DNA of 64,000 nucleotides from Parahaliea mediterranea. Its GTDB lineage: Bacteria > Pseudomonadota > Gammaproteobacteria > Pseudomonadales > Halieaceae. The notes under the pieces are model-generated. The model saw nothing but the letters and a program-made list of their open reading frames with translations, did no database searches and was not told where the DNA came from. The first letter of the stretch is position 1. Each line of letters opens with the position of its first letter. Position numbers and translations under genes: made by a program. Positions 1-64,000 of the stretch are shown here, in pieces. The DNA is taken from NCBI RefSeq assembly GCF_003402235.1, contig NZ_QEWO01000001.1, positions 310,001 through 374,000 on the forward strand, given 5' to 3'.

Positions 1-2515
1 GTTCTTTGCGGCGGGTGGCGCGGGCGATGTCGTCGCTGATACCCGGGGCCACCGCCCGCGCGCCCAGCCCTTTGTAGGCGGCGCTGCGCGCTTTGACATG
101 GCCAAAGGCCAGGGCCTCCACCGGTTGCTGGCTGGCCATGCTGTACAGGGGCAACTGGGGCTGGGTGGGGCGCTGGCCGAGCCAGTGGCTCGCCTCACAG
201 CTGCCGGTTTTGTAGTCGATGATGGTGACGGCGCCGTCTGCGGCACCGGCGACTTCAGCCCCGACGCGGTCGATGCGGTCCACCTGCAGGTGCAGGTGCA
301 GTGGCCCCAGGGCGATGTCCTGGCGCTGCTCCCGCGCGATAACCGCAAAGGGCTCGCGCTGGCGCTCCAGTGCCAGCCACTCCTGCAACAGGGTGTGGAG
401 ATAGCGCTGCTCCTGGGCGATGCAGGCGCTGCCCACCGCCAGGCGCCGTGCGGTGGGCAGCGCGTCGATGGCGGCCGCGGCGGCCCGTGCCAGCAGCTGC
501 GACTCGGCAGCGGCGTCAAGGGCCGCCAAGGCGGCGGAGGTTTCCAGTTCGCCCCAGATGACAAACAGGGCCTGGTGAACCAGGGTGCCCCGCTCGGCGG
601 CGTTCAGGGCCAGGCTGGGTTCCGACAGCGCCTGCAGGCGCAGCCGGCGCCGGGCAAAGGCGCGAAAAGGACAGTGGGACTGATCCTCAATCAGCCCGCT
701 GCCGCCGCCGGTACGGGCCAGTTCTTCGGCATCCGGCGCCGGGGCGCTGTGGTCTGCCAGCCATTCGATGTCGCGCTCCTGCCATTGTTGCAGCCAGGCC
801 CCTGGCGGGCCCGCTTCGGCCGCGTCCTGTTGCCAGGTAAAGTCCTCCAGCAGCGCGCTGGGCAGCTCCGGTGCGCCGTCGATGCTCTGGCTGTAGCTGG
901 CAATCAGCGTGCGGCTGCAGGCCCGGTACTGCTGCAACAGGCTGTGGGCGTAGCGCCATTCCCGCTCGGCGCTGGCGTGAGGCATGGCGCATTCGCGCTG
1001 TAATGACAGGGGCAGGAAGGGGTTGGGCCGCGCCGGCGCCGGCCACTGGCTGGCCTGCATGCCGCACAGCCAGAGAGCATCGAACTCAAGGCCCGCTGCC
1101 TCCAGCGGCCCCAGTACCTGGATACGGCTGTCTTCGGTGCGCGGCTGGAAACTGGTGTCCTGGCAGCACTGGCGCAACAGCCCCAGCGCGTCGGCAAAGC
1201 CCAGCGGGCCGCACACCGCGTCGAAGGCGCCCAGTGCGTCCAGCTGCCGGTAGGCCTCTTCCACCTGCTGGTATTCGAGCGAGTCCAGCCCGCCCTCCCC
1301 CGGCCAGCCCCACAGGGCGAGCAGTTGGTGGAAGCGCTCCGCCCACTGCGAAGGCAGTGCCGGCTCGCGCAATGCCCGCTGGCCGGCGCAGTCCAGCAGA
1401 ATGTGGCCCAGGCGCAGGTCTTTGGCCAGGTTGCGCAGGGCGCCGGCTTCGATGGTCTCGCGGCCGTGGTCGTGCAGGCGAGTGACAAACGCCAGTCCCT
1501 CGGGGCTGTAGCGATCCGGCAGCTGCAAAAAACGCGAGCGCAGCAGGGCCAGCACGCGTTGCACGGGCGCCGGGGCATTCACCGCCGCCAGGGCCGCCAG
1601 CGCATCACGCACCACCGGCACCTCGGCCAGTTGCCAGCCGGTGGAGAAGTTCACCGGCAGCGCCGCGTAGTTGGCATCCAGGCAGTCGAATTCGCGCCGC
1701 AGCAGGTATTCCAGCCGCTGCCGGTCACCGCGCATATCGTCGAGCACAATGCCGATACTGGCGCCGGCGTGCGCGTCGTAGGTGACTCGGGCCCAGCGCG
1801 CCACTGCCTGCAATTCGCTATTGCGATCGGCAAAGGCCCTGGCCTGGCAATCCGCCACCGGGGCCGGCTGGGGCAGTTCGGCAACTTCGGCGCAGGCATG
1901 GGTTAACGCTGTGCGCAGCAGGGGTGGCACGTCATCGAAGGCAATCAACAGCGCGCGCGGCCGGTTGCCTTGCGCCAGTGCGGCGCCCTGCAGGGCGGCA
2001 ATCACATCAAGGCCTGTGGCCAGGCCCCCGTCCGCCAACCGCGCCTCAAAGGCGTCCAGCCAGCGCAAAAAGGTGGCGCAATCGGTATCCAGGCGAAAGC
2101 GGGCGGCAATGCCCGCCGCCTGGCGATCCACCTGCCAGCGCAGCAACTGGTTGCGGGCCTGCTGCGCCTGGCTGGCGGCGGCCTGTGATTGCAGCAGGCT
2201 GTAGTCACCCTGCTGCTGATCCTGCTCAATTACCTGGCGCCACAGCAGCAGGGCCTGTGACGTCTCCAGCAGTTGGCGGCGCAGTGGGGGCTGCTGCCAG
2301 GCGGCCTGTTGCCAGCGCTGCACCAGCCAGCTCTCTGCGGGATACACCGGCAGTGGCGACCAGGCGCGCAGGCCCGCAGTGCGCTGGCGCGCATCCCATT
2401 CGGCCTTGATCCGGCGCGCCAGGCGCAGGTTGGGGGTGAGCAGCACATAATCCTGCTGGATATAGGGCAGCAGCGGCTCAAGGTCATAGCGTGAGCCGGC
2501 GGTATCGCGCGCCAA
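1..2515 (-). CDS. PD-(D/E)XK family DNA repair nuclease (AddB-like), 3' end outside window
   Basis: An open reading frame of 838 codons enters from the left edge and starts at a TTG (2515) preceded at 7 nt by a perfect Shine-Dalgarno AAGGAGG (2523-2529); an in-frame ATG at 2551 is the alternative. The C-terminal part carries the RecB-type nuclease motifs in order: His647 in GTLVHQ, Asp746 in QVDRID, Asp767 and Lys769 in IIDYKTG, then a QLPLYS motif. The N-terminal 600 residues resemble the helicase-like part of AddB-type proteins and of the 'probable DNA repair protein' family (TIGR03623), usually encoded next to a UvrD-like helicase. I see no four-Cys Fe-S arrangement in the visible part. 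The role in double-strand-break processing is inferred from the family. Confidence 0.85.
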   Translation of the reverse strand, partial: MARDTAGSRYDLEPLLPYIQQDYVLLTPNLRLARRIKAEWDARQRTAGLRAWSPLPVYPAESWLVQRWQQAAWQQPPLRRQLLETSQALLLWRQVIEQDQQQGDYSLLQSQAAASQAQQARNQLLRWQVDRQAAGIAARFRLDTDCATFLRWLDAFEARLADGGLATGLDVIAALQGAALAQGNRPRALLIAFDDVPPLLRTALTHACAEVAELPQPAPVADCQARAFADRNSELQAVARWARVTYDAHAGASIGIVLDDMRGDRQRLEYLLRREFDCLDANYAALPVNFSTGWQLAEVPVVRDALAALAAVNAPAPVQRVLALLRSRFLQLPDRYSPEGLAFVTRLHDHGRETIEAGALRNLAKDLRLGHILLDCAGQRALREPALPSQWAERFHQLLALWGWPGEGGLDSLEYQQVEEAYRQLDALGAFDAVCGPLGFADALGLLRQCCQDTSFQPRTEDSRIQVLGPLEAAGLEFDALWLCGMQASQWPAPARPNPFLPLSLQRECAMPHASAEREWRYAHSLLQQYRACSRTLIASYSQSIDGAPELPSALLEDFTWQQDAAEAGPPGAWLQQWQERDIEWLADHSAPAPDAEELARTGGGSGLIEDQSHCPFRAFARRRLRLQALSEPSLALNAAERGTLVHQALFVIWGELETSAALAALDAAAESQLLARAAAAAIDALPTARRLAVGSACIAQEQRYLHTLLQEWLALERQREPFAVIAREQRQDIALGPLHLHLQVDRIDRVGAEVAGAADGAVTIIDYKTGSCEASHWLGQRPTQPQLPLYSMASQQPVEALAFGHVKARSAAYKGLGARAVAPGISDDIARATRRKE

Positions 2516-2571
2516 AGGGCGTCCTCCTTGATCTGGCGGGTGCCGGGCCATTCTACCCAAAGGCCGCAGGC

Positions 2572-2582
2572 TGCTATAGAAT
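2572..2582 (+). promoter_or_regulatory. Possible extended -10 promoter of the DAHP synthase gene
   Basis: TGC followed by TATAGAAT lies about 100 nt upstream of the DAHP synthase ATG and is followed by a GC-rich CGCGCC discriminator. No good -35 is visible, as expected for an extended -10 promoter. Similar elements precede metH and nfuA. Confidence 0.4.
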
Positions 2583-2678
2583 GTCGCGCCCTCCAGCGGG
2601 CGAATGGCGTACCTGTTGCCGCACAACTGCATAGCCATGGCCGGCGCGAGAGGCAAACACTCTAGCAGGTAAGCAGTA

Positions 2679-3752
2679 ATGAGCAACACAGCCGTACACA
2701 ATATCAATGTCGCCTCCCAGGATGTGCTGATCACCCCGGAGCAGCTGAAAAGCGCCCTGCCCCTGAGCGACGCGGCCCAGCGCATGGTCACCGGCAGCCG
2801 CCAGACCATTTGGGACATTCTCGACCGCAAGGACCCGCGCCTGTTTGTGGTGGTGGGCCCCTGCTCCATCCACGACCCGGCAGCCGCCCTGGACTATGCC
2901 CGGCGCCTGCGCGAACTGGCCGAGGAAGTCTCCGACACGCTCTACATTGTGATGCGCGTGTACTTTGAGAAACCCCGCACTACCGTGGGCTGGAAGGGGC
3001 TGATCAACGACCCCTACCTGGACGACTCCTTCAAGATCGAGGAAGGTCTGCACATCGGCCGCAAACTGCTGCTGGACATTCTCGAGCTGGGCCTGCCCAC
3101 CTCCACCGAGGCGCTGGACCCGATTTCGCCGCAGTACCTGCAGGATCTGATCAGTTGGTCCGCCATTGGCGCGCGCACCACCGAATCCCAGACCCACCGG
3201 GAAATGGCCAGCGGCCTGTCCTGCGCCGTGGGCTTCAAGAACGGCACCGACGGTGGCCTGACCGTGGCCACCAACGCCCTCAACTCGGTGGCCAAGCCCC
3301 ACCGCTTCCTGGGCATCAATCACGAGGGGCAGGTGTCGGTTTACACCACCAAGGGCAACCGCTACGGCCATGTGGTGCTGCGTGGTGGCAGCGCGGGGCC
3401 AAACTACGATTCAGTACACGTGAAACTGTGCGAGGATGCGCTGGAGAAGGCCAAGGTGCCGCAGAACATCATGGTGGACTGCTCCCACGCCAACTCCAAC
3501 AAACAGCCCGAGCTGCAGCCGCTGGTGATGGAAGACGTGACCCACCAGATTCTGGAAGGCAACCGCTCGATAGTGGGGCTGATGATCGAGAGCAACCTGA
3601 AGGCGGGCAATCAGTCGATCCCGGAGAATCTGGCCGACCTGGAATACGGCGTATCCGTCACCGATGGCTGCATCGACTGGGATACCACCGCGAATGCCCT
3701 GCGGGAAATGCGGGCCAAGCTGAAAACTGTGCTACCGGGGCGCAAGGCCTGA
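2679..3752 (+). CDS. aroF: 3-deoxy-7-phosphoheptulonate (DAHP) synthase, class I
   Basis: 357 residues, matching the 350-356 of E. coli AroF/AroG/AroH. It condenses phosphoenolpyruvate and erythrose 4-phosphate in the first step of the shikimate pathway in the cytoplasm. Diagnostic stretches are VVGPCSIHD (metal-binding Cys, about residue 63), EKPRTTVGWKGLINDP, ARTTESQTHREMASGLS, VGFKNGTDG, MVDCSHANSNK and GLMIESN. The N-terminus (VLITPEQLK) is closest to the tyrosine-sensitive AroF type, but the feedback specificity cannot be decided from sequence alone. It stands alone between a divergent nuclease gene and convergent nfuA. No attenuator or TyrR box was recognised. Confidence 0.93.
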   Translation: MSNTAVHNINVASQDVLITPEQLKSALPLSDAAQRMVTGSRQTIWDILDRKDPRLFVVVGPCSIHDPAAALDYARRLRELAEEVSDTLYIVMRVYFEKPRTTVGWKGLINDPYLDDSFKIEEGLHIGRKLLLDILELGLPTSTEALDPISPQYLQDLISWSAIGARTTESQTHREMASGLSCAVGFKNGTDGGLTVATNALNSVAKPHRFLGINHEGQVSVYTTKGNRYGHVVLRGGSAGPNYDSVHVKLCEDALEKAKVPQNIMVDCSHANSNKQPELQPLVMEDVTHQILEGNRSIVGLMIESNLKAGNQSIPENLADLEYGVSVTDGCIDWDTTANALREMRAKLKTVLPGRKA

Positions 3753-3795
3753 GGCACAGCACTAGAACGCCGCCAGAAAAACAACAGCAATCAAT

Positions 3796-3824
3796 GCAAA
3801 AAGGGCCAGCAAATGCCGGCCCTT
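3796..3824 (-). terminator. Intrinsic terminator of nfuA
   Basis: A 7-bp stem AAGGGCC/GGCCCTT (3801-3807 with 3818-3824) plus an inner GC pair is followed on the minus strand by TTTTT. It lies 20 nt past the nfuA stop, in the convergent gap with aroF. Confidence 0.75.
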
Positions 3825-3843
3825 GCAGTCTCCACACCCTGGG

Positions 3844-4419
3844 TCAGATGTAAGCGTTCGAGCGGTCCGTGTGATCGGTCATGTCACGCACACCCGCCAG
3901 CATCGGCAGCTGCTCCAGCAGGGTTTTCTCCACCCCACCCTTGAGGGTCTGGTCGACCATGCCGCAGCCCTGGCAACCGCCGCCAAAGCGCAGGATGGCG
4001 TAGTTGTCATCGGTGACCTCCACCAGGCTCACTTCGCCGCCATGGGCCGCCAGCGCCGGATTCACTTCGTTGTAGAGCACGTAGTTGATGCGATCTTCCA
4101 GCGGGCTGTTCTCGTCCACCCGGGGCAGCTTGGCATTGGGGGCCTTGATGGTGAGCTGGCCGCCCATGCGGTCTTTGGAGTAATCGACCAGCGCGTCTTC
4201 CAGGTAAGGCAGGCTGCGGCCATCGAACCAGGCGGTGAATTTCTCGTAGGGGCGCTCTTCATCGCCCTCCTGCACATCGCCGTCGCGGGCGTAGGCAATG
4301 CAGGTTTCGGCGCGGGGCGTGCCGGGCTGGTTGATAAAAACACGGACGCCAAGGGTGTCTTCCTGCTTGGACAGCAGTTCGGCGAGATAGTCCTGGGCGG
4401 ATTCGGTGATGGTGACCAT
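3844..4419 (-). CDS. nfuA: Fe-S biogenesis protein NfuA
   Basis: 191 residues, the usual NfuA length. The N-terminal two thirds is a degenerate A-type (IscA-like) domain lacking the three catalytic Cys. The C-terminal Nfu domain has the CxxC motif in GGGCQGCGM that binds a [4Fe-4S] cluster across a dimer, for delivery to apo-proteins under oxidative stress or iron limitation. It ends with a proper terminator in the convergent gap with aroF. A TGC-TAGAAT extended -10 lies about 50 nt upstream of the ATG. Client proteins in this window could include the 4Fe-4S enzymes CysI and ETF-quinone oxidoreductase, but that is inference. Confidence 0.95.
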
Positions 4420-4467
4420 AGCGAGCTCGATTCCGGTGAAACGTGTTTCCGAGTAAAACGGTCAGGT

Positions 4468-4476
4468 ATTCTAGCA
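4468..4476 (-). promoter_or_regulatory. Possible extended -10 promoter of nfuA
   Basis: On the minus strand TGC is followed by TAGAAT, 48 nt before the nfuA ATG. No convincing -35 is seen at 16-18 nt. No IscR-type palindrome was recognised here. Confidence 0.4.
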
Positions 4477-4534
4477 CCCTCTCTAGCTATCTACGAGAAG
4501 TCTTTGAATTTGAACGCCCTTGCCGGCCTCGTTC

Positions 4535-4574
4535 TGCTAGAATACGCGCCCTCTCGCCGGCCCTGGCGGCCGGC
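4535..4574 (+). promoter_or_regulatory. Extended -10 and leader hairpin of metH
   Basis: TGC-TAGAAT (4535-4543) lies 73 nt before the metH ATG and is followed by ACGCGCC. The predicted leader then contains a 7-bp GC hairpin, GCCGGCC (4556-4562) with GGCCGGC (4568-4574) around a 5-nt loop, with no U-run. I looked for cobalamin- or SAM-riboswitch signatures in the roughly 115-nt leader and found none. Confidence 0.4.
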
Positions 4575-4615
4575 TGGCACCGTGAAACAGCGCAATTGAA
4601 CCGCAGGATGTAACC

Positions 4616-8302
<3,687 letters not shown>

Positions 8303-8312
8303 GAGTGCTGCC

Positions 8313-8543
8313 ATGGATGAGCAAAAACCACCGACAAACGACAAGGAAAAACTCAGCCCCTGGCAGGTTGTAAGCTCGGTCTTCGCCGCCGGCTTCGGGG
8401 TTCAGAGCAGTCGCAATCGCGAAAGGGATTTCAAGCAGGGCCGGTTCGGGGTGTTTATCGCCGCGGGGATTATCTTCACCCTGCTGTTCATGGGCACCGT
8501 GTATACGGTGGTGCAGCTGGTACTGAAAAACGCCGGCCACTAG
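8313..8543 (+). CDS. DUF2970 family single-pass membrane miniprotein
   Basis: 76 residues from the ATG at 8313. An upstream in-frame ATG at 8295 would overlap the end of metH by 8 nt and add six residues; I prefer 8313 because GAGAG lies just upstream. The protein has a charged N-terminal segment (KLSPWQVVSSVFAAGFGVQ, then an Arg/Asp-rich stretch) and one hydrophobic helix at about residues 47-70. This is the layout of the DUF2970 family of small proteobacterial inner-membrane proteins, whose function is unknown. It starts 10 nt after metH and is probably cotranscribed with it. Confidence 0.75.
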   Translation: MDEQKPPTNDKEKLSPWQVVSSVFAAGFGVQSSRNRERDFKQGRFGVFIAAGIIFTLLFMGTVYTVVQLVLKNAGH

Positions 8544-8570
8544 GGCGTGAGCGGCGCCTTTGGCGCGTGC

Positions 8571-8684
8571 TTATTGCGGCATGCCAGACAGCCACAGATA
8601 CAGGCTGAAAACTACGATGGTGATAATGGCGGTGGCCGCAATTGCGTCGGCGCTGCCGTCGGTGTGCTGGGATTGACCTGACAT
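8571..8684 (-). CDS. Predicted 37-residue membrane miniprotein
   Basis: A short frame starts at ATG 8684 behind a near-perfect Shine-Dalgarno AAGGAGT (7-nt spacing) and ends with TAA at 8573-8571. The first 15 residues are polar (MSGQSQHTDG...), followed by about 20 hydrophobic residues (AIAATAIITIVVFSLYLWL) and a short SGMPQ tail, that is, one transmembrane helix. I do not recognise the family; the size is like that of small subunits of membrane complexes such as CydX or CcoQ, but nothing in the sequence shows that. It is convergent with the DUF2970 gene and divergent from cysI. The strong RBS and clean hydrophobic pattern are the reasons for calling it real. Confidence 0.6.
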   Translation of the reverse strand: MSGQSQHTDGSADAIAATAIITIVVFSLYLWLSGMPQ

Positions 8685-8838
8685 TGAGACTCCTTATTGA
8701 TCGTCAGTGAACGCGGTTGCGCCGGCCATTATAGCAGTGCTCGGCCACTTGGGAAGGCGCCCGGCAAGGCCTTGCCCTGGCCGGCAAATCGGGTTCTAAC
8801 CTTATGAAAAGAAGGCATATTTAACCCATAACCTTTTC

Positions 8839-8847
8839 TGGTATGGT
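8839..8847 (+). promoter_or_regulatory. Possible extended -10 of cysI
   Basis: TGG-TATGGT lies 43 nt before the cysI ATG in a locally AT-rich stretch (8800-8845), followed by AGCGCCCC. A CysB site was not recognised. Confidence 0.35.
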
Positions 8848-8890
8848 AGCGCCCCAACGCGAACCAGCCAGTGGTGACAGGATCCACCTG

Positions 8891-10555
8891 ATGTACGTTT
8901 ACGACCAATATGACCAGCGCATCATCGACGAGCGCGTGGCCCAGTTCCGGGACCAGACCCAGCGTTACCTCGCCGGCAAAATCACCGACGAGCAGTTCCT
9001 GCCCCTGCGCCTGCAGAACGGCCTGTATATCCAGCGCCTGGCGCCGATGATGCGCATTGCCGTGCCCTACGGCCTGCTCAATTCAAAACAGCTGCGCAAG
9101 CTCGCCTACATCACCCGCCACTACGACAAGGGCTACGCCCACGTCAGCACCCGGCAGAACATCCAGCTTAACTGGCCCCTGCTGGAAGAGGTGCCGGACA
9201 TCCTGGCGGAACTGGCCGAGGTGCAGATGCACGCCGTGCAGACCAGTGGCAACTGCATTCGCAACACCACCACCGACCAGTTTGCCGGCGTGGCGCGGGA
9301 CGAGTTGGAAGACCCCCGCCCCTGGTGCGAAATCATTCGCCAGTGGAGCACCTTCCACCCCGAATTCGCCTTCCTGCCGCGTAAATTCAAGATCGCGGTG
9401 TGCGCCACCGAAGAAGACCGCGCCGCCATCCACGCCCACGACATCGGTGTGGAACTGGTGCCCAATGCCGCTGGCGAGATCGGTTTTAAAGTCCTGGCCG
9501 GTGGCGGCCTGGGGCGCACCCCGGTAATTGGCTCCGTGGTCAGCGAATGGATCGAGAAAAAACACCTGCTGACCTTCCTCGAAGCCATCCTGCGGGTGTA
9601 CAACCAGCACGGCCGCCGCGACAATAAGTTCAAGGCCCGCATCAAGATCCTGGTCAAGGCCATGGGCATTGAGGCCTTCCGCGAGGCCGTGGCGAAGGAA
9701 TGGGCCCTGGTCAAAGACGGCCCAAGCACCCTGACCGACGAGGAAATCGCTCGCGCCAAGTCCTTCTTTACCGACCCGGCATACGAGCCCTTCGATGATG
9801 CTGCGAGCTCGGCCGCCCTCGCCGAACAGGCCGCGGCCGACCCGATTTTCGGCAACTGGATCAAGCGCAACACGGTGCAGCACCGGGTGCCCGGCTACCA
9901 GGCCGTCACCATTTCCCTCAAGCTGACCGGCCACGCACCGGGTGACATTACCGACCGGCAGCTGGAATTGCTCGCCGACCTGGCGGACCAGTTCAGCTTT
10001 GGTGAAATCCGCACTACCCACCAGCAGAACATGGTGCTGGCAGACGTGCGCCAGCAGGACCTTTACGCACTGTGGCAGCAGCTGCAGGCGGCGGGCCTGG
10101 CCACAGCCAACATCGGCTACCTCACCGACATCATCTGCTGTCCGGGCGGTGATTACTGCTCCCTTGCCAACGCCAAATCCATCCCCGTGGCAGAGGCCAT
10201 CCAGTCCCGCTTCGATGACCTGGACTACGTCTACGACCTCGGCCCGCTGGAGCTCAATATCAGCGGTTGCATGAACGCCTGCGGCCACCACCATATCGGC
10301 CACATTGGTATTCTCGGCGTCGATAAAAAGGGCGAGGAGTTCTACCAGGTCTCCCTCGGCGGCAGCCAGGCCAAGGACGCGTCCCTCGGTAAAATCCTCG
10401 GCCCCTCCTTCAAGCAGGAAGACATGCCAGAGGTCATGGAAAAAATCATCAACACCTACGTTGATCTGCGCGGCGAAGAGGAAACCTTCCTGGAAACCTA
10501 CCGCCGCGTGGGTATCGACCCCTTCAAGGAGCGCGTCTATGCCAAGGCTGATTAA
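8891..10555 (+). CDS. cysI: Sulfite reductase hemoprotein (nitrite/sulfite reductase family)
   Basis: 554 residues from the ATG at 8891, whose first residues MYVYDQYDQ match Pseudomonas-type CysI; a start further upstream (8843) would fall in the promoter region. It has two ferredoxin-like/hemoprotein half repeats. The siroheme/[4Fe-4S] cysteines are in CCPGGDYC (about residues 417-423) and SGCMNACGHHH (about 459-465). It reduces sulfite to sulfide for cysteine synthesis in the cytoplasm. The monomeric plant/Pseudomonas style suggests ferredoxin rather than a CysJ flavoprotein as electron donor; no cysJ is in the window. The next gene, DUF934, overlaps its 3' end by 17 nt and is translationally coupled. 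Confidence 0.93.
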   Translation: MYVYDQYDQRIIDERVAQFRDQTQRYLAGKITDEQFLPLRLQNGLYIQRLAPMMRIAVPYGLLNSKQLRKLAYITRHYDKGYAHVSTRQNIQLNWPLLEEVPDILAELAEVQMHAVQTSGNCIRNTTTDQFAGVARDELEDPRPWCEIIRQWSTFHPEFAFLPRKFKIAVCATEEDRAAIHAHDIGVELVPNAAGEIGFKVLAGGGLGRTPVIGSVVSEWIEKKHLLTFLEAILRVYNQHGRRDNKFKARIKILVKAMGIEAFREAVAKEWALVKDGPSTLTDEEIARAKSFFTDPAYEPFDDAASSAALAEQAAADPIFGNWIKRNTVQHRVPGYQAVTISLKLTGHAPGDITDRQLELLADLADQFSFGEIRTTHQQNMVLADVRQQDLYALWQQLQAAGLATANIGYLTDIICCPGGDYCSLANAKSIPVAEAIQSRFDDLDYVYDLGPLELNISGCMNACGHHHIGHIGILGVDKKGEEFYQVSLGGSQAKDASLGKILGPSFKQEDMPEVMEKIINTYVDLRGEEETFLETYRRVGIDPFKERVYAKAD

Positions 10556-11009
10556 AAACGGCGAAGTCGTTACCGACGAGCGCTGGCAGGCACCGGACGC
10601 CGAAGCCGAGCAGGCCGCACCGGGCGCCATTGCCACACTGGCCCAGTGGCAGACGCTGGCCGACAAGTCCGGCAGCGCCGTGCAGCTCGAGCCCGGCGAC
10701 GGCGTGGAGGCCCTGCTGCCCCACCTGAACGAGCTGGCGCTGGTTGCCGTGAACTTCCCGGTGTTTACCGATGGCCGCGGCTTCTCCTACGCCCGGGAGC
10801 TGCGCCAGCGCGGCTACACCGGCGAACTGCGAGCGGTGGGCGCCTTTATCCGCGACCAGCTGCACTATCTCAGCCGGGTGGGCTTTGATGCCTTCCAGAT
10901 GCTCGACGAGGCAGAGCTGGAAAACGCCCTGGCCAGCCTCGGCGATTTTACCGAGCACTACCAGGCGGCCATCGACCAGCCCCTGCCACTGTTCCGGCGC
11001 CGGGCCTGA
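10539..11009 (+). CDS. DUF934 domain protein, partner of sulfite reductase
   Basis: 156 residues starting at ATG 10539, inside the end of cysI, with AAGGAG 6 nt upstream. The core (VNFPVFTDGRGFSYARELRQRGYTG, split here as VNFPVF, DGRGFSYA and LRQRGY) and the RDQLHYLSRVGFDAF segment are the hallmarks of DUF934 (PF06073). This family is almost always encoded directly after Pseudomonas-type cysI. No catalytic residues are known. A role in sulfite reductase assembly or electron delivery is inferred from constant linkage only. Confidence 0.9.
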   Translation: MPRLIKNGEVVTDERWQAPDAEAEQAAPGAIATLAQWQTLADKSGSAVQLEPGDGVEALLPHLNELALVAVNFPVFTDGRGFSYARELRQRGYTGELRAVGAFIRDQLHYLSRVGFDAFQMLDEAELENALASLGDFTEHYQAAIDQPLPLFRRRA

Positions 11010-11096
11010 TCAGGCGCAATTAATGCCGGGGACGCTTCTGTCCCCTCCCCCTCCCCTCCAGTACACTGTGAATGGACTCACGGTGGTTAGCGCGGT

Positions 11097-12275
11097 ATGG
11101 ACGGCGGCAGCATTACCTTTTCCTTTTTCCTGATTTTTACCGGCGCGGCCATCTTCGCCTCGGTGGCCCTGTACACCCGCCAGCCCCTGATCATTGCCTA
11201 TATTGCCCTGGGCGCCGCTATCGGCCCCTACGGCGCGTCGCTGGTGACCGACCTCAAGCTGCTCTCGGACATCGGCCATGTGGGCATCATCTTCCTGCTG
11301 TTCCTGCTCGGGCTGGACATGCAGCCGCGCGCACTGATCAGCACCATCCGCAAATCCACCGTGGTCGGTCTCGCCAGCTCCGCCATCTTCGCCCTGATGG
11401 GTTTTGCCGTGGCCATGGCATTCGGCTTTGCAGCGCTGGAATCACTGGTCATCGGCGCGGCGATGATGTTTTCCTCCACCATCATCGGCATCAAGCTGCT
11501 GCCCACCACCATTCTCCACCACCGCCATATCGGTGAGTTGATGATTGGCCTGCTGCTGCTGCAGGACCTGCTCGCCATCATGGTGCTGGTGCTGCTGGGG
11601 GCCGCCGGCGGCGACACCAGTGAGGATGCCATGCTGTGGGAGATCATCTTTCCCTTCCTTGCCCTGCCGCTGTTGGGCGCTGGCGCCTGGCTGGCGGTGC
11701 GCTATGTCCTGCTGCCGCTGATCACCCGCTTCGACCGCTTCCACGAATACATCTTCCTGGTGGCACTGGGCTGGTGCCTGGGCGTGGCCGAGGTCGCGGA
11801 GTTGGTCGGCCTGTCGGCGGAAATCGGCGCCTTTCTGGCGGGCATTACCATCGCCACCAGCCCCATCTCCCAGTACATCGCGGTCAACCTCAAACCCCTG
11901 CGTGATTTTTTCCTGATCCTGTTCTTCTTCTCGGTGGGGGCGCGCTTCGAACTGGCCCTGCTCGGCAGTGTGCTGGTGCCTGCACTGCTGCTATCCGCGC
12001 TGGTGCTGGGCGTGAAGCCGGTTGTGTACCGCTATCTGCTCAAGGGAATGAGCGAGAAGCGCGTGCTGGCCTGGGACCTGGGCTTTCGGCTGGGGCAAGC
12101 GAGTGAGTTTTCCCTGTTAATCGCCTATGTCGCTGTTGCCAACGGGCTGATTGGGCAGAGTGCCTCGCTGCTGATTCAGGCGACGACGATTATTACGCTG
12201 CTGGCGTCGTCATATATTGTGGTGCTGAATTATCCGACGCCGATTGCGATTTCGGATCGGTTGCGAAGGGACTGA
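11097..12275 (+). CDS. CPA2-family cation:proton antiporter
   Basis: 392 residues with about 12 hydrophobic segments and no soluble C-terminal domain, so it lacks the RCK/TrkA-N regulatory part of KefB/KefC. Signatures of the Na+/H+ exchanger domain (PF00999) include LLFLLGLDM (helix 3) and the EIGAFLAGITIA segment (about residues 241-252), with FSVGARF near the end. It probably exchanges Na+ or K+ for H+ across the inner membrane, but the ion cannot be read from sequence. It is monocistronic: 87 nt after the DUF934 gene and followed by a strong bidirectional terminator. Confidence 0.85.
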   Translation: MDGGSITFSFFLIFTGAAIFASVALYTRQPLIIAYIALGAAIGPYGASLVTDLKLLSDIGHVGIIFLLFLLGLDMQPRALISTIRKSTVVGLASSAIFALMGFAVAMAFGFAALESLVIGAAMMFSSTIIGIKLLPTTILHHRHIGELMIGLLLLQDLLAIMVLVLLGAAGGDTSEDAMLWEIIFPFLALPLLGAGAWLAVRYVLLPLITRFDRFHEYIFLVALGWCLGVAEVAELVGLSAEIGAFLAGITIATSPISQYIAVNLKPLRDFFLILFFFSVGARFELALLGSVLVPALLLSALVLGVKPVVYRYLLKGMSEKRVLAWDLGFRLGQASEFSLLIAYVAVANGLIGQSASLLIQATTIITLLASSYIVVLNYPTPIAISDRLRRD

Positions 12276-12294
12276 AAAAATAGCCCGGACACAA

Positions 12295-12320
12295 AAAAGC
12301 CGGCGCAAAGGCCGGCTTTT
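12295..12320 (+). terminator. Bidirectional intrinsic terminator
   Basis: A 10-bp stem AAAAGCCGGC (12295-12304) with GCCGGCTTTT (12311-12320) and a 6-nt loop. The flanking A- and T-runs let it serve both the antiporter gene (plus) and etfA (minus, stop at 12341). Confidence 0.85.
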
Positions 12321-12340
12321 CTGATTGGATTGACAGGCGT

Positions 12341-13269
12341 TTACAGCTTGCCTTCCAGCTCCGGCAGCGCCTCGAACAGGTCTGCCACCAGGCCGTAGTC
12401 CGCCACCTGGAAGATCGGGGCATCCTCGTCCTTGTTGATGGCCACGATGACCTTGGAGTCTTTCATGCCGGCAAGGTGCTGAATGGCGCCGGAAATGCCC
12501 ACCGCGATGTACAGGTCCGGTGCAACGATCTTGCCGGTCTGGCCGACCTGCATGTCGTTGGGTACAAAGCCCGCGTCCACAGCCGCGCGGGATGCACCGA
12601 TGGCGGCGCCCAGCTTGTCGGCAATGCCGTCCAGCAGTTTGAAGTTTTCGCCGTTCTGCATGCCCCGGCCACCGGAGATAACAACAGACGCTGCGGTCAG
12701 TTCCGGACGATCGGACTGGGCCAGTTCTTCACCGACGAATTCGGAGATGCCGGCATCGTGGGCGGCGCCAACCGCTTCAACGCTGGCAGAACCGCCTTCG
12801 GCGGCAGCGGCGTCAAAGGCGGTGGTACGCACGGTGATGACTTTCTTGGCGTCAGCAGATTGCACGGTGGCAATCACGTTGCCAGCGTAAATCGGGCGCT
12901 TGAAGGTGTCGGCGGATTCCACGGCAATAATGTCGGAAATCTGTGCCACATCCAGCAGGGCCGCTACGCGGGGCATGGTGTTCTTGCCATTGGTGGTGGC
13001 GGCGGCAACGATGTTGTCGTAGCCGGCACCCACTTCGGCGATCAGCAGGGCAACATTCTCTGCCAGCTGGTGGCCGTAGGCGGCGTTGTCGGCCACCAGG
13101 ACTTTGTTGACACCGGCAACGGCAGCCGCCTGCTCGCCCACCGCGCCACAACCGGCGCCAGCGACCAGAATGTCGATATCCGCGCCCAGGGCCTGAGCCG
13201 CGGTTACCGCGTTGAGGGTCGCTCCGTTGAGGGTGCTATTGTCGTGTTCTGCAATAACCAGAGTGCTCA

Positions 13270-13270
<1 letters not shown>
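12341..13270 (-). CDS. etfA: Electron transfer flavoprotein subunit alpha
   Basis: 309 residues, normal length. The C-terminal FAD domain shows [31 protein letters not shown] and NKDEDAPIF, which line the FAD pocket. With EtfB it accepts electrons from acyl-CoA and other dehydrogenases and passes them to ETF-quinone oxidoreductase, encoded divergently at 14324. The start ATG overlaps the etfB TGA by 1 nt (TGATG), so the two are translationally coupled. A terminator follows 20 nt downstream. Confidence 0.96.
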
Positions 13271-14019
<749 letters not shown>

Positions 14020-14323
14020 GGATTCTCCAACACAGTAAGACGTAAGTGGGTGAATTAAGGGCGGTAAAGAAACGGCTGGAAAGCGGCCAAAATCGGGCGC
14101 CCGCGATTTAACGGCGAAACATGTTGCCGCCAAAGGTCGGGTAGGTCAATAGCTGTAGGCGACAGCAAAGTTAACGCAAACGGTCAATTTAGCTATACGT
14201 ACCATTCATCGGCTTTATGGCCATTAATCTTTGAAAATTATATACTTGCGCCCCTTTCAAAGGTCGGCCCCTGCCGCGCCGACTGCACAAACTGACAAAG
14301 AGCAACGACAAGAGGACAGGCCT
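14020..14323. promoter_or_regulatory. Divergent intergenic region etfB / ETF-QO
   Basis: 304 nt without a gene. It is more AT-rich than its surroundings at 14165-14260 and contains TATACT (14241-14246) about 80 nt upstream of the ETF-QO start. No clean -35 was found on either side, and I recognise no fatty-acid regulator site. Confidence 0.4.
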
Positions 14324-15976
14324 GTGGAACGCGAATCAATGGAATTTGATGTAGTCATCGTCGGCGCCGGACCGGCGGGGCTGTCGGCCGCCTGCCGCAT
14401 CATGCAGCTGGCCCAGGAAAAATCCCAGGAGATTACCGTTTGCGTGGTGGAAAAAGGCTCCGAGGTTGGCGCTCACATCCTCTCGGGTGCGGTGCTTGAG
14501 CCCCGCGCCATCAACGAACTGTTCCCGAACTGGAAGGAGCTCGGCGCGCCGCTCAATACGGAAGTCAGCGAAGACCGTTTCTTCTTTTACACCAGCGAAA
14601 AAAGCGCCTTCAAACTGCCCAATTTCTTTATCCCCAAGCCCACCCATAACGACGGCAACTACATTGTCTCGATGGGCAACGTCTGCCGCTGGCTGGCCGA
14701 GCAGGCCGAGGGGCTGGGTGTCGAGGTGTACCCAGGCTTTGCCGCCGCCGAAGTGCTCTATCACGAAGACGGCAGCGTCAAGGGCATCGCCACCGGCGAC
14801 ATGGGCATCAGCGCCAGCGGCGAACAAAAAGACGGCTACATGCCGGGCATGGAACTGCACGCCAAATACACCCTGTTCGCCGAGGGTTGCCGCGGCCACC
14901 TCGGCAAGCAACTGATCGAGAAATTCGGCCTCAGCGACGGGAAAGACCCCCAGCACTACGGCATTGGCCTGAAGGAGATCTGGGAGATCCCCGCAGACAA
15001 GCACCAGCCCGGCCTGGTTGTGCACGGCCTCGGCTGGCCCCTGCAGGAGACTGGCTCCAGCGGCGGCGCCTTCCTCTACCATGCCGAAAATAACCAGGTA
15101 TACCTGGGCCTGATCGCCGACCTGAACTATTCCAACCCGCACATGAGCCCCTTCCAGGAGTTCCAGCGCTGGAAGCATCACCCCGAAACCATCAAATACC
15201 TGGAGGGCGGCACTCGCCTCACCTACGGCGCCCGCGCCATCGCCAAGGGTGGCCTGAATTCCCTGCCGAAAATGCACTTCCCTGGCGGCCTGCTGATCGG
15301 TTGCGACGCGGGCACGCTCAACAGTGTGAAGATCAAGGGTAACCACACCGCCATGAAGAGCGGCATGCTCGCCGCAGAAGCCGTGGTAGAAGCCCTCGCC
15401 CATGGCGAGAGCGCGCCGAAGGATCTCGCCAGCTTTGCCGACAAGGTCAAAGGCTCCTGGCTGTACGAAGAGCTGTACGCCACCCGCAACTTCTCCGGCT
15501 TCATGCACAAGTTGGGCACGCTTGTGGGGTCCGCCATGGTGTGGGTCGACCAGAACATCTTCGGCGGCAAACTGCCCTTCACCCTGCACGACACGGTGCC
15601 CGACTACGCCACGCTGAAGCCCGCCGCCGACAGTAAAAAACCGGTCTACCCCAAGCCGGACAACAAAATCAGCTTCGACCGCCTGTCGTCAGTCTTCCTG
15701 TCCAACACCAACCACGAGGAAGACCAGCCCTGCCACCTCACCCTGAAGGATGCGGACATTCCGCTGACCCAGAACCTGCCGATGTACGACGAACCGGCCC
15801 AGCGTTACTGTCCCGCAGGCGTGTACGAAATCGTCGAGGACGAGGCCGGCAAGCGCTTCCAGATCAACGCCCAGAACTGCGTGCACTGCAAAACCTGCGA
15901 CATTAAGGACCCGGCGCAGAACATTGTATGGGTAACACCAGAAGGCTTTGGTGGGCCGAATTATCCGAACATGTGA
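14324..15976 (+). CDS. Electron transfer flavoprotein-ubiquinone oxidoreductase
   Basis: 550 residues from a GTG at 14324 preceded by AAGAGGA; an in-frame frame extends further upstream, but Pseudomonas homologues begin MEREYMEFDVVIVG, matching VERESMEFDVVIVG here. Residues 7-20 (DVVIVGAGPAGLSA) form the FAD dinucleotide fold. The C-terminal ferredoxin-like domain has the [4Fe-4S] cysteines in YCPAGVYE and NCVHCKTCDIKDP. It oxidises reduced ETF and reduces ubiquinone at the inner membrane. Transcription ends at a strong terminator at 16018. Confidence 0.95.
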   Translation: MERESMEFDVVIVGAGPAGLSAACRIMQLAQEKSQEITVCVVEKGSEVGAHILSGAVLEPRAINELFPNWKELGAPLNTEVSEDRFFFYTSEKSAFKLPNFFIPKPTHNDGNYIVSMGNVCRWLAEQAEGLGVEVYPGFAAAEVLYHEDGSVKGIATGDMGISASGEQKDGYMPGMELHAKYTLFAEGCRGHLGKQLIEKFGLSDGKDPQHYGIGLKEIWEIPADKHQPGLVVHGLGWPLQETGSSGGAFLYHAENNQVYLGLIADLNYSNPHMSPFQEFQRWKHHPETIKYLEGGTRLTYGARAIAKGGLNSLPKMHFPGGLLIGCDAGTLNSVKIKGNHTAMKSGMLAAEAVVEALAHGESAPKDLASFADKVKGSWLYEELYATRNFSGFMHKLGTLVGSAMVWVDQNIFGGKLPFTLHDTVPDYATLKPAADSKKPVYPKPDNKISFDRLSSVFLSNTNHEEDQPCHLTLKDADIPLTQNLPMYDEPAQRYCPAGVYEIVEDEAGKRFQINAQNCVHCKTCDIKDPAQNIVWVTPEGFGGPNYPNM

Positions 15977-16017
15977 CGGACCACAGTGGGGCCGAAATGC
16001 CTCACTCACATCCCTCG

Positions 16018-16044
16018 AAAAGCCTGCATTTGCAGGCTTTTTTT
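16018..16044 (+). terminator. Intrinsic terminator of the ETF-QO gene
   Basis: A 10-bp stem AAAAGCCTGC/GCAGGCTTTT around ATTT, followed by a run of seven T (16038-16044). The A-run on the other side could also serve the convergent DUF1285 gene. Confidence 0.9.
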
Positions 16045-16126
16045 GGCCACCTGCTGGCTTGGTCGTGCCCTGCAGCTTGCGCTCAATCATCAACAGGGCA
16101 AGACAGGCAAGGCAAAGGGTGCCAGC

Positions 16127-16672
16127 TCATCCGCTCGACAGACGCCAGCACTCGCCAGCGCTGCGCACCACCGGATCGCCACCCTCCTCCTCGGCCATCG
16201 CCACCAGCCGATACCAGGCGGCCCGGCTGCACAGGGCGGTGAGACCGTGCTTCAGCTGGATGCCGGCCACGCCCTCGCGATTTTCATCGAGAAACAGCCC
16301 GTGCGCAGCATCCAGCACCACCTGCTTGCCGGTATTGAGGGTGGCGACAAGATCCTCGCCACGGCGGTCAAACGCGGTAATCAGCAGCGGATGCGCCTCC
16401 ACCTGCAGGCGCCACTTCTCGCCCGGGGTCACCAGGTAATACTCGCCGTCTGCCTCGCGTCGCAGGATGCTGGCGAACAGGCGCACAATCTCTTCTCGCG
16501 CTATCGGCGCGCCTTCGTGCCACCAGCTGCCATCGCTACGAATCACGATATCAATGTCACCCAGCAACGGCGGATGCCACTTCTCCAGCGGCGGCTCATC
16601 AAAGTTGCGACGACCCTGCACCTGCTGCTGCAGGCCATCGAGTGTGGGATTACTGCTGTTGGAGGCTGGCAT
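16127..16672 (-). CDS. DUF1285 domain protein
   Basis: 181 residues. The sequence has the DUF1285 (PF06938) signature: PPLLGDIDIVIRSDGSWWHEG, here with GDIDIVI and WWHEGAPI (about residues 38-60), then LFASILRREADGEYYLVTPGEKW. The family forms a two-domain beta-rich protein of unknown function, common in gammaproteobacteria and often compared with tubby/SufE-like folds, but with no proven activity. It is divergent from the YiiX-like gene with only 53 nt between starts, so a shared promoter region is likely. Confidence 0.85.
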   Translation of the reverse strand: MPASNSSNPTLDGLQQQVQGRRNFDEPPLEKWHPPLLGDIDIVIRSDGSWWHEGAPIAREEIVRLFASILRREADGEYYLVTPGEKWRLQVEAHPLLITAFDRRGEDLVATLNTGKQVVLDAAHGLFLDENREGVAGIQLKHGLTALCSRAAWYRLVAMAEEEGGDPVVRSAGECWRLSSG

Positions 16673-16725
16673 GGAAACTCCCGCTGCGATATAAGGGTGG
16701 AGTATAGCGATTTACGAAGGACGGT

Positions 16726-17577
16726 ATGATCAGCTGGATGCGCAAGGCCGTCATTCGGTGGCTGCAACACAAGCGCCCTCTCCCGAGCACGCCACTGAGT
16801 GACTTTGAACGGATTCGCCACGAAGTCAAACCCTGCGATGTGATTCTGGTTGAGGGCCGCTCCCGGGTCAGCGAAGTGATCAAGCTGATCACCCAGAGCA
16901 GCTGGTCGCACGCGGCGCTCTATATCGGCCGCCTGCACGATCTGGAAAACCCCCTGCTCCGGGATTTGCTGCGCCAGCACTACATCGGCACCGCCGACAA
17001 ACAGCTGATTATCGAAAGCGAACTGGGCATGGGCACCATCGTGCGCCCGCTGACAGCCTACGAGGAAGAGCACCTGCGCATCTGCCGCCCGCGCAACCTC
17101 GGCTACCACGACAGCCAGCAGGTGATTGCCTATGCCATCGGCCGGCTCGGCACCGCCTACGATGTGCGGCAGATTTTTGACCTGGCCCGCTTTCTCTTTC
17201 CCTGGTGGATTCTGCCGCGGCGCTGGCGCTCCAGCCTGTTCAAGTCCAACCCCGGCAAGGCCACCCACACCGTGTGCTCCACCATGATTGCCGAGGCCTT
17301 TGGCAGCATACAATTTCCCATTCTGCCGCTGGTCAAGCGCCTGGAAGGCGATCGCTACAAGCTCTACATGCGCAACCCCAAGCTGTGCACACCGAGCGAC
17401 TTCGACTATTCGCCCTACTTCGACATCATCAAGTATCCCTTCCTGGATTTTCACGCCTACAGCGACCAGCGCCTGCTGCCCTGGAGCGGCGCCGGAGAGT
17501 TGAGCGATGATGAGCGCGGGCTGTACGTGTCCGTGGGGGAGGAGCTGCCGGCAGTACCGGCAGCGGACGAGGCCTGA
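16726..17577 (+). CDS. YiiX/YebB-like permuted NlpC/P60 (papain-fold) hydrolase
   Basis: 283 residues, ATG 16726 behind GAAGGA. The circularly permuted papain-like core (PF05708 type) shows its three expected parts in order: a catalytic His in SSWSHAALYIG (about residue 63), an acidic residue in IIESE (about 91-95), and the catalytic Cys in HTVCSTMIAEAF (about 184). An aromatic segment FLFPWWILP (about 162-171) may be membrane-associated. No classical signal peptide is seen; the first 15 residues are basic (MISWMRKAVIRWLQ) and could act as an N-terminal anchor. Such enzymes cleave peptidoglycan peptides or lipid/protein amides; the substrate here is unknown. It is convergent with serA. Confidence 0.8.
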   Translation: MISWMRKAVIRWLQHKRPLPSTPLSDFERIRHEVKPCDVILVEGRSRVSEVIKLITQSSWSHAALYIGRLHDLENPLLRDLLRQHYIGTADKQLIIESELGMGTIVRPLTAYEEEHLRICRPRNLGYHDSQQVIAYAIGRLGTAYDVRQIFDLARFLFPWWILPRRWRSSLFKSNPGKATHTVCSTMIAEAFGSIQFPILPLVKRLEGDRYKLYMRNPKLCTPSDFDYSPYFDIIKYPFLDFHAYSDQRLLPWSGAGELSDDERGLYVSVGEELPAVPAADEA

Positions 17578-17597
17578 GCCGGTCCTGGCCGGCTAAG

Positions 17598-18782
17598 TCA
17601 GCTACAGCTGCCGATAAGGCGGACGCTGGTAACACCATCGAGCTTGCGCATGGTATCCAGCAGTTGTGCCGTTGGGGTGGTGTCGATATCAATCAGGTTG
17701 TAGGCCACTTCGTCGCGGCTTTTGTTGAGCATGTCGATCACGTTGATGTTGTCATCGGCCAGCAGCGCCAGCACGCTGCCGAGAATTTTCGGCACGTTGC
17801 TGTTGGTCACCGCCAGGCGGCAACCACTGACCCGCTCCAACTGCAGGGTCGGGAAGTTGACAGAGTTGCGAATGTTGCCGTTCTCCAAGAAGTCCCGCAG
17901 CTGCTCCACCGCCATCACGGCGCAATTGTCTTCGGCTTCGTCGGTGCTGGCACCAATGTGCGGCGTGAGAATGACATCCTTGCGCCCGATCAGCGCCGGC
18001 GAGGGGAAGTCAGCGATGTACTTGCGCAGTTGCCCCTTGTCCAGCGCGGCCACCAGGGCAGCCTCGTCCACAATTTCCTGGCGGGCAAAATTCAGCAGGC
18101 AGGCGTGGGGCTGCAGGGCACCCAGTAGTTCGGCGTTGATCAGGTCGCGGGTGGAATCCAGCACCGGCAGGTGCAGGCTGATGTAGTCGCAGCGCGAAAA
18201 CAACGCCGACAGGGTGTCAGCCTTTTTCACCTCGCTCGGCAGGCGCCAGGCGGCGTCCACCGACAGGGCCGGGTCATAGCCCATCACTTCCATGCCCAGC
18301 GTCAGCGCCATTTCGGCCACCAGTGAACCGATGGCGCCAAGGCCCACCACGCCCAGGCGCTTGCCGTAAAGCTCGCTGCCCTTGAACTGCTTCTTCTGTG
18401 CTTCCAGCGTACGGTTGAGCTCGGCCTTGTCGGTCACGCCCGCCAGGGTGTCGACGTAGTCGTTCCCCTCCAGAATGCCCCGCGAGCCCAGCAGCAGGCC
18501 GGCGGCGACAAGTTCCTTCACCGCGTTGGCATTGGCCCCGGGTGTATTGAAAACCGGGATGCCCCGGCGCGTGCACTCGTCCACCGGAATGTTGTTCACA
18601 CCGGCGCCCGCGCGGGCAATACCCAGTACGCTGTCGGCGATGTCCGCCGCCTGCAGTTTGTGGCTGCGCAGTAGAATGGCGTCCGGGTGGGCAAATTCGC
18701 TGGCGATCTCGTAGCTGTCCCGCGGCAAGCGCTCCAGCCCGAGGATGGAGATCTGGTTGAGTGTCAGAATGCGCTTGGCCAT
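17598..18782 (-). CDS. serA: D-3-phosphoglycerate dehydrogenase
   Basis: 394 residues. Substrate/NAD domains of the D-2-hydroxyacid dehydrogenase family: GVNNIPVDEC (about 61-70), Rossmann GLGAIGS (about 146), catalytic Arg in NFARQEIVD, and the catalytic His in TPHIGAST. A C-terminal ACT domain (about 320-394, VTNSNVPKILG...NVIDM) is the serine-binding regulatory site. It oxidises 3-phosphoglycerate in the first step of serine synthesis, supplying one-carbon units also used by MetH. It lies 45 nt after ppiD on the same strand. Confidence 0.94.
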   Translation of the reverse strand: MAKRILTLNQISILGLERLPRDSYEIASEFAHPDAILLRSHKLQAADIADSVLGIARAGAGVNNIPVDECTRRGIPVFNTPGANANAVKELVAAGLLLGSRGILEGNDYVDTLAGVTDKAELNRTLEAQKKQFKGSELYGKRLGVVGLGAIGSLVAEMALTLGMEVMGYDPALSVDAAWRLPSEVKKADTLSALFSRCDYISLHLPVLDSTRDLINAELLGALQPHACLLNFARQEIVDEAALVAALDKGQLRKYIADFPSPALIGRKDVILTPHIGASTDEAEDNCAVMAVEQLRDFLENGNIRNSVNFPTLQLERVSGCRLAVTNSNVPKILGSVLALLADDNINVIDMLNKSRDEVAYNLIDIDTTPTAQLLDTMRKLDGVTSVRLIGSCS

Positions 18783-18827
18783 GTACTACGTCCCTGTTCC
18801 TTTGGTTCGGTGTTGGGCTTTGTTGTA

Positions 18828-20708
18828 TTAATAGATGGTGATGTCGGCCTGCTCGCGCAGGCCCTGGCGGTACTCTTCCTGCACCAGGGCGCCGTGTTCG
18901 CCACCCACCAGCTGGCTGATCTGCGCCTGGCGGCCCGCCGGCAGGCTTGCGAGCTTGCCGGGCGCAACCCGAGATACCTGGTACACCAGCGCATCGCCGG
19001 CGGGGGTCATGGTGTAATCAGCAAGCTGCTCGCCATCGGCCGGTGCGCGCAGGGCAAAGGCTGCATCCGCCAGCGCCGGGTTCAGCATGCCGGAATCGCG
19101 CTGGGCGCCAATCTCAACCTGCCACTCAAAGCCCAGGCCCTCGGCCACGGCCTCCACGCGCTCGCCACCACGCAGTCTGGCTACGGCCTGGGCAGCGGTG
19201 CTGGCAACGGCTTCGCGGGCGCGCTGGTCGCGCAGCGCCAGCACAATGTCATCACGCACCGCTGCAAGGGCTTGCAACTCGGGTGCCTGGTGCTTCTCTA
19301 CGCGCAATACCACGAAGTGATCCGGGGCCAGCTCGATAACTTCACTGTTATGCCCGACTTCCAGCACGTCTTCAGAGAAGGCCGCCGCCAGCAGGGACGG
19401 GTTGGCAAACAGACCGTCAGCCTGGTTGCGACTGACCGGTTCGCTGGTTTCAACGGTCAGATCAAGCTCGGTAGCCGGCCCGGCCAGGCTCTGGGCGTTA
19501 AACGCCAGGTCGCGCAGGGCTTCGACGGTGCTCAGCAGCGCGGCCTGGGCCTCGCGCTCCTGAACGCGCTGCTCCAGTTCCGGGCGCATTTCGGCAAAGC
19601 TCGGTGCCTCACCCTCACGGCGTTCGGTCACCACGATAAAGTGGGTGCCGGCATCGGTGGTAACCGGGTCAGATACGGTGTTCAAATCCAGTGCGGCAAT
19701 GGCCTCTTCCATGGCTTCCGGAAAGGCGTCCCCGGCGCTGTAACCCAGGTCACCGCCGGCACTGGCAGAGCCAATATCGTCGGATGCACTCTCGGCGAGC
19801 GTGGCGAAATCGGCGCCGTCATTGAGCGCGGTTTGCACTTCACTGATACGCGCGGCGTAATCAGCATCGCTTTCATCGTCGCCCTGGGTCAGCAGGATAT
19901 GGGAAACGCGGTTTTCCGTCTGGTACTGGTAGCCGCCCTTTTCCTGCTCATACATGGCCATCAGTTCTTCTTCATCCGCCGGCGCAGTGAAGTCGGCCGC
20001 CTGCAATTCGATGTAGTTCAGGGTCACACTTTCAGCGCTGTAGAAGTCCGCCTCATTGGCCTGGTAGTAGGCAGCAATGTCATCTTCGCTGACAGAAACG
20101 CCCGCCTCCACCGCCGCCAGCGGCACCGTGAGGTAGCGAATATCACGTTGCTCAGCCACGATGCGCGCGGCCAGTTCCCGCTCTGCCGGGGTGCTGAACT
20201 CGCTGCCGGGAAGGCCACTGCGCAGCTGATTGACGACCACATCCTGCTGCAGCGCCTGCTTGAAGGATGCCGGCGTATATCCGGCCTGGGCCAGCGTGCT
20301 CTTGTACAGCTCAGGCGAGAACTGGCCGTTGATCTGGAACTGCTCCATGCCGCTGATAAGGCGCCCCAGTTCCGCATCGGAAACGGCCAGTTTCATATCA
20401 TTGGCCGACTGGGTCAGCAGGCGCCGCCCGATAATGCTCTGTAGGGCCTGGCTGCTCAGGCGCTGCTCGTCGAGCATGGCCGGGTCGATGTTCTCGCCGA
20501 ACATGGAAATCAGCTGGCGCTGCTGGGTGTTAACCACCTGCTGCACCTCCGCCGGGCTGATCTCTTCGCCGTTGACTTCTGCCACCCCGGAGCTGCCGCC
20601 ACCGAGCAGGATGGATTCGATGCCGAAAAGGGCAAAGGAAACCACGATGACCCACACCACGACCTTGGCCGCGGTGCCTTGAACGTTCTGGCGAATATCT
20701 TGCAGCAT
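18828..20708 (-). CDS. ppiD: Periplasmic peptidyl-prolyl isomerase/chaperone PpiD (SurA N-terminal domain)
   Basis: 626 residues. A short cytoplasmic N-terminus (MLQDIRQNVQGTAAK) is followed by one membrane anchor (about 18-35, VVWVIVVSFALFGI), a SurA/trigger-factor-like chaperone arm, a parvulin domain (about 263-365; VSHILLT, then SAGGDLGY and GTHFIVVTE) and a second degenerate parvulin-like part. It is an inner-membrane-anchored, periplasm-facing foldase that works at the Sec translocon. The order lon-hupB-ppiD is conserved in gammaproteobacteria. A terminator (20802-20831) separates it from hupB, so it has its own promoter, which I could not identify. Confidence 0.93.
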   Translation of the reverse strand: MLQDIRQNVQGTAAKVVVWVIVVSFALFGIESILLGGGSSGVAEVNGEEISPAEVQQVVNTQQRQLISMFGENIDPAMLDEQRLSSQALQSIIGRRLLTQSANDMKLAVSDAELGRLISGMEQFQINGQFSPELYKSTLAQAGYTPASFKQALQQDVVVNQLRSGLPGSEFSTPAERELAARIVAEQRDIRYLTVPLAAVEAGVSVSEDDIAAYYQANEADFYSAESVTLNYIELQAADFTAPADEEELMAMYEQEKGGYQYQTENRVSHILLTQGDDESDADYAARISEVQTALNDGADFATLAESASDDIGSASAGGDLGYSAGDAFPEAMEEAIAALDLNTVSDPVTTDAGTHFIVVTERREGEAPSFAEMRPELEQRVQEREAQAALLSTVEALRDLAFNAQSLAGPATELDLTVETSEPVSRNQADGLFANPSLLAAAFSEDVLEVGHNSEVIELAPDHFVVLRVEKHQAPELQALAAVRDDIVLALRDQRAREAVASTAAQAVARLRGGERVEAVAEGLGFEWQVEIGAQRDSGMLNPALADAAFALRAPADGEQLADYTMTPAGDALVYQVSRVAPGKLASLPAGRQAQISQLVGGEHGALVQEEYRQGLREQADITIY

Positions 20709-20801
20709 GGGAGAGTAATCCGATGGACTTCAATGTAAACACGACTGCCGCAGCAGCGTGGCAGGTCGCCATCCGGTGGCGCCCGCCTGTTCTTCAAATA
20801 C

Positions 20802-20831
20802 AAAAAAGCGCACGGGAACGTGCGCTTTTTT
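20802..20831 (-). terminator. Intrinsic terminator of hupB
   Basis: A 12-bp stem AAAAAAGCGCAC (20802-20813) with GTGCGCTTTTTT (20820-20831) and a 6-nt loop; read on the minus strand it ends in a six-T run. It sits 53 nt after the hupB stop and upstream of ppiD. Confidence 0.9.
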
Positions 20832-20883
20832 GTTTCTTACCCTGTCGGGTGTTCCTGCCAGCGGTTGCTGGGGAACGCCGTGA

Positions 20884-21159
20884 TCAGGCGTTTACCGCGT
20901 CTTTCAGCGCTTTGCCGGCCTTGAAGCCAGGCACGTTGGAAGCGGCGATCTGGATGGTAGCACCGGTTTGCGGGTTGCGGCCTTCACGGGCGGCGCGCGG
21001 CTTGACGGCAAAGGTGCCAAAGCCAACCAGCGATACCTGCTCGCCCTTGGCGAGGGCTTCGGTGATGCTGTCTACCACGGCGTCCAGCGCACGGCCTGCG
21101 GAAGCTTTCGGCAGGTCGGCGGCGGCTGCGATGGCATCAATGAGTTCGGTCTTGTTCAC
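20884..21159 (-). CDS. hupB: DNA-binding protein HU-beta
   Basis: 91 residues from a GTG at 21159 with AAGGGGAT upstream; upstream in-frame starts would add residues unrelated to HU. The sequence ([31 protein letters not shown]) is a typical HU, ending [13 protein letters not shown]. The nucleoid-associated dimer bends DNA without sequence specificity. It is located between lon and ppiD as in E. coli. A near-consensus promoter lies 170 nt upstream, giving an unusually long leader. Confidence 0.96.
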
Positions 21160-21335
21160 ACTTATCCCCTTGGAATTTATAGGTGGCGTTTTGGATGAGC
21201 CCCTGCCTCTGCGGGGGCAATCAGTTGTCTGTTCGGCTGCTGCTGCGGTTAGCACCGCGACCCTGCACGATGCCGGAAACCCTACAGATATCGGGCTAAA
21301 AGCTACCGGGGTAGCCGCCTGATCAGTCGGCTGAC

Positions 21336-21363
21336 TTTATACCAGAGCTTGGAATTGGGTCAA
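21336..21363 (-). promoter_or_regulatory. Sigma-70 promoter of hupB
   Basis: Minus strand: TTGACC (21363-21358), 16-nt spacer, TATAAA (21341-21336), each 5/6 to consensus. It starts 15 nt after the lon stop codon. The predicted start near 21329 gives a leader of about 170 nt containing a GC-rich hairpin at about 21198-21217. Confidence 0.7.
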
Positions 21364-21377
21364 CCGGAAGCCTCGTA

Positions 21378-23789
21378 TTAATGCGTATTTATGCGGTTTT
21401 GCTCACTTTGTTCATCGTCTTTGCCCGCACCCAGGGTGCCGGCCAGGTACTCCTCGTCGCTCAGCGGCTCGGGCATCTGCTCAAGGGCAATGGTCAGCAC
21501 TTCATCGATCCACTTGACCGGACGGATCTCCAGATGCGCCTTGATGTTGTCGGGTACTTCCTTCAGGTCGCGTTCATTCTCTTTCGGAATGATCACGGTT
21601 TTGATGCCGCCGCGACGGGCCGCCAGCAGTTTCTCTTTCAGCCCGCCGATAGGCAGCACCTCACCGCGCAGGGTGATTTCACCGGTCATGGCCACATCGG
21701 CGCGCACCGGAATGCCCGTGCACACAGAAACCAGCGCGGTACACATGGCGATACCCGCACTGGGGCCATCCTTCGGGGTGGCCCCTTCCGGAACATGGAT
21801 GTGCACATCGTGCTTCTCGTGATAGCTGGCGCTGATGCCCAGCATCTGCGAGCGGCTGCGCACCACCGTGGTGGCCGCCTGGATGGATTCCTGCATCACA
21901 TCGCCGAGGGAGCCGGTCTTCACATGGCGGCCCTTGCCGGTGACAGACACGGCTTCAATGGTCAGCAGTTCGCCGCCCACGGAGGTCCAGGCAAGGCCGG
22001 TCACCTGGCCGATCTTGTTCTCTTCCTCGGCAATGCCGTAGTTGAACTTACGCACGCCCAGCAGATCCGCCAGCATGTCGGGGCTGACCACGGCACTCTC
22101 GCCCTGCAGCTCCAGGGTGATGGCCTTGACGATCTTGCGGCAGAGCTTGGCAATTTCACGCTCCAGCGCGCGCACACCGGCCTCGCGGGTGTAGTAGCGG
22201 ATAATATCCAGCAGGGTAGCCTCCGGTACGTCGATCTCGCCCTTCTTCAGGCCGTTCTGCTTGATCTGCTTGGGCAGCAGGTAGCGCTGGGCGATATTGA
22301 CCTTCTCATCCTCGGTGTAACCGGGGATGCGGATCACTTCCATCCGATCCAGCAGCGGGCCGGGGATGTTCATGGTGTTGGAGGTGCACACGAACATCAC
22401 ATCGGAGAGGTCGTAATCCACTTCGAGGTAGTGATCGTTGAAGGCGTGGTTCTGTTCCGGGTCCAGCACCTCCAGCAGGGCGGAGGCCGGGTCGCCGCGG
22501 TGATCCATGCCCATCTTGTCGATTTCGTCCAGCAGGAACAGCGGGTTGCGCACGCCGGCCTTGGCCATTTTCTGCAGCAGTTTGCCGGGCATGGACCCGA
22601 TGTAGGTGCGGCGGTGGCCACGAATTTCAGCTTCATCGCGCACGCCGCCCAGGGCCATACGCACGAATTTGCGGTTGGTGGCGCGGGCCAGGGATTCACC
22701 AAGGGAGGTTTTGCCCACGCCGGGCGGACCCACCAGGCAGAGCACGGGGCCCTTCACCTTGCGCACGCGTTTTTGCACCGCCAGGTACTCCAGAATGCGC
22801 TCTTTGACCTCTTCCAGGCCGTAGTGGTCGGCGTTGAGGATGTCTGTCGCGCGCTTGAGGTCGTGCTTGACCTTGCTGCGCTTGGCCCAGGGCACCGATA
22901 CCATCCAGTCGATGTAGCTGCGCACCACCGAGGCCTCGGCGGACATGGGTGACATCATCTTCAGCTTGCCGAGTTCGGTCTCTGCCTTTTCCTTGGCCTC
23001 TTCCGGCATCTTGGCGGCGTCGATACGGCCCTGCAGTTCATCCAGTTCATTGGGCGCTTCGTCCATCTCGCCCAGTTCTTTCTGGATGGCCTTCATCTGT
23101 TCGTTGAGGTAGTACTCCCGCTGGCTCTTTTCCATCTGTTTTTTGACGCGGCCACGGATGCGTTTTTCCACCTGGAACAGGTCGATTTCCGCCTCCATCA
23201 GGCCCATCAGGTGCTCCAGACGGGTGCGGATATTGGCCATTTCGAGGATTTTCTGCTTTTCCTCCAGATCCACGCTCATGTGCGCGGCAATGGTATCCGC
23301 CAGGCGGCCGGGCTCGTCGATGCCGGTCAGCGAGGTCAGCACCTCTGCCGGCACCTTTTTGCTCAGGTTGACGTATTTCTCGAACTGGCCGACGGTGGAG
23401 CGCAACAGGCCCTCGACCTCTTCCTCGGGAATCTCGTCACTCTCGATCTCGCGCACGCCGGCCACGGCAAAACGGCCGTCGTCGTCAACGGCATCGATCA
23501 CGGCGCGATAGCCGCCTTCCACCAGCACCTTGATGGTGCCGTCGGGCAGCTTGAGCAGCTGCAGGATGTTGGAAACGGTGCCGACCTGGTAGATATCATC
23601 GGCACCGGGGTTGTCATCCGAGGCATCGCGCTGGGCGACCAATAGCACCTGCTTGTCGCTGGCCATGGCGTCTTCCAGAGCCTCGATGGATTTTTCCCGA
23701 CCCACAAACAGCGGCAGCACCATGTGCGGGTACACCACCACATCGCGCAGGGGCAACAGGGGAAGTTCGATGACAGAGGAGGAACCCAT
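21378..23789 (-). CDS. lon: ATP-dependent protease Lon
   Basis: 803 residues, full length. Order: N-terminal substrate-binding LonN domain (about 8-200), coiled coil, AAA+ module with Walker A GPPGVGKTS (about 358) and Walker B LFLLDEIDK, sensor/lid, and C-terminal serine protease domain with the catalytic dyad Ser677 (GPSAG) and Lys718 (GGLKEK). It degrades misfolded and regulatory proteins in the cytoplasm. It lies downstream of clpX but has its own sigma-32-like promoter (23829-23856). No terminator was seen before the hupB promoter, so some readthrough is possible. Confidence 0.97.
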   Translation of the reverse strand: MGSSSVIELPLLPLRDVVVYPHMVLPLFVGREKSIEALEDAMASDKQVLLVAQRDASDDNPGADDIYQVGTVSNILQLLKLPDGTIKVLVEGGYRAVIDAVDDDGRFAVAGVREIESDEIPEEEVEGLLRSTVGQFEKYVNLSKKVPAEVLTSLTGIDEPGRLADTIAAHMSVDLEEKQKILEMANIRTRLEHLMGLMEAEIDLFQVEKRIRGRVKKQMEKSQREYYLNEQMKAIQKELGEMDEAPNELDELQGRIDAAKMPEEAKEKAETELGKLKMMSPMSAEASVVRSYIDWMVSVPWAKRSKVKHDLKRATDILNADHYGLEEVKERILEYLAVQKRVRKVKGPVLCLVGPPGVGKTSLGESLARATNRKFVRMALGGVRDEAEIRGHRRTYIGSMPGKLLQKMAKAGVRNPLFLLDEIDKMGMDHRGDPASALLEVLDPEQNHAFNDHYLEVDYDLSDVMFVCTSNTMNIPGPLLDRMEVIRIPGYTEDEKVNIAQRYLLPKQIKQNGLKKGEIDVPEATLLDIIRYYTREAGVRALEREIAKLCRKIVKAITLELQGESAVVSPDMLADLLGVRKFNYGIAEEENKIGQVTGLAWTSVGGELLTIEAVSVTGKGRHVKTGSLGDVMQESIQAATTVVRSRSQMLGISASYHEKHDVHIHVPEGATPKDGPSAGIAMCTALVSVCTGIPVRADVAMTGEITLRGEVLPIGGLKEKLLAARRGGIKTVIIPKENERDLKEVPDNIKAHLEIRPVKWIDEVLTIALEQMPEPLSDEEYLAGTLGAGKDDEQSEQNRINTH

Positions 23790-23828
23790 ACTTATCTCCG
23801 GGTTGGGGAATCCGAGGCTTACAGCCCT

Positions 23829-23856
23829 ATATGGGGACCAGTGGCCCCGCTACAAG
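23829..23856 (-). promoter_or_regulatory. Sigma-32 (heat-shock) promoter of lon
   Basis: Minus strand: CTTGTAG (-35, 23856-23850), 13-nt spacer, CCCCATAT (-10, 23836-23829), preceded by CCC as in the RpoH consensus. It lies 40 nt before the lon ATG. The consensus (CTTGAAA, 13-15 nt, CCCCATNT) is from E. coli RpoH. Confidence 0.75.
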
Positions 23857-23876
23857 GGGCTGCAGGCAAATGCCCG

Positions 23877-23900
23877 GACCCGGCACGGCTGTGCCGGGTC
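23877..23900 (-). terminator. GC-rich hairpin after clpX
   Basis: A perfect 10-bp inverted repeat GACCCGGCAC/GTGCCGGGTC with a 4-nt loop, 9 nt past the clpX stop and just upstream of the lon promoter. There is no U-run on either strand, so it may be a 3'-end stabiliser or weak/Rho-assisted terminator rather than a classic one. Confidence 0.45.
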
Positions 23901-23908
23901 GACAGGCG

Positions 23909-25198
23909 CTAATCGTCCTTGGACGCGGTGCGGGGAGCCGGCTCGCTGTTCTGGTAGACCAGCAGCGGCTCGCTGTCGCCGCGGATCACCGACTCGTCGA
24001 TCACCACCTTGCTGACGTCATCGCGGGACGGAATGTTATACATGGAGTCCAGCAGTACGCCCTCCAGGATGGAGCGCAGGCCGCGGGCGCCGGTCTTGCG
24101 CTCCATGGCGCGCTCGGCCACGGCACGCAGGCCGTCATCGCGGAAGTCCACCTCGACGCCCTCCATTTCAAACAGCTTGCTGTACTGCTTGGTCAGGGAG
24201 TTTTTCGGCTCGGTGAGGATTTTCACCAGCGCCGGCACGTCCAGCTCTTCGAGGGTCGCAATAACCGGCAAACGGCCGACAAACTCGGGGATCAAGCCGT
24301 ACTGCACCAGATCCTCGGGCTCCAGGTCGGACAGCAGCTCGCCGACGTTGCGGCTCTCGTCCTTGCTCTTCACCTCGGCGCCAAAGCCGATGCCACCCTT
24401 CTCGGAGCGGTTGCGAATCACCTTGTCCAGGCCAGCGAAGGCGCCGCCGCAGATGAACAGGATGTTGGAGGTGTCGACCTGCAGGAATTCCTGCTGCGGG
24501 TGCTTGCGGCCACCCTGGGGCGGCACGGAGGCAACAGTGCCCTCAATCAGCTTGAGCAGCGCCTGCTGAACACCCTCGCCGGAAACATCCCGGGTGATCG
24601 AGGGGTTGTCCGACTTGCGCGAAATCTTGTCGATCTCGTCGATGTAGACAATGCCCACCTGGGCCTTTTCCACATCGTAGTCGCACTTCTGCAGGAGCTT
24701 CTGGATGATGTTCTCCACATCCTCGCCCACGTAGCCCGCCTCGGTCAGGGTGGTGGCATCGGCGATGGTGAAGGGCACATCCAGCAGGCGCGCCAGCGTC
24801 TCGGCCAGCAGGGTCTTGCCGCTGCCGGTGGGGCCCACCAGCAGGATGTTGCTCTTGCCAAGCTCCACGTCTTCGCGGCCGCTCTGGCCGTGACGCAGGC
24901 GCTTGTAGTGGTTGTAAACGGCCACAGACAGCACCTTCTTGGCGCGCTGCTGGCCAATGACATATTCGTCCAGGATGGCCTTGATTTCCTGCGGAACCGG
25001 CAGGCGGTCCTGCTGGGTGTCGGAGCCGCTTTCCTGGACTTCCTCGCGAATAATGTCGTTACACAGGTCGACACATTCATCGCATATAAACACCGAGGGT
25101 CCGGCGATCAGCTTGCGCACTTCATGCTGGCTCTTGCCACAGAAAGAGCAGTACAGCAATTTGCCGCCATCGTCGGATTTGGTGGTTTCGTCACTCAT
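23909..25198 (-). CDS. clpX: ATP-dependent Clp protease ATP-binding subunit ClpX
   Basis: 429 residues. The N-terminal zinc-binding domain has four Cys in CSFCGKS and CDECVDLC (about residues 17-44). The AAA+ domain has Walker [10 protein letters not shown] (about 120) and Walker [10 protein letters not shown]. The pore loop GYVGEDVE and the [13 protein letters not shown] segment, which contains the IGF-type ClpP-contact loop region, are present. It unfolds substrates and feeds them into ClpP, encoded immediately upstream. The 110-nt clpP-clpX gap contains a second, sigma-32-like promoter, so clpX can be raised independently of clpP under heat stress (inference). Confidence 0.97.
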
Positions 25199-25249
25199 TC
25201 AATCGACCTACATACTTCCATTCGGGTCTTGGCGCTGCATACGCCTTAA

Positions 25250-25278
25250 AGATGGGGGTTTTTACCGCGCATTGCAAG
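25250..25278 (-). promoter_or_regulatory. Sigma-32 (heat-shock) promoter of clpX
   Basis: Minus strand: CTTGCAA (25278-25272), 14-nt spacer, CCCCATCT (25257-25250). It lies 51 nt before the clpX ATG. Just upstream (about 25285-25306, minus strand) a weak CCCT/AGGG stem followed by five T could partly terminate clpP transcripts. Confidence 0.75.
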
Positions 25279-25308
25279 CCCGGAAAAACCCCTCTCGAAG
25301 CAGGGAAA

Positions 25309-25950
25309 TCAGGCGCCTGGCGCGCTGCGGCTGCTGACGACTTCGTCGATCAGGCCGTATTCCTTGCTCTGCTGGGCGTTCATGAAGCGGTCGCGCTCGG
25401 TGTCGCGCTCGATGGTGGCCAGGTCCTGGCCGGTGTGCTCCGCCATCAGCTGGTTCAGCCGCTCGCGGATGATCAAGATCTCCTTGGCGTGGATATCAAT
25501 ATCCGTGGCCTGACCCTGGGCGCCGCCGCTGGGCTGGTGGATCATGGTGCGGGCATTGGGCAGGCAGAAACGCTTGCCCTTGGCGCCGCCGCTGAGCAGA
25601 AAGGCGCCCATGGAGGCGGCCTGGCCAATACACATGGTGCTCACATCGGGCTTGATGAACTGCATGGTGTCGTAGATCGACAGCCCCGCAGTGACCGAAC
25701 CGCCCGGTGAATTGATGTAGAGGTGGATATCCTTGTCGGGGTTTTCAGACTCCAGGAACAGGAGCTGCGCCACGATCAGGTTGGCCATGTGGTCCTCCAC
25801 CGGACCCACGGCAAAAATCACCCGCTCCTTGAGCAGGCGGGAGTAGATATCGTAAGAACGCTCGCCCCGGGAGGTCTGCTCGACCACCATGGGAATAAGG
25901 CCCAGGTTGGTAATGGTGTTCTGGTTGGTGCCGTGTGGCTGGTAAGGCAT
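25309..25950 (-). CDS. clpP: ATP-dependent Clp protease proteolytic subunit
   Basis: 213 residues. Catalytic triad Ser113 (QAASMGAF), His138 (MIHQPSGG) and Asp187 (ERDTERDRF), with standard spacing. It forms the two-ring tetradecamer that works with ClpX. The N-terminus (about 14 residues) probably includes a processed propeptide as in E. coli. It lies 71 nt after tig on the minus strand, in the conserved tig-clpP-clpX-lon order. Confidence 0.97.
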
Positions 25951-26021
25951 GAACGCGTCCCCGTCGATGGATTATGGCTGTGCAGGGGCAGCCGCAGGGC
26001 CGCCCCGGGGAGAGAGCGGTA

Positions 26022-27344
26022 TCAGGCCTGGGGCTGTGCCTGCCCGATGGCCTCCTGGTAGCTGCACTCCTTCTCGGTAATTTGGGCATTCTCCAGCAGT
26101 TTTTCAACCACCTCGTCCTCAAGAACCTTGGATTCCACGGAAGACAGCTGATCCGGGTTGGCGTAGTACCAGTTCACCACCTCTTCCGGCTCCTGGTAGG
26201 TGGAGGCCAACTCTTCGATGGTGCTGCGCACCTTGTCGGCATCGGCTTTCAGCTCGAACTTGCTGATCATCTCCGACAGGATCAGGCCCAGCTTTACGCG
26301 GCGCTCTGCGTTCTCGGTGAACATGTCATCGGGCAGCAGGGATTTCAGGTCCAGGTTCTGGCCGGCGGCACCGCCGAACTGCTGGAACATCTGGTTGCGC
26401 AGCACATCCACTTCCTGGGCGATCAGCGCCTTGGGCACTTCCAGGCCTTCGTGGGCAGCCACAACAGCGTCCATCACCTGCTGCTTGACCTTGCCTTCCA
26501 CGGCGTTTTTCAGCTCGCGGGTCATGTTCTCGGCCACTTCTTTGCGGAATTGGGCTTCGCCGCCCTCTTCCACGCCATAGAGCTTGAACAGGTCTTCATT
26601 CAGTTCCGCCGGGGTCAGGGCGGTCACGCTGTTGAGCTTGACGGCAAACTCCACCGCCGCGCCCTTGAGGTCCTCGCTGTGGTAGTCCTCGGGGAAGGTC
26701 AGGGACAGGGTTTTTTCCTCGCCCGCCTTCATGCCCACAATCCCGTCTTCAAAGCCGGGGATCATGCGGCCGGAACCCAGCTCCAGGTCAGACCCTTCGG
26801 CGCTGCCGCCTTCGAAGGCTTCGCCGTCCTTGGTGCCGGTATAGTCGATGTTGACCTTGTCGCCTTCAGCGGCGGCGCGCTCAACTTCTTCCCAGGTGCC
26901 CTGCTGCTTGCGGAACACTTCGATGATGTTGGAGACGTCTTCGTCGCTCACTTCTGCCACCGGCTTCTCGACGGCAAAATCCTTCATTTCGGCCAGCTCG
27001 ATTTCAGGGAACACCTCAAAGGTGGCGATGTATTCCAGGTCTTTGCCGGCATCGAGGTTTTTCGGCTCGATGCTGGGCTGGCCGGCCGGGCGCAGCTTCT
27101 CCTGCACAACCGCCTCCTGGAAGGACTGGCTCATTACCTCACCCAGCACTTCCTGGCGCACGCCGGCACCAAAGCGCTGGCGCATGACCTTCATCGGCAC
27201 TTTGCCGGGGCGGAAGCCGGGCAGGCGCACGTTGCCGGCGGCCTTCTGCAGTCGGGAATCGACCTCGCTGTCGACCCGTGCGGCGGGTACACCGACGGTC
27301 AGGCGACGCTCCAGCTTGGAAGTCGTTTCAATAGATACCTGCAT
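26022..27344 (-). CDS. tig: Trigger factor
   Basis: 440 residues. The N-terminal ribosome-binding domain includes the signature GFRPGKVPMKVM (about 44-55). It is followed by an FKBP-type PPIase domain (about 150-245; NIDYTGTKDGEAFEGG, read as DYTGTKDG and EAFEGG, then MIPGFEDGIVG) and the C-terminal chaperone arms. It is the ribosome-associated chaperone that receives nascent chains at L23. It starts 107 nt downstream of tRNA-Leu(UAG) on the same strand; a tandem CTCGATACA repeat lies in that gap. The ATG is preceded by GTGAGGAT. Confidence 0.96.
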   Translation of the reverse strand: MQVSIETTSKLERRLTVGVPAARVDSEVDSRLQKAAGNVRLPGFRPGKVPMKVMRQRFGAGVRQEVLGEVMSQSFQEAVVQEKLRPAGQPSIEPKNLDAGKDLEYIATFEVFPEIELAEMKDFAVEKPVAEVSDEDVSNIIEVFRKQQGTWEEVERAAAEGDKVNIDYTGTKDGEAFEGGSAEGSDLELGSGRMIPGFEDGIVGMKAGEEKTLSLTFPEDYHSEDLKGAAVEFAVKLNSVTALTPAELNEDLFKLYGVEEGGEAQFRKEVAENMTRELKNAVEGKVKQQVMDAVVAAHEGLEVPKALIAQEVDVLRNQMFQQFGGAAGQNLDLKSLLPDDMFTENAERRVKLGLILSEMISKFELKADADKVRSTIEELASTYQEPEEVVNWYYANPDQLSSVESKVLEDEVVEKLLENAQITEKECSYQEAIGQAQPQA

Positions 27345-27450
27345 GGTAGATCCTCACAATCCTGAATTCATTGGGCGCGTACGCCACTGTATCGAGTGTA
27401 TCGAGCCGGCAACCCCGGCACTGCGCCGATCGGCCCCGGCGGGAGTAAAC

Positions 27451-27535
27451 TGGTGCGGAAGGGGGGACTTGAACCCCCACACATTGCTGCACTAGAACCT
27501 AAATCTAGCGTGTCTACCAATTCCACCACTTCCGC
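27451..27535 (-). tRNA. tRNA-Leu (anticodon UAG)
   Basis: 85 nt including an encoded CCA. Read on the minus strand it starts GCGGAAG and ends CTTCCGC-ACCA, with the anticodon loop TTTAGGT between CTAGA and TCTAG, a long variable arm typical of tRNA-Leu, and the T-loop GTTCAAGTC. It reads CUA/CUN codons. It lies upstream of tig, a conserved arrangement in pseudomonads. Confidence 0.95.
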
Positions 27536-27688
27536 GCATTGCACTGCCACCCGAGCGGCCGGCAACACGCTGGAGGCATCTTCAAAAATGCGCCCTAAGC
27601 GATTGATTCTTCAACAATAAAAGGCCGGCAAAGCTGCAACTGGGGGCAGTTACAAGGGCGCAGATTCTGCCACAAAGGCAGCAGCGGT

Positions 27689-29074
27689 TCAACTGCCCCC
27701 GCGGGGTCGGGCCAGCAGCAGGACCAGGGGCTGCGCGGCATCGGCCGCCGCGGTGTAGGGGCGGCTCCGCCTGGGCAGCAGCAGGGCCTCGCCGGGGACG
27801 AAAGCGTCGTCGCCGCTGCGATTGTCATTATGGCTGGTGGCATCGCTACCGCGCGAGGCGTCACCCAACCGCAGACCGCCACTGACGACCATCGCCAGCG
27901 CGTAGTTATCCACCGCCTCGATAGCCATTGAGGCGCCGGCTGTGAGCGTTACCCGCTGCACTTCGAAGTCCTCGAAATCGACAATGCGCTCAATGCGCAG
28001 CTGCTCACTATCGCGCAGGATCTCAAACGCCTCATCCGGCGGTGGCGCCAGGTGCATTACCTGGGCCGCCTCGCGGGTATCCCAGTGGTCCTGGGTCAGC
28101 ACACGCTGGGCAAAGGAGAGAATTTTTCGCTCGTACACCGGCGTCTGGAACTCCACGGTGCGCACGCCATGCTGCAGGGAATGGGGCAAACGCAGGGGCA
28201 CCTTGACCACATCCCCCACACGCAGGGGGCGCAGGAAGGTGAAGCGATCCATCTCGGCGCGCAGGCGCGCCTCTTCGGCCAGCACATCTCCCGCGAGCGG
28301 CGCATCTTCCTGTGACTGCCCTGTGCCGGCTTCACCCGCCGCGGCGGCATCGACCTGCCGGCGCACTTTTTCATAGGCTGACACGGCGGCGATGTAGGCG
28401 GCGCGAAAGGCTTTGTCGGTTTCAAAACCCGCCCGCACCGCCGGGTCAAAGCCGTAGCGTATGGCACCAACCCCGTCTGGCCAGGCTGAGCGGTCGATGT
28501 GCGTTACCACGTAGACCTCCCGCTTCTGCTCGTGCAGCTCGAAGTACAGGTCTCCCCGTACGGGCTCGGGCAGGGGGTCCAGAATTTTCAACAACACCAA
28601 CGCCCTCCCCGCCTGCCCGGCGGCGCTGGCGGGCGCTGCGGCCTGCAGCCAGGGGATGGGCAGCTCCCTGCCGTCAGCAACAAAGGCGCAAACCCCCCGC
28701 TCCTCGACGCCGGTAAACCAGATCTCCTGACCCCAGGGCTTGGGAATGTGCCGGGGTGAAAGCGCCATGGGCTGGGTCGGATCCAGCGCAGGCAGCGCGT
28801 GCTCATCCAGCCAAGCCGCAAACTGGGTCTCGACAGGCAGCGCCGGATTTTGCTGCAGGGCCGCATCGGTCACGCTCAGGCGCAGCCCACCAGCAGTTTG
28901 CAGGTACAGGGCAGTCAGTGACTGAACGGGGGCCCCTGGCAGCCAGTACTGGGGCAACTCGAAATCGACCAGCAGCAGTGCCGGCTGGCTCTCTGGCTGC
29001 CAGTTCGCCAGCGCGCGAGCCGGTTCACCCTGGCTGTAGTGCAATGTAGGGCTGGGGGTAATGGCGTGTCGCAA
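27689..29074 (-). CDS. Phosphomannose-isomerase-like cupin protein
   Basis: 461 residues if the TTG at 29074 is the start; no better start is visible upstream and no strong RBS was found, so the N-terminus is uncertain. Features of type I mannose-6-phosphate isomerases: KPWGQEIWF (about 112-120), a LHEQKREVYVV segment (metal-site-like HxxKxE, about 178-188) and LPHSLQHGVRTVEFQT (about 308-323), with a final cupin half. It lacks the exact family Zn-site spacing, so enzymatic activity on mannose 6-phosphate is not certain. It begins 3 nt after the GH84 stop codon, so the two form an operon and may act on the same sugar. Confidence 0.65.
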   Translation of the reverse strand: MRHAITPSPTLHYSQGEPARALANWQPESQPALLLVDFELPQYWLPGAPVQSLTALYLQTAGGLRLSVTDAALQQNPALPVETQFAAWLDEHALPALDPTQPMALSPRHIPKPWGQEIWFTGVEERGVCAFVADGRELPIPWLQAAAPASAAGQAGRALVLLKILDPLPEPVRGDLYFELHEQKREVYVVTHIDRSAWPDGVGAIRYGFDPAVRAGFETDKAFRAAYIAAVSAYEKVRRQVDAAAAGEAGTGQSQEDAPLAGDVLAEEARLRAEMDRFTFLRPLRVGDVVKVPLRLPHSLQHGVRTVEFQTPVYERKILSFAQRVLTQDHWDTREAAQVMHLAPPPDEAFEILRDSEQLRIERIVDFEDFEVQRVTLTAGASMAIEAVDNYALAMVVSGGLRLGDASRGSDATSHNDNRSGDDAFVPGEALLLPRRSRPYTAAADAAQPLVLLLARPRGGS

Positions 29075-29077
29075 GGG

Positions 29078-30172
29078 TCAGTCCGTCAGGCAGGCGGGGT
29101 CGAAAGTATATTCACCGCGCAACCAGCCGGCCACCTCCCCCGCTGCTGCGCCCGGCAGTGCGGCATATTCGGCGGCCAAACGGCTGCGCGCGGCAGCATC
29201 CAGCCCGTCCAGCCCGACCTCCTGAAACCGCCGCCCGTCGCGCTGCAGGTGCTGCCAGCAGTCGCTACCGAGCGCTTGCGCCTCCCAGTCCTTCGGCAGC
29301 GTGGCGGTGCCATACAGCTCGGCCAGGCCGCGCAGGGCCGGCAGCGACAGCCAGGCCTGGTTCATCGGGTTACAGAAGTGGCCCCGCAGCGCATCCCCCA
29401 ACCCCGCCTCCCGCCCGGCGAGCGGCGCGGTATAAAGATGTTTGCTGCGCAGGGCGCCATCGTTGACCGGGTAGTTGTCCCACAGTGTCAGCGGGCGCCG
29501 CAGGCGCGCGCCAATCTCCAGCAGTTCCTGCCGCCCTACCCGCTCGGCGCACACTTTGCTGCCGGTCCAAAAAATATCCACCTCGACATCAATTGCCGCG
29601 CCCAACTCATCCCAGTAACCCGCCGGCATGGCGCCAAAATGCTTCTCCAGCACCGGGTCGAGGGAGTAGTAGGTGGGGCACATCAGCAGGCGCAGGTCGG
29701 GAAACCAGTGGCGGATGTCGGCGACAATCTCAGCCTGGCGCTGCGCCAGATCCGGCACATCGCCCGGCATGTCATCAAACAGTATCGCCAGCAGCGAGCC
29801 ACCGAGGGCGGCTATGCGCTCAGCCTTCTCCCGTAACTGCCGCCGCTCTGGCGCGCCGTAGCGCCGGTAGAGGGCAAAGGGCGACAGCCCCACCCCGAAA
29901 TGGAGCCCGCGCTCACGGAAGTCGGTGGCCAATGTGCCGAGTGCGCGCCACTGCGCCGCGGGCCAGTGCTGCTGCCACTGCTTGCGCAGGTAGGGGTCGG
30001 CCTTGGGGCAATAGAGGTAGGCGTTCAGGCCCATGGCCGGCATGAGCTCGGCATAATCCCGACGCGTGGCGCCGCTCCAGGTACGCCCATAAAAACCTTC
30101 AACCACACCAACGAGAAATTCATTTTCTCGTTGTTTATCAGGTAGATGTGGTGATTTATTCAAGCTTTCCAT
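29078..30172 (-). CDS. GH84-type beta-N-acetylglucosaminidase (O-GlcNAcase-like)
   Basis: 364 residues from the ATG at 30172 (a TTG at 30190 would add six). The TIM-barrel starts at residue 21 with GVVEGFYGRTWS, the GH84 entry motif. The catalytic Asp pair is in LLAILFDDMPGD (about residues 129-140), and the active-site wall residues in TLWDNYPVND follow. GH84 enzymes hydrolyse beta-N-acetylglucosamine from proteins or glycans by substrate-assisted catalysis. There is no signal peptide and no accessory domain, so a cytoplasmic location is predicted, unlike the large secreted clostridial and Bacteroides enzymes. It is first in an operon with the phosphomannose-isomerase-like gene. The true substrate is unknown. 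Confidence 0.8.
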   Translation of the reverse strand: MESLNKSPHLPDKQRENEFLVGVVEGFYGRTWSGATRRDYAELMPAMGLNAYLYCPKADPYLRKQWQQHWPAAQWRALGTLATDFRERGLHFGVGLSPFALYRRYGAPERRQLREKAERIAALGGSLLAILFDDMPGDVPDLAQRQAEIVADIRHWFPDLRLLMCPTYYSLDPVLEKHFGAMPAGYWDELGAAIDVEVDIFWTGSKVCAERVGRQELLEIGARLRRPLTLWDNYPVNDGALRSKHLYTAPLAGREAGLGDALRGHFCNPMNQAWLSLPALRGLAELYGTATLPKDWEAQALGSDCWQHLQRDGRRFQEVGLDGLDAAARSRLAAEYAALPGAAAGEVAGWLRGEYTFDPACLTD

Positions 30173-30263
30173 TAAACAATGACATTCCAAAAGCTTATAT
30201 CGAAATATAATGTACTGTTATTTCAATATTTCAAAATAAGCTAAAAATCGCGGGAATAGACTG

Positions 30264-30293
30264 TGGAAAATTGCCGTAATTGAGCGATACTAG
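30264..30293 (+). promoter_or_regulatory. Possible promoter of the candidate small RNA
   Basis: TGGAAA (30264-30269) and, 18 nt later, TACTAG (30288-30293), with GATACT (30286-30291) as the alternative -10. The match is weak, but it sits in an AT-rich island directly upstream of the structured segment. Confidence 0.3.
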
Positions 30294-30296
30294 AAG

Positions 30297-30423
30297 TGTG
30301 GCTGCCTATCCCCTAGTTCAAACGGGCGGTCACAGGAGCACACCCAATGCTCCTCAGGGAAGCAATTCCTTTATGTTTCACTCCTAATGGTCTTATTGGG
30401 TCCCAAATGGGACCCATTTTTTT
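30297..30423 (+). ncRNA. Candidate structured small RNA ending in an intrinsic terminator
   Basis: This plus-strand segment lies between two minus-strand genes and contains no credible ORF. It can fold into four successive hairpins: a 10-bp stem 30297-30306/30325-30334 with two G-U pairs and an 18-nt loop; a 7-bp stem 30334-30340/30348-30354; a 6-bp stem 30356-30361/30366-30371 with a GCAA loop; and a perfect 7-bp GGGTCCC/GGGACCC stem (30398-30404/30409-30415) followed by seven T. The last is a strong terminator that cannot serve any neighbouring gene on its strand. I do not recognise a known RNA family. Confidence 0.5.
30398..30423 (+). terminator. Orphan plus-strand intrinsic terminator
   Basis: GGGTCCC-AAAT-GGGACCC followed by A and seven T. 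On the minus strand the hairpin is not followed by a T-run, so it does not terminate pilZ. With no plus-strand CDS upstream, it points to an independent short transcript. Confidence 0.85.
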
Positions 30424-30493
30424 GACCTTGAAATTCATAAAATCAATCACTTATAAAAACTTCCCAGAATCCACTTCACAAACGGGGCGCCGC

Positions 30494-30847
30494 TCACATC
30501 GTGTGGGTGGGTCGATCGGAATTCAGGGAGCCGGCCAGATGGTTTTCAATCTTGGCATTGGCGGCAGCATCCTGCTCGGAAAACTGCACCCCGATACCGG
30601 CCGTGCGATTGCCCTGTGCCCCGCGGGGTGTCACCCAAACGACCTTGCCGGCAATCGGGATCTTTTCCGGCTCATCCATGAGGGTGAGCAGCATGAATAC
30701 CTCATCCCCCACCTGATAGGTTTTGTTGGTGGGGACAAACAGGCCGCCGTGGGTAAGGAAGGGCATGTAGGCTGAATACAGCACCGCCCTGTCCTTGATG
30801 GTCAGTGACAGAATGCCGTTGCGACTGTTTTGCGCCTGATCGTTCAT
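30494..30847 (-). CDS. pilZ: PilZ domain protein (type IV pilus biogenesis PilZ)
   Basis: 117 residues from ATG 30847, preceded by AGGGGGG; a TTG directly upstream is an alternative. The sequence (ILSLTIKDRAVLYSAYMPF, GGLFVPT, VGDEVFMLLTLMDEPEKIPIAGKVVWVTP, read as three blocks, then GIGVQF) matches the short PilZ of Pseudomonas. That protein lacks the RxxxR c-di-GMP motif and works with PilB and FimX in type IV pilus assembly. The conserved position after holB supports the name. It is last in the fab-holB operon; no T-run terminator was found after it. Confidence 0.9.
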   Translation of the reverse strand: MNDQAQNSRNGILSLTIKDRAVLYSAYMPFLTHGGLFVPTNKTYQVGDEVFMLLTLMDEPEKIPIAGKVVWVTPRGAQGNRTAGIGVQFSEQDAAANAKIENHLAGSLNSDRPTHTM

Positions 30848-30867
30848 CAACCCCCCTGCCCGTTTTG

Positions 30868-31851
30868 CTATGCCGGCATCTTAGCACTGGCCGACGGCAT
30901 GCCCAACCGCCGCAGCTGCTCCAGCAGCGATTCCTTGAGCAGCGCCGCATTGGGGTTGGAACCCCCTTCCATTGCCCGTTGAATCCGGCGCAGTTCATCC
31001 AGCAGCGCAAAGCCCGCAGGCCCCTGCACTGCCAGTTGCCCCCGGCTCAACTGGCGAATGCGGCCCTCAATAAATTCGGTCATCAATGCCAGAAATGCCT
31101 CGCTGTCCACGTCGGCCAGCGCAGCTGCGGTATCCACCGGCGTCGCCTGCCCCGACAGCACGGCCGCCAGGGCCGCGGCCTGCGCTTCGCGTGCCTCAGC
31201 GGAAGCATCGCGATAATAGCCTTCCGCATGCAGCGGTGCGCCCGCGGCCAGCGCCAACAGCCTGGCGCTAACGCTGCGCTCGCCGGTAAGGCTGTCCAGC
31301 CAGTCTAGGGCCTGCGCCTGGGGTGGCAGGGGCAGACGCAGAATCTGGCAGCGCGAGCGAATGGTTGCCGGTACGCCGTGAAGGCGCTCGCAGACCAGCA
31401 GGATATGAGTGTTGGCGGCCGGCTCTTCCAGGGATTTCAGCAGGGCATTGGCGGCGTTGGTGTTCATGGCATTGGCCGGCGCAATCACCAGCACTTTGCG
31501 CTCGCCAAAGCCGGCGGTCCAGTGAGCAAAATCAACCGCTTCACGCACCTGATCGATTTTGACCACGCGGCTTTTCTCGCCCGGCTGCAGCCACAGGAAG
31601 TCGCCGTGGGCGCCACTACGGCTAAGTTCGCAGCCCTGGCACTGGCCGCAGTTATGCCCTGCGCTGGGCTTGTGGCACAGCAGCAGCCGGGCCAGCGCCA
31701 GCGCCAGGCGCGACTTGCCCGTGCCGGGCGAGCCCGCCAGCAGCAGCGCATGGGGAAAGCGCCCCGCCTCCAGCTGCTGGCCCAGGCGTTGCCACACCTC
31801 GGCCTGCCACGGCAGGGGCGCGCTGACAGCCGGCAGTCCTTCAAGATTCAT
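30868..31851 (-). CDS. holB: DNA polymerase III subunit delta'
   Basis: 327 residues from ATG 31851, overlapping the tmk stop by 4 nt (ATGA). AAA+ clamp-loader fold: Walker-A-like GSPGTGKS (about 41-48), four-Cys zinc module in LLCHK...NCGQCQGC (about 59-76), then [24 protein letters not shown] with the sensor region, here read as [13 protein letters not shown], and TIRSRCQ with the SRC motif. It is the stator of the gamma complex that loads the beta clamp. Translation is coupled to tmk, and pilZ follows 20 nt downstream. Confidence 0.93.
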
Positions 31852-32504
31852 TGGTGGCGCACGCTCCAGCAGTCCAGCAGTTCGCTGCAAACGGCGTGCA
31901 GCTGTTCGCGCACTGCCTCCAGGGGCTGGCCTGCATCAATCACCCGAAACCGCCCACTGCTCTCGCGCGCCAGGCGCAAGTAAGTGCCGCGTACCCGCTC
32001 AAAGAATTCAAAGTGCTCCTGCTCGAAGCGATCCAGGTGGCCGCGATCCCTGGCGCGCTCCATGCCCACTGCCACCGGTGCATCCAGCAGCAGGGTAAAG
32101 TCGGGGCGCAGCTCCCCCTGCACCAGCGACTCCAGCGTTTGCACCAGGGTCGCATCAAGCCCCCTTCCGCCGGCCTGATAGGCGTAGGTGGCATCGGTAA
32201 AGCGATCACAAAGCACCCAGCGGCCAGCCGCCAGGGCCGGCTCGATAACCTCGGCAATGTGCTGGGCGCGCGCAGCAAACACCAGCAGCAGTTCCGCCAG
32301 CGGATCCACCTGCTCCTCGCGCTGCTGCACCAGCAGGTCGCGAACCTGTTCGGCCAGCGCCGTGCCGCCGGGCTCCCGGGTCAGCACCATGTCGACGCCG
32401 TGCTCGCGCAGATAGCCTTGCAGGTAGTCGATGTTGGTGGTTTTACCCACGCCCTCCCCGCCTTCGACGGTGATGAACAGGCCTCTGGGTTGTGGAGCAG
32501 ACAC
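31848..32504 (-). CDS. tmk: Thymidylate kinase
   Basis: 218 residues from a GTG at 32504 that shares 1 nt with the mltG TAG. P-loop [10 protein letters not shown] (about 14-23), the TREPGGT DR motif (about 44-50) and the Lid region after RGLDATLVQ. It phosphorylates dTMP to dTDP. It sits in the conserved pabC-mltG-tmk-holB-pilZ order; all junctions overlap, so the block is one translationally coupled unit. Confidence 0.96.
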
Positions 32505-33532
32505 TAGGGATTCCCCGGTTTGGATCGATAGTCTTCGCGGCGGCGAAGCTGGTATTTACGCACAGCGGCTTCATGCTCAGCAAGGCTGGCACTGAAGACA
32601 TGGCTGCCATCACCCCGGGCAACAAAAAACAGGGTATCGCCATCGGCCGGGTTGAGGGCGGCGTGGATGGCGGCTCGCCCGGGCAGGGCTATCGGTGTGG
32701 GCGGCAGCCCGGCGTGGCGGTAGGTATTGTAGGGGTTGGCTTCATCGCGCAGGTGAGTGCGCCGCAAGTTGCCATCAAAGGTATCGCCGATACCGTATAT
32801 GACCGTCGGATCGGTCTGAAGGCGCATCTGTTTTTGCAGCCGCCGCACAAATACGCCGGCAATCTCCGGCCGCTCGGAAGGCACCCCGGTTTCCCGCTCG
32901 ATGATGGAGGCGAGAATCAGGGCCTCGTAGGGACTCTGCAGGGGGCTGCCATCAGCCCGCTGCGCCCACTCCTCGCTAAGGGCCTGCTGCATGGCGGCAA
33001 AGGCCCGCTGCAGAATCTGCCAGTCGCTGTCGCCCCGGGCAAAGCGGTAGGTTTCCGGCAGGAACAAGCCCTCCGGGCCCGGGTAATCCGCGGTAAGGGC
33101 AACAATACGCTCATCATCAATGCCCGATAGCTGCCGCTCCAGCACCGGGTCACTCCCCAGCACGGCAAGGGCCTGGGCCAGGGTGAGCCCCTCCGGCAGG
33201 GTCACCTGGTAGTGAATGACGTCACCACGGGCCAGCAGGGCCAGCAGTTCGGTCGCCGTCATGCCCGGCTCGAGCCGGTATTCGCCCTGTTTAAGTTCGG
33301 CATCCACACCCGCGAAACGGCCGTAGGCAATCAACAGCAGGGGGTGCTCCATCACGCCGGCCTGCCCCAGGCGTTCGGCGATGCGGCGCAGGGAGTCGCC
33401 TCGCCTTACCTCAAACACCATGCCGGCGGGCGCGATCGCCAGTGGTTGCTGCCAGCGGCGCTGGACTTCAAGCGCCGCAAGCCCCACCGCTATCAGCAAT
33501 ACGACCAGTGCGGTCAGCAGCGCGCGCTTCAC
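32504..33532 (-). CDS. mltG: Endolytic murein transglycosylase MltG
   Basis: 342 residues from a GTG at 33532 that overlaps the pabC stop by 4 nt. One N-terminal membrane anchor (about 4-22, [17 protein letters not shown]), a LysM-like segment ([16 protein letters not shown], about 43-58), and the YceG catalytic domain with the active-site Glu in ASIIERETG (about residue 211-214). It cleaves nascent glycan strands in the periplasm to set their length. Position between pabC and tmk is standard. Confidence 0.95.
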
Positions 33533-34371
33533 TGTGCCCCCGCCATACCTGGCTCTCGACAGGCGGCGTCGTGCAGGGCCCGCGCCAGGGGGAAGGCCGA
33601 CCAGCGCTGGCCAGCAAAGGCGGCAACCGGGCGGATGCCCTGCAAGCTATTGCAGATAAACACCTCATCCGCCGCCTGCACCGCTGACACGTCCAGCACG
33701 GCCTCTGTAACCGCAATGTCCTGCGCGGGTGCCCAGCGCTCGATCACTGCCCGGCGTCGCGTGCCGGCCACACCGCTGGCACCCAGCCGCGGCGTTACCA
33801 GGCGGCCCCGGCTCGCCACAAACAGGTTGCCCGCGATGGCCGAGATCACATGGTCATCGTCATCCAGCATCAGGGCCTCGTCCCAGCCTTGCCGGGCGCA
33901 CTCTGCTGATGCCAGAACCTGCTCCAGCCGATTGAGGTGTTTGATGCCTGCCAACTGGCGCTGCTTGGCCAGTCGTACCGACGAAAGCCCCAACTTCAGC
34001 GGCTCGCGCCAGGTGCCGGGGTCGCTGGCCAGGGGCGTTAATTGGGCGATGGTGCGCGGTGTTTGCTGTGCGGGCGGCGCGTAACCACGCGGGCCGCCGC
34101 CGCGGGTAACGGTCACGCGCAAGGCGGCGTAGCCGGTTGGGGCCACTCTACTCGCGCGCGTCACCGCCTCTGCCAGCACCGTGGGCGACGCCGGCAATGC
34201 TAGGCGCCCAAGCCCGGCCTGCAGCCGCGCCTCGTGGAAATCCAGCAGCACTGCACCGCCGTTGTACAGCAGGAGGGTTTCGAACACCCCGTCGCCAAAA
34301 GCCAGCCCGCGATCCGGCAGCGGCAGGGTCGAGCTGAGCTCGCCGTCTATCCAGCAGGGATCTGCCGTCAC
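33529..34371 (-). CDS. pabC: Aminodeoxychorismate lyase
   Basis: 280 residues from a GTG at 34371, 10 nt after the fabF stop. Fold-type IV PLP enzyme: GLAFGDGVFETLL (about 22-34), the Schiff-base Lys in GIKHLNRLEQVLA (about 145), and EVFICNSLQGIRPV (about 243-256). It makes p-aminobenzoate and pyruvate for folate synthesis. Linkage with mltG is conserved across gammaproteobacteria. Confidence 0.94.
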   Translation of the reverse strand: MTADPCWIDGELSSTLPLPDRGLAFGDGVFETLLLYNGGAVLLDFHEARLQAGLGRLALPASPTVLAEAVTRASRVAPTGYAALRVTVTRGGGPRGYAPPAQQTPRTIAQLTPLASDPGTWREPLKLGLSSVRLAKQRQLAGIKHLNRLEQVLASAECARQGWDEALMLDDDDHVISAIAGNLFVASRGRLVTPRLGASGVAGTRRRAVIERWAPAQDIAVTEAVLDVSAVQAADEVFICNSLQGIRPVAAFAGQRWSAFPLARALHDAACREPGMAGAQ

Positions 34372-34381
34372 CGCAACAGCG

Positions 34382-35623
34382 TCAGTCGAGGCGACGGAAA
34401 ATCAGCGAACCGTTGGTGCCACCGAAGCCGAAGGAGTTGGACAGCACGTTGCGGATTTCCCGCTGCTGGGCGGTGTGGGGTACATAGTTGAGGTCGCAAC
34501 CCTCCTCCGGGTTGTCGAGGTTGATGGTGGGCGGCGCCACCTGGTCGCGAATGGCGAGCACGGAGAATATGGCCTCTACCGCGCCGGCGGCGCCCAGCAG
34601 GTGGCCAATCATGGATTTGGTGGAGCTCACCGCAACGCCTTCGGCAGCACTGCCCATGACGCTTTTGACCGCACGGGTTTCCGCTACGTCGCCGGCGTTG
34701 GTGGAGGTGCCGTGGGCATTGATGTAGTGCAATTCGCTGACGTCCAGCTGCGCATCATTAATTGCATTGCGCATGGAGGCGGCGGCTCCGCGGCCGTCTT
34801 CCGGCGGCGATGTCATGTGATAGGCATCGCCGCTCATGCCGAAGCCGGTAATCTCTGCATAAATGTTGGCGCCACGGGCTTTGGCGGCCTCGTATTCTTC
34901 CAGCATCATCACGCCGGCGCCGTCGCCGAGCACAAAGCCGTCGCGGTCCCGGTCCCAGGGGCGCGAGGCTGCCGCCGGGTTATCGTTGCGGGTGGACAGC
35001 GCACGCGCCGCGGCAAAACCACCAAGGCCGACCGGCGTGGTCGCCATTTCCGCCCCGCCTACCAGCATGGCATCGGCATCACCCGCTGCGATCAGCCGCG
35101 CGCCCAGGCCAATGTTATGGGTGCCGCTGGTGCAGGCGGTCACCATGGCGAGGTTGGGGCCCTGCAGGTTGTATTTTACCGAGAGGTTGCCGGCAATCAT
35201 GTTGATGATGGAACCCGGCACAAAGAAGGGGGAAATTTTTCGTGGCCCGGCGGTGCGCACCACTTCGGTGTTCTTTTCTATCTGGCCGATACCACCAATG
35301 CCGGAGCCAATGGCACACCCGACGCGGGGGGCGTTGGCATCGGTCACTTCCAGGCCGGCATCTTCAAAGGCCTGAATGCCTGCGGCCATGCCGTACTGGA
35401 CAAAAACGTCCATTTTGCGGGCGTCTTTGGCCGGCATGTAGGGCTCGGCATCAAAGTTTTTTACGCTGGCACTGAACTGGGTGCTGTAGGCGGACACATC
35501 GAAGTTTCCGATGGGTGCGGCGCCGCTTTTGCCGGCGAGGATGTTCTCCCAGGTCTGCGCCACGGTGAGACCCACCGGGCTGACCATGCCAAGACCGGTA
35601 ACAACCACTCTTCTGCCTTTCAC
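34382..35623 (-). CDS. fabF: 3-oxoacyl-ACP synthase II (KAS II)
   Basis: 413 residues from a GTG at 35623 behind AAGGAGT. Catalytic Cys in [11 protein letters not shown] (about 164), His in [11 protein letters not shown] (about 304) and His in [11 protein letters not shown] (about 340), with the closing NSFGFGGTN. It elongates acyl-ACP, including palmitoleate to cis-vaccenate. An intrinsic terminator between acpP and fabF probably lowers its expression relative to acpP. Confidence 0.97.
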
Positions 35624-35672
35624 AGCGTAAACTCCTTAAACCGCGGGAAATTTGGGGGAAACCAGAAAGAGA

Positions 35673-35706
35673 AAAAGCCGTTCTATGTTAAATAGAAACG
35701 GCTTTT
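35673..35706 (-). terminator. Intrinsic terminator/attenuator between acpP and fabF
   Basis: A 9-bp stem AAAAGCCGT (35673-35681) with ACGGCTTTT (35698-35706), extended by TCTA/TAGA, read on the minus strand into a T-run. It separates the highly expressed acpP from fabF, so part of transcription should stop here. Confidence 0.8.
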
Positions 35707-35725
35707 CGGTACAGTGAGAAAGAAA

Positions 35726-35962
35726 TCAGGCGAGATTATCGTTGATATAATCGATCGCCAGTTTCACTGTGGTAATTTTCTCGGCTTCTTCGTCCGGAAT
35801 TTCGGTTTCGAATTCCTCTTCCAGCGCCATAACCAGTTCAACGGTATCGAGGGAGTCAGCGCCCAGGTCCTCAACAAAGGAGGCCTCGGTCTGTACTTCT
35901 TCTTCTTTCACGCCAAGTTGCTCTGCTACGATCTTCTTAACGCGTTCTTCAATGCTGCTCAT
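35726..35962 (-). CDS. acpP: Acyl carrier protein
   Basis: 78 residues, acidic, nearly identical in style to E. coli ACP. The phosphopantetheine Ser lies in [11 protein letters not shown] (about residue 37). It carries growing acyl chains for FabD, FabG and FabF, encoded around it. A likely own promoter (TAAAAT at 36024-36029, minus strand) and a terminator before fabF fit the need for excess ACP. Confidence 0.98.
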
Positions 35963-36023
35963 GATATCGGGTCACTCCTGAGTTTAGTGCTGAATCAAAC
36001 CATCGAACCGGCCTGAAGCGGAG

Positions 36024-36051
36024 ATTTTACTCTGTTTTTCCAGCCGGTAAG
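36024..36051 (-). promoter_or_regulatory. Possible promoter of acpP
   Basis: Minus strand: CTTACC (36051-36046), 16-nt spacer, TAAAAT (36029-36024, 5/6). It lies 61 nt before the acpP ATG in an A/T-rich stretch of the fabG-acpP gap. The -35 is weak. Confidence 0.4.
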
Positions 36052-36129
36052 AAGTTTTTTTTGACGCACGGCGCGGTTGCGCCGAATGCATCAATAGCCG
36101 CGTGGCCAATTGTACAAAGGTTGTCTGGC

Positions 36130-36870
36130 TCATGCCATATACATGCCGCCGTTGATGTGCAGCGTCTCGCCGGTAATGTACCCCGCCACGTCCGAGCACA
36201 AAAAGCCAACCAGCGCTGCAATCTCCTCGGGCTCACCGAGGCGACCCAGGGGGATTTGGCCAAGCATCAGCGCGCGCTGCTCGTCGGACAGTTCGCGCGT
36301 CATATCGGTATCGATAAAGCCCGGCGCCACGCTGTTCACCGTCACCGAGCGCGAACCGAGCTCGCGCGCCAGCGCACGCGAAAAGCCCTCGGCGCCGGCC
36401 TTGGTGGCAGCGTAGTTGCTCTGCCCCATATTGCCCATGGAACCCACCACGGAGGTGATATTCACAATGCGCCCCCAGCGCGCCTTGGTCATGCCCCGCA
36501 GGCAGGCCTTGCTAACGCGATAGAGTGCGTTGAGATTGGTATTGATCACATCGCTCCACTCATCCGCCTTCATGCGCATGAGGATGTTGTCGCGCGTAAT
36601 ACCGGCGTTGTTTACCAGCACCAGCGGCGCCCCGAAGCGCTCACTGACTGCCTTGAGCACGGCCTCGACGCTGTCATCGCTGCCCACATCCAGAGCCATG
36701 CCGCAGCCCGCGTTGCCCACTGCCTGCAAATAGCTGGTGATCGCCTCGGCGCCGGATTCACTGGTTGCGGTACCGACAACCGTAAACCCATCGGCCGCCA
36801 GTTTTTCTGCAATGGCACGGCCAATGCCGCGGCTGGCGCCGGTCACCAGCGCCACTTTCTGTTCAGACAT
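36130..36870 (-). CDS. fabG: 3-oxoacyl-ACP reductase
   Basis: 246 residues, short-chain dehydrogenase. NADPH motif TGASRGIG (about 12-19), NNAGITRD (about 88-95), and the catalytic Ser-Tyr-Lys with YAATK (about 153-157). It reduces 3-oxoacyl-ACP in every cycle of type II fatty acid synthesis. It starts 61 nt after fabD; RBS AGGGGAG. The C-terminal ITGETLHINGGMYMA segment is typical of FabG. Confidence 0.96.
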   Translation of the reverse strand: MSEQKVALVTGASRGIGRAIAEKLAADGFTVVGTATSESGAEAITSYLQAVGNAGCGMALDVGSDDSVEAVLKAVSERFGAPLVLVNNAGITRDNILMRMKADEWSDVINTNLNALYRVSKACLRGMTKARWGRIVNITSVVGSMGNMGQSNYAATKAGAEGFSRALARELGSRSVTVNSVAPGFIDTDMTRELSDEQRALMLGQIPLGRLGEPEEIAALVGFLCSDVAGYITGETLHINGGMYMA

Positions 36871-36931
36871 GTTTAACTCCCCTGTTTAAATCTATTTGCA
36901 CTGCGTTGGGCTGAGCAGCCAACACGGCCCA

Positions 36932-37888
36932 TCAAGCACCGCCGCTCAATGCGGTCAATGTCGCCTGCAGGCCCTCCGGCTCTTCCAGCGAGTGGCTGGC
37001 CAGCGATTTGTCGATGCGACGATTCAGGCCGCTGAGCACTTTCCCGGGGCCGCATTCCACCACGTCGCTGACTCCGCGCTCCGCAATCGCCTGCATGCAG
37101 CCCGTCCACTGCACCGGGCTGTAGATCTGCCGCACCAGCAATTCGCGAATGCGCTCCGGGTCCGCTTCGGCCTGACAGTGCACATTGTGAATGACCGGTA
37201 TTGCCGGACTGTGAATGGCCAGCTCAGCCATGGCCTCGGCCAGGCGCTCGCCGGCGGGCTTCATCAATACCGTATGGAAAGGCGCGCTCACCGGCAGTGG
37301 CATGGCCCGCTTGGCACCCGCCTCCTTGAGTGCCGCAATAGCGGCGTCGACGGTGGCGGTGTGGCCGGCAATCACCACCTGGCCCGGCGAGTTGAAGTTG
37401 ACCGGAGCGACAACGCCCGGGCCCTGGCCGGCCACCTCGGCGCAGATATCCACAATCACCTCATCGTCGACACCAATGATTGCCGCCATGGCGCCCTCGC
37501 CCACCGGCACGGCCGTCTGCATGAATTCGCCGCGCTGGCGTACCAGGCGCACCGCATCGGCAAAGTCCAAAGCCCCGGCACACACCAGCGCACTGAATTC
37601 GCCCAGGCTGTGGCCGGCCATCACCACAGGCGCTTCACCGCCCTGCTCCTGCCAGGCTCGCCACAGGGCGACGCTGCACGTCAGCAGCACGGGCTGGGTA
37701 GTGGCGGTAAGGTTCAGGGCATCCTGTTCGCCATGCTGGATCAGATCCCACATGTCGTAACCCAGCGCCTCGGAGGCGGCGTTGAAGGTATCGCGCACGG
37801 CCCCATACTCGGCATGTGCGGCGGCCAGCATGCCCACTTTCTGGGAGCCCTGGCCAGGAAATACAAAGGCAGTGTGTGCGAGTGCCAT
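36932..37888 (-). CDS. fabD: Malonyl-CoA:ACP transacylase
   Basis: 318 residues from ATG 37888 with TAAGGAC upstream; an in-frame extension upstream has no FabD similarity and is not used. FVFPGQGSQ (about 8-16), catalytic Ser in GHSLGEF (about 93), and His in PVSAPFHTVLM (about 203). It charges ACP with malonate. In related genomes plsX (and often fabH) lies between rpmF and fabD; here only 230 nt separate rpmF and fabD, with no plsX. Confidence 0.96.
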   Translation of the reverse strand: MALAHTAFVFPGQGSQKVGMLAAAHAEYGAVRDTFNAASEALGYDMWDLIQHGEQDALNLTATTQPVLLTCSVALWRAWQEQGGEAPVVMAGHSLGEFSALVCAGALDFADAVRLVRQRGEFMQTAVPVGEGAMAAIIGVDDEVIVDICAEVAGQGPGVVAPVNFNSPGQVVIAGHTATVDAAIAALKEAGAKRAMPLPVSAPFHTVLMKPAGERLAEAMAELAIHSPAIPVIHNVHCQAEADPERIRELLVRQIYSPVQWTGCMQAIAERGVSDVVECGPGKVLSGLNRRIDKSLASHSLEEPEGLQATLTALSGGA

Positions 37889-38118
37889 GAAATCAGTCCT
37901 TAACGGTAGCTTTGCCCCAAGCCCAGGCAGGCGGCGCGCAGCACGGCAGCGCACGCAATTGCCAGGGCAATAGCGGGCAGTCGGAATATCGAAAAAGAGA
38001 ATGTTGACAGCGCTTGCTGCGCCGGAGGGGAGGAAGGGCGGGGGCCTGAGCCCCCGCGGGTCTGGCAAACGGCGGGAACTGCCGTTCGGCGCAAACCGGG
38101 TCGTCCTGAACGGCTGAC
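37889..38118 (-). other. rpmF-fabD intergenic region lacking plsX
   Basis: 230 nt with no supported gene. It contains an 8-bp GC hairpin GCGGGGGC/GCCCCCGC (38038-38045 with 38050-38057) without a T-run, 60 nt after rpmF, and no recognisable remnant of plsX or fabH. It may include a fabD promoter, but none stands out. Confidence 0.6.
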
Positions 38119-38301
38119 TTAGTCGTCGGCGCCGGTGTCGACGACTTTCTTGCCACGGTAGAAACCATCGGCGCTCACGTGGTGGCGACGGTGGGTTTCA
38201 CCGGAGGTCTGGTCCACGCTCAGGGTGGAACCGTTGAGGGAATCGTGCGAACGACGCATGCCGCGACGCGAACGGGTTTTCTTGTTCTGCTGAACAGCCA
38301 T
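38119..38301 (-). CDS. rpmF: 50S ribosomal protein L32
   Basis: 60 residues: [20 protein letters not shown] with a basic N-terminal tail, then [17 protein letters not shown]. It lacks the zinc-binding Cys pairs found in some L32 variants, like the E. coli protein. It is cotranscribed 9 nt after yceD, the normal arrangement. Confidence 0.97.
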
Positions 38302-38310
38302 GACTTACTC

Positions 38311-38844
38311 CTAGTGTTTCTCGCCGGGCTTCAATTGCGCCAGCACTTCAAACGGGTTGGGCTTTTCCTCGCGCTGCTCCTGCTTGGGCTCGGAGGCGGC
38401 CAGACCCACCAATTCTTCATTACAATCTGCCTGCTCGTGATAGCTGTAGGGCGGCAGGCTGAGTATCAGCTCGTCCTCCACCAGGTCACGCAGCACGCAG
38501 GCCTCCTCCGTCAGAATCAGCGGGTCCAGGTGCTTGGGAAGGTGCCTGGCCTGTTCGTCGCTCCACACCGCCGCCAGGGTATTACTGGCCTGCAGGGTGG
38601 TCGGCATCGGTTCCAGGCAGCGCTGGCAGGTAACGGAGACATCGGCTTCAATATCCACGGTCACCAGGTAGCGGCCTTCTTCGTCCCGGTTGAACGCCAA
38701 ATGCGCCTGAATGACACCATCGTCCGAGGCCAGAAGGCCACGGAAACGCTGTAATTCAAGCGGTTTTAGCGCCCCACTGATGCTCACGCCGCGCACGGCT
38801 GCCTTACGGACATCCAGCGTCGTCGGGAGGGGGTCGGTCAACAT
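38311..38844 (-). CDS. yceD: YceD/DUF177 family protein (23S rRNA accumulation protein)
   Basis: 177 residues. The N-terminus MLTDPLPTTLDVRK matches Pseudomonas YceD (MLNDPIPPHVDPRK), fixing the ATG at 38844. The CQRCLEP motif (about 73-79) and EDELILSLP (about 122-130) are the DUF177 core. In E. coli and plants the family is needed for 23S rRNA accumulation. It is first in the rpmF-fab operon. A consensus promoter ends only 8 nt before the ATG, so the mRNA is predicted to be leaderless or nearly so. Confidence 0.92.
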   Translation of the reverse strand: MLTDPLPTTLDVRKAAVRGVSISGALKPLELQRFRGLLASDDGVIQAHLAFNRDEEGRYLVTVDIEADVSVTCQRCLEPMPTTLQASNTLAAVWSDEQARHLPKHLDPLILTEEACVLRDLVEDELILSLPPYSYHEQADCNEELVGLAASEPKQEQREEKPNPFEVLAQLKPGEKH

Positions 38845-38852
38845 AGGCGCGC

Positions 38853-38881
38853 ATCATAGGGGCGGAATAGGCCCTTGTCAA
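38853..38881 (-). promoter_or_regulatory. Strong sigma-70 promoter of the yceD-rpmF-fab operon
   Basis: Minus strand: TTGACA (38881-38876), 17-nt spacer, TATGAT (38858-38853). This is 6/6 and 5/6 with ideal spacing. The predicted start (about 38846) is 2-3 nt before the yceD ATG. Confidence 0.85.
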
Positions 38882-38948
38882 AAAAATCTTTAAAATACAG
38901 GAGCTTCGCGAATTTATTCACAATCTGCCCCGGCCACGGACATTTAGC

Positions 38949-39557
38949 ATGAACCTGATTCTCGCCTCTACCTCACGCTACCGCCAGCGATTGCTGGAGC
39001 GACTGCAGCTGCCTTTTACCTGCGTTGCCCCCCACACCGACGAGGGCCACCTGCCCGGAGAGGCCCCGGCCCCGCTGGCGGCCCGCCTGGCCCACGCCAA
39101 GGCAGCCGCCGTTGCCAGTTTGCACCCCGACGCCCTGGTGATCGGCAGCGACCAGGTCGCTTCCCTGGACGGCGCCCTGCTCGGCAAGCCGGGCAGCCAT
39201 CGGCAGGCCACTGCCCAACTGGAGGCCTGCAGCGGCAAAACCCTGCACTTTTATACCGCAGTGAGCCTGCTGGGCCCCGGCATCGACAAAACCCACACCG
39301 AGCCCTTTACCGTGGATTTTCGCCCGCTGACCCGGCAGGAGATAGAAAGCTACCTGAAAAAAGACACCCCCTACGACTGCGCCGGCAACTTCAAGTGGGA
39401 GAGCCTTGGCATCGCCCTGTTCGAGCGCCTGCACGGCAATGACCCCACCAGCCTGGAGGGGCTGCCGCTCATTGCCCTCTGCCGCCTGCTGGCGGAAAGC
39501 GGTCACCCGGTGCTGGCCAGCGCCCCCTCCAGCAAGGGCAGCAAGGCCGAGAGCTGA
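38949..39557 (+). CDS. Maf-family nucleotide pyrophosphatase (YceF type)
   Basis: 202 residues. The Maf/HAM1 signatures are LILASTSRYRQRLLERL (about 3-19, with the S-S/T-x-R motif), IGSDQVASLDG (about 65-75) with the catalytic Asp, and LTRQEIESYL (about 131). The residues around GKPGSH and the CAGNFKWESLG segment fit the YceF branch, which hydrolyses 7-methyl-GTP. It is divergent from yceD. Its last 55 nt overlap the 3' end of the convergent HAD gene. Confidence 0.9.
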   Translation: MNLILASTSRYRQRLLERLQLPFTCVAPHTDEGHLPGEAPAPLAARLAHAKAAAVASLHPDALVIGSDQVASLDGALLGKPGSHRQATAQLEACSGKTLHFYTAVSLLGPGIDKTHTEPFTVDFRPLTRQEIESYLKKDTPYDCAGNFKWESLGIALFERLHGNDPTSLEGLPLIALCRLLAESGHPVLASAPSSKGSKAES

Positions 39558-40159
39558 TCCACCACTGCCAGCGGCTCGTGCCGCTGCAGGCGCTCGGGGC
39601 TGTGCACCCCGAAACTGACCCCAATGGAGGCCATGCCGGCATTGCGCGCCATGGCGAGGTCGTATTCGCTGTCGCCCACCATCACCGCCTGGCCGGCAGT
39701 GCGGCCGCGCTCTTCGAGAATCTGGTGCAACATCATCGGGTCGGGCTTGGAGGCGGTCTCATCGGCGCACCGTGTGGCATCAAAAAAGTCACTCATACCG
39801 GCACCCGCCAGCACCCGATCCAGCCCGCGCCGGCTTTTGCCCGTGGCCACCGCGAGTTCAAAGCCTGCGCCGCGCAGGTCATCCAGCAATTCCCGCGCAC
39901 CGGCAAACAGCGGCACCGGGCCGCTGGTCGCCGCCACATACTGGCGGGAATAGGCCTGCGCCAGGGCGAGCTGTTCGTCCGGTACACTGGCGGGGAACAG
40001 CTGGCCAATCGCCTGCGGCAGCCCAAGGCCAACGATATTGCGCACCGCTGCGGCCTCTGGCGCTGCCACGCTGAGCTCCTCGGCTGCCGCGCGCATGGCG
40101 AATACAATGCCGTCAACGGAATCGCAAAGCGTTCCGTCCCAATCAAATATCACTATCAT
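39503..40159 (-). CDS. HAD-family hydrolase (phosphoglycolate phosphatase-like)
   Basis: 218 residues. HAD motif I DWDGTLCDS (about 6-14), motif II AVATGKS (about 102-108), Lys in ASKPDP (about 143), and motif IV VMVGDSEYD (about 158-166). An alpha-helical cap between motifs I and II fits the Gph/YjjG-like subgroup. The substrate is unknown. It starts within the rluC stop codon (TAATG) and is cotranscribed with rluC, as in pseudomonads. Its 3' end overlaps the convergent Maf gene. Confidence 0.87.
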   Translation of the reverse strand: MIVIFDWDGTLCDSVDGIVFAMRAAAEELSVAAPEAAAVRNIVGLGLPQAIGQLFPASVPDEQLALAQAYSRQYVAATSGPVPLFAGARELLDDLRGAGFELAVATGKSRRGLDRVLAGAGMSDFFDATRCADETASKPDPMMLHQILEERGRTAGQAVMVGDSEYDLAMARNAGMASIGVSFGVHSPERLQRHEPLAVVDQLSALLPLLEGALASTG

Positions 40160-41121
40160 TACAATGGCTTGCGAAGAACTTCCAAAGTTGATTCTAAATC
40201 TGGATCGAGGGGGGCCTGCACCTCAACGCGCCCCTGGCCAGGCAGCGTAAACCGCAGCGAGCGGGCGTGCAGGAACAGGCGCTTGAGCCCCAGGTCCGCG
40301 GTCAGCGCCTCGCTTTTGGGGTCGCTGTATTTCGGATCTCCCAGCAGGGGATAGCCGGCGTGCTGGGCGTGTACGCGAATCTGGTGGGTGCGCCCGGTCA
40401 CTGGCTTGGCCTCCACCAGGGTGGCGCGGGTAAAGCGCTCTTGCGCGCTGAATTCGGTCACCGAGCGCTTACCCTCTTTGGCGACCCGCACCATGCGCTC
40501 GCCGGACTGCACCACGTTTTTCTCCAGCGGCGCCTCCACCATCGACAATCGCCGAGGCCACTTGCCCGACACCAGCGCCAGGTAGCGCTTGTCCACCTTG
40601 TCGGTGCGCAGCAGTTTGTGCAGTTCGCGCAGCACCGCGGGCTTGCGCGCCACCATCACCAGGCCGGAGGTATCCCGGTCCAGCCGGTGCACCAGCTCCA
40701 GCCGGCGCTCCTGGGGGCGCATCTGCCGCAGGCACTCGATCAGACCGTAGTTAAGCCCCGAACCACCGTGCACCGCCAGCCCGGAGGGCTTGTTGATGAT
40801 CAGCAGGCCATCGTCTTCGTAAACGATGCGCCTGGCGACTTCTTCTGTCCAATAGCCCGGCACCGGCGCGGGAGCGCCCTCCTCTGCCGTGCGCACAGGT
40901 GGAACCCGCAGTACGTCTCCAGCCTGCAGGCGATACTCCGCCTTTACCCTTCCTTTATTAACGCGGAACTCGCCCTTGCGCAGCCCCCGGTAAATACGGG
41001 TTTTGGGCACCCCCTTGAGAATGCGCAGCAGGAAGTTGTCCAGGCGCTGCCCGGCGTCATCCGCATCGATGGTCAAAAGTTGCACACCCGGGGTGGCAGG
41101 GAGATGTTGCGAAGAGGCCAT
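40159..41121 (-). CDS. rluC: 23S rRNA pseudouridine synthase RluC
   Basis: 320 residues. N-terminal S4 RNA-binding domain (about 18-75; DAGQRLDNFLLR, read as GQRLDNFLL, and GEFRVNKGRVK) and a catalytic domain with the Asp in VHRLDRDTSGL (about 143-153) and GRTHQIRVH. It makes pseudouridines 955, 2504 and 2580 in E. coli 23S rRNA. It is encoded divergently from rne, the conserved rluC/rne arrangement, which supports RluC rather than RluA/RluD. Confidence 0.93.
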   Translation of the reverse strand: MASSQHLPATPGVQLLTIDADDAGQRLDNFLLRILKGVPKTRIYRGLRKGEFRVNKGRVKAEYRLQAGDVLRVPPVRTAEEGAPAPVPGYWTEEVARRIVYEDDGLLIINKPSGLAVHGGSGLNYGLIECLRQMRPQERRLELVHRLDRDTSGLVMVARKPAVLRELHKLLRTDKVDKRYLALVSGKWPRRLSMVEAPLEKNVVQSGERMVRVAKEGKRSVTEFSAQERFTRATLVEAKPVTGRTHQIRVHAQHAGYPLLGDPKYSDPKSEALTADLGLKRLFLHARSLRFTLPGQGRVEVQAPLDPDLESTLEVLRKPL

Positions 41122-41141
41122 AATCAGGAAACTGTTGATAA

Positions 41142-41170
41142 TTGAAGCACTTAGTCTTTACTGCTATAGT
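41142..41170 (+). promoter_or_regulatory. Promoter of rne
   Basis: TTGAAG (41142-41147), 17-nt spacer ending in TGC, TATAGT (41165-41170): an extended -10 promoter with good spacing. Transcription would start near 41177, giving a leader of about 508 nt. Confidence 0.75.
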
Positions 41171-41176
41171 CGCCCC

Positions 41177-41684
41177 GGTGTGGCCGCCCTTGTCGTAACA
41201 AAAACCGGCACCGGCGCAGCAACATTGCCTGGCGAAGGTAGGGCCTGCCGATGAAATTGCACGGCTCCGCCAGTGAAAACCACACTTCTGTATCGGTTGT
41301 CGACGCGCCCCCGATGTGCGGCAAAGTAATTGCCCTGGAGTGCAGCGCGACGACACAACATCAACCGCGCAGTTCGTCTGCCGGGATGCAGAATCAGTTT
41401 ACGGAATATCACGGCGTGGTCGCAGGATTCAGGTGCTGCGACACTAACAAAAAGGCCACCAAAGCGCTACCCGCGCACGGCCCGAAGACGCTAACCGGAA
41501 GCGCGCAAGCGCGCATCCCGGGACAATGATACTGGATCACCTGAACGTATTGCGCAGAGCCACCGGACGGGCGCGCAGCAACAACTACAGCCCGCCCCCA
41601 CTGGCCCTCCATATGCCCGGCCCCGCGCCGGCCCGCCACTGATAGCTGCCCCGCCAGGCCTGTGCGAAACAGGTAATTGGCACT
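41177..41684 (+). promoter_or_regulatory. Long 5' leader of rne
   Basis: About 508 nt between the predicted start and the rne ATG with no supported gene. A 92-codon open frame at 41251-41529 has no RBS and no protein-like composition. In E. coli the 361-nt rne leader forms hairpins that RNase E itself recognises for autoregulation; a similar role here is inferred from length and position only. The part near 41490-41540 (GCGCGCAAGCGCGC) is strongly self-complementary. Confidence 0.55.
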
Positions 41685-44618
41685 ATGAAAAAAATGCTCA
41701 TCAACGCAACTCAGCCAGAAGAGTTGCGCGTTGCACTGGTCGACGGTCAACGTCTCTACGATCTGGATATCGAAAACCGCACCCGCCTGCAAAAAAAATC
41801 CAACGTCTACAAAGGTAAAATCACCCGGGTTGAACCCAGCCTCGAGGCCGCCTTCGTCGACTTTGGCGCCGAGCGCCACGGCTTTCTGCCCCTGAAGGAA
41901 ATCGCCCGCGAATACTTCTACCGCGACCCGGGCTCCGTCGAGGGCCGCATGAAGATCAAGGACGTGGTGAAAGAAGGCACCGAGATCATCGTCCAGGTCG
42001 ACAAGGAAGAACGCGGCAACAAGGGCGCGGCCCTCACCACCTTCATCAGCCTGGCCGGGCGCTACATTGTGCTGATGCCGAACAACCCCCGCGCCGGCGG
42101 CATTTCACGCCGTATCGAAGGCGACGACCGCAGCCAGCTGCGCGACGCCCTGAACACCCTGGAAATCCCCAACGGCATGGGCGTGATCACCCGAACCGCG
42201 GCCGTGGGCCGCACCGGCGAAGAGCTGCAGTGGGACCTGAACTACCTGTTGCAACTGTGGCAGTCCATCAGCGAGGCCAGCACCACCGCCAAGGCCCCGG
42301 TGCTGCTGTACCAGGAGAGCAACGTCATCATCCGCGCCATCCGCGACTACCTGCGCGACGATGTGGACCAGGTGCTGATTGACTCCAACGAAGCGCATCA
42401 GCAGGCGACCGACTTCGTCAGCATGGTGATGCCCCAGTTCAAGAGCCGCATCAAGCGCTACGAAGATTCCATCCCCCTGTTCAACCGCTTCCAGGTTGAA
42501 AGCCAGATTGAAACCGCCTTCCAGCGCGAAGTGCGCCTGCCCTCCGGCGGCTCCATCGTTATCGACCCTACCGAGGCGCTGGTATCCATCGACATCAACT
42601 CCGCCCGCGCCACCAAGGGCAGCGACATCGAAGACACCGCCCTGCAGACCAACCTGGAAGCCGCCGACGAAATCGCCCGTCAACTGCGCCTGCGCGACAT
42701 GGGTGGCCTGGTGGTAATCGACTTTATCGACATGCTGGCGGCCCGCAACCAGCGCGCGGTGGAAAACCGCATGCGCGATGCCCTGGCCATCGACCGGGCA
42801 CGGGTACAGGTGGGTCGTATTTCCCGATTTGGCCTGCTGGAAATGTCCCGCCAGCGACTGCGCCCCTCGCTGGGCGAAACCAGCGCCATTGTGTGTCCGC
42901 GCTGTACCGGCCAGGGCACCATTCGCGACACCAAGTCGCTGGCCCTGTCCATCCTGCGCCTGCTGGAAGAAGAGGCCATCAAGGATCGCAGTGCCGAAAT
43001 CCGCGGCATTGTGCCGGTGGATGTGGCCGCCTACCTGCTGAATGAGAAGCGCCAGGCCCTGTCTGAAATCGAGCAGGTATCCCGTACGCGCATTCTGGTT
43101 ATCCCCAACCCGAACCTGGAAACGCCCCACTTTGAAGTGCAGCGCCTGCGCGATGATGAAGTGGATGCCGATGCGGTCAGCTACAAGATCGACATCACCG
43201 TACCGGAAACCGAATCCATTTCCGACAGCCAGAGTTCCGCCCTGCCCCAGCAGGAAGCTCTGGTAAAAGGCGTGCAGCGCACCACCCCGGCCCCCGAGGC
43301 CCGCGAAAAGCCCGCCGAGGAAAAACCCAAGGCCGAGAAGACCGAGAAAAAGCACGGCAAGCCCAAGGGCGGCAAACCATCCCACAAAGGCAAGAAGAAG
43401 CCCGTCAAAAAAGGCTTTTTTGCCCGCCTGGCTGCCGCCCTGTTCGGCGCCGAGGAAGAGCCTGCCAAGAAGCACAAATCCGACAAACCCAAGACTAAGA
43501 CCGAGGGCGAGAAACAACGCAGCAGCCAGCGTGACGACGAAGGTCGCGGCAAGTCGCAGAACAACCGCAACCGCAATCGTCGCCGCGGCGGCCGCGGACG
43601 TAACCGCAATGGCAGCGAAGGCCGCGAGCAGCAGAGCCAGCAGCCGCAATCCCTGCGCGATGGCGACACCGACAGCGAAACCCTGCGTGACGAACAGCCC
43701 CGCCGCCCGCGCCGGGACGACGACAACCGCAATCGCAACCAGCGCCGTCGTCGCCCGGAGCAGGACGATGCCAATCTGTCCCAAGCGGTTGAAGCCGAAG
43801 TGGAAGACGACACCAGCGACGACATCGGTGGCGACAAACCGCGCAAGCGCCCCAACGACAAACGCGGCGAGCCGCGCCGCCGCCGTCGCAACCGCGGCCC
43901 GCGCCCGGAAGAGGTAGAGAGCAGCCAAGATTCGGCTGCTACACCTGAGGCCGGCACCGCCGACAATGTCGATACCGCTGATACTACAAAAGCAGCGCCC
44001 CGCCCCGCCGCGCCAGTCGCAGCGGTGACCAGCGCCGACACTAACGCCAGCCTCAGCGCCGACGCGCCTGAAGACAGCGCACAAGCACCGGCCACCGCCA
44101 GCGCCGCACCGGAACCGGCCAAGCCCTTGGAGCAGCCCGCCCCGGCAGAGCCCGCAGCCGCCCCGCCGGCACCGAGTGCGTCTGGCGATGCTGTCGAAAC
44201 ACCGCAAGCGGCCCCTGCCGAGGCAGTGGCAGCGCCCGTAGCCGCCAGCGAGCCGCCGGTGGCCGCAGAAGCTGACGTTAAAACCGAAGCTGAAACTGTA
44301 GAGCAAGCAGCCCCGTCCGCACCTGTCAGCAAAGCGCCTGCCGCTGCCGAAGCGGTTGCCACCGAACCTGCAGCGCCTGTCACCAGCGGCCTGACCGATG
44401 GTGGCCGCGCCGTGAACGACCCTCGCGAAGCGCCACAACCGGTAGCGGATGTGGAAATCCGCACCGGCCACCCGGTGCTGTTCAGCGACGTGGTCGCCCC
44501 GGCCGTGGTGCCCAGTGGCCGTATTGCACCCCGGGCCAGCAACGACCCCCGCGGTCCGCTGGCCGGCGCTGCCAGCAACGACACGGCAACCTACGCTGAA
44601 GCGGCAAGTCAGGGATAA
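41685..44618 (+). CDS. rne: Ribonuclease E
   Basis: 977 residues. The N-terminal catalytic half (about 1-520) has an S1 domain (about 35-125, [21 protein letters not shown] read as [13 protein letters not shown]), the RNase H-like and DNase I-like parts with VIDFIDM (catalytic Asp around 346), and the Zn-link VCPRCTGQG (about 404-412). The C-terminal half is disordered: a Lys-rich stretch (550-620), Arg/Asn-rich RNA-binding stretches (about 620-740), then an Ala/Pro/Glu-rich tail. It ends with two copies of NDPR (about residues 909 and 946), a short motif linked to PNPase binding in Pseudomonas RNase E, as I recall it. It is the scaffold of the RNA degradosome. Confidence 0.96.
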
Positions 44619-44632
44619 AACCCCTGTTTTCA

Positions 44633-44663
44633 GGGCACAAGAGCCGCTTCAGCTCTTGTGCCC
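44633..44663 (+). terminator. Strong hairpin after rne
   Basis: A perfect 12-bp stem GGGCACAAGAGC (44633-44644) with GCTCTTGTGCCC (44652-44663) and a 7-nt loop, starting 14 nt after the rne stop. There is no T-run after it, so it may protect the 3' end or terminate weakly. Its right arm overlaps the -35 of the tRNA-Ser promoter. Confidence 0.55.
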
Positions 44664-44683
44664 AGCAAGCAGCACTGTATAAT
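44656..44683 (+). promoter_or_regulatory. Promoter of tRNA-Ser
   Basis: TTGTGC (44656-44661), 16-nt spacer, TATAAT (44678-44683, perfect), followed by CTCGCC. It lies 50 nt before the tRNA 5' end. Confidence 0.7.
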
Positions 44684-44733
44684 CTCGCCTTCTTCGCGAC
44701 AGGCAAGATTTGCGGAGCAACATACGGTTTTTC

Positions 44734-44821
44734 GGTGGGCTGGCTGAGTGGTCGAAAGCGGCGGTCTTGAAAACCGTTGAGGGGTGACCCTCCCGGGGTT
44801 CGAATCCCTGGCCCACCGCCA
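44734..44821 (+). tRNA. tRNA-Ser (anticodon UGA)
   Basis: 88 nt with encoded CCA. Acceptor GGTGGGC/GCCCACC, discriminator G, anticodon loop CTTGAAA with TGA, long variable arm typical of tRNA-Ser, and T-loop GTTCGAATC. It has its own promoter and is followed 7 nt later by a strong terminator. Confidence 0.96.
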
Positions 44822-44827
44822 TCTAGA

Positions 44828-44858
44828 AAGGGGCTCCCTATCCGGGAGCCCCTTTTTT
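44828..44858 (+). terminator. Intrinsic terminator of tRNA-Ser
   Basis: An 11-bp stem AAGGGGCTCCC (44828-44838) with GGGAGCCCCTT (44844-44854) and a T-run (44853-44858). It also lies 19 nt past the stop of the convergent lipase-like gene, though the minus-strand T-run is short. Confidence 0.9.
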
Positions 44859-44876
44859 ATCTGTAGTGCCCCCGCC

Positions 44877-45668
44877 CTACTCGATAGCAAACCGCCCGTA
44901 CCGCAAAAAGTGCATTACCTGCGCCTGTACGCCGGCGTTCCACATCATGAAGGTGTGGGATGCGGGCATGGCGATAAAATCCGTCATGCCCGCCACGCGG
45001 GTTTCGCTCACGGCAACGGTGCCGTCGCTAGGTAGCGGCGGCGCGCCGGGCAGCGGCAGGCGCCAGCGCAGGGTGCCGGCAATCACGCCAAGTTCGAATT
45101 GCACCGGCCCCAGATGCCGGGGCACGGATGCGATACCGGTGCCCAGTTGCTCAATGGCCGGCGGCGCCAGCCAGTGCAACCAGCTGAAGGAATACACGTA
45201 GTCCGCCAGGGTGCTCCCCTGATTGGGCGGCCCCAGCATCACCACGCGCCCGAGTTCGGCGATGACGTGTTGCTGCAGGTACTGGCGCACCAGAATGCCG
45301 CCCAGTGAGTGGGTGACTATGTGGATGCGAGGGGCGCTGTTGTGGCGCGCTGTGTCGTTGCCGCGCGCTATGCCACTGCCCGGCGATCTGCTGCGACAGC
45401 CTGCCAGCCCGGCTTCCAGGGCTATGTCGGCCACCTGTTCGATGGGATAAAACAGGGAGGGATAGCTGATGTTCTCTACCCGGTAGCCGGCCCGCTGTAA
45501 GGCCCAGGACATATCCAGCATGGACAGGCCTGTTCGCCCCAGGCCGTGCAGCAATACCACGCAATCGGCTGATGCAGGCGCCGGTTCCGCGGCCGCGGGC
45601 GGCACCAGCAGCAGCGCGAAGCAGCCGGCGAGCAGGCGCCACCACTGGCAATCAAGGCGCAGGCGCAT
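44877..45668 (-). CDS. Secreted alpha/beta-hydrolase, lipase-like
   Basis: 263 residues from ATG 45668 (a GTG one codon upstream is possible). A cleavable signal peptide is predicted (LLAGCFALLLVPPAAAEP, cleavage after about residue 27). The fold shows an oxyanion HGLGRTG segment (about 41-47), nucleophile Ser in THSLGG (about 119), an Asp in SDGTVAV (about 212) and His in PASHTFM (about 232). This is the triacylglycerol-lipase/palmitoyl-thioesterase-like pattern, with THSLG in place of GHSxG. The substrate is unknown. It lies 27 nt after the M14 peptidase gene and is likely cotranscribed with it. Confidence 0.8.
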   Translation of the reverse strand: MRLRLDCQWWRLLAGCFALLLVPPAAAEPAPASADCVVLLHGLGRTGLSMLDMSWALQRAGYRVENISYPSLFYPIEQVADIALEAGLAGCRSRSPGSGIARGNDTARHNSAPRIHIVTHSLGGILVRQYLQQHVIAELGRVVMLGPPNQGSTLADYVYSFSWLHWLAPPAIEQLGTGIASVPRHLGPVQFELGVIAGTLRWRLPLPGAPPLPSDGTVAVSETRVAGMTDFIAMPASHTFMMWNAGVQAQVMHFLRYGRFAIE

Positions 45669-45695
45669 CACTTGCGTATCGACCCCGCCCGCCGG

Positions 45696-46631
45696 TTATG
45701 CGCGCCCTGCAAGCAGGTAGTCCAGGGCGGAGCAAATGGCCGTTACCTGTGCCAGGTTGCAGTTGGCGTCGTCAACCCGGGCGCTGTCGGGGTAGACCTC
45801 GGTGGTGGTGACAAAGCGCGCATCGGTGATGCCGGCGCACAGCCCCAGTTTGCGCACCGGGTAGTTGATGACGCCGTGTTGCTCCAGGCGCTCGCCAATA
45901 ATGCCGCCATCGCTGTCTGGCGGTGCAATGTGGGTGACCTCCTCCACCGCTTTGACAACGGCGGCCTGGAAGGCTGGCTGGGGGTTCTCGGTGTCTCCCA
46001 CCAGGTAAAAGCCGTCGGGGATGTGCTCCCACAGGTCGATGCTCTCGCCGTCGCGGGCGGCCAGGGCCGGGCGAAATTCGCTGGCGTCGGTGTCGGTGGT
46101 CTCGTGCAGGTCGATATGCAGGTCGAAGTCGATGCCAAGCTGTTCCAGCAGCGCCAGCACCGCCGCGGATTCTTCCGCCGGGCTGTCGCTGTAAAAGGAC
46201 CGGTTGGGGTCAACCGCCAAGGGGTTCCAGCGATTGATCGTCTCAAAGGCCCAGGGGCTGATGCAGGGCAGCACCAGCAGGTTGACCCGCCCCTGATAGG
46301 CACTGGCCGGCCCCTGCAGGAAGTCGATCGCCCCCTGGATGCCACTGGTTTCGTAGCCGTGCACTCCGCCGGTCACCAGGGCGCAGGGCAAATTGCCCTG
46401 CCAGTTGGCGCTGCGAAAGGCCAGCAGGGGGTAGCGCGCCTCATCGTAGCTCAAGGCGCCATATTGCAGGCGCTCAAAGCCCTGCGGGGTGGTATCAATG
46501 GCATCAAGGCGGCTCAGCACCGCTTCGGCGTAGCTGCGCTTGATGCCTTGACGGGCGCGCCATTGGGCCCGCTCGTCCGCCGTCCAGGGCTGGCCTGGGT
46601 TGCCGATGGGATAGGGCTGTGCTTGACTCAT
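45696..46631 (-). CDS. M14-family zinc metallopeptidase/deacylase
   Basis: 311 residues, ATG 46631 behind a strong GCAGGAGG. Zinc ligands are His and Glu in GGVHGYETSG (about 87-96) and His in DLHIDLHETTD (about 172-175). The catalytic Glu is in TTEVYPD (about 277). Substrate Arg/Asn residues are in DPNRSFYSD (about 142). The length and VHGYETSG motif fit the succinylglutamate desuccinylase/aspartoacylase-like or small carboxypeptidase group. There is no signal peptide, so it is probably cytoplasmic. The exact substrate is not deducible. Confidence 0.8.
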   Translation of the reverse strand: MSQAQPYPIGNPGQPWTADERAQWRARQGIKRSYAEAVLSRLDAIDTTPQGFERLQYGALSYDEARYPLLAFRSANWQGNLPCALVTGGVHGYETSGIQGAIDFLQGPASAYQGRVNLLVLPCISPWAFETINRWNPLAVDPNRSFYSDSPAEESAAVLALLEQLGIDFDLHIDLHETTDTDASEFRPALAARDGESIDLWEHIPDGFYLVGDTENPQPAFQAAVVKAVEEVTHIAPPDSDGGIIGERLEQHGVINYPVRKLGLCAGITDARFVTTTEVYPDSARVDDANCNLAQVTAICSALDYLLAGRA

Positions 46632-46764
46632 GAAAACCTCCTGCGAGTATGACGGGACGGCGCGGCCGGTGGGCGCGGGGCAGTATAGCGTTGCTGGCGC
46701 CGAACGCCATTGGGGCCCGGTTCAAAGGGCCTGTGAGCAACCGGGCCAACCGCCAAGAGTTTGC

Positions 46765-46792
46765 TTGAATTTGGAATTCCCGGCCTTATTAT
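46765..46792 (+). promoter_or_regulatory. Promoter of yccA
   Basis: TTGAAT (46765-46770), 16-nt spacer, TATTAT (46787-46792, 5/6). It lies 52 nt before the yccA ATG, which has AATGGAGTAG just upstream. Confidence 0.55.
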
Positions 46793-46844
46793 TGGTCAAA
46801 GTAGCTAACGCAGTAACCGTGCTGCGCGCACAATGGAGTAGACA

Positions 46845-47531
46845 ATGCAAAACAAGCCGATGTACCAGAGTGAGTACAACCTGAACACGACGGGTATGGA
46901 GTCCCTCGTCAGCACCAACAAGGTGCTGAAGAACACCTACCTGTTGCTGGGCCTGACCCTGGCGTTCAGCGCACTGACTGCCGGCATTTCCATGGCCATG
47001 GGCCTGCCCCACGGGGCGGCGCTGGTGCTGATGCTGGTGGGTTTTGGCCTGCTTTTTGTCGTCAATAAAATGGCCGATACCAGCAAGGGTCTGTGGGCCA
47101 TCTTCGCCTTCACCGGCGTGATGGGCGCCTCGCTCGGCCCGCTGCTGAACGCCTATGCCGCCATGCCCGGTGGCCCGGCGCTGGTCATGCAGGCCCTGGG
47201 GGGCACCGCCATTGTTTTCTTTGGCCTGTCTGCCTACGCCCTGACCACCCGCAAGGACTTCTCCTTCATGGGCGGCTTCCTGATGGTGGGCCTGATCGTG
47301 GCGGTTGTGGCAATGATCGCCAACATCTTCCTGGCCATCCCGGCACTCGCGCTGACCATTAACGCCGCGGTGATCATGATCATGTCTGGCCTGATCCTGT
47401 TCGATACCAGCCGTATCATCCACGGCGGTGAGACCAACTACATCCGCGCCACCGTGGGGCTGTACCTGAACATCTACAACCTCTTCGTGCACCTGTTGAG
47501 CCTGCTCACTGCGCTGGGTGGCGATGACTAA
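46845..47531 (+). CDS. yccA: Bax inhibitor-1/YccA family membrane protein
   Basis: 228 residues with seven hydrophobic helices (from about residue 30 to 222) and the BI-1 signature toward the C-terminus (SGLILFDTSRIIHGGETNYI, here read as LILFDTSRIIHGG). The conserved Asp of FDTSRI belongs to the di-aspartyl pH sensor of BsYetJ-type proteins. In E. coli YccA is an FtsH substrate that modulates proteolysis of SecY. It is encoded directly before the tus genes, the same neighbourhood as in E. coli and Pseudomonas. A terminator follows. Confidence 0.92.
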   Translation: MQNKPMYQSEYNLNTTGMESLVSTNKVLKNTYLLLGLTLAFSALTAGISMAMGLPHGAALVLMLVGFGLLFVVNKMADTSKGLWAIFAFTGVMGASLGPLLNAYAAMPGGPALVMQALGGTAIVFFGLSAYALTTRKDFSFMGGFLMVGLIVAVVAMIANIFLAIPALALTINAAVIMIMSGLILFDTSRIIHGGETNYIRATVGLYLNIYNLFVHLLSLLTALGGDD

Positions 47532-47550
47532 GCAGCAGCCCTGGCCGCAC

Positions 47551-47580
47551 AAACCCCGGTGGCATCCACCGGGGTTTTTT
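47551..47580 (+). terminator. Intrinsic terminator of yccA
   Basis: Stem AAACCCCGGTGG (47551-47562) with CCACCGGGGTTT (47566-47577), tight loop, then T-run to 47580. It is placed 20 nt after the yccA stop and 21 nt before tusD. Confidence 0.9.
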
Positions 47581-47600
47581 GTTTATAGACTGCCCAACCA

Positions 47601-47993
47601 ATGAACTACGCACTCCTCGTCCTGGCCCCACCCGGCAGTGCCAGCCGCGCCGCCCTCGGGTTTGCCCGCGCCGCCTGCGCCAGGGGCCATCACCTCCAGC
47701 GCGTATTCTTCCTCGATCGCGGGGTAGAGAACGGCCTGGGTACGGCCGTTGCCCCCCAGGGGGAGCGGGACCTTCCGGCCCAGTGGGCCGAACTTGCCAG
47801 CGAGCAGGGCGTGGAATTGGTGCTGTGCGTAAGCTCCGCCATTCGCCGCGGCCTGCTGGATGCCACCGAGGCCAAGCGCCATGAAAAGGCGGCGCCCACT
47901 ATTGCCCCCGGTTTTACCATCGGCGGGCTGGGCCTGCTGGTGGAGGCCAGCGCCGATTGCGAGCGCCTGCTGACCTTTGGCGAGGGCCGCTGA
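47601..47993 (+). CDS. tusD: Sulfurtransferase TusD
   Basis: 130 residues, DsrE-like fold. The active-site Cys lies in LVLCVSSAIRRGLLD (about residue 77), the conserved position for persulfide relay. TusBCD (a hexamer) takes sulfur from TusA and passes it to TusE for 2-thiouridine formation on tRNA by MnmA. The gene starts 21 nt after the yccA terminator. Its stop overlaps the tusC start (TGATG). Confidence 0.92.
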   Translation: MNYALLVLAPPGSASRAALGFARAACARGHHLQRVFFLDRGVENGLGTAVAPQGERDLPAQWAELASEQGVELVLCVSSAIRRGLLDATEAKRHEKAAPTIAPGFTIGGLGLLVEASADCERLLTFGEGR

Positions 47994-48361
47994 TGAGCAC
48001 TCCGACGCCCCGCCTGCTGCTGGTTACCCGCAGCGCGCCCTACGGCGCGTCCCTGGCGCGCTCGGCGCTGGATACCGCCCTTGCCGCCGCGGCCTTTGAC
48101 AGGGCCCCGGGGCTGCTGTTTCTCGGGGAAGGTGTGTTGCAACTGCTGCCAGCCCAGGATGCCGCCGCCAGCCAAACGCGCAACCACGGCAAGGTGCTGG
48201 ATTCCCTGCCCCTGTACGATGTGAGCCAACTGTACGTGGACGCCACAGCCCTCACACACTACGGCCTGCAGGCCATGGCCCTGCCCGCAGCGGCCCAGCT
48301 GGTGGATGCCGCCGCCATCCGCGCACTGCTGGAAGGCTGTGAACAGATACTGAGCTTTTGA
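47993..48361 (+). CDS. tusC: Sulfurtransferase complex subunit TusC
   Basis: 122 residues from ATG 47993, which overlaps the tusD TGA. DsrF-like subunit with RSAPYGASLARSALD (about 14-28) and LLFLGEGVLQLL (about 42-53), typical of TusC. It has no catalytic Cys at the TusD position and plays a structural role in the TusBCD heterohexamer. tusB follows 1 nt after its stop. Confidence 0.9.
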   Translation: MSTPTPRLLLVTRSAPYGASLARSALDTALAAAAFDRAPGLLFLGEGVLQLLPAQDAAASQTRNHGKVLDSLPLYDVSQLYVDATALTHYGLQAMALPAAAQLVDAAAIRALLEGCEQILSF

Positions 48362-48362
48362 C

Positions 48363-48656
48363 ATGATCCTGCATACCCTGAGCGCCGCGCCCGACACGCC
48401 CGCCTTCCAACACTGCCTGGCACAGCTGCAGGCCGCGGATGCCCTGCTGCTGATGGGCAACGGGGTTTATGCCGCGCTGGTCGGGGCACCGGCTGGGCAA
48501 GCCCTCGGCAAGGCCTGCGCCAATCTGTACGTGCTGGATGACGATGCCCGCACCGCCGGCGTGGCGGCACAACTGGGTGCGGGCGTTACCCCGGTCGACT
48601 TCGATGGCTTTGTCGCCCTGAGCGAACGCTATCAGCGGCAGATCGCCTGGTACTGA
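48363..48656 (+). CDS. tusB: Sulfurtransferase complex subunit TusB
   Basis: 97 residues. DsrH-like: MILHTLSAAPDTPAFQHCL, then ADALLLMGNGVYAAL (about 24-38) and the Tyr-rich C-terminus. It forms the third subunit of the TusBCD relay. The tight spacing (1 nt from tusC, 2 nt to tusE) indicates one operon. Detailed function is from E. coli TusB. Confidence 0.88.
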   Translation: MILHTLSAAPDTPAFQHCLAQLQAADALLLMGNGVYAALVGAPAGQALGKACANLYVLDDDARTAGVAAQLGAGVTPVDFDGFVALSERYQRQIAWY

Positions 48657-48658
48657 CG

Positions 48659-48976
48659 ATGCTGGGGCCAGAGGCATTTGACCGCGAGGGCTTTCTGCGC
48701 AACCTGCAAGACTGGAGCCCGAGCGTAGCCGAACAGATTGCCCGCGCCGAGGGTATCGAACTCGGCGAAGGCCACTGGGAAATCCTGCACCTGCTGCGCG
48801 ACTACTATGCGCAATTCGACTCATCACCGGCCATGCGCCCTCTGGTAAAATACTGCGCCGCGAAACTCGGTGCGGACAAGGGCAAGAGCCTGTATCTGCT
48901 GTCCCTGTTCCCCGGTTCGCCCGCCAAGCTCGGCAGCAAGATCGCCGGGCTCCCGAAACCCGAAAACTGCCTCTAG
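48659..48976 (+). CDS. tusE: TusE/DsrC-family sulfur carrier
   Basis: 105 residues. DsrC fold with DREGFLRNLQDWSPSVAEQIA (read as GFLRNLQDWS), GHWEILHLLRDYY, MRPLVKYCAAKLG and the flexible C-terminal arm GLPKPENCL with the sulfur-carrying Cys at position 104. Only one Cys is in the arm, as in TusE, not the two of dissimilatory DsrC. It hands the persulfide to MnmA. It is in the same operon as tusDCB. Confidence 0.92.
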   Translation: MLGPEAFDREGFLRNLQDWSPSVAEQIARAEGIELGEGHWEILHLLRDYYAQFDSSPAMRPLVKYCAAKLGADKGKSLYLLSLFPGSPAKLGSKIAGLPKPENCL

Positions 48977-48988
48977 GAGGCGCTCAAC

Positions 48989-50014
48989 ATGCCCCCAGCC
49001 CCGCTCGCAGCCGTTGCCGCTGAGCATCCTTTTGCGCCTTTTGTCCGTATTCTCGGCAAGGGCAAAACCGGCACCCGCTCGCTGACCTTCGACGAGGCCA
49101 GAGCGGCCTTTGCCATGATCCTGCGCAACGAGGTGGAACCGCTGCAACTCGGGGCGTTCCTGATGCTGCTGCGGGTGAAGGAGGAATCCGGGGCGGAGCT
49201 GGCTGGCTTTGTGGCCGCCTGCCGCGACTGCATGGTGCCCCAGGCCCCGGCCGGTGGCGCCGACCTCGACTGGTCCACCTACGCCGGCAAAAAGCACCAG
49301 CACCCCTGGTACCTGCTGGCCATTCTGCTACTGACCCAGGCCGGCTACCGGGTGTTCATTCACGGCGCCGGTGGCCACACCGCCGGCCGGCTGTACACCG
49401 AACAAGCCATGACACAGCTGGGCCTGCCGGTGGCAACCAACTGGCAGCAGGTGCAGTCGCAGTTGGATAACAGCGCCCTGAGCTACCTGTCACTTCAGAC
49501 CTTCTGCCCCGGCCTGTACGACATCATGCAGCTGAAGCCACTGCTGGGCTTGCGCTCGCCGGTCAATACCTTCGCCCGCATGCTCAACCCCCTGCAGGCA
49601 CCGGCCAGCATCCAGAGCATCTTTCACCCGGCCTACGCCGCCCTGCACCGCGAGGCAGACCAGATCTTGGGCCAGAGCGCGTCGCTGGTATTTAAGGGCG
49701 ACAGCGGCGAGATTGAAATCAAACCCCAGGCCAATACCAAGCTGCTGTTGCAGCGCGGCGGCGTCGCCAGCGAGGCCACCTTCGAGCGCGCCCTGGATGA
49801 GCGCGTGGCCCCGGTTGCCCAGCCGAACGTAGCGCCTGTGCGCGCCCTGTGGCGTGGCGAGGCGCATCACGCCTACGGCGAGCTGGCCACCCTGTCCACC
49901 TGTGCCGCCGCCCTGATGCTGCTGCAACCAGCGCTCGACCAGCACGGCGCGCTGGCCGAGGCCCGGCGCCTGTGGCAGGCGCGCGACGTACGGAGGCTGC
50001 CGCCATGCCCCTGA
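48989..50014 (+). CDS. ybiB: TrpD2/YbiB-like nucleic-acid-binding protein
   Basis: 341 residues, ATG behind AGGAGG. Anthranilate phosphoribosyltransferase fold (GAFLMLLRVKEES at about 53; HGAGGHTAGR at about 129-138 instead of the catalytic KHGNR-type site). YbiB/TrpD2 proteins lack TrpD activity and bind single-stranded nucleic acids. In E. coli ybiB is LexA-linked; no SOS box was seen here. It follows tusE by 12 nt and overlaps trmA by 10 nt, so all six genes from tusD to trmA may be one transcript. Confidence 0.85.
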   Translation: MPPAPLAAVAAEHPFAPFVRILGKGKTGTRSLTFDEARAAFAMILRNEVEPLQLGAFLMLLRVKEESGAELAGFVAACRDCMVPQAPAGGADLDWSTYAGKKHQHPWYLLAILLLTQAGYRVFIHGAGGHTAGRLYTEQAMTQLGLPVATNWQQVQSQLDNSALSYLSLQTFCPGLYDIMQLKPLLGLRSPVNTFARMLNPLQAPASIQSIFHPAYAALHREADQILGQSASLVFKGDSGEIEIKPQANTKLLLQRGGVASEATFERALDERVAPVAQPNVAPVRALWRGEAHHAYGELATLSTCAAALMLLQPALDQHGALAEARRLWQARDVRRLPPCP

Positions 50015-51105
50015 GTGCAGTTGCCCCGGAACGTTACGAGAGCCTGCTGCAGGAAAAAGTCGCCCGCGTCGGCGCCTTGCTGGCGCCCTTTGAGCCGCCG
50101 GCTCCGGCGGTGTTCCACTCGCCACCGGAGGGCTTTCGCATGCGCGCGGAATTTCGCATGTGGCACGACGGCGATGACCTCGACTACGTCATGTACCGTC
50201 GCGACGACCCCAAAACACCGGTGCCCATTCATCATTTTCCCATTGCCTGCGAGCGCATTCAGGCCCTGATGCCCAGGCTGCGGGACAGCCTGCGCGATAG
50301 CAGCGTGCTGCGCCGCAAGTTGTTCCAGGTGGAGTTTCTCAGCACCCTGGCCGGCGACACCCTGGTCACCCTGATCTACCACCGCCGGCTGGAGCAGGAC
50401 TGGAACGATGCCGCCCGTGCGCTGGCACAGGCGCTGGATATCGTCATCGTGGGGCGCAGCCGCAAGCAGAAGGAAGTGCTCAGCCGGGACTATGTAACAG
50501 AGTGCCTCCCGGTGGCCGGGCAAACACTGCACTACCGCCAGTACGAGCAGGCCTTCACCCAGCCCAATGCGCGGGTCAACATTCACATGCTGGAATGGGC
50601 AGTGTCCTGCGCCCAGGCTCTGGACGGTGACCTGCTGGAGCTGTACTGCGGCAACGGCAACTTCACCCTGCCGCTGGCGGGCTGCTTCAACCAGGTGATA
50701 GCCACCGAACTGGCCAAAACATCGGTGCGCGCCGCACGCTGGAACCTGGCCCAAAACCAGGTGGACAACGTGCAGATGATTCGCCTGTCAGCCGAGGAGG
50801 TCAGCCAGGCCATGGCGGGCGAGCGGGTGTTTCGCCGGCTGGCGGATTTACCCAAGCCCCTGCAGGACTACGACCTGCGCACCGTGTTTGTCGACCCGCC
50901 ACGGGCCGGCCTGGATGTAGCCACCGAAGCCATGGTCTGCGGCTTCGACCACATTCTCTACATTTCCTGCAACCCACTGACCCTGGCCGAGAACCTGCAC
51001 ACCCTCCGCCGCAGCCACCGCATCGAGCGCTATGCCCTGTTCGATCAGTTCCCCTACACCGACCACATGGAGTGCGGCGTGCTGCTTAGCCGCCGCCCGG
51101 TGTAG
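50005..51105 (+). CDS. trmA: tRNA (uracil-54-C5)-methyltransferase
   Basis: 366 residues from ATG 50005 with CGGAGG, inside the end of the preceding gene. FRMRAEFRMWHDGDDLDYVMY is typical of TrmA (read as MRAEFRMWH). The SAM-binding motif is YCGNGNFTLPLA (about 216-227), followed by DPPRAGLD (about 297-304), the nucleophile Cys in ISCNP (about 322) and the general-base Glu in HMECG (about 356). It makes ribothymidine in the T-loop of tRNAs. Confidence 0.95.
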   Translation: MPLSAVAPERYESLLQEKVARVGALLAPFEPPAPAVFHSPPEGFRMRAEFRMWHDGDDLDYVMYRRDDPKTPVPIHHFPIACERIQALMPRLRDSLRDSSVLRRKLFQVEFLSTLAGDTLVTLIYHRRLEQDWNDAARALAQALDIVIVGRSRKQKEVLSRDYVTECLPVAGQTLHYRQYEQAFTQPNARVNIHMLEWAVSCAQALDGDLLELYCGNGNFTLPLAGCFNQVIATELAKTSVRAARWNLAQNQVDNVQMIRLSAEEVSQAMAGERVFRRLADLPKPLQDYDLRTVFVDPPRAGLDVATEAMVCGFDHILYISCNPLTLAENLHTLRRSHRIERYALFDQFPYTDHMECGVLLSRRPV

Positions 51106-51168
51106 CGCTATACTTACACAGTGCACCGCTTACCGTGCACCGCAGGTTTTCAGCATAAGGAATGCGTC

Positions 51169-51453
51169 ATGTCACTGGTCAAATTGTCTGCCGCCGAGGT
51201 TGAACAAATGCTGGCGTCACTGCCCGACTGGGGTATCGACCAGCACAAGCTCTACCGCCACTTTGTGTTCAGTAATTTTGTCGATGCCTGGGGTTTCATG
51301 TCGCAGGTGGCACTGCTGGCCGAGACGGCCAACCACCACCCGGAGTGGTCCAACGTGTACAACCGGGTGGAAATCCACCTCACTACCCACGATTGCGATG
51401 GCATCTCCGAGCGGGATTTTGCCCTGGCGAAGCAAATCAACAGCCTGCTCTGA
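51169..51453 (+). CDS. phhB: Pterin-4-alpha-carbinolamine dehydratase
   Basis: 94 residues from ATG 51169 with AAGGAA. The PCD signature runs through [18 protein letters not shown], here as [10 protein letters not shown], then HLTTHD with the catalytic His pair and Asp. It dehydrates 4a-hydroxytetrahydropterin after aromatic amino acid hydroxylation, or acts in cofactor repair. No phenylalanine hydroxylase gene (phhA) is nearby, so the partner is not known. It has its own leader with TATACT upstream (about 51110). Confidence 0.93.
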
Positions 51454-51495
51454 ACCAGCAAGCGCCCTGCCCCGCGTGCCCCGGCACCGGCCCCG

Positions 51496-52425
51496 CTAAC
51501 AGCGGATGCCAAAGGCCAGCAGGCCCCGGCCCAGCACCTCGTCCAGGCGCTCGCCGTCACCTTCGTTGACCTCCAGGGCCTTCAGGCCCAGTTCCCGGTA
51601 ACACTCGCGCCGGCGCAGCCGGGCAGACAGCTCGCCGCCCTCCACGTTGCTGTCCCAGCAGTCGATATAGACATTGCCGCGCGGCAGGTAGAAGTCGGCG
51701 TAGAGCGGCTCTTCGCAGGGCAGTGCCCGGTGATGGGCATGCACCAGTTGCGCCAGGTAGAGCCAGTCGCACACTTGCCGCTGCAGGTTGGAATTGAGCT
51801 GGTGACCATCCAGCGCAGAGCGCGCGGCGGCATCAGCGGCGGCAAACAGGTCTCGCTCGATGGCCTCGTCATCCTCACCACTCTCTACGCCACCCGCTGC
51901 GCCTTCCCCGGCTGCTGCCGGCAACTGGCCGGCGGGTAGCAGGCGCGACAGCTCGCGCTGCACCACCGGGTGATCCACAATTTCATGGGGCCAGGTCACG
52001 TAGAAGGTGCCGTTGTTTTCGCTTTCGGCCTGCTGCCCGCCCCAGGCCTGGCCGAGATCGGTCAGCTCCCAGCCGAGGATGCTGTGCTGCTGCAGGCCGA
52101 TTTCCGCCAGCGCCCGGTTGATGCTGCGGGCGTGAACGCCGGGGAAAAAGCGCCGCAGTGAGGCGGCGGTCATGCGCTGGTTGGATTCAATGGCGCTGAG
52201 CAGCGGATGCTCCACCAGCGCTGCCGGCCACACAATATACCGCCCGAAGCGTTGGCTGTTGCGGTAGCTGCCGCCTTCGTACTCGCCCTTGGGGGTGAGC
52301 GTCCAGTTGTCTGAGCGGCGCTCAATCCAGCCATAGTCGCGCAAGGTCACAAAGAGTTGCTGCAGGGGCAGGTCCAGCGCCTTGGCCAGGGCCGTGGTGG
52401 ACAGTTTGTCGGCGGCTTCGCTCAC
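51496..52425 (-). CDS. Winged-helix protein with a nuclease-like C-terminal domain (unknown function)
   Basis: 309 residues from a GTG at 52425. Two winged-helix-like segments are visible: STTALAKALDLPLQQLFVTLRDYGWI (about 9-34, read as LAKALDLPLQQLFVTL), as in phage antirepressor KilAC-type domains, and MTAASLRRFFPGVHARSINRALAEIGLQ (about 84-111). An acidic, low-complexity linker follows (about 165-190). The C-terminus (about 235-309) has YADFYLPRGNVYIDCWD and RRRECYRELGLKALEV, reminiscent of the D-x(n)-D/E-x-W pattern of Vsr/DUF559-type PD-(D/E)XK folds. DNA binding and cleavage are inferred, not shown. It lies 7 nt after the dUTPase-like gene. Confidence 0.65.
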   Translation of the reverse strand: MSEAADKLSTTALAKALDLPLQQLFVTLRDYGWIERRSDNWTLTPKGEYEGGSYRNSQRFGRYIVWPAALVEHPLLSAIESNQRMTAASLRRFFPGVHARSINRALAEIGLQQHSILGWELTDLGQAWGGQQAESENNGTFYVTWPHEIVDHPVVQRELSRLLPAGQLPAAAGEGAAGGVESGEDDEAIERDLFAAADAAARSALDGHQLNSNLQRQVCDWLYLAQLVHAHHRALPCEEPLYADFYLPRGNVYIDCWDSNVEGGELSARLRRRECYRELGLKALEVNEGDGERLDEVLGRGLLAFGIRC

Positions 52426-52432
52426 GCGTGCA

Positions 52433-53083
52433 TCAGGCTCCGTTCAAGGTGCGGTAGCGTTGTTCCAGGGCGCGATACACCTGATCGGCAAAATCCGCCG
52501 CGCCTTCGTCCAGCGCCGCCATCAACTCCACCAGGTGCTCATTGTCTTCCCGGCCCTGCCAGTTCTTGATGTAGCTGCCGTCTTTGTAGCCGTTGTCCTG
52601 GCGGAAAAAATTGAGCACGTTCTTGCCCACATAGGCGCTGTACAGAGACTGGAAATCCAGCCCCGCCGCCAGCATCAAATCCCAGAAGCGCGACACGCAA
52701 AAGCCCTTGCTTTGCAGGGCGTGTTGCGCCAGCGCCTCGGTGGCCTCGCGCACATCCAGCGCGCGCGGTGTGTAATCCGCCACTTCCGCCGCGATGTCCG
52801 CGGCCATGTCGGCAATCAGTGCGGCATCGTCGCCATCGCGGCCGGTGCCGGGGGTAAACAGGGCCGACAGGCCAAAGTGCCAGATGTCGATCACTTCCAG
52901 CCGCACCTGCTCCATGTCCGGCTCCTGCTTCTTCCACCACTTGTAACCGTAGTGTTCGATGAGCTCGCCGCATTCAATCCAGATGGCGCGATACCACGCA
53001 AAATTCTGCTCAATCCAGTGCGCATGAATCCGGGTGTTCATCCGATGCTGCATGGCCAGCATGTTTTCCAGTGCCTGTTGCAA
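52433..53083 (-). CDS. All-alpha dUTPase-like NTP pyrophosphatase
   Basis: 216 residues from a TTG at 53083 preceded by GAGGT; an in-frame ATG at 53131 is the alternative, with less family-like residues in between. The dimeric dUTPase pattern is present: a long helix with IECGELIEHYGYKWWK (about 37-52; the E-x3-E metal motif) and EVIDIWHFGLS (about 63-73; E-x2-D), then KNVLNFFRQDNGYKDGSYIK (read as VLNFFRQDNGYK) near the C-terminus, which resembles the nucleotide-binding lid. It would hydrolyse dUTP/dUDP to dUMP. It sits in a same-strand row between a channel and a winged-helix gene. Confidence 0.8.
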   Translation of the reverse strand: MQQALENMLAMQHRMNTRIHAHWIEQNFAWYRAIWIECGELIEHYGYKWWKKQEPDMEQVRLEVIDIWHFGLSALFTPGTGRDGDDAALIADMAADIAAEVADYTPRALDVREATEALAQHALQSKGFCVSRFWDLMLAAGLDFQSLYSAYVGKNVLNFFRQDNGYKDGSYIKNWQGREDNEHLVELMAALDEGAADFADQVYRALEQRYRTLNGA

Positions 53084-53152
53084 AGTGTTACCTCGTTGGT
53101 GCGATGAAGGCTGCCCGGCAGCCGTCAGCATAGCAGCTGCCGGGGCCCCGGC

Positions 53153-54403
53153 TCAGTCGTCTATGGCGGCCCAATTGCCGGGGATGTTGTCCTCCACCAG
53201 TTCATTGATACTGATGCTGATGATGTTGTGATCCTGTCCCACCTCGGCGGCGAACAGGGATTCCTTGCTGCTTCGAGCGATTACCATGGACAGTGGGTAT
53301 TTGCGCCGCAGCCACAGGGCGGTGCGCAGGTTGTCCTCTTCGCGCCCGGTGCCCAGTACAAACACCGTATTGTCGCCGCGCACTTCCACCGCGTCGCTGA
53401 CCTGGCGCCACACTTCCGGGTGGGAGATATCGCCATCGTATATCTCGCGCCGGTAGCTGCCGGAGAACGCCATCTGCTCATCGGCCACCAGCACCCGCCG
53501 GCGGGCGTCCCTGTCGATGATGAAGACGGTGGCCAGTTCGTCGATGGCGCAGCGCTGCAGCTCTTCAAGGATGGTCTGCCCGAAGCGGCCGAAGCCGGCG
53601 ATGATGACCACATCCTTGGAACGGGTATCGCGAAAGTGCTGGATCATGTGGCTGCGCACCAGGCCGGCGGCGGCCAGGTGATAGGTGTTGAAGGTTTCGC
53701 ACTGGCGGGCCACCCGGGTATCGGACATGGCGCGCATAAAGCGCAGGTTACCGCAGTGAATCACCACTCGCGAGCCAATGTCCGGCTGCTGCCTGAGCAA
53801 TTTGCTGGCGGCCTCGTAGCTGCGCAGGCTGTTGTCATCCAGCAGCAGGATTTTGCGCGCCCGGTGTACCTTCAGCTGGTTGAGGCAGAACTCGTGGGTG
53901 ATATCACCGATCATCACCAGCGCGTCGAAGCTGTGCTTGAACTCGTCGGTCACCGAGCTTTCAAAAGCGGTGTCGCTTACCACCACCACCGGCACTTTGG
54001 GGTTGCGCTTGCGCAATACCCTCAGGTAACTGAAGGTCAACTCCCCGTGCCCCACCACCACGATATGGTCCTGCAGGCGGCGGTACTGCCAACGGCGCGG
54101 CGCAATGGCCTTCAGCAGTGCTTCAATCAGTGTCGACGCTGCAAGGATGGGGGCACCAAAAAACGACAGCCACAGCAGGATGCGCGCCGGTAGCGAGCCC
54201 CCCTGGGGTGTGCCAAGGTCGGCGCCCCCCACCACAAACAGGGTCAGGGCGTAGTAGGCTTTGCTCAGCAGGGAACCTTCGGCCACCGCCGGGCGTTCGC
54301 TGACCGTCACGCCAAGTTCAAAGGCCACAATGGCCCCCACAAAGAAAAACAGCGCGCCGGCGGTGCGCCAGGGGAAACGTCGTCTTATTTGTATGGGTTG
54401 CAT
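53153..54403 (-). CDS. Two-helix ion-channel-like protein with two RCK/TrkA-N domains
   Basis: 416 residues. Two membrane helices (about 14-34 and 73-95) flank a pore-loop-like segment (about 47-66) that reads YYALTLFVVGGADLGTP. The normal K+ filter TVGYG is replaced by VVGGAD. The cytoplasmic part has two Rossmann RCK/TrkA-N domains, with HIVVVGHGELTF (about 112) and VVIIAGFGRFGQTI (about 259), and IIDRD and GDISHPEVW consistent with nucleotide binding. Overall this is a 2TM-RCK channel or channel-like sensor. Potassium selectivity is doubtful because of the filter. It starts 46 nt before the DUF2894 stop on the same strand. Confidence 0.75.
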   Translation of the reverse strand: MQPIQIRRRFPWRTAGALFFFVGAIVAFELGVTVSERPAVAEGSLLSKAYYALTLFVVGGADLGTPQGGSLPARILLWLSFFGAPILAASTLIEALLKAIAPRRWQYRRLQDHIVVVGHGELTFSYLRVLRKRNPKVPVVVVSDTAFESSVTDEFKHSFDALVMIGDITHEFCLNQLKVHRARKILLLDDNSLRSYEAASKLLRQQPDIGSRVVIHCGNLRFMRAMSDTRVARQCETFNTYHLAAAGLVRSHMIQHFRDTRSKDVVIIAGFGRFGQTILEELQRCAIDELATVFIIDRDARRRVLVADEQMAFSGSYRREIYDGDISHPEVWRQVSDAVEVRGDNTVFVLGTGREEDNLRTALWLRRKYPLSMVIARSSKESLFAAEVGQDHNIISISINELVEDNIPGNWAAIDD

Positions 54404-54449
54404 GGCGTCGCGAAAAAAAGGCCAGCTTAGCGGCGGTGGCCCGGCCCGT

Positions 54450-55223
54450 CTATGGCGGGCTCAGCTTTTCGAGATACAGCAGGGTGTTCAGCCAGGCCAC
54501 AAAGCGCGCACTGGCCGGGGCGGATAACTGCTGCATGTTCGCCAGCGCCCGAGTGGCGAGTTTCTGCGGGTTCAGTGGGCCGGATTCCTCGGGTGCTTCT
54601 GCCACCGAGTGCGCCAGCAGTTGCTCGGCGCCGCTGCGCTGCATGCGCTGCCGATAGGAGCGCGCCGAGCGCAGTTCACCCCCTTCCACTGCCAGCCCGT
54701 ATTCCGCCATCAGCTGCTGCTCCTGCTGGCGCAACTGCGCCTCCAGCGCGCCGCTGTCTTGATCCAGCGGCGAATCCCGGTGGAGCGCTTCAATCTGCAT
54801 GACCAGTTCCGCCAACGGCCCCGGTGCGCGGGCCGCCGCCTGCCCGCGCTGCAGGCGCGCCAGCGCGCGCCGGTCCCAGTGCTCCAGCGCGGTGTTGATT
54901 GCAGGCACCAGCGCCGGCGCCTGCTGGTGCAGCGCCTGGGCCTGAGTGATCAGGTCTTCCCGCGCGGTGGCCAGCGCATCGGCAAACTGTGCCAGCGCCT
55001 GCCGGGCGCGCTCGCCATACCACTCGGCCAGGGGGCCTTCTGCCAGCTGGCAACGCGTGATGAGCCCGCTGAGGTAGGCAAAGCCCAGCGGGTCCAGGCG
55101 CTGGGCACCAATGCGCTCCAGCAGCGCCAGGGCGACGTCCAGCGCCATGGCGTCAAGGTCCGGCAGCGGCTCTGGCAGGTGCAGGCCGGCTTCGGGTGGC
55201 GCGCTGCCCGGTTCAGCTGTCAC
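54450..55223 (-). CDS. DUF2894 protein, fourth gene of the DUF3348-DUF802 motor-like operon
   Basis: 257 residues from a GTG at 55223 that overlaps the OmpA-like stop by 11 nt. It is predicted mostly helical and cytoplasmic, with no signal or membrane helix. The first third (about 20-60) contains LDVALALLERIGAQRLDPLGFAYL, here read as ALLERIGAQRLDP; the end has RARSYRQ-like basic residues and FVAWLNTLLYLE, typical of DUF2894 (PF11445). Function is unknown. The family is known to me mainly as the last gene of this four-gene cluster in proteobacteria, so it probably interacts with the motor-like membrane complex. Confidence 0.75.
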   Translation of the reverse strand: MTAEPGSAPPEAGLHLPEPLPDLDAMALDVALALLERIGAQRLDPLGFAYLSGLITRCQLAEGPLAEWYGERARQALAQFADALATAREDLITQAQALHQQAPALVPAINTALEHWDRRALARLQRGQAAARAPGPLAELVMQIEALHRDSPLDQDSGALEAQLRQQEQQLMAEYGLAVEGGELRSARSYRQRMQRSGAEQLLAHSVAEAPEESGPLNPQKLATRALANMQQLSAPASARFVAWLNTLLYLEKLSPP

Positions 55224-55842
55224 TGTTTTTCAACTTGGGCACCGGTGCCATTTCAACCCGGCGATTGCGGGCCCGGCCGGCTTCGTCACTGTTGGCGGCA
55301 ACCGGCTGTTGCTCGCCGAAGGCGGAGGCAAATACCAGCGACGCCGGCATGCCCTCTTCTATCAGCGCCCGGGTCACGGTCAGCGCCCGCTGGGCCGACA
55401 ACTCCCAGTTGTCGTCAAAGTAGCGGTTATCGCGCTGTATCGGCAGGTCGTCGGTAAAGCCGCTCACCATCAGCAGTTCCTCCCGCTGGGCCAGGTAATC
55501 CTGCAGTGGCCCGGCCAGGCTGGCCAGCAGCGAGCGCCCCTCGGCCTGTAAATCGGCCGAGTTCAAGGCAAACAGCACACTGCCGGAAATACCAATGCGA
55601 CCATCGCGCAGCGAAATGCGCCCCTCGGCCAGGGGGCCTGCCAGCGCGTCTTCAAGTTGCTGGCGGCGCTGTTGTTCCACCTGGCGTCGCTCGGTTTCCT
55701 GGGCCAGGTCCCGGGCCAGTTCCAGCTGGTAGCCAATCACCCAGACCAGAATCAGCACAAACACCCCCACCAGGGCAGCCATCAGGTCGCCGAAGATGGC
55801 CCATACAGGGGTTTCTGTATTGCTGTCCTGCAGGTCGCTCAC
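55213..55842 (-). CDS. OmpA/MotB-type stator protein
   Basis: 209 residues from a GTG at 55842 overlapping the DUF802 stop (GTGA). One membrane helix (about 14-38) begins with WAIFGDLMAALVG; Asp19 is placed like the proton-carrying Asp32 of MotB and the equivalent Asp of ZorB, ExbD and TolR. A short coiled-coil linker (about 40-75) leads to a periplasmic OmpA-like peptidoglycan-binding domain (about 83-200; LFALNSADLQ, VSGFTDDLPI, NWELSAQRA, NRRVEMAP). It should anchor the DUF802 channel to the cell wall and couple ion flow to motion. Confidence 0.88.
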   Translation of the reverse strand: MSDLQDSNTETPVWAIFGDLMAALVGVFVLILVWVIGYQLELARDLAQETERRQVEQQRRQQLEDALAGPLAEGRISLRDGRIGISGSVLFALNSADLQAEGRSLLASLAGPLQDYLAQREELLMVSGFTDDLPIQRDNRYFDDNWELSAQRALTVTRALIEEGMPASLVFASAFGEQQPVAANSDEAGRARNRRVEMAPVPKLKNSDS

Positions 55843-58148
55843 GACTTGGCCTCGGGGGCAAACAGCTGCTGCTGGCCGCCGAGCTGGCGCAGTTCCTCGA
55901 TGATTTCTTTCTGCGACAGCACACTGTGGTCGATGATTTCCCGGGCCTGGGCCACGTAATAGCCGAGCTGTTCATCGCTGCGCGCGCCAGAGCGCTCCAT
56001 GGCCTGTTCCATGCGTTCCAGGCCGTCGATCAGGGCCTGGTTGGCCTCGCCAAACTGGGCCACGGCGGCGCGGAAGGCTTCGCCGAGGCTGGCCACATCG
56101 CCAGCACTGCCCGCCACGTCGACTGCCAGCCCGGCCAGTTGGCCCACGCTGCCGTTTAGGTCCGCGCCGATGCTTTCGCCCAGTTCCACCAGGCTGTCGG
56201 CGGAGCGCGACACGGCGGACTGCACCGCATCCAGCTGGCTGGCCGAGGCGGACTCCATGCCATCGAGCAGCACCGCCAGGCGCTCCAGCAGCTGTTCACG
56301 CTCCTTGAGCAACTGGTTATCGCGCTCCACACTGTTGCTGAGTTCTTCGCGCAATCGGGCAATGACCTCCGCCGCGGCTTTGGGGGTTTCCGAGGCAGTT
56401 TCTATCAGGCGGGTCATTGGCGCTTCCAGGCGGTTGCCCAGCGCGGCCATATGCTCGGCTGCCACGGCTTCCAGTGCAGCCAGGCGCTCGCTTGCGGCGT
56501 CGGCGCGCTCGGCCTCGGCATCGCGCAGGGCGCTCAACTGCTCGCCGGCGGCCTTGACCAGGGCCTCAAGCTGTTCCTGCTGGCGCTCCAGCAATTGCTG
56601 CTGGGCGGCCTCGCCCTGTTCCTGCTGCCGCGCCTGGGCACCTTGCAATGCCTGCAGCTGCTCTAGAATGCTGCTGGCGCCCTTCGCTTCGCTCTCGCGC
56701 AGGGCCGCCAGTGCCGCACCGCTTTGCGCCAGCAGCGCCTGCAGGCGCTCGTCCTGCTGCTGCAAGCGCTGGGCCTCGGCGCTGGCGCTGGCTATTTGAT
56801 GATCCTGCAGTATCGCCTCCAGCGCCTGCAGACGCGCGATGCCTGCCTCGGCGCGCCTGGCATCGCCTTCGGCCACGGCGTCCAGGGCGGCGGCGCTCTG
56901 CTCCAGCAACGCGGACATGCGCTCCTGATGCTGGGCCAGCCAGCGCGCTTCTGCCTGCTCGCGCTCGGCAACCAATGCTTCGGTGCGCTCAAACAAGGCT
57001 TCAAAGCGGGCCAGCAGCGTGGCCTGGGCATCGGCCTGGCCGGCCTGTAGGGCGCTGGCCGAGGATGACAGGCTATCGCCAATCTGCTGCGCCAGTGCGG
57101 CGTGCGACGCCAGCTGCTTATCGCCCGCGGCCACCACCTGTGCCTGCACCCGTTCGGTTGCCGCGTTCAGGTGGCCGGCCAGGTACTCCCCCTGCTCCCG
57201 GGCCAGGACAAGCAGCTCGCTGCGGGTGGATTCGCTGTGTGCGGCCAGCGTAGACACTGTGGACTCCAGCGCCGGGCGAATGCCATCGGCGGCGGCGCGC
57301 CCGCTTTCGGTGAGGCTGCTGTGCAATGTGCTGCCCACGTCTTGCGCCAGGCGGCTGAACTCGGCGCTCAGGCCGTCCTGCAGAGTCTTCTGATTCGCCA
57401 GCAGTGAATCCCCCAGTTCACTGCCCATGTGCGACAGGCGATCGACCAGTGCATCCAGGCGCTCCACCACCGCGGGCACCGCGGCGGACTGTGCTTCCAG
57501 CGCCTCGAAGGCCTGCTGGCGACGGCGATCCAGGTGATGGGCAGGAAAGCGGCTGCGGGCAAAATCATCCAGCGCCCGGCTTGCCAGCAAGCGCTCGCGG
57601 CGGCACAGCACCGACAACAGGCCCAGGCAGGCAGACGCGGCAATACCGGCAACCGATGTGCCAAAGGCTACGCCGAGCCCGGCAATGGGCGCGGCCAGGC
57701 CAGCGCGAATGGCCTCCAGTTCAGTGCTGCCCTGCAGGGCGCCCACCGCGCCAGACAGGGTGTCCACCATGCCAAAAAAGGTGCCCAGCAGGCCCAGCAT
57801 CACCAGCAGGCCCACCAGATAGGGCGTGAACAGCGGCCCGGGCAACGCCACCGGGCGCCCCTCGATACGCAGCTGCACCGGCCCGCGCAGCTCGCCGTCC
57901 AGGCGGCCCAGCCACGGTTCAAGTGCGCAAACGTTGTCTGCATCCGCAGCCGGCGCGCCAAGGGCCGCCATCAGGCGGGCGGTGCTGCGGCGAAAGCGCC
58001 ACAACTCGGTGATCCCGGCTGCGTAGGCCGCGCCGATCAACAGGGTCACCGCCAGCGCCAGCGTTGTGGCGCCAACAAACCCGGGCGCCACCCAGGCGAT
58101 AACGGCGGCACCGGCCAGGCCGATAAGGAGGAAAAGCAGTCTATTCAT
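55839..58148 (-). CDS. DUF802 protein: MotA/TolQ/ExbB-like channel with long cytoplasmic tail
   Basis: 769 residues from ATG 58148 (a GTG two codons upstream is possible). Helices at about 3-21 and 25-46, a 60-residue cytoplasmic loop, then the MotA/TolQ/ExbB signature: helix 107-128 with GLLVMLGLLGTFFGMVDTLSG and helix 151-181 with APIAGLGVAFGTSVAGIAAS (Thr and small residues line the ion path). From about 185 to 769 it is almost continuous alpha-helix, rich in Ala, Gln, Glu and Leu, with repeats of the type LxALxxxxAxx and QEQxxAL. This is a tail of about 590 residues. The long tail is unlike MotA, TolQ or ExbB but like ZorA. Gene overlaps show that it is made together with its stator partner. 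Confidence 0.85.
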   Translation of the reverse strand: MNRLLFLLIGLAGAAVIAWVAPGFVGATTLALAVTLLIGAAYAAGITELWRFRRSTARLMAALGAPAADADNVCALEPWLGRLDGELRGPVQLRIEGRPVALPGPLFTPYLVGLLVMLGLLGTFFGMVDTLSGAVGALQGSTELEAIRAGLAAPIAGLGVAFGTSVAGIAASACLGLLSVLCRRERLLASRALDDFARSRFPAHHLDRRRQQAFEALEAQSAAVPAVVERLDALVDRLSHMGSELGDSLLANQKTLQDGLSAEFSRLAQDVGSTLHSSLTESGRAAADGIRPALESTVSTLAAHSESTRSELLVLAREQGEYLAGHLNAATERVQAQVVAAGDKQLASHAALAQQIGDSLSSSASALQAGQADAQATLLARFEALFERTEALVAEREQAEARWLAQHQERMSALLEQSAAALDAVAEGDARRAEAGIARLQALEAILQDHQIASASAEAQRLQQQDERLQALLAQSGAALAALRESEAKGASSILEQLQALQGAQARQQEQGEAAQQQLLERQQEQLEALVKAAGEQLSALRDAEAERADAASERLAALEAVAAEHMAALGNRLEAPMTRLIETASETPKAAAEVIARLREELSNSVERDNQLLKEREQLLERLAVLLDGMESASASQLDAVQSAVSRSADSLVELGESIGADLNGSVGQLAGLAVDVAGSAGDVASLGEAFRAAVAQFGEANQALIDGLERMEQAMERSGARSDEQLGYYVAQAREIIDHSVLSQKEIIEELRQLGGQQQLFAPEAKS

Positions 58149-58150
58149 GG

Positions 58151-58849
58151 TCACTCACGTTCCAGGTGTTCATCCAGGGCCTCCACCAGCCCCAGCACGG
58201 GCAGCAGGCGGGCGTCTATTTCCGCCAGTAACAGCGCCTGTACGTCGGTTTTCAGTTGTTGTTCGGCATCGGCGTTGCCCTGTAGCAGCGCTTCGCGTGC
58301 CGCCGCCTGCATTTTTTCCAGTACGTCCGGAATGTTGCCAAACAGGCGCCGGCTGTGGGCAGACAGGGCATCCATCAGTGTCTGGTCAAGGGTTGCCAGC
58401 TGCATGAGGCTGGGGGAACAGCCGCTGAGGGCGTCGCGACAGCGCTCCTGCAGGCCGCGCGCCCGGGCGTCCATTTCGCGCTGGTGGGCGGTGTAAAACC
58501 GCCGCAGGGCTTCCCCGCCCTTGCTCTCAAGTACGGCCTCTGGCCAGCGTATGCGGGTGGCGCCGCTGCCCGGCGTCAGGCTGCGCATCACCGCGGCCAT
58601 CATGGCGGCGCGCACGCGCAGGAAGTCCTCGCGGGCGCGGGTCGGGTCTTCATCCACCGGCTCAAAGGGCTGGCGCTCCAGCAGCGCCAGCGTGTCCGCC
58701 AGCGTAACCGAGTGCGACAGGTCGATAAGGCTGCCCAGGCGCGGGCCGAACTGGCGTGATTCACCACCACCAGCGGGCCCGCCCAAGGAACTGAGCAGGC
58801 TGATCAGGCGCGTCTGGCTGAAACTGGTGGAGGTCGGCGTTCGGCTCAT
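58151..58849 (-). CDS. DUF3348 protein, first gene of the motor-like operon
   Basis: 232 residues from ATG 58849 (GTG one codon upstream possible; neither has a good Shine-Dalgarno). It is predicted soluble and helical, with FSQTRLISLLSSLG near the N-terminus, LGSLIDLSHSVTLADTLALL (about 39-58, read as LIDLSHSVTLADTL) and a C-terminal acidic helix (LLLAEIDARLLPVLGLVEALDEHLE, about 208-231). This is DUF3348 (PF11828); no activity is known. A consensus promoter lies about 100 nt upstream and a hairpin abuts the start codon. The family co-occurs with DUF802, OmpA-like and DUF2894 genes. Confidence 0.8.
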   Translation of the reverse strand: MSRTPTSTSFSQTRLISLLSSLGGPAGGGESRQFGPRLGSLIDLSHSVTLADTLALLERQPFEPVDEDPTRAREDFLRVRAAMMAAVMRSLTPGSGATRIRWPEAVLESKGGEALRRFYTAHQREMDARARGLQERCRDALSGCSPSLMQLATLDQTLMDALSAHSRRLFGNIPDVLEKMQAAAREALLQGNADAEQQLKTDVQALLLAEIDARLLPVLGLVEALDEHLERE

Positions 58850-58856
58850 CACGTAT

Positions 58857-58879
58857 CGGGCGGGTGAAACACTCGCCCG
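58857..58879 (-). promoter_or_regulatory. Leader hairpin at the DUF3348 start codon
   Basis: A 10-bp stem with one mismatch, CGGGCGGGTG (58857-58866) with CACTCGCCCG (58870-58879), loop of 3 nt, ending 7 nt before the ATG. It occupies the place of the missing Shine-Dalgarno and could control translation of the operon. Confidence 0.45.
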
Positions 58880-58927
58880 GCGCGCACATTATTCGCTAAC
58901 TTATTGATTTAAGTGCGCTTTTTCTGG

Positions 58928-58939
58928 CTTGCAGGCAAG
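58928..58939. promoter_or_regulatory. Palindrome downstream of the motor operon promoter
   Basis: CTTGC-AG-GCAAG is a perfect 5-2-5 inverted repeat about 10-20 nt downstream of the predicted transcription start (near 58948). Its position fits an operator or a short RNA hairpin. No known repressor site is recognised. Confidence 0.3.
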
Positions 58940-58954
58940 AAATACCAAGCCCGC

Positions 58955-58982
58955 ATTATACGTGGGAGCCCGGTGATGGCAA
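58955..58982 (-). promoter_or_regulatory. Strong sigma-70 promoter of the motor-like operon
   Basis: Minus strand: TTGCCA (58982-58977, 5/6), 16-nt spacer, TATAAT (58960-58955, 6/6). It sits between tRNA-Leu(UAA) and the DUF3348 gene, so the operon does not depend on the tRNA promoter. Confidence 0.75.
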
Positions 58983-59014
58983 GGGCGCGCCCACGTGCCA
59001 GCCGGGCCGGCATG

Positions 59015-59103
59015 TGGTGCGACGGGCGGGACTTGAACCCGCAAGGCCTGTTAAAGCCGGGGGAGTTTAAGTCCCCTGTGTTTACCAATTTCACCACCGT
59101 CGC
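59015..59103 (-). tRNA. tRNA-Leu (anticodon UAA)
   Basis: 89 nt with encoded CCA. Read on the minus strand it begins GCGACGG and ends CCGTCGC-ACCA, with the anticodon loop ACTTAAACT between paired GGGG-type arms, a long variable arm, and T-loop GTTCAAGTC. An extended -10 (TGC-TATGAT, 59160-59155) lies upstream. It reads UUA/UUG. Confidence 0.95.
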
Positions 59104-59232
59104 CGGGCAACCATGAGGCAGGTGCTGAACGGCGCCCTGCCCCGAGGGGGCGGCATCATAGCACAGCGCTTGCACCAGCGGGCAAGGCGCGGCGTGCTAC
59201 ACTGCCGCTACCATCATCGAACCCGCCACTGC

Positions 59233-62200
59233 ATGCGTCTGCTCGCTGTCCTGCTGATAGCCCTGCTACTGGGCGCCCTTGTGCTGACCGGCGCCACAGC
59301 GTGGGTGTTGCAGTCGCCCGAGCGCAGCGTGGCCGCGCTAAAGTGGGCCGTGGCAACGTTCAGCGACCTGCGCCTGGAGCTGACAAACGCACGGCTGGCG
59401 CCGGCGGACGATGCGCTTTCTGCCGGGCAGATTCTGCTCTACCAGCAGGACAGCGATGCCCTGCCCCTGCTCAGTGTGCAGAATTTCCAGGCCACATTGA
59501 CCCCGCACCGGCTGCCCCTTGACCGGCTGCAGGATGCCCGCCTCAGCGCCGACAACCTCACCATCTACATTGCCGCCCACGACAGCACCGAAGACCCAAG
59601 CCCGGCCCGCTGGATGAGCTATCTGCGCTGGCTGCCCCGGCGCCTGGACATTGGCTCGGTGCATCTGGTGCGCCAGGGTGAGGACATTCTGGTGTTCCCC
59701 CTGCGCGACCTCAGCGGCGAGCGCGACGGCGCCGGCAGCTACCGCCTGCATGCGGTGGGCGATTTACACGGCGAGCCGCTGGATACCACGGTGTACCTTT
59801 ACGCCCTGCGCAGCCGCAGCGGCTTTCGTGGCATACAGCTGCGTGCCGAGCTGCACGCCACGCGCAGCGCCCGGCTGGCCATTCTGCAAGGCGAGGTGCT
59901 GGGCGGCGTGGAGGATTTCAGCTACGACCTCAGCCTGAATGCCGCTCTGCCGGATATCACCCAGCTGGACGGTATCAGCGCGCAACTGGCGGGCCTGGAG
60001 GATGCTCTGGACGGTAGTGAGGGGGCGGTAGAAGGCGCACTGCAAATACGCGGCAGGCTACAGGGCGACAGCCGGCAGTTTCACCTCAGTGACGCCGAGT
60101 TTGCCCTGCTGAACGCCCCGCGCTACGAATTTATCGCCCGCGGCACCTTTGACTACCGCGGCCCTGGCGACACGCTGTTACAGGCCCGGGCCAGCGGCCA
60201 GATGGAGGAACTGGGCCTGCTGCTGAACTGGTTGGATATCGACCTGTCCAGCCTTGGCAGCGCCAGTGCCGAACTCCAGCTACAGGGCCCGCTCAATGCG
60301 CTGGCGGTACCCGAATTCACCCTGCAAACCCGTCACCAGCGCGGCCTGGAACTCAGCTTGCAAGGCAGCCTGGCCGCCGGCGCCCTCACCGCCTCAAGCT
60401 TGCAGCCCGAGGGCAACGCCATTCAGGTGCGGGCCCGGGGTACTGGCCTGAGCGTGCTCAAGCAGTGGCTGGGGGAGCTACCCTTCGAGCCAGGCCCCTG
60501 GCAACTCGATGCCACCCTTGGCGGCGGCCGCCAGCAGGCCACCTTGCGCGATATTCGCGCCCGACTCGGCGAGGCCGGACAAACCGAGATTATCGCCAGC
60601 GGGACCATTGGCCCGGTGAGCCTCACCCCGCCCTTTGGCGCTGCCTCGGTGCGCGGCATCGATCTGGACCTGACCCTCAAGGCCAGCTCGGCGGCGCAGG
60701 TCAACCAATGGTTTGATCTACAGCTGGACGAAGACCACCAGCTACACGCCACGGCCCACGCTGGCGGCAGTGCCGACAATCTTAAGATCAGCGCGGGCAG
60801 CGCCGAGCTAAACAGCAGCGACCTCAGCGTGCACCTGAGCGAGTTGACCGGCGAGCTGGATGCCCGGTGGCAGCCCAAGGGGTTTGCCGCCGCCCTCAGC
60901 GCCGGCCTCAGCGATACCAGCGCCCTGTCACAGTATGTTGCCTCGCCGGTGCCGGTGCTCGGGGCCGTGAACCTCACCGCCAGGTTGCAGCAGGCCGGCA
61001 CACAGTGGCAGCTCAAAGACCTGCGCGGCGGCATCGACAGCGAACAGCTGGCGCTTGAGGTACAGGGCAGTATCGACCACCTGCCCACCCTGGCCGGCAC
61101 CCGGCTAACACTGGATTTTGCCCGCCTGGATTTGCGCAACCTGCTGCACAACCAGCTGGATGACTTTCGCTACCCGGCGCCCCTGGGCCGCCTGGCTGGC
61201 AATGTGGCAGTACGCCGGCAAGCGGGCCGCTGGAATATACCGGCGTTTACCTTGGCCAGCGACCACGCCGAGGCCCTGCGGATTAATGCCAGCGGCGCCC
61301 TTGGCGACCTGCTCGGGCAACCTGCCGGCGAGGTAAAGGCCGAGCTGGCAGCCAGCCCGGCCCTGCTCAAAGCCTTGAGCGGGCGCAGCATGGCGCCCCT
61401 CAAAGCGACACTGGACCTTGCTGCCAACGCCAATCGCTTTGCCTTCACTACCCGCGGCACACTCGGCGACAGCCCGCTGCAGTTTGCCGGCGAGCTAACG
61501 CACCAGGGTCGTAAGATCACCCACCTGCAGGCGCGTCTCAGCGCCCCCTCGCTGCAACTGGCGGACCTCGGCCTGCAGGCCAGCGGCAAGGCACCGGCAA
61601 CAGCGGCAGCCTCCCCGGGGCTTGATGTTTCACTGGAGGACTTAATTGCCCGCCTGCCGCCCTACCCCCAGCAACTGCAATTGCAGCTGGGCAGGCTGCG
61701 GGGCGAGCGCATTGATGTGCAGGATATCGACCTGGCGCTGGAGGGCAGTGCCGGGCGCTACGTGTTGCAACGCATGAACTTTCGCGGCGACCGTTCGCGG
61801 CTGGAACTTGCCGGCCTGATCGATCTGGCCGCCGCGCCACCGGCGCTGAGCCTCGGTGGCCAGGCCCTGGCGCTGGACATGCGCCAGCTGGTGAAGGATC
61901 TGGGCCTGCAGGCCGATGTGGCCGGGATACTCACCCTGCGCGGTGGGGTGAGCGCCCGCGGCCAGCGCGCCAGCGAATGGCTTGCCAGCCTCGATGGTAA
62001 CCTGTCGATGGCCCTGCAGGACGTGGAGATACAGGGCGCAGCCTACGACCTGCTGGCCACCGACCTGCTGGCCTGGATTTACTCCGGCGCGGCCCTGGAA
62101 ACCTCCACCCATGTGGACTGCAGCATGGCCAGCTTTACCCTGCGCTCCGGGGTTGCCCGCAGTGACAATCTGTTTATTGAATCGCCGCGCATGCTGGCCA

Positions 62201-62469
62201 CCGGCACCGGCACTTTCAACTTGGTGCAGCAAACGCTGGATGTGCGCATCAAGCCGCTGTCCAAAAGCCGGCTGCTGCAAATCCCCTCGGCGGTCACCCT
62301 GAGCGGCAGCCTGCAAAAGCCACGCACCTGGGTTTCGCCCATTGCCGCCACGGCGGATGCCTCTGCCGAGGCACTGATGCTGATCCCCAAACTGACCATC
62401 AAGCTGCTTGGCCTTGGCAAAGACCGCAGCGGCCCGGTGCGCCCTTGCGAGGCGCTGCCCCCGGCCTGA
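59233..62469 (+). CDS. AsmA-family (AsmA/YhdP-like) envelope protein
   Basis: 1078 residues from ATG 59233; in-frame upstream codons run through the tRNA region and are not used. An N-terminal membrane anchor (about 3-23, LLAVLLIALLLGALVLTG) is followed by a long beta-rich periplasmic body of repeating segments, and a C-terminal AsmA_2-type domain (about 900-1060; LDGNLSMALQDVEIQGAAYDLL read as LSMALQDVEIQG; SFTL-SGVARSDNLF; LSGSLQKP). These proteins are tube-like lipid-transfer bridges in which loss affects outer-membrane phospholipid balance. The exact paralogue (AsmA, TamB-like, YhdP, YicH) is not settled by this sequence. A weak extended -10 (TGC-TACACT) lies just upstream. Confidence 0.82.
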   Translation: MRLLAVLLIALLLGALVLTGATAWVLQSPERSVAALKWAVATFSDLRLELTNARLAPADDALSAGQILLYQQDSDALPLLSVQNFQATLTPHRLPLDRLQDARLSADNLTIYIAAHDSTEDPSPARWMSYLRWLPRRLDIGSVHLVRQGEDILVFPLRDLSGERDGAGSYRLHAVGDLHGEPLDTTVYLYALRSRSGFRGIQLRAELHATRSARLAILQGEVLGGVEDFSYDLSLNAALPDITQLDGISAQLAGLEDALDGSEGAVEGALQIRGRLQGDSRQFHLSDAEFALLNAPRYEFIARGTFDYRGPGDTLLQARASGQMEELGLLLNWLDIDLSSLGSASAELQLQGPLNALAVPEFTLQTRHQRGLELSLQGSLAAGALTASSLQPEGNAIQVRARGTGLSVLKQWLGELPFEPGPWQLDATLGGGRQQATLRDIRARLGEAGQTEIIASGTIGPVSLTPPFGAASVRGIDLDLTLKASSAAQVNQWFDLQLDEDHQLHATAHAGGSADNLKISAGSAELNSSDLSVHLSELTGELDARWQPKGFAAALSAGLSDTSALSQYVASPVPVLGAVNLTARLQQAGTQWQLKDLRGGIDSEQLALEVQGSIDHLPTLAGTRLTLDFARLDLRNLLHNQLDDFRYPAPLGRLAGNVAVRRQAGRWNIPAFTLASDHAEALRINASGALGDLLGQPAGEVKAELAASPALLKALSGRSMAPLKATLDLAANANRFAFTTRGTLGDSPLQFAGELTHQGRKITHLQARLSAPSLQLADLGLQASGKAPATAAASPGLDVSLEDLIARLPPYPQQLQLQLGRLRGERIDVQDIDLALEGSAGRYVLQRMNFRGDRSRLELAGLIDLAAAPPALSLGGQALALDMRQLVKDLGLQADVAGILTLRGGVSARGQRASEWLASLDGNLSMALQDVEIQGAAYDLLATDLLAWIYSGAALETSTHVDCSMASFTLRSGVARSDNLFIESPRMLATGTGTFNLVQQTLDVRIKPLSKSRLLQIPSAVTLSGSLQKPRTWVSPIAATADASAEALMLIPKLTIKLLGLGKDRSGPVRPCEALPPA

Positions 62470-62525
62470 GGCAGCGTGGTACACTCCCGCCGCTTATAAC
62501 AATCCTGCACACGGAACTATCCTCT

Positions 62526-63878
62526 ATGGCATCTTCACGGGGCGAATTCAGCTCGCGTTTTGGCTTTATCATGGCGGCCGCGGGCAGCGCCGTTGGCCTT
62601 GGCAATATCTGGGGCTTTCCTACCCAGGCCGCCAGCAACGGCGGCGCCGCCTTCCTGCTGGTGTACCTGGTGCTAGCCTTCTCCCTGGCCTACCCGGCGC
62701 TGATGGCCGAGCTGATCATCGGCCGCCACGCCCACGCCAACGCGGTGAACGCCCTGCGCCAGATTGCCCCCGGCCCCCTCAGCCGCCGCATCGGTGTCAG
62801 CACCGGGGTTATCGGCTTTGTTGTGGCCAGCCTGATTCTCAGTTTTTACGCCATTGTGGCGGGCTGGATGATGGCGCACTGCCTGGGCGGTGTGCTCGAC
62901 CTGCTCGGCTTTGACAGCGCCGCGCGCTGGCTGACCGAGTTCAGCTTTACCCGCAATGTGCTGTTCATGCTGCTGTTCATGGGGCTCACCATCGGCATTA
63001 TTTCCGAGGGGGTCCAGGGGGGTATCGAACGCTGGTCCAGCCGCCTGATGCCGCTGCTGCTGGTGACCCTGGTGGTGCTTGCCCTGTACGTGTTCACACT
63101 CGATGGCGCCAGCGATGGCCTGCGGGTCTACCTGCTACCGGACTTTGAGCGCGCCCTGTCTCCCCAGTTGATCATCAGCGCCCTGGGAGCCGCGTTTTTC
63201 TCCCTGAGCCTGGGTGTGGGCACCATGCTGATCTATGGGTCCTACGTGTCCGATCGCGAGAACCTGCCGAGCCTGGGTGGCATGGTGACGCTGGTGGATA
63301 TTTCCATCGCCGTGCTGGCGGGCTTTCTGGTGCTGCCGGCCATGTACGTGGCGCTGCATAACGGGGTGGAGATTTTCAATGCCAGCGGCGCGCTGATCTC
63401 CGAGGACACCCTCATCTTTACCGTGCTGCCGGCCCTGTTCGACACCATGGGGCTGGCCGGCACGGTGGTATCGCTCACGTTTTTCTTCCTGATGAGCATC
63501 GCCGCCCTGACCTCCTCCATCTCCATGCTGGAGGTGCCGGTGGCCTATACCATCGAAGAACACGGCGTAAGCCGCAAGAAGGCGGTGGTGCTGATTGGCG
63601 CAGCCATCGCCGTGGTCAGTACGCTGATTCTGCTGAATTTTGGCGAGCTGTTCGGCTTTGTGGTGGCACTGACCACCCGCTACGCCCAACCGCTGCTGGG
63701 CTTTATGTTCTGCATTTACGCCGGCTGGCTGTGGCACCGCGACAGCCTGCTGCAGGAGTTGCGCAAGGGCAACCCGACAGCCGAGCACAGCCTGTTCTGG
63801 AAGATCTGGCCCGGCTATGTGCGCGTGGTGTGCCCGCTGATTATCCTCGCCATCTTCGCCCAGTCCCTGCTGGGCTGA
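62526..63878 (+). CDS. Sodium-dependent transporter, NSS (SNF) family
   Basis: 450 residues from ATG 62526, with about 11-12 helices, the LeuT-fold length of bacterial NSS proteins. Helix 1 reads GSAVGLGNIWGFPTQAASNGG, here as LGNIWGFP; the usual bacterial NSS motif is GNVWRFPY, so the extracellular-gate Arg is Gly here. Helix 6-8 segments (SLSLGVGTMLIYGSYV; LTSSISMLEVP) include Na+-site Ser/Thr residues. It probably imports an amino acid or amine with Na+. It starts 56 nt after the AsmA gene and may share its transcript. Confidence 0.88.
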   Translation: MASSRGEFSSRFGFIMAAAGSAVGLGNIWGFPTQAASNGGAAFLLVYLVLAFSLAYPALMAELIIGRHAHANAVNALRQIAPGPLSRRIGVSTGVIGFVVASLILSFYAIVAGWMMAHCLGGVLDLLGFDSAARWLTEFSFTRNVLFMLLFMGLTIGIISEGVQGGIERWSSRLMPLLLVTLVVLALYVFTLDGASDGLRVYLLPDFERALSPQLIISALGAAFFSLSLGVGTMLIYGSYVSDRENLPSLGGMVTLVDISIAVLAGFLVLPAMYVALHNGVEIFNASGALISEDTLIFTVLPALFDTMGLAGTVVSLTFFFLMSIAALTSSISMLEVPVAYTIEEHGVSRKKAVVLIGAAIAVVSTLILLNFGELFGFVVALTTRYAQPLLGFMFCIYAGWLWHRDSLLQELRKGNPTAEHSLFWKIWPGYVRVVCPLIILAIFAQSLLG

Positions 63879-63886
63879 GGCGGGGC

Positions 63887-64000
63887 TCAGTTCAGGCGCA
63901 GGCTGCCGGTTTCCTCAACCCGCTGGGTGGGCACAAAGCCGTTAAAGTCGATCTTGGCGGCAAAGCGGTAGTCCAGCGCCTCACCCTGGCTGCGGCCAAG
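63887..64000 (-). CDS. C-terminal fragment of an unrecognised protein (runs off the right edge)
   Basis: Only the last 37 codons and the TGA (63889-63887) are inside the window. They read LGRSQGEALDYRFAAKID followed by FNGFVPTQRVEETGSLRLN. The alternating beta-strand pattern ending in a G-S-L-R-L strand resembles the end of LEA-type-2 (WHy) domain proteins, but the fragment is too short for a firm call. It is convergent with the NSS gene, 8 nt apart. Confidence 0.5.
   Translation of the reverse strand, partial: LGRSQGEALDYRFAAKIDFNGFVPTQRVEETGSLRLN

Follow-up and report, generated by a model that had tools for sequence, protein, structure and literature searches.

Sequence analysis of a Zorya type III operon in Parahaliea mediterranea: a putative wall-anchored motor with a variable tail and a conserved tail tip

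Which system is encoded by four tandem genes of Parahaliea mediterranea, and what would such a system do in the cell? Here, we analysed a window of 64,000 nucleotides, in which the four ORFs lie on the minus strand and overlap at their junctions by 4, 4 and 11 bases, in keeping with the operon of close or overlapping genes put forward in a preliminary description (Table 1). All four proteins match PADLOC models of Zorya type III, thus, judging by sequence, the operon is a complete system of this known anti-phage kind. The preliminary description had called it ZorAB-like, rightly, and had held that its families were known only as DUFs. The latter claim fails, as they have been Zorya type III components since 2021 (PMC8565338, which, like the other papers below, is cited from the excerpts available). 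According to the same excerpts, a homologous type III system from Stenotrophomonas nitritireducens lowered phage plaquing in E. coli, where its expression was plasmid-borne and induced. Our analysis adds that the four genes keep a fixed order, that the tail varies in length while its tip is conserved, that neither a nuclease nor a helicase was recognised, and that the locus is chromosomally stable in places.

Table 1. Features of the Zorya type III operon, in positions of the window.
Feature	Positions	Strand	Basis
Sigma-70-like promoter, TTGCCA-16-TATAAT	58955..58982	-	11/12 positions match; hexamers kept in genus
DUF3348 protein, 233 aa	58151..58852	-	PF11828 2.9e-35; PADLOC PDLC00657 2.2e-78
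ZorA3 channel subunit, 771 aa	55839..58154	-	PADLOC PDLC00647 1.9e-214, residues 2-764
ZorA3 conserved tail-tip segment, residues 683-758	55881..56108	-	block conservation, motif count
ZorB3, OmpA/MotB-like, 209 aa	55213..55842	-	PADLOC PDLC00651 1.2e-106
DUF2894 protein, 257 aa	54450..55223	-	PF11445 4.8e-23; PADLOC PDLC00652 8.1e-26

The DUF3348 ORF opens with GTG at 58852, and the ATG that comes next, at 58849, is the likelier start. The promoter is the sole promoter-like site between positions 52000 and 61000; since shuffled sequence yields 0.9 such sites on average, the scan on its own provides no evidence. The promoter proposed earlier is nevertheless upheld by conservation, both hexamers and their spacing being identical in all three genomes of the genus (the window's genome counted). 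It is placed between the operon and a tRNA-Leu gene (59015-59103, minus strand), which adjoins the operon in the same 3/3 genus members. This adjacency was considered as an integration scar and rejected: among 30 other Halieaceae loci scanned, a single one (L060) has a tRNA within 1 kb, and that call, a tRNA-Ser at 8520-8609, overlaps a DUF3348 match and is probably false. The tRNA scan covered the Halieaceae loci. Base composition gave no sign of foreign origin either (GC 0.65-0.70 in the operon, 0.61-0.67 in its surroundings).

The earlier description of ZorA3, as a channel protein of the MotA/TolQ/ExbB type that continues into a long tail in the cytoplasm, stands. Simple hydropathy places hydrophobic stretches at approximately residues 1-29 and 21-51 (overlapping), 104-134 and 159-185, and the tail of about 586 residues contains 20% alanine and 6 prolines. 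The polar pore residues are T125, T166 and S167, and a type I-like ZorA has its GTF and TS motifs at the corresponding alignment positions. The expected relationship to the MotA superfamily was recovered by the PADLOC ZorA1 model (2.1e-08) and by the N-terminal profile, whose one PDB match at E≤1 is chain C of 8vvn (E=3.5e-07), a type I ZorAB structure (PMC11890865, in part). The DUF802 label had to be dropped: PF05650, a 53-position Pfam model, has no match in ZorA3 at E≤1, and its four matches at E≤10 in a whole-genome search all lie outside this protein. The same model does match mid-tail in 3/3 type III relatives scanned.

The comparison of tails covered 124 ZorA proteins, namely those of 32/33 Halieaceae regions, 20/20 Stenotrophomonas loci and 72 of the 80 named loci, the latter being the best 80 of at least 552 confirmed relatives, picked by ZorB likeness. 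One genome (G139) is absent from this set as its ORF did not cluster, and named loci were kept where the ORF retains the pore motif. The distance from pore to tip varies from 288 to 777 residues. The tip itself is conserved like the pore, with a mean identity of up to 0.84 (block 721-740), whereas the values are 0.74-0.87 for residues 101-180 and 0.12-0.29 for residues 401-480. Its core motif, RSDEQLGYYVAQAREIID, occupies ZorA3 residues 725-742 and occurs in strict form in 103 of the 124 proteins (again including 72 of the best 80 of at least 552 relatives); 120 of these are distinct by their last 200 residues, and 99 of those 120 carry it. It was missing from 4/4 type I-like ZorA proteins for which an ORF was found at the 7 loci inspected.

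The partner protein, ZorB3, has by simple hydropathy a single membrane helix at approximately residues 11-44. Its Asp19, to which the preliminary description had drawn attention in an OmpA/MotB-like partner, is invariant in 15/15 aligned proteins. An OmpA domain stands at the C-terminus (residues 90-194, E=1.1e-18). Residues T130, D131, R152, R194 and R195, also invariant in 15/15, fall on motif positions when compared with a type I-like ZorB and are likely to be the wall-binding residues, as mapped from the residue lists in the available part of PMC11890865. Phe129 occupies the position of the type I His.

The two remaining proteins bear exchanged names in different sources. The DUF3348 protein is ZorF in the excerpts of PMC8565338 and PMC11890865, and 'ZorG3' in the PADLOC-DB models; the DUF2894 protein is ZorG in the papers and 'ZorF3' in those models. 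Both are predicted by AlphaFold2 to be all-helical, with a mean pLDDT of 84.7 for DUF3348 and 83.7 for DUF2894 (pTM 0.60). DUF2894 has a conserved C-terminal GPLNP block, and GPLN[PS] is present in 113/128 proteins. Searches of Pfam, NCBIfam and PDB profiles recognised no nuclease or helicase family in either protein; the best PDB profile match had an E-value of 2.1 for DUF3348 and of 0.01, to a TRIM5 fusion protein, for DUF2894. Some of their blocks look alike by eye, and a mutual relationship was considered and rejected (hhalign probability of the two profiles, 0.3%).

The order DUF3348-ZorA-ZorB-DUF2894 was found in 127 of 133 regions (including the best 80 of at least 552 relatives), and the remaining six run into a contig end. 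By set, the order holds in 31/33 Halieaceae regions, a count that is circular because the models were built from this set, in 20/20 Stenotrophomonas loci, which were hand-picked and non-random among 84 positives, and in 76/80 named loci. Four of the named loci (L067, L071, L080, L103) repeat Halieaceae loci, so the number of distinct places is 129, of which 123 are complete; 126 distinct zorB were counted, and one of the pairs behind this count (L184 with L139) is an artefact. Positions were taken from the first matched piece per gene; for at least two ZorB genes, this piece spans a small part of the correct ORF. Of 140 genomes of the family, 37 have DUF3348 and 36 of those same 37 have ZorB3; in the odd one (G122), which has DUF3348 on a contig of 4,691 bases, the gene stops at base 92 and faces the contig end. 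The co-occurrence that the earlier reading had put forward as a check is thus non-random.

We consider it very likely that this Zorya type III operon builds a wall-anchored motor of the MotA5B2 kind with a tail that passes on its motion or a signal. ZorA3 and ZorB3 would most likely form the membrane motor, in which ions passing ZorB Asp19 and a ZorA Thr/Ser ring (T125, T166/S167) would turn ZorA round a ZorB axle, pinned to the wall by the OmpA domain. Either this motion or a conformational signal would be passed through the tail to the cytoplasm; the middle part may serve as a spacer free to vary in length, and the invariant tip as the working end, at which DUF3348 and/or DUF2894 most likely dock. 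Disturbance of the wall by an incoming phage might switch the system on, a trigger that published work has suggested for types I and II; any action on DNA would be a further, putative step. For types I and II, the excerpts of PMC11890865 report that a 5:2 assembly is established, that the membrane Asp, the tail and wall binding are needed, and that the motor recruits a DNA-acting module. Against this reading of type III, ZorA3 gave no match to the Pfam MotA_ExbB model at E≤1, and, unlike in types I and II, an effector enzyme was not recognised. The stable residence of the locus in places, described below, also counts against it, as does the setting of the printed phage result, which comes from induced plasmid expression in E. 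coli and differs from the native one.

Could the same proteins be read differently? A flagellar stator or Tol/Exb-type system in place of Zorya would account for the weak matches of ZorB3 to MotB/MotD models, such as the MotD model PRK09038 (99.1 bits, cut-off 283). However, among 25 of 42 NCBIfam matches listed, the MotB-type models score below their cut-offs and the sole model to pass is PRK09040 ('hypothetical protein', 345 bits, cut-off 194); with four genes that match type III models and stand together, we regard this reading as extremely improbable. An ion-leak abortive system is in our view quite unlikely; here infection would open the motor, the ion gradient would be lost without the help of a nuclease, and DUF3348 and DUF2894 would act as gatekeepers. 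It agrees with the two predicted all-helical partners, free of recognised nuclease or helicase families, and with the proposal that ZorF and ZorG regulate ZorAB (PMC8565338, in part). Yet the tip is conserved although the spacer before it varies in length, which points to a task for the far end of the tail that mere leakage would not call for; a divergent enzyme may also have escaped the profile searches, and a nuclease-like complex has been suggested for all subtypes (PMC11890865, in part). It is also conceivable, though rather doubtful, that the main role of type III is a housekeeping one, as an envelope motor used, for example, to maintain the wall or outer membrane or to sense mechanical cues, and that the plaquing effect in E. 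coli is secondary or a result of overexpression. The printed defence phenotype of the homologue argues against this (PMC8565338, in part); moreover, the distribution of all three Zorya subtypes has been called typical of anti-phage systems (PMC11890865, in part), and fixed defence systems exist, type III Zorya of Ralstonia solanacearum having served to illustrate a highly conserved one (PMC13064858, in part).

The distribution bears on the envelope motor from both sides. DUF3348 is near-fixed in one genus, likely Stenotrophomonas (84/87 genomes, one place per genome, the double rows of 7 genomes being adjacent pieces of one gene), versus 8/370 genomes of a class-wide sample, and it is present in 3/3 genomes of the own genus, the own genome being counted in both of the latter figures. 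Elsewhere presence is patchy, 37/140 in the family and 6/11 in another genus, which speaks against a housekeeping role. The ZorA1 and ZorA2 models matched 0/87 genomes each of the likely-Stenotrophomonas genus at 1e-20, where the controls were also without match and the zeros are therefore no sign of absence; ZorA1 matched 9/370 class genomes, some weakly or partially, and 1/11 in the genus of G365. Six Halieaceae genera had two or more fetched loci, and in five of them the loci share flanking genes (g1 3/3, g10 8/8, g16 2/2, g9 6/7, g24 4/5; not g7), as they do within Stenotrophomonas subclades; the flanks differ from genus to genus, and some Stenotrophomonas loci, e.g. L190, share none. On a quick-method tree of ZorA core plus ZorB (111 rows, 9 unlabelled), the 42 genus labels cluster, requiring 45 changes (minimum 41, shuffled mean 74.3), a result favoured by near-copies and based on labels that mix NCBI genus names with numbered genera and include double ones, e.g. 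Haliea with g9 and g25. A PADLOC model was matched at 1e-20 by 1 of 103 direct neighbours (105 mechanically called ORFs less two antisense to zorB), GC content is as in the surroundings, and no match was found at 1e-20 in 50,697 phage records; all of this would suit an envelope motor. ZorB3 occurs in 27 of 72,556 plasmid records, all of at least 366 kb (limit 1e-30). Plasmid rarity was rejected as a sign of lower type III mobility and does not set it apart from type I, as type I-like ZorA and ZorB were even rarer (1 record, limit 1e-20), in a comparison of different queries at different E-value limits. In places, the locus comes closer to a stable resident than to a mobile defence system. To our knowledge, there is no known envelope phenotype for Zorya type III.

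A combined reading, tentative and rather unlikely, would make type III in essence an envelope motor resident in beta- and gammaproteobacteria instead of a mobile immune module. Anchored in the wall and driven by ions, it would turn or strain a long tail of free length, whose invariant tip would work a helical DUF3348/DUF2894 clutch in the cytoplasm; phage resistance would be one consequence of this mechanical sensing of the wall, with no need for a dedicated nuclease. Type III is of interest as a Zorya type with no recognised DNA-acting module, near-fixed in at least one genus and among ordinary neighbours at the loci inspected. The conserved tip offers a short, well-defined target for asking what the tail touches. 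Its contacts would show if the motor acts as its own effector, and if resident envelope machines are to be found among the systems now labelled as defence.

When compared with known systems, the operon shares channel motifs with MotAB, TolQR and ExbBD, and its OmpA domain is as in MotB, but it differs from them by the long cytoplasmic tail, the two constant partners and scores that stay below the curated MotB cut-offs. With Zorya types I and II it has in common the ZorA core and ZorB (by weak model matches and 8vvn), the membrane Asp, the long tail and the likely wall-binding residues (PMC11890865, in part). Types I (ZorABCD) and II (ZorABE) have partners of their own, in place of which type III has DUF3348 and DUF2894; ZorC, ZorD and ZorE gave no match to the four proteins at E≤1 or to the two direct neighbours at E≤1e-20. 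Among Zorya type III systems, the present operon is a Halieaceae member in which the mid-tail DUF802 repeat is not recognised, and it shares with those described in the excerpts of PMC8565338 all four components, their order and their adjacency.

The window operon was assigned with PADLOC models, which named all four of its proteins Zorya type III, and it is thus a complete, ordinary member of this anti-phage type. The preliminary description held that these families were named only as DUFs; this statement is out of date, as type III was already defined in 2021 in PMC8565338, whose accessible text reports 6,401 gene pairs between the DUF3348 and DUF2894 genes (printed there as zorBC). According to the same source, at least one phage plaqued significantly less on E. 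coli that carried an operon from Stenotrophomonas nitritireducens. DUF3348 is ZorF and DUF2894 is ZorG in the available parts of PMC8565338 and PMC11890865, whereas PADLOC-DB v2 reverses the labels (DUF3348, ZorG3; DUF2894, ZorF3), and because of this conflict we keep the DUF names. The DUF802 label given to the 771-aa protein did not hold, since PF05650 gives no match to it; in the three type III relatives scanned, PF05650 matches the mid-tail each time, and conservation per block shows the mid-tail to be the fast-changing part of ZorA.

Features of the operon and its surroundings (window positions)
Feature	Position	Strand	Remark
Unnamed 309-aa protein	51496-52425	minus	downstream of operon
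dUTPase-like protein	52433-53131	minus	4.3e-38, below cut-off
Potassium-channel-like protein	53153-54403	minus	NCBIfam PRK10537, 7.4e-07, below cut-off
DUF2894 gene	54450-55223	minus	tight four-gene operon
ZorB, MotB/OmpA protein, 209 aa	55213-55842	minus	same operon
ZorA, MotA/TolQ/ExbB-type, 771 aa	55839-58154	minus	same operon
DUF3348 gene	58151-58852	minus	same operon
Promoter TTGCCA-16-TATAAT	58982-58955		upstream of operon; sequence scan
AsmA-family protein, 1118 aa	59113-62469	plus	past tRNA-Leu

A single operon with close or overlapping junctions behind a promoter had been proposed, and both points stand: the genes overlap by 4, 4 and 11 bases, and the promoter has the same two hexamers and spacing in 3/3 genomes of the genus. 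For this reason we take it as real, despite a scan of the region yielding about one such match by chance (0.9 per shuffle). The three genes downstream of the operon recur across the window's genus, the dUTPase-like and 309-aa genes also in another genus (g28), and the AsmA-family protein has relatives at the matching position within the genus.

The co-occurrence of the four families was anticipated to be non-random, and a neighbourhood survey bears this out. It covered 133 regions (33 Halieaceae, 20 Stenotrophomonas and 80 named loci, the last retrieved with ZorB alone as query) and used models built from the Halieaceae set itself. The order DUF3348-ZorA-ZorB-DUF2894 was found in 127 regions, and the other six run into a contig end. 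Four named loci repeat Halieaceae ones, so that by distinct places the full order stands at 123/129; zorB is identical over the compared stretch between G018 C1 (genome and contig) and Haliea salexigens NZ_AUHJ01000001.1, and between G028 C31 and HTCC2148 DS999222.1. Within the family, presumably Halieaceae as two of its contigs correspond to these named Halieaceae-type records, DUF3348 occurs in 37/140 genomes (the window's included) and ZorB3 in 36 of those 37, the single mismatch being a gene at a contig end.

Could type III simply be core, and not defence? DUF3348 was found in 84/87 genomes of one genus, which we take as Stenotrophomonas since some of its loci share 98-100% ZorB identity with named records (e.g., loci L192, L193 and L196; others go down to 76%), in 6/11 of another genus, in 3/3 of the window's own (its own genome counted) and, across the class, in 8/370 (the window's counted). 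Flanks are common within 5/6 Halieaceae genera with at least two fetched loci (fully in g1, g10 and g16, 6/7 in g9, 4/5 in g24, but not in g7) and mostly different between genera; in Stenotrophomonas the sharing does not reach beyond subclades, and some loci have no flank in common with others. On a tree of the ZorA core and ZorB, made by a quick method, the 42 labels can be explained with 45 changes, where 41 is the minimum and shuffling gives 74.3 on average. Among direct neighbours at 53 loci, 1/103 matches a PADLOC model at 1e-20, and the commonest Pfam families, among 25 of 65 listed, are short-chain dehydrogenases and TonB-dependent receptors. ZorB3 had no match in phage records at 1e-20. 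In one genome (G365), a DUF3348 gene of type III occurs together with a type I-like ZorA, each on its own contig (L152 and L206).

Several points, however, speak against this simple reading. Plasmid records are even fewer for a type I-like query than for type III, and type III is patchy within the family. Moreover, the accessible text of PMC11890865 calls the distribution of Zorya subtypes typical of anti-phage systems, and that of PMC13064858 already places Zorya type III from Ralstonia solanacearum with the highly conserved defence systems; lineage stability of type III is therefore not new.

Conservation along ZorA was assessed as mean identity per 20-residue block in 124 type III proteins. 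Blocks of the pore region (101-180) reach 0.74-0.87 and those of the mid-tail (401-480) no more than 0.12-0.29, whereas block 721-740 is back at 0.84. The strict tip motif RSDEQ[LM]xYYVxQAR[ED][IV][IV]D is present in 103/124 proteins (99/120 distinct ends), and the remaining 21 comprise 19 near variants and two cut or masked sequences. It was not found in the 4/4 type I-like ZorA proteins readable at seven loci. The pore-to-tip distance spans 288-777 residues among the 103. We infer that tail length is free, while the tip would have to touch something. DUF3348 and DUF2894 are the first candidates for this contact, since no locus lacks either of them unless a contig end truncates it. The few relevant type III Zorya papers contain, in their accessible parts, no statement of this idea, which we do not claim as unpublished. 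At locus L076 the ZorA3 ORF has 1458 aa and a C-terminal tip motif with one change; as this ORF opens upstream of DUF3348, its start was likely called too early.

Sequence-level searches of the type III operon gave no effector candidate. Family models matched no enzyme family in DUF3348 or DUF2894, and a profile search gave no convincing PDB sequence match. Relatedness between the two was rejected, as they do not match each other. In AlphaFold2 predictions both consist of helices throughout (DUF3348: mean pLDDT 84.7, pTM 0.81; DUF2894: 83.7 and 0.60), and a hidden fold in either is possible. Three features deserve a second look: the invariant tip of the tail, the lack of a recognised effector and the almost fixed occurrence within one genus. 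Together they turn the native role and working mode of type III into testable questions.

The proposal of a MotA/TolQ/ExbB-type ZorA with a long tail agrees with the profile search, in which the ZorA N-terminus had a single PDB match at E<=1, 8vvn chain C (3.5e-07), the Shewanella type I ZorAB of PMC11890865 (accessible part). By simple hydropathy, ZorA has two overlapping hydrophobic stretches near 1-29 and 21-51 and two more near 104-134 and 159-185, the tail has about 586 residues, and the GLLGTF and FGTS motifs are invariant or almost so in 17/17 aligned relatives. In ZorB, the membrane-helix Asp19 singled out earlier is indeed invariant. T130, D131, R152, R194 and R195, invariant in 15/15 aligned proteins, align with motif positions of type I-like ZorB and are, by our own mapping, putative wall-binding positions; among the aligned motif positions, however, type III has Phe where type I-like ZorB has His. 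In types I and II, as the available text of PMC11890865 states, the assembly is 5:2, and defence depends on the membrane Asp, on binding to the wall and on the tail.
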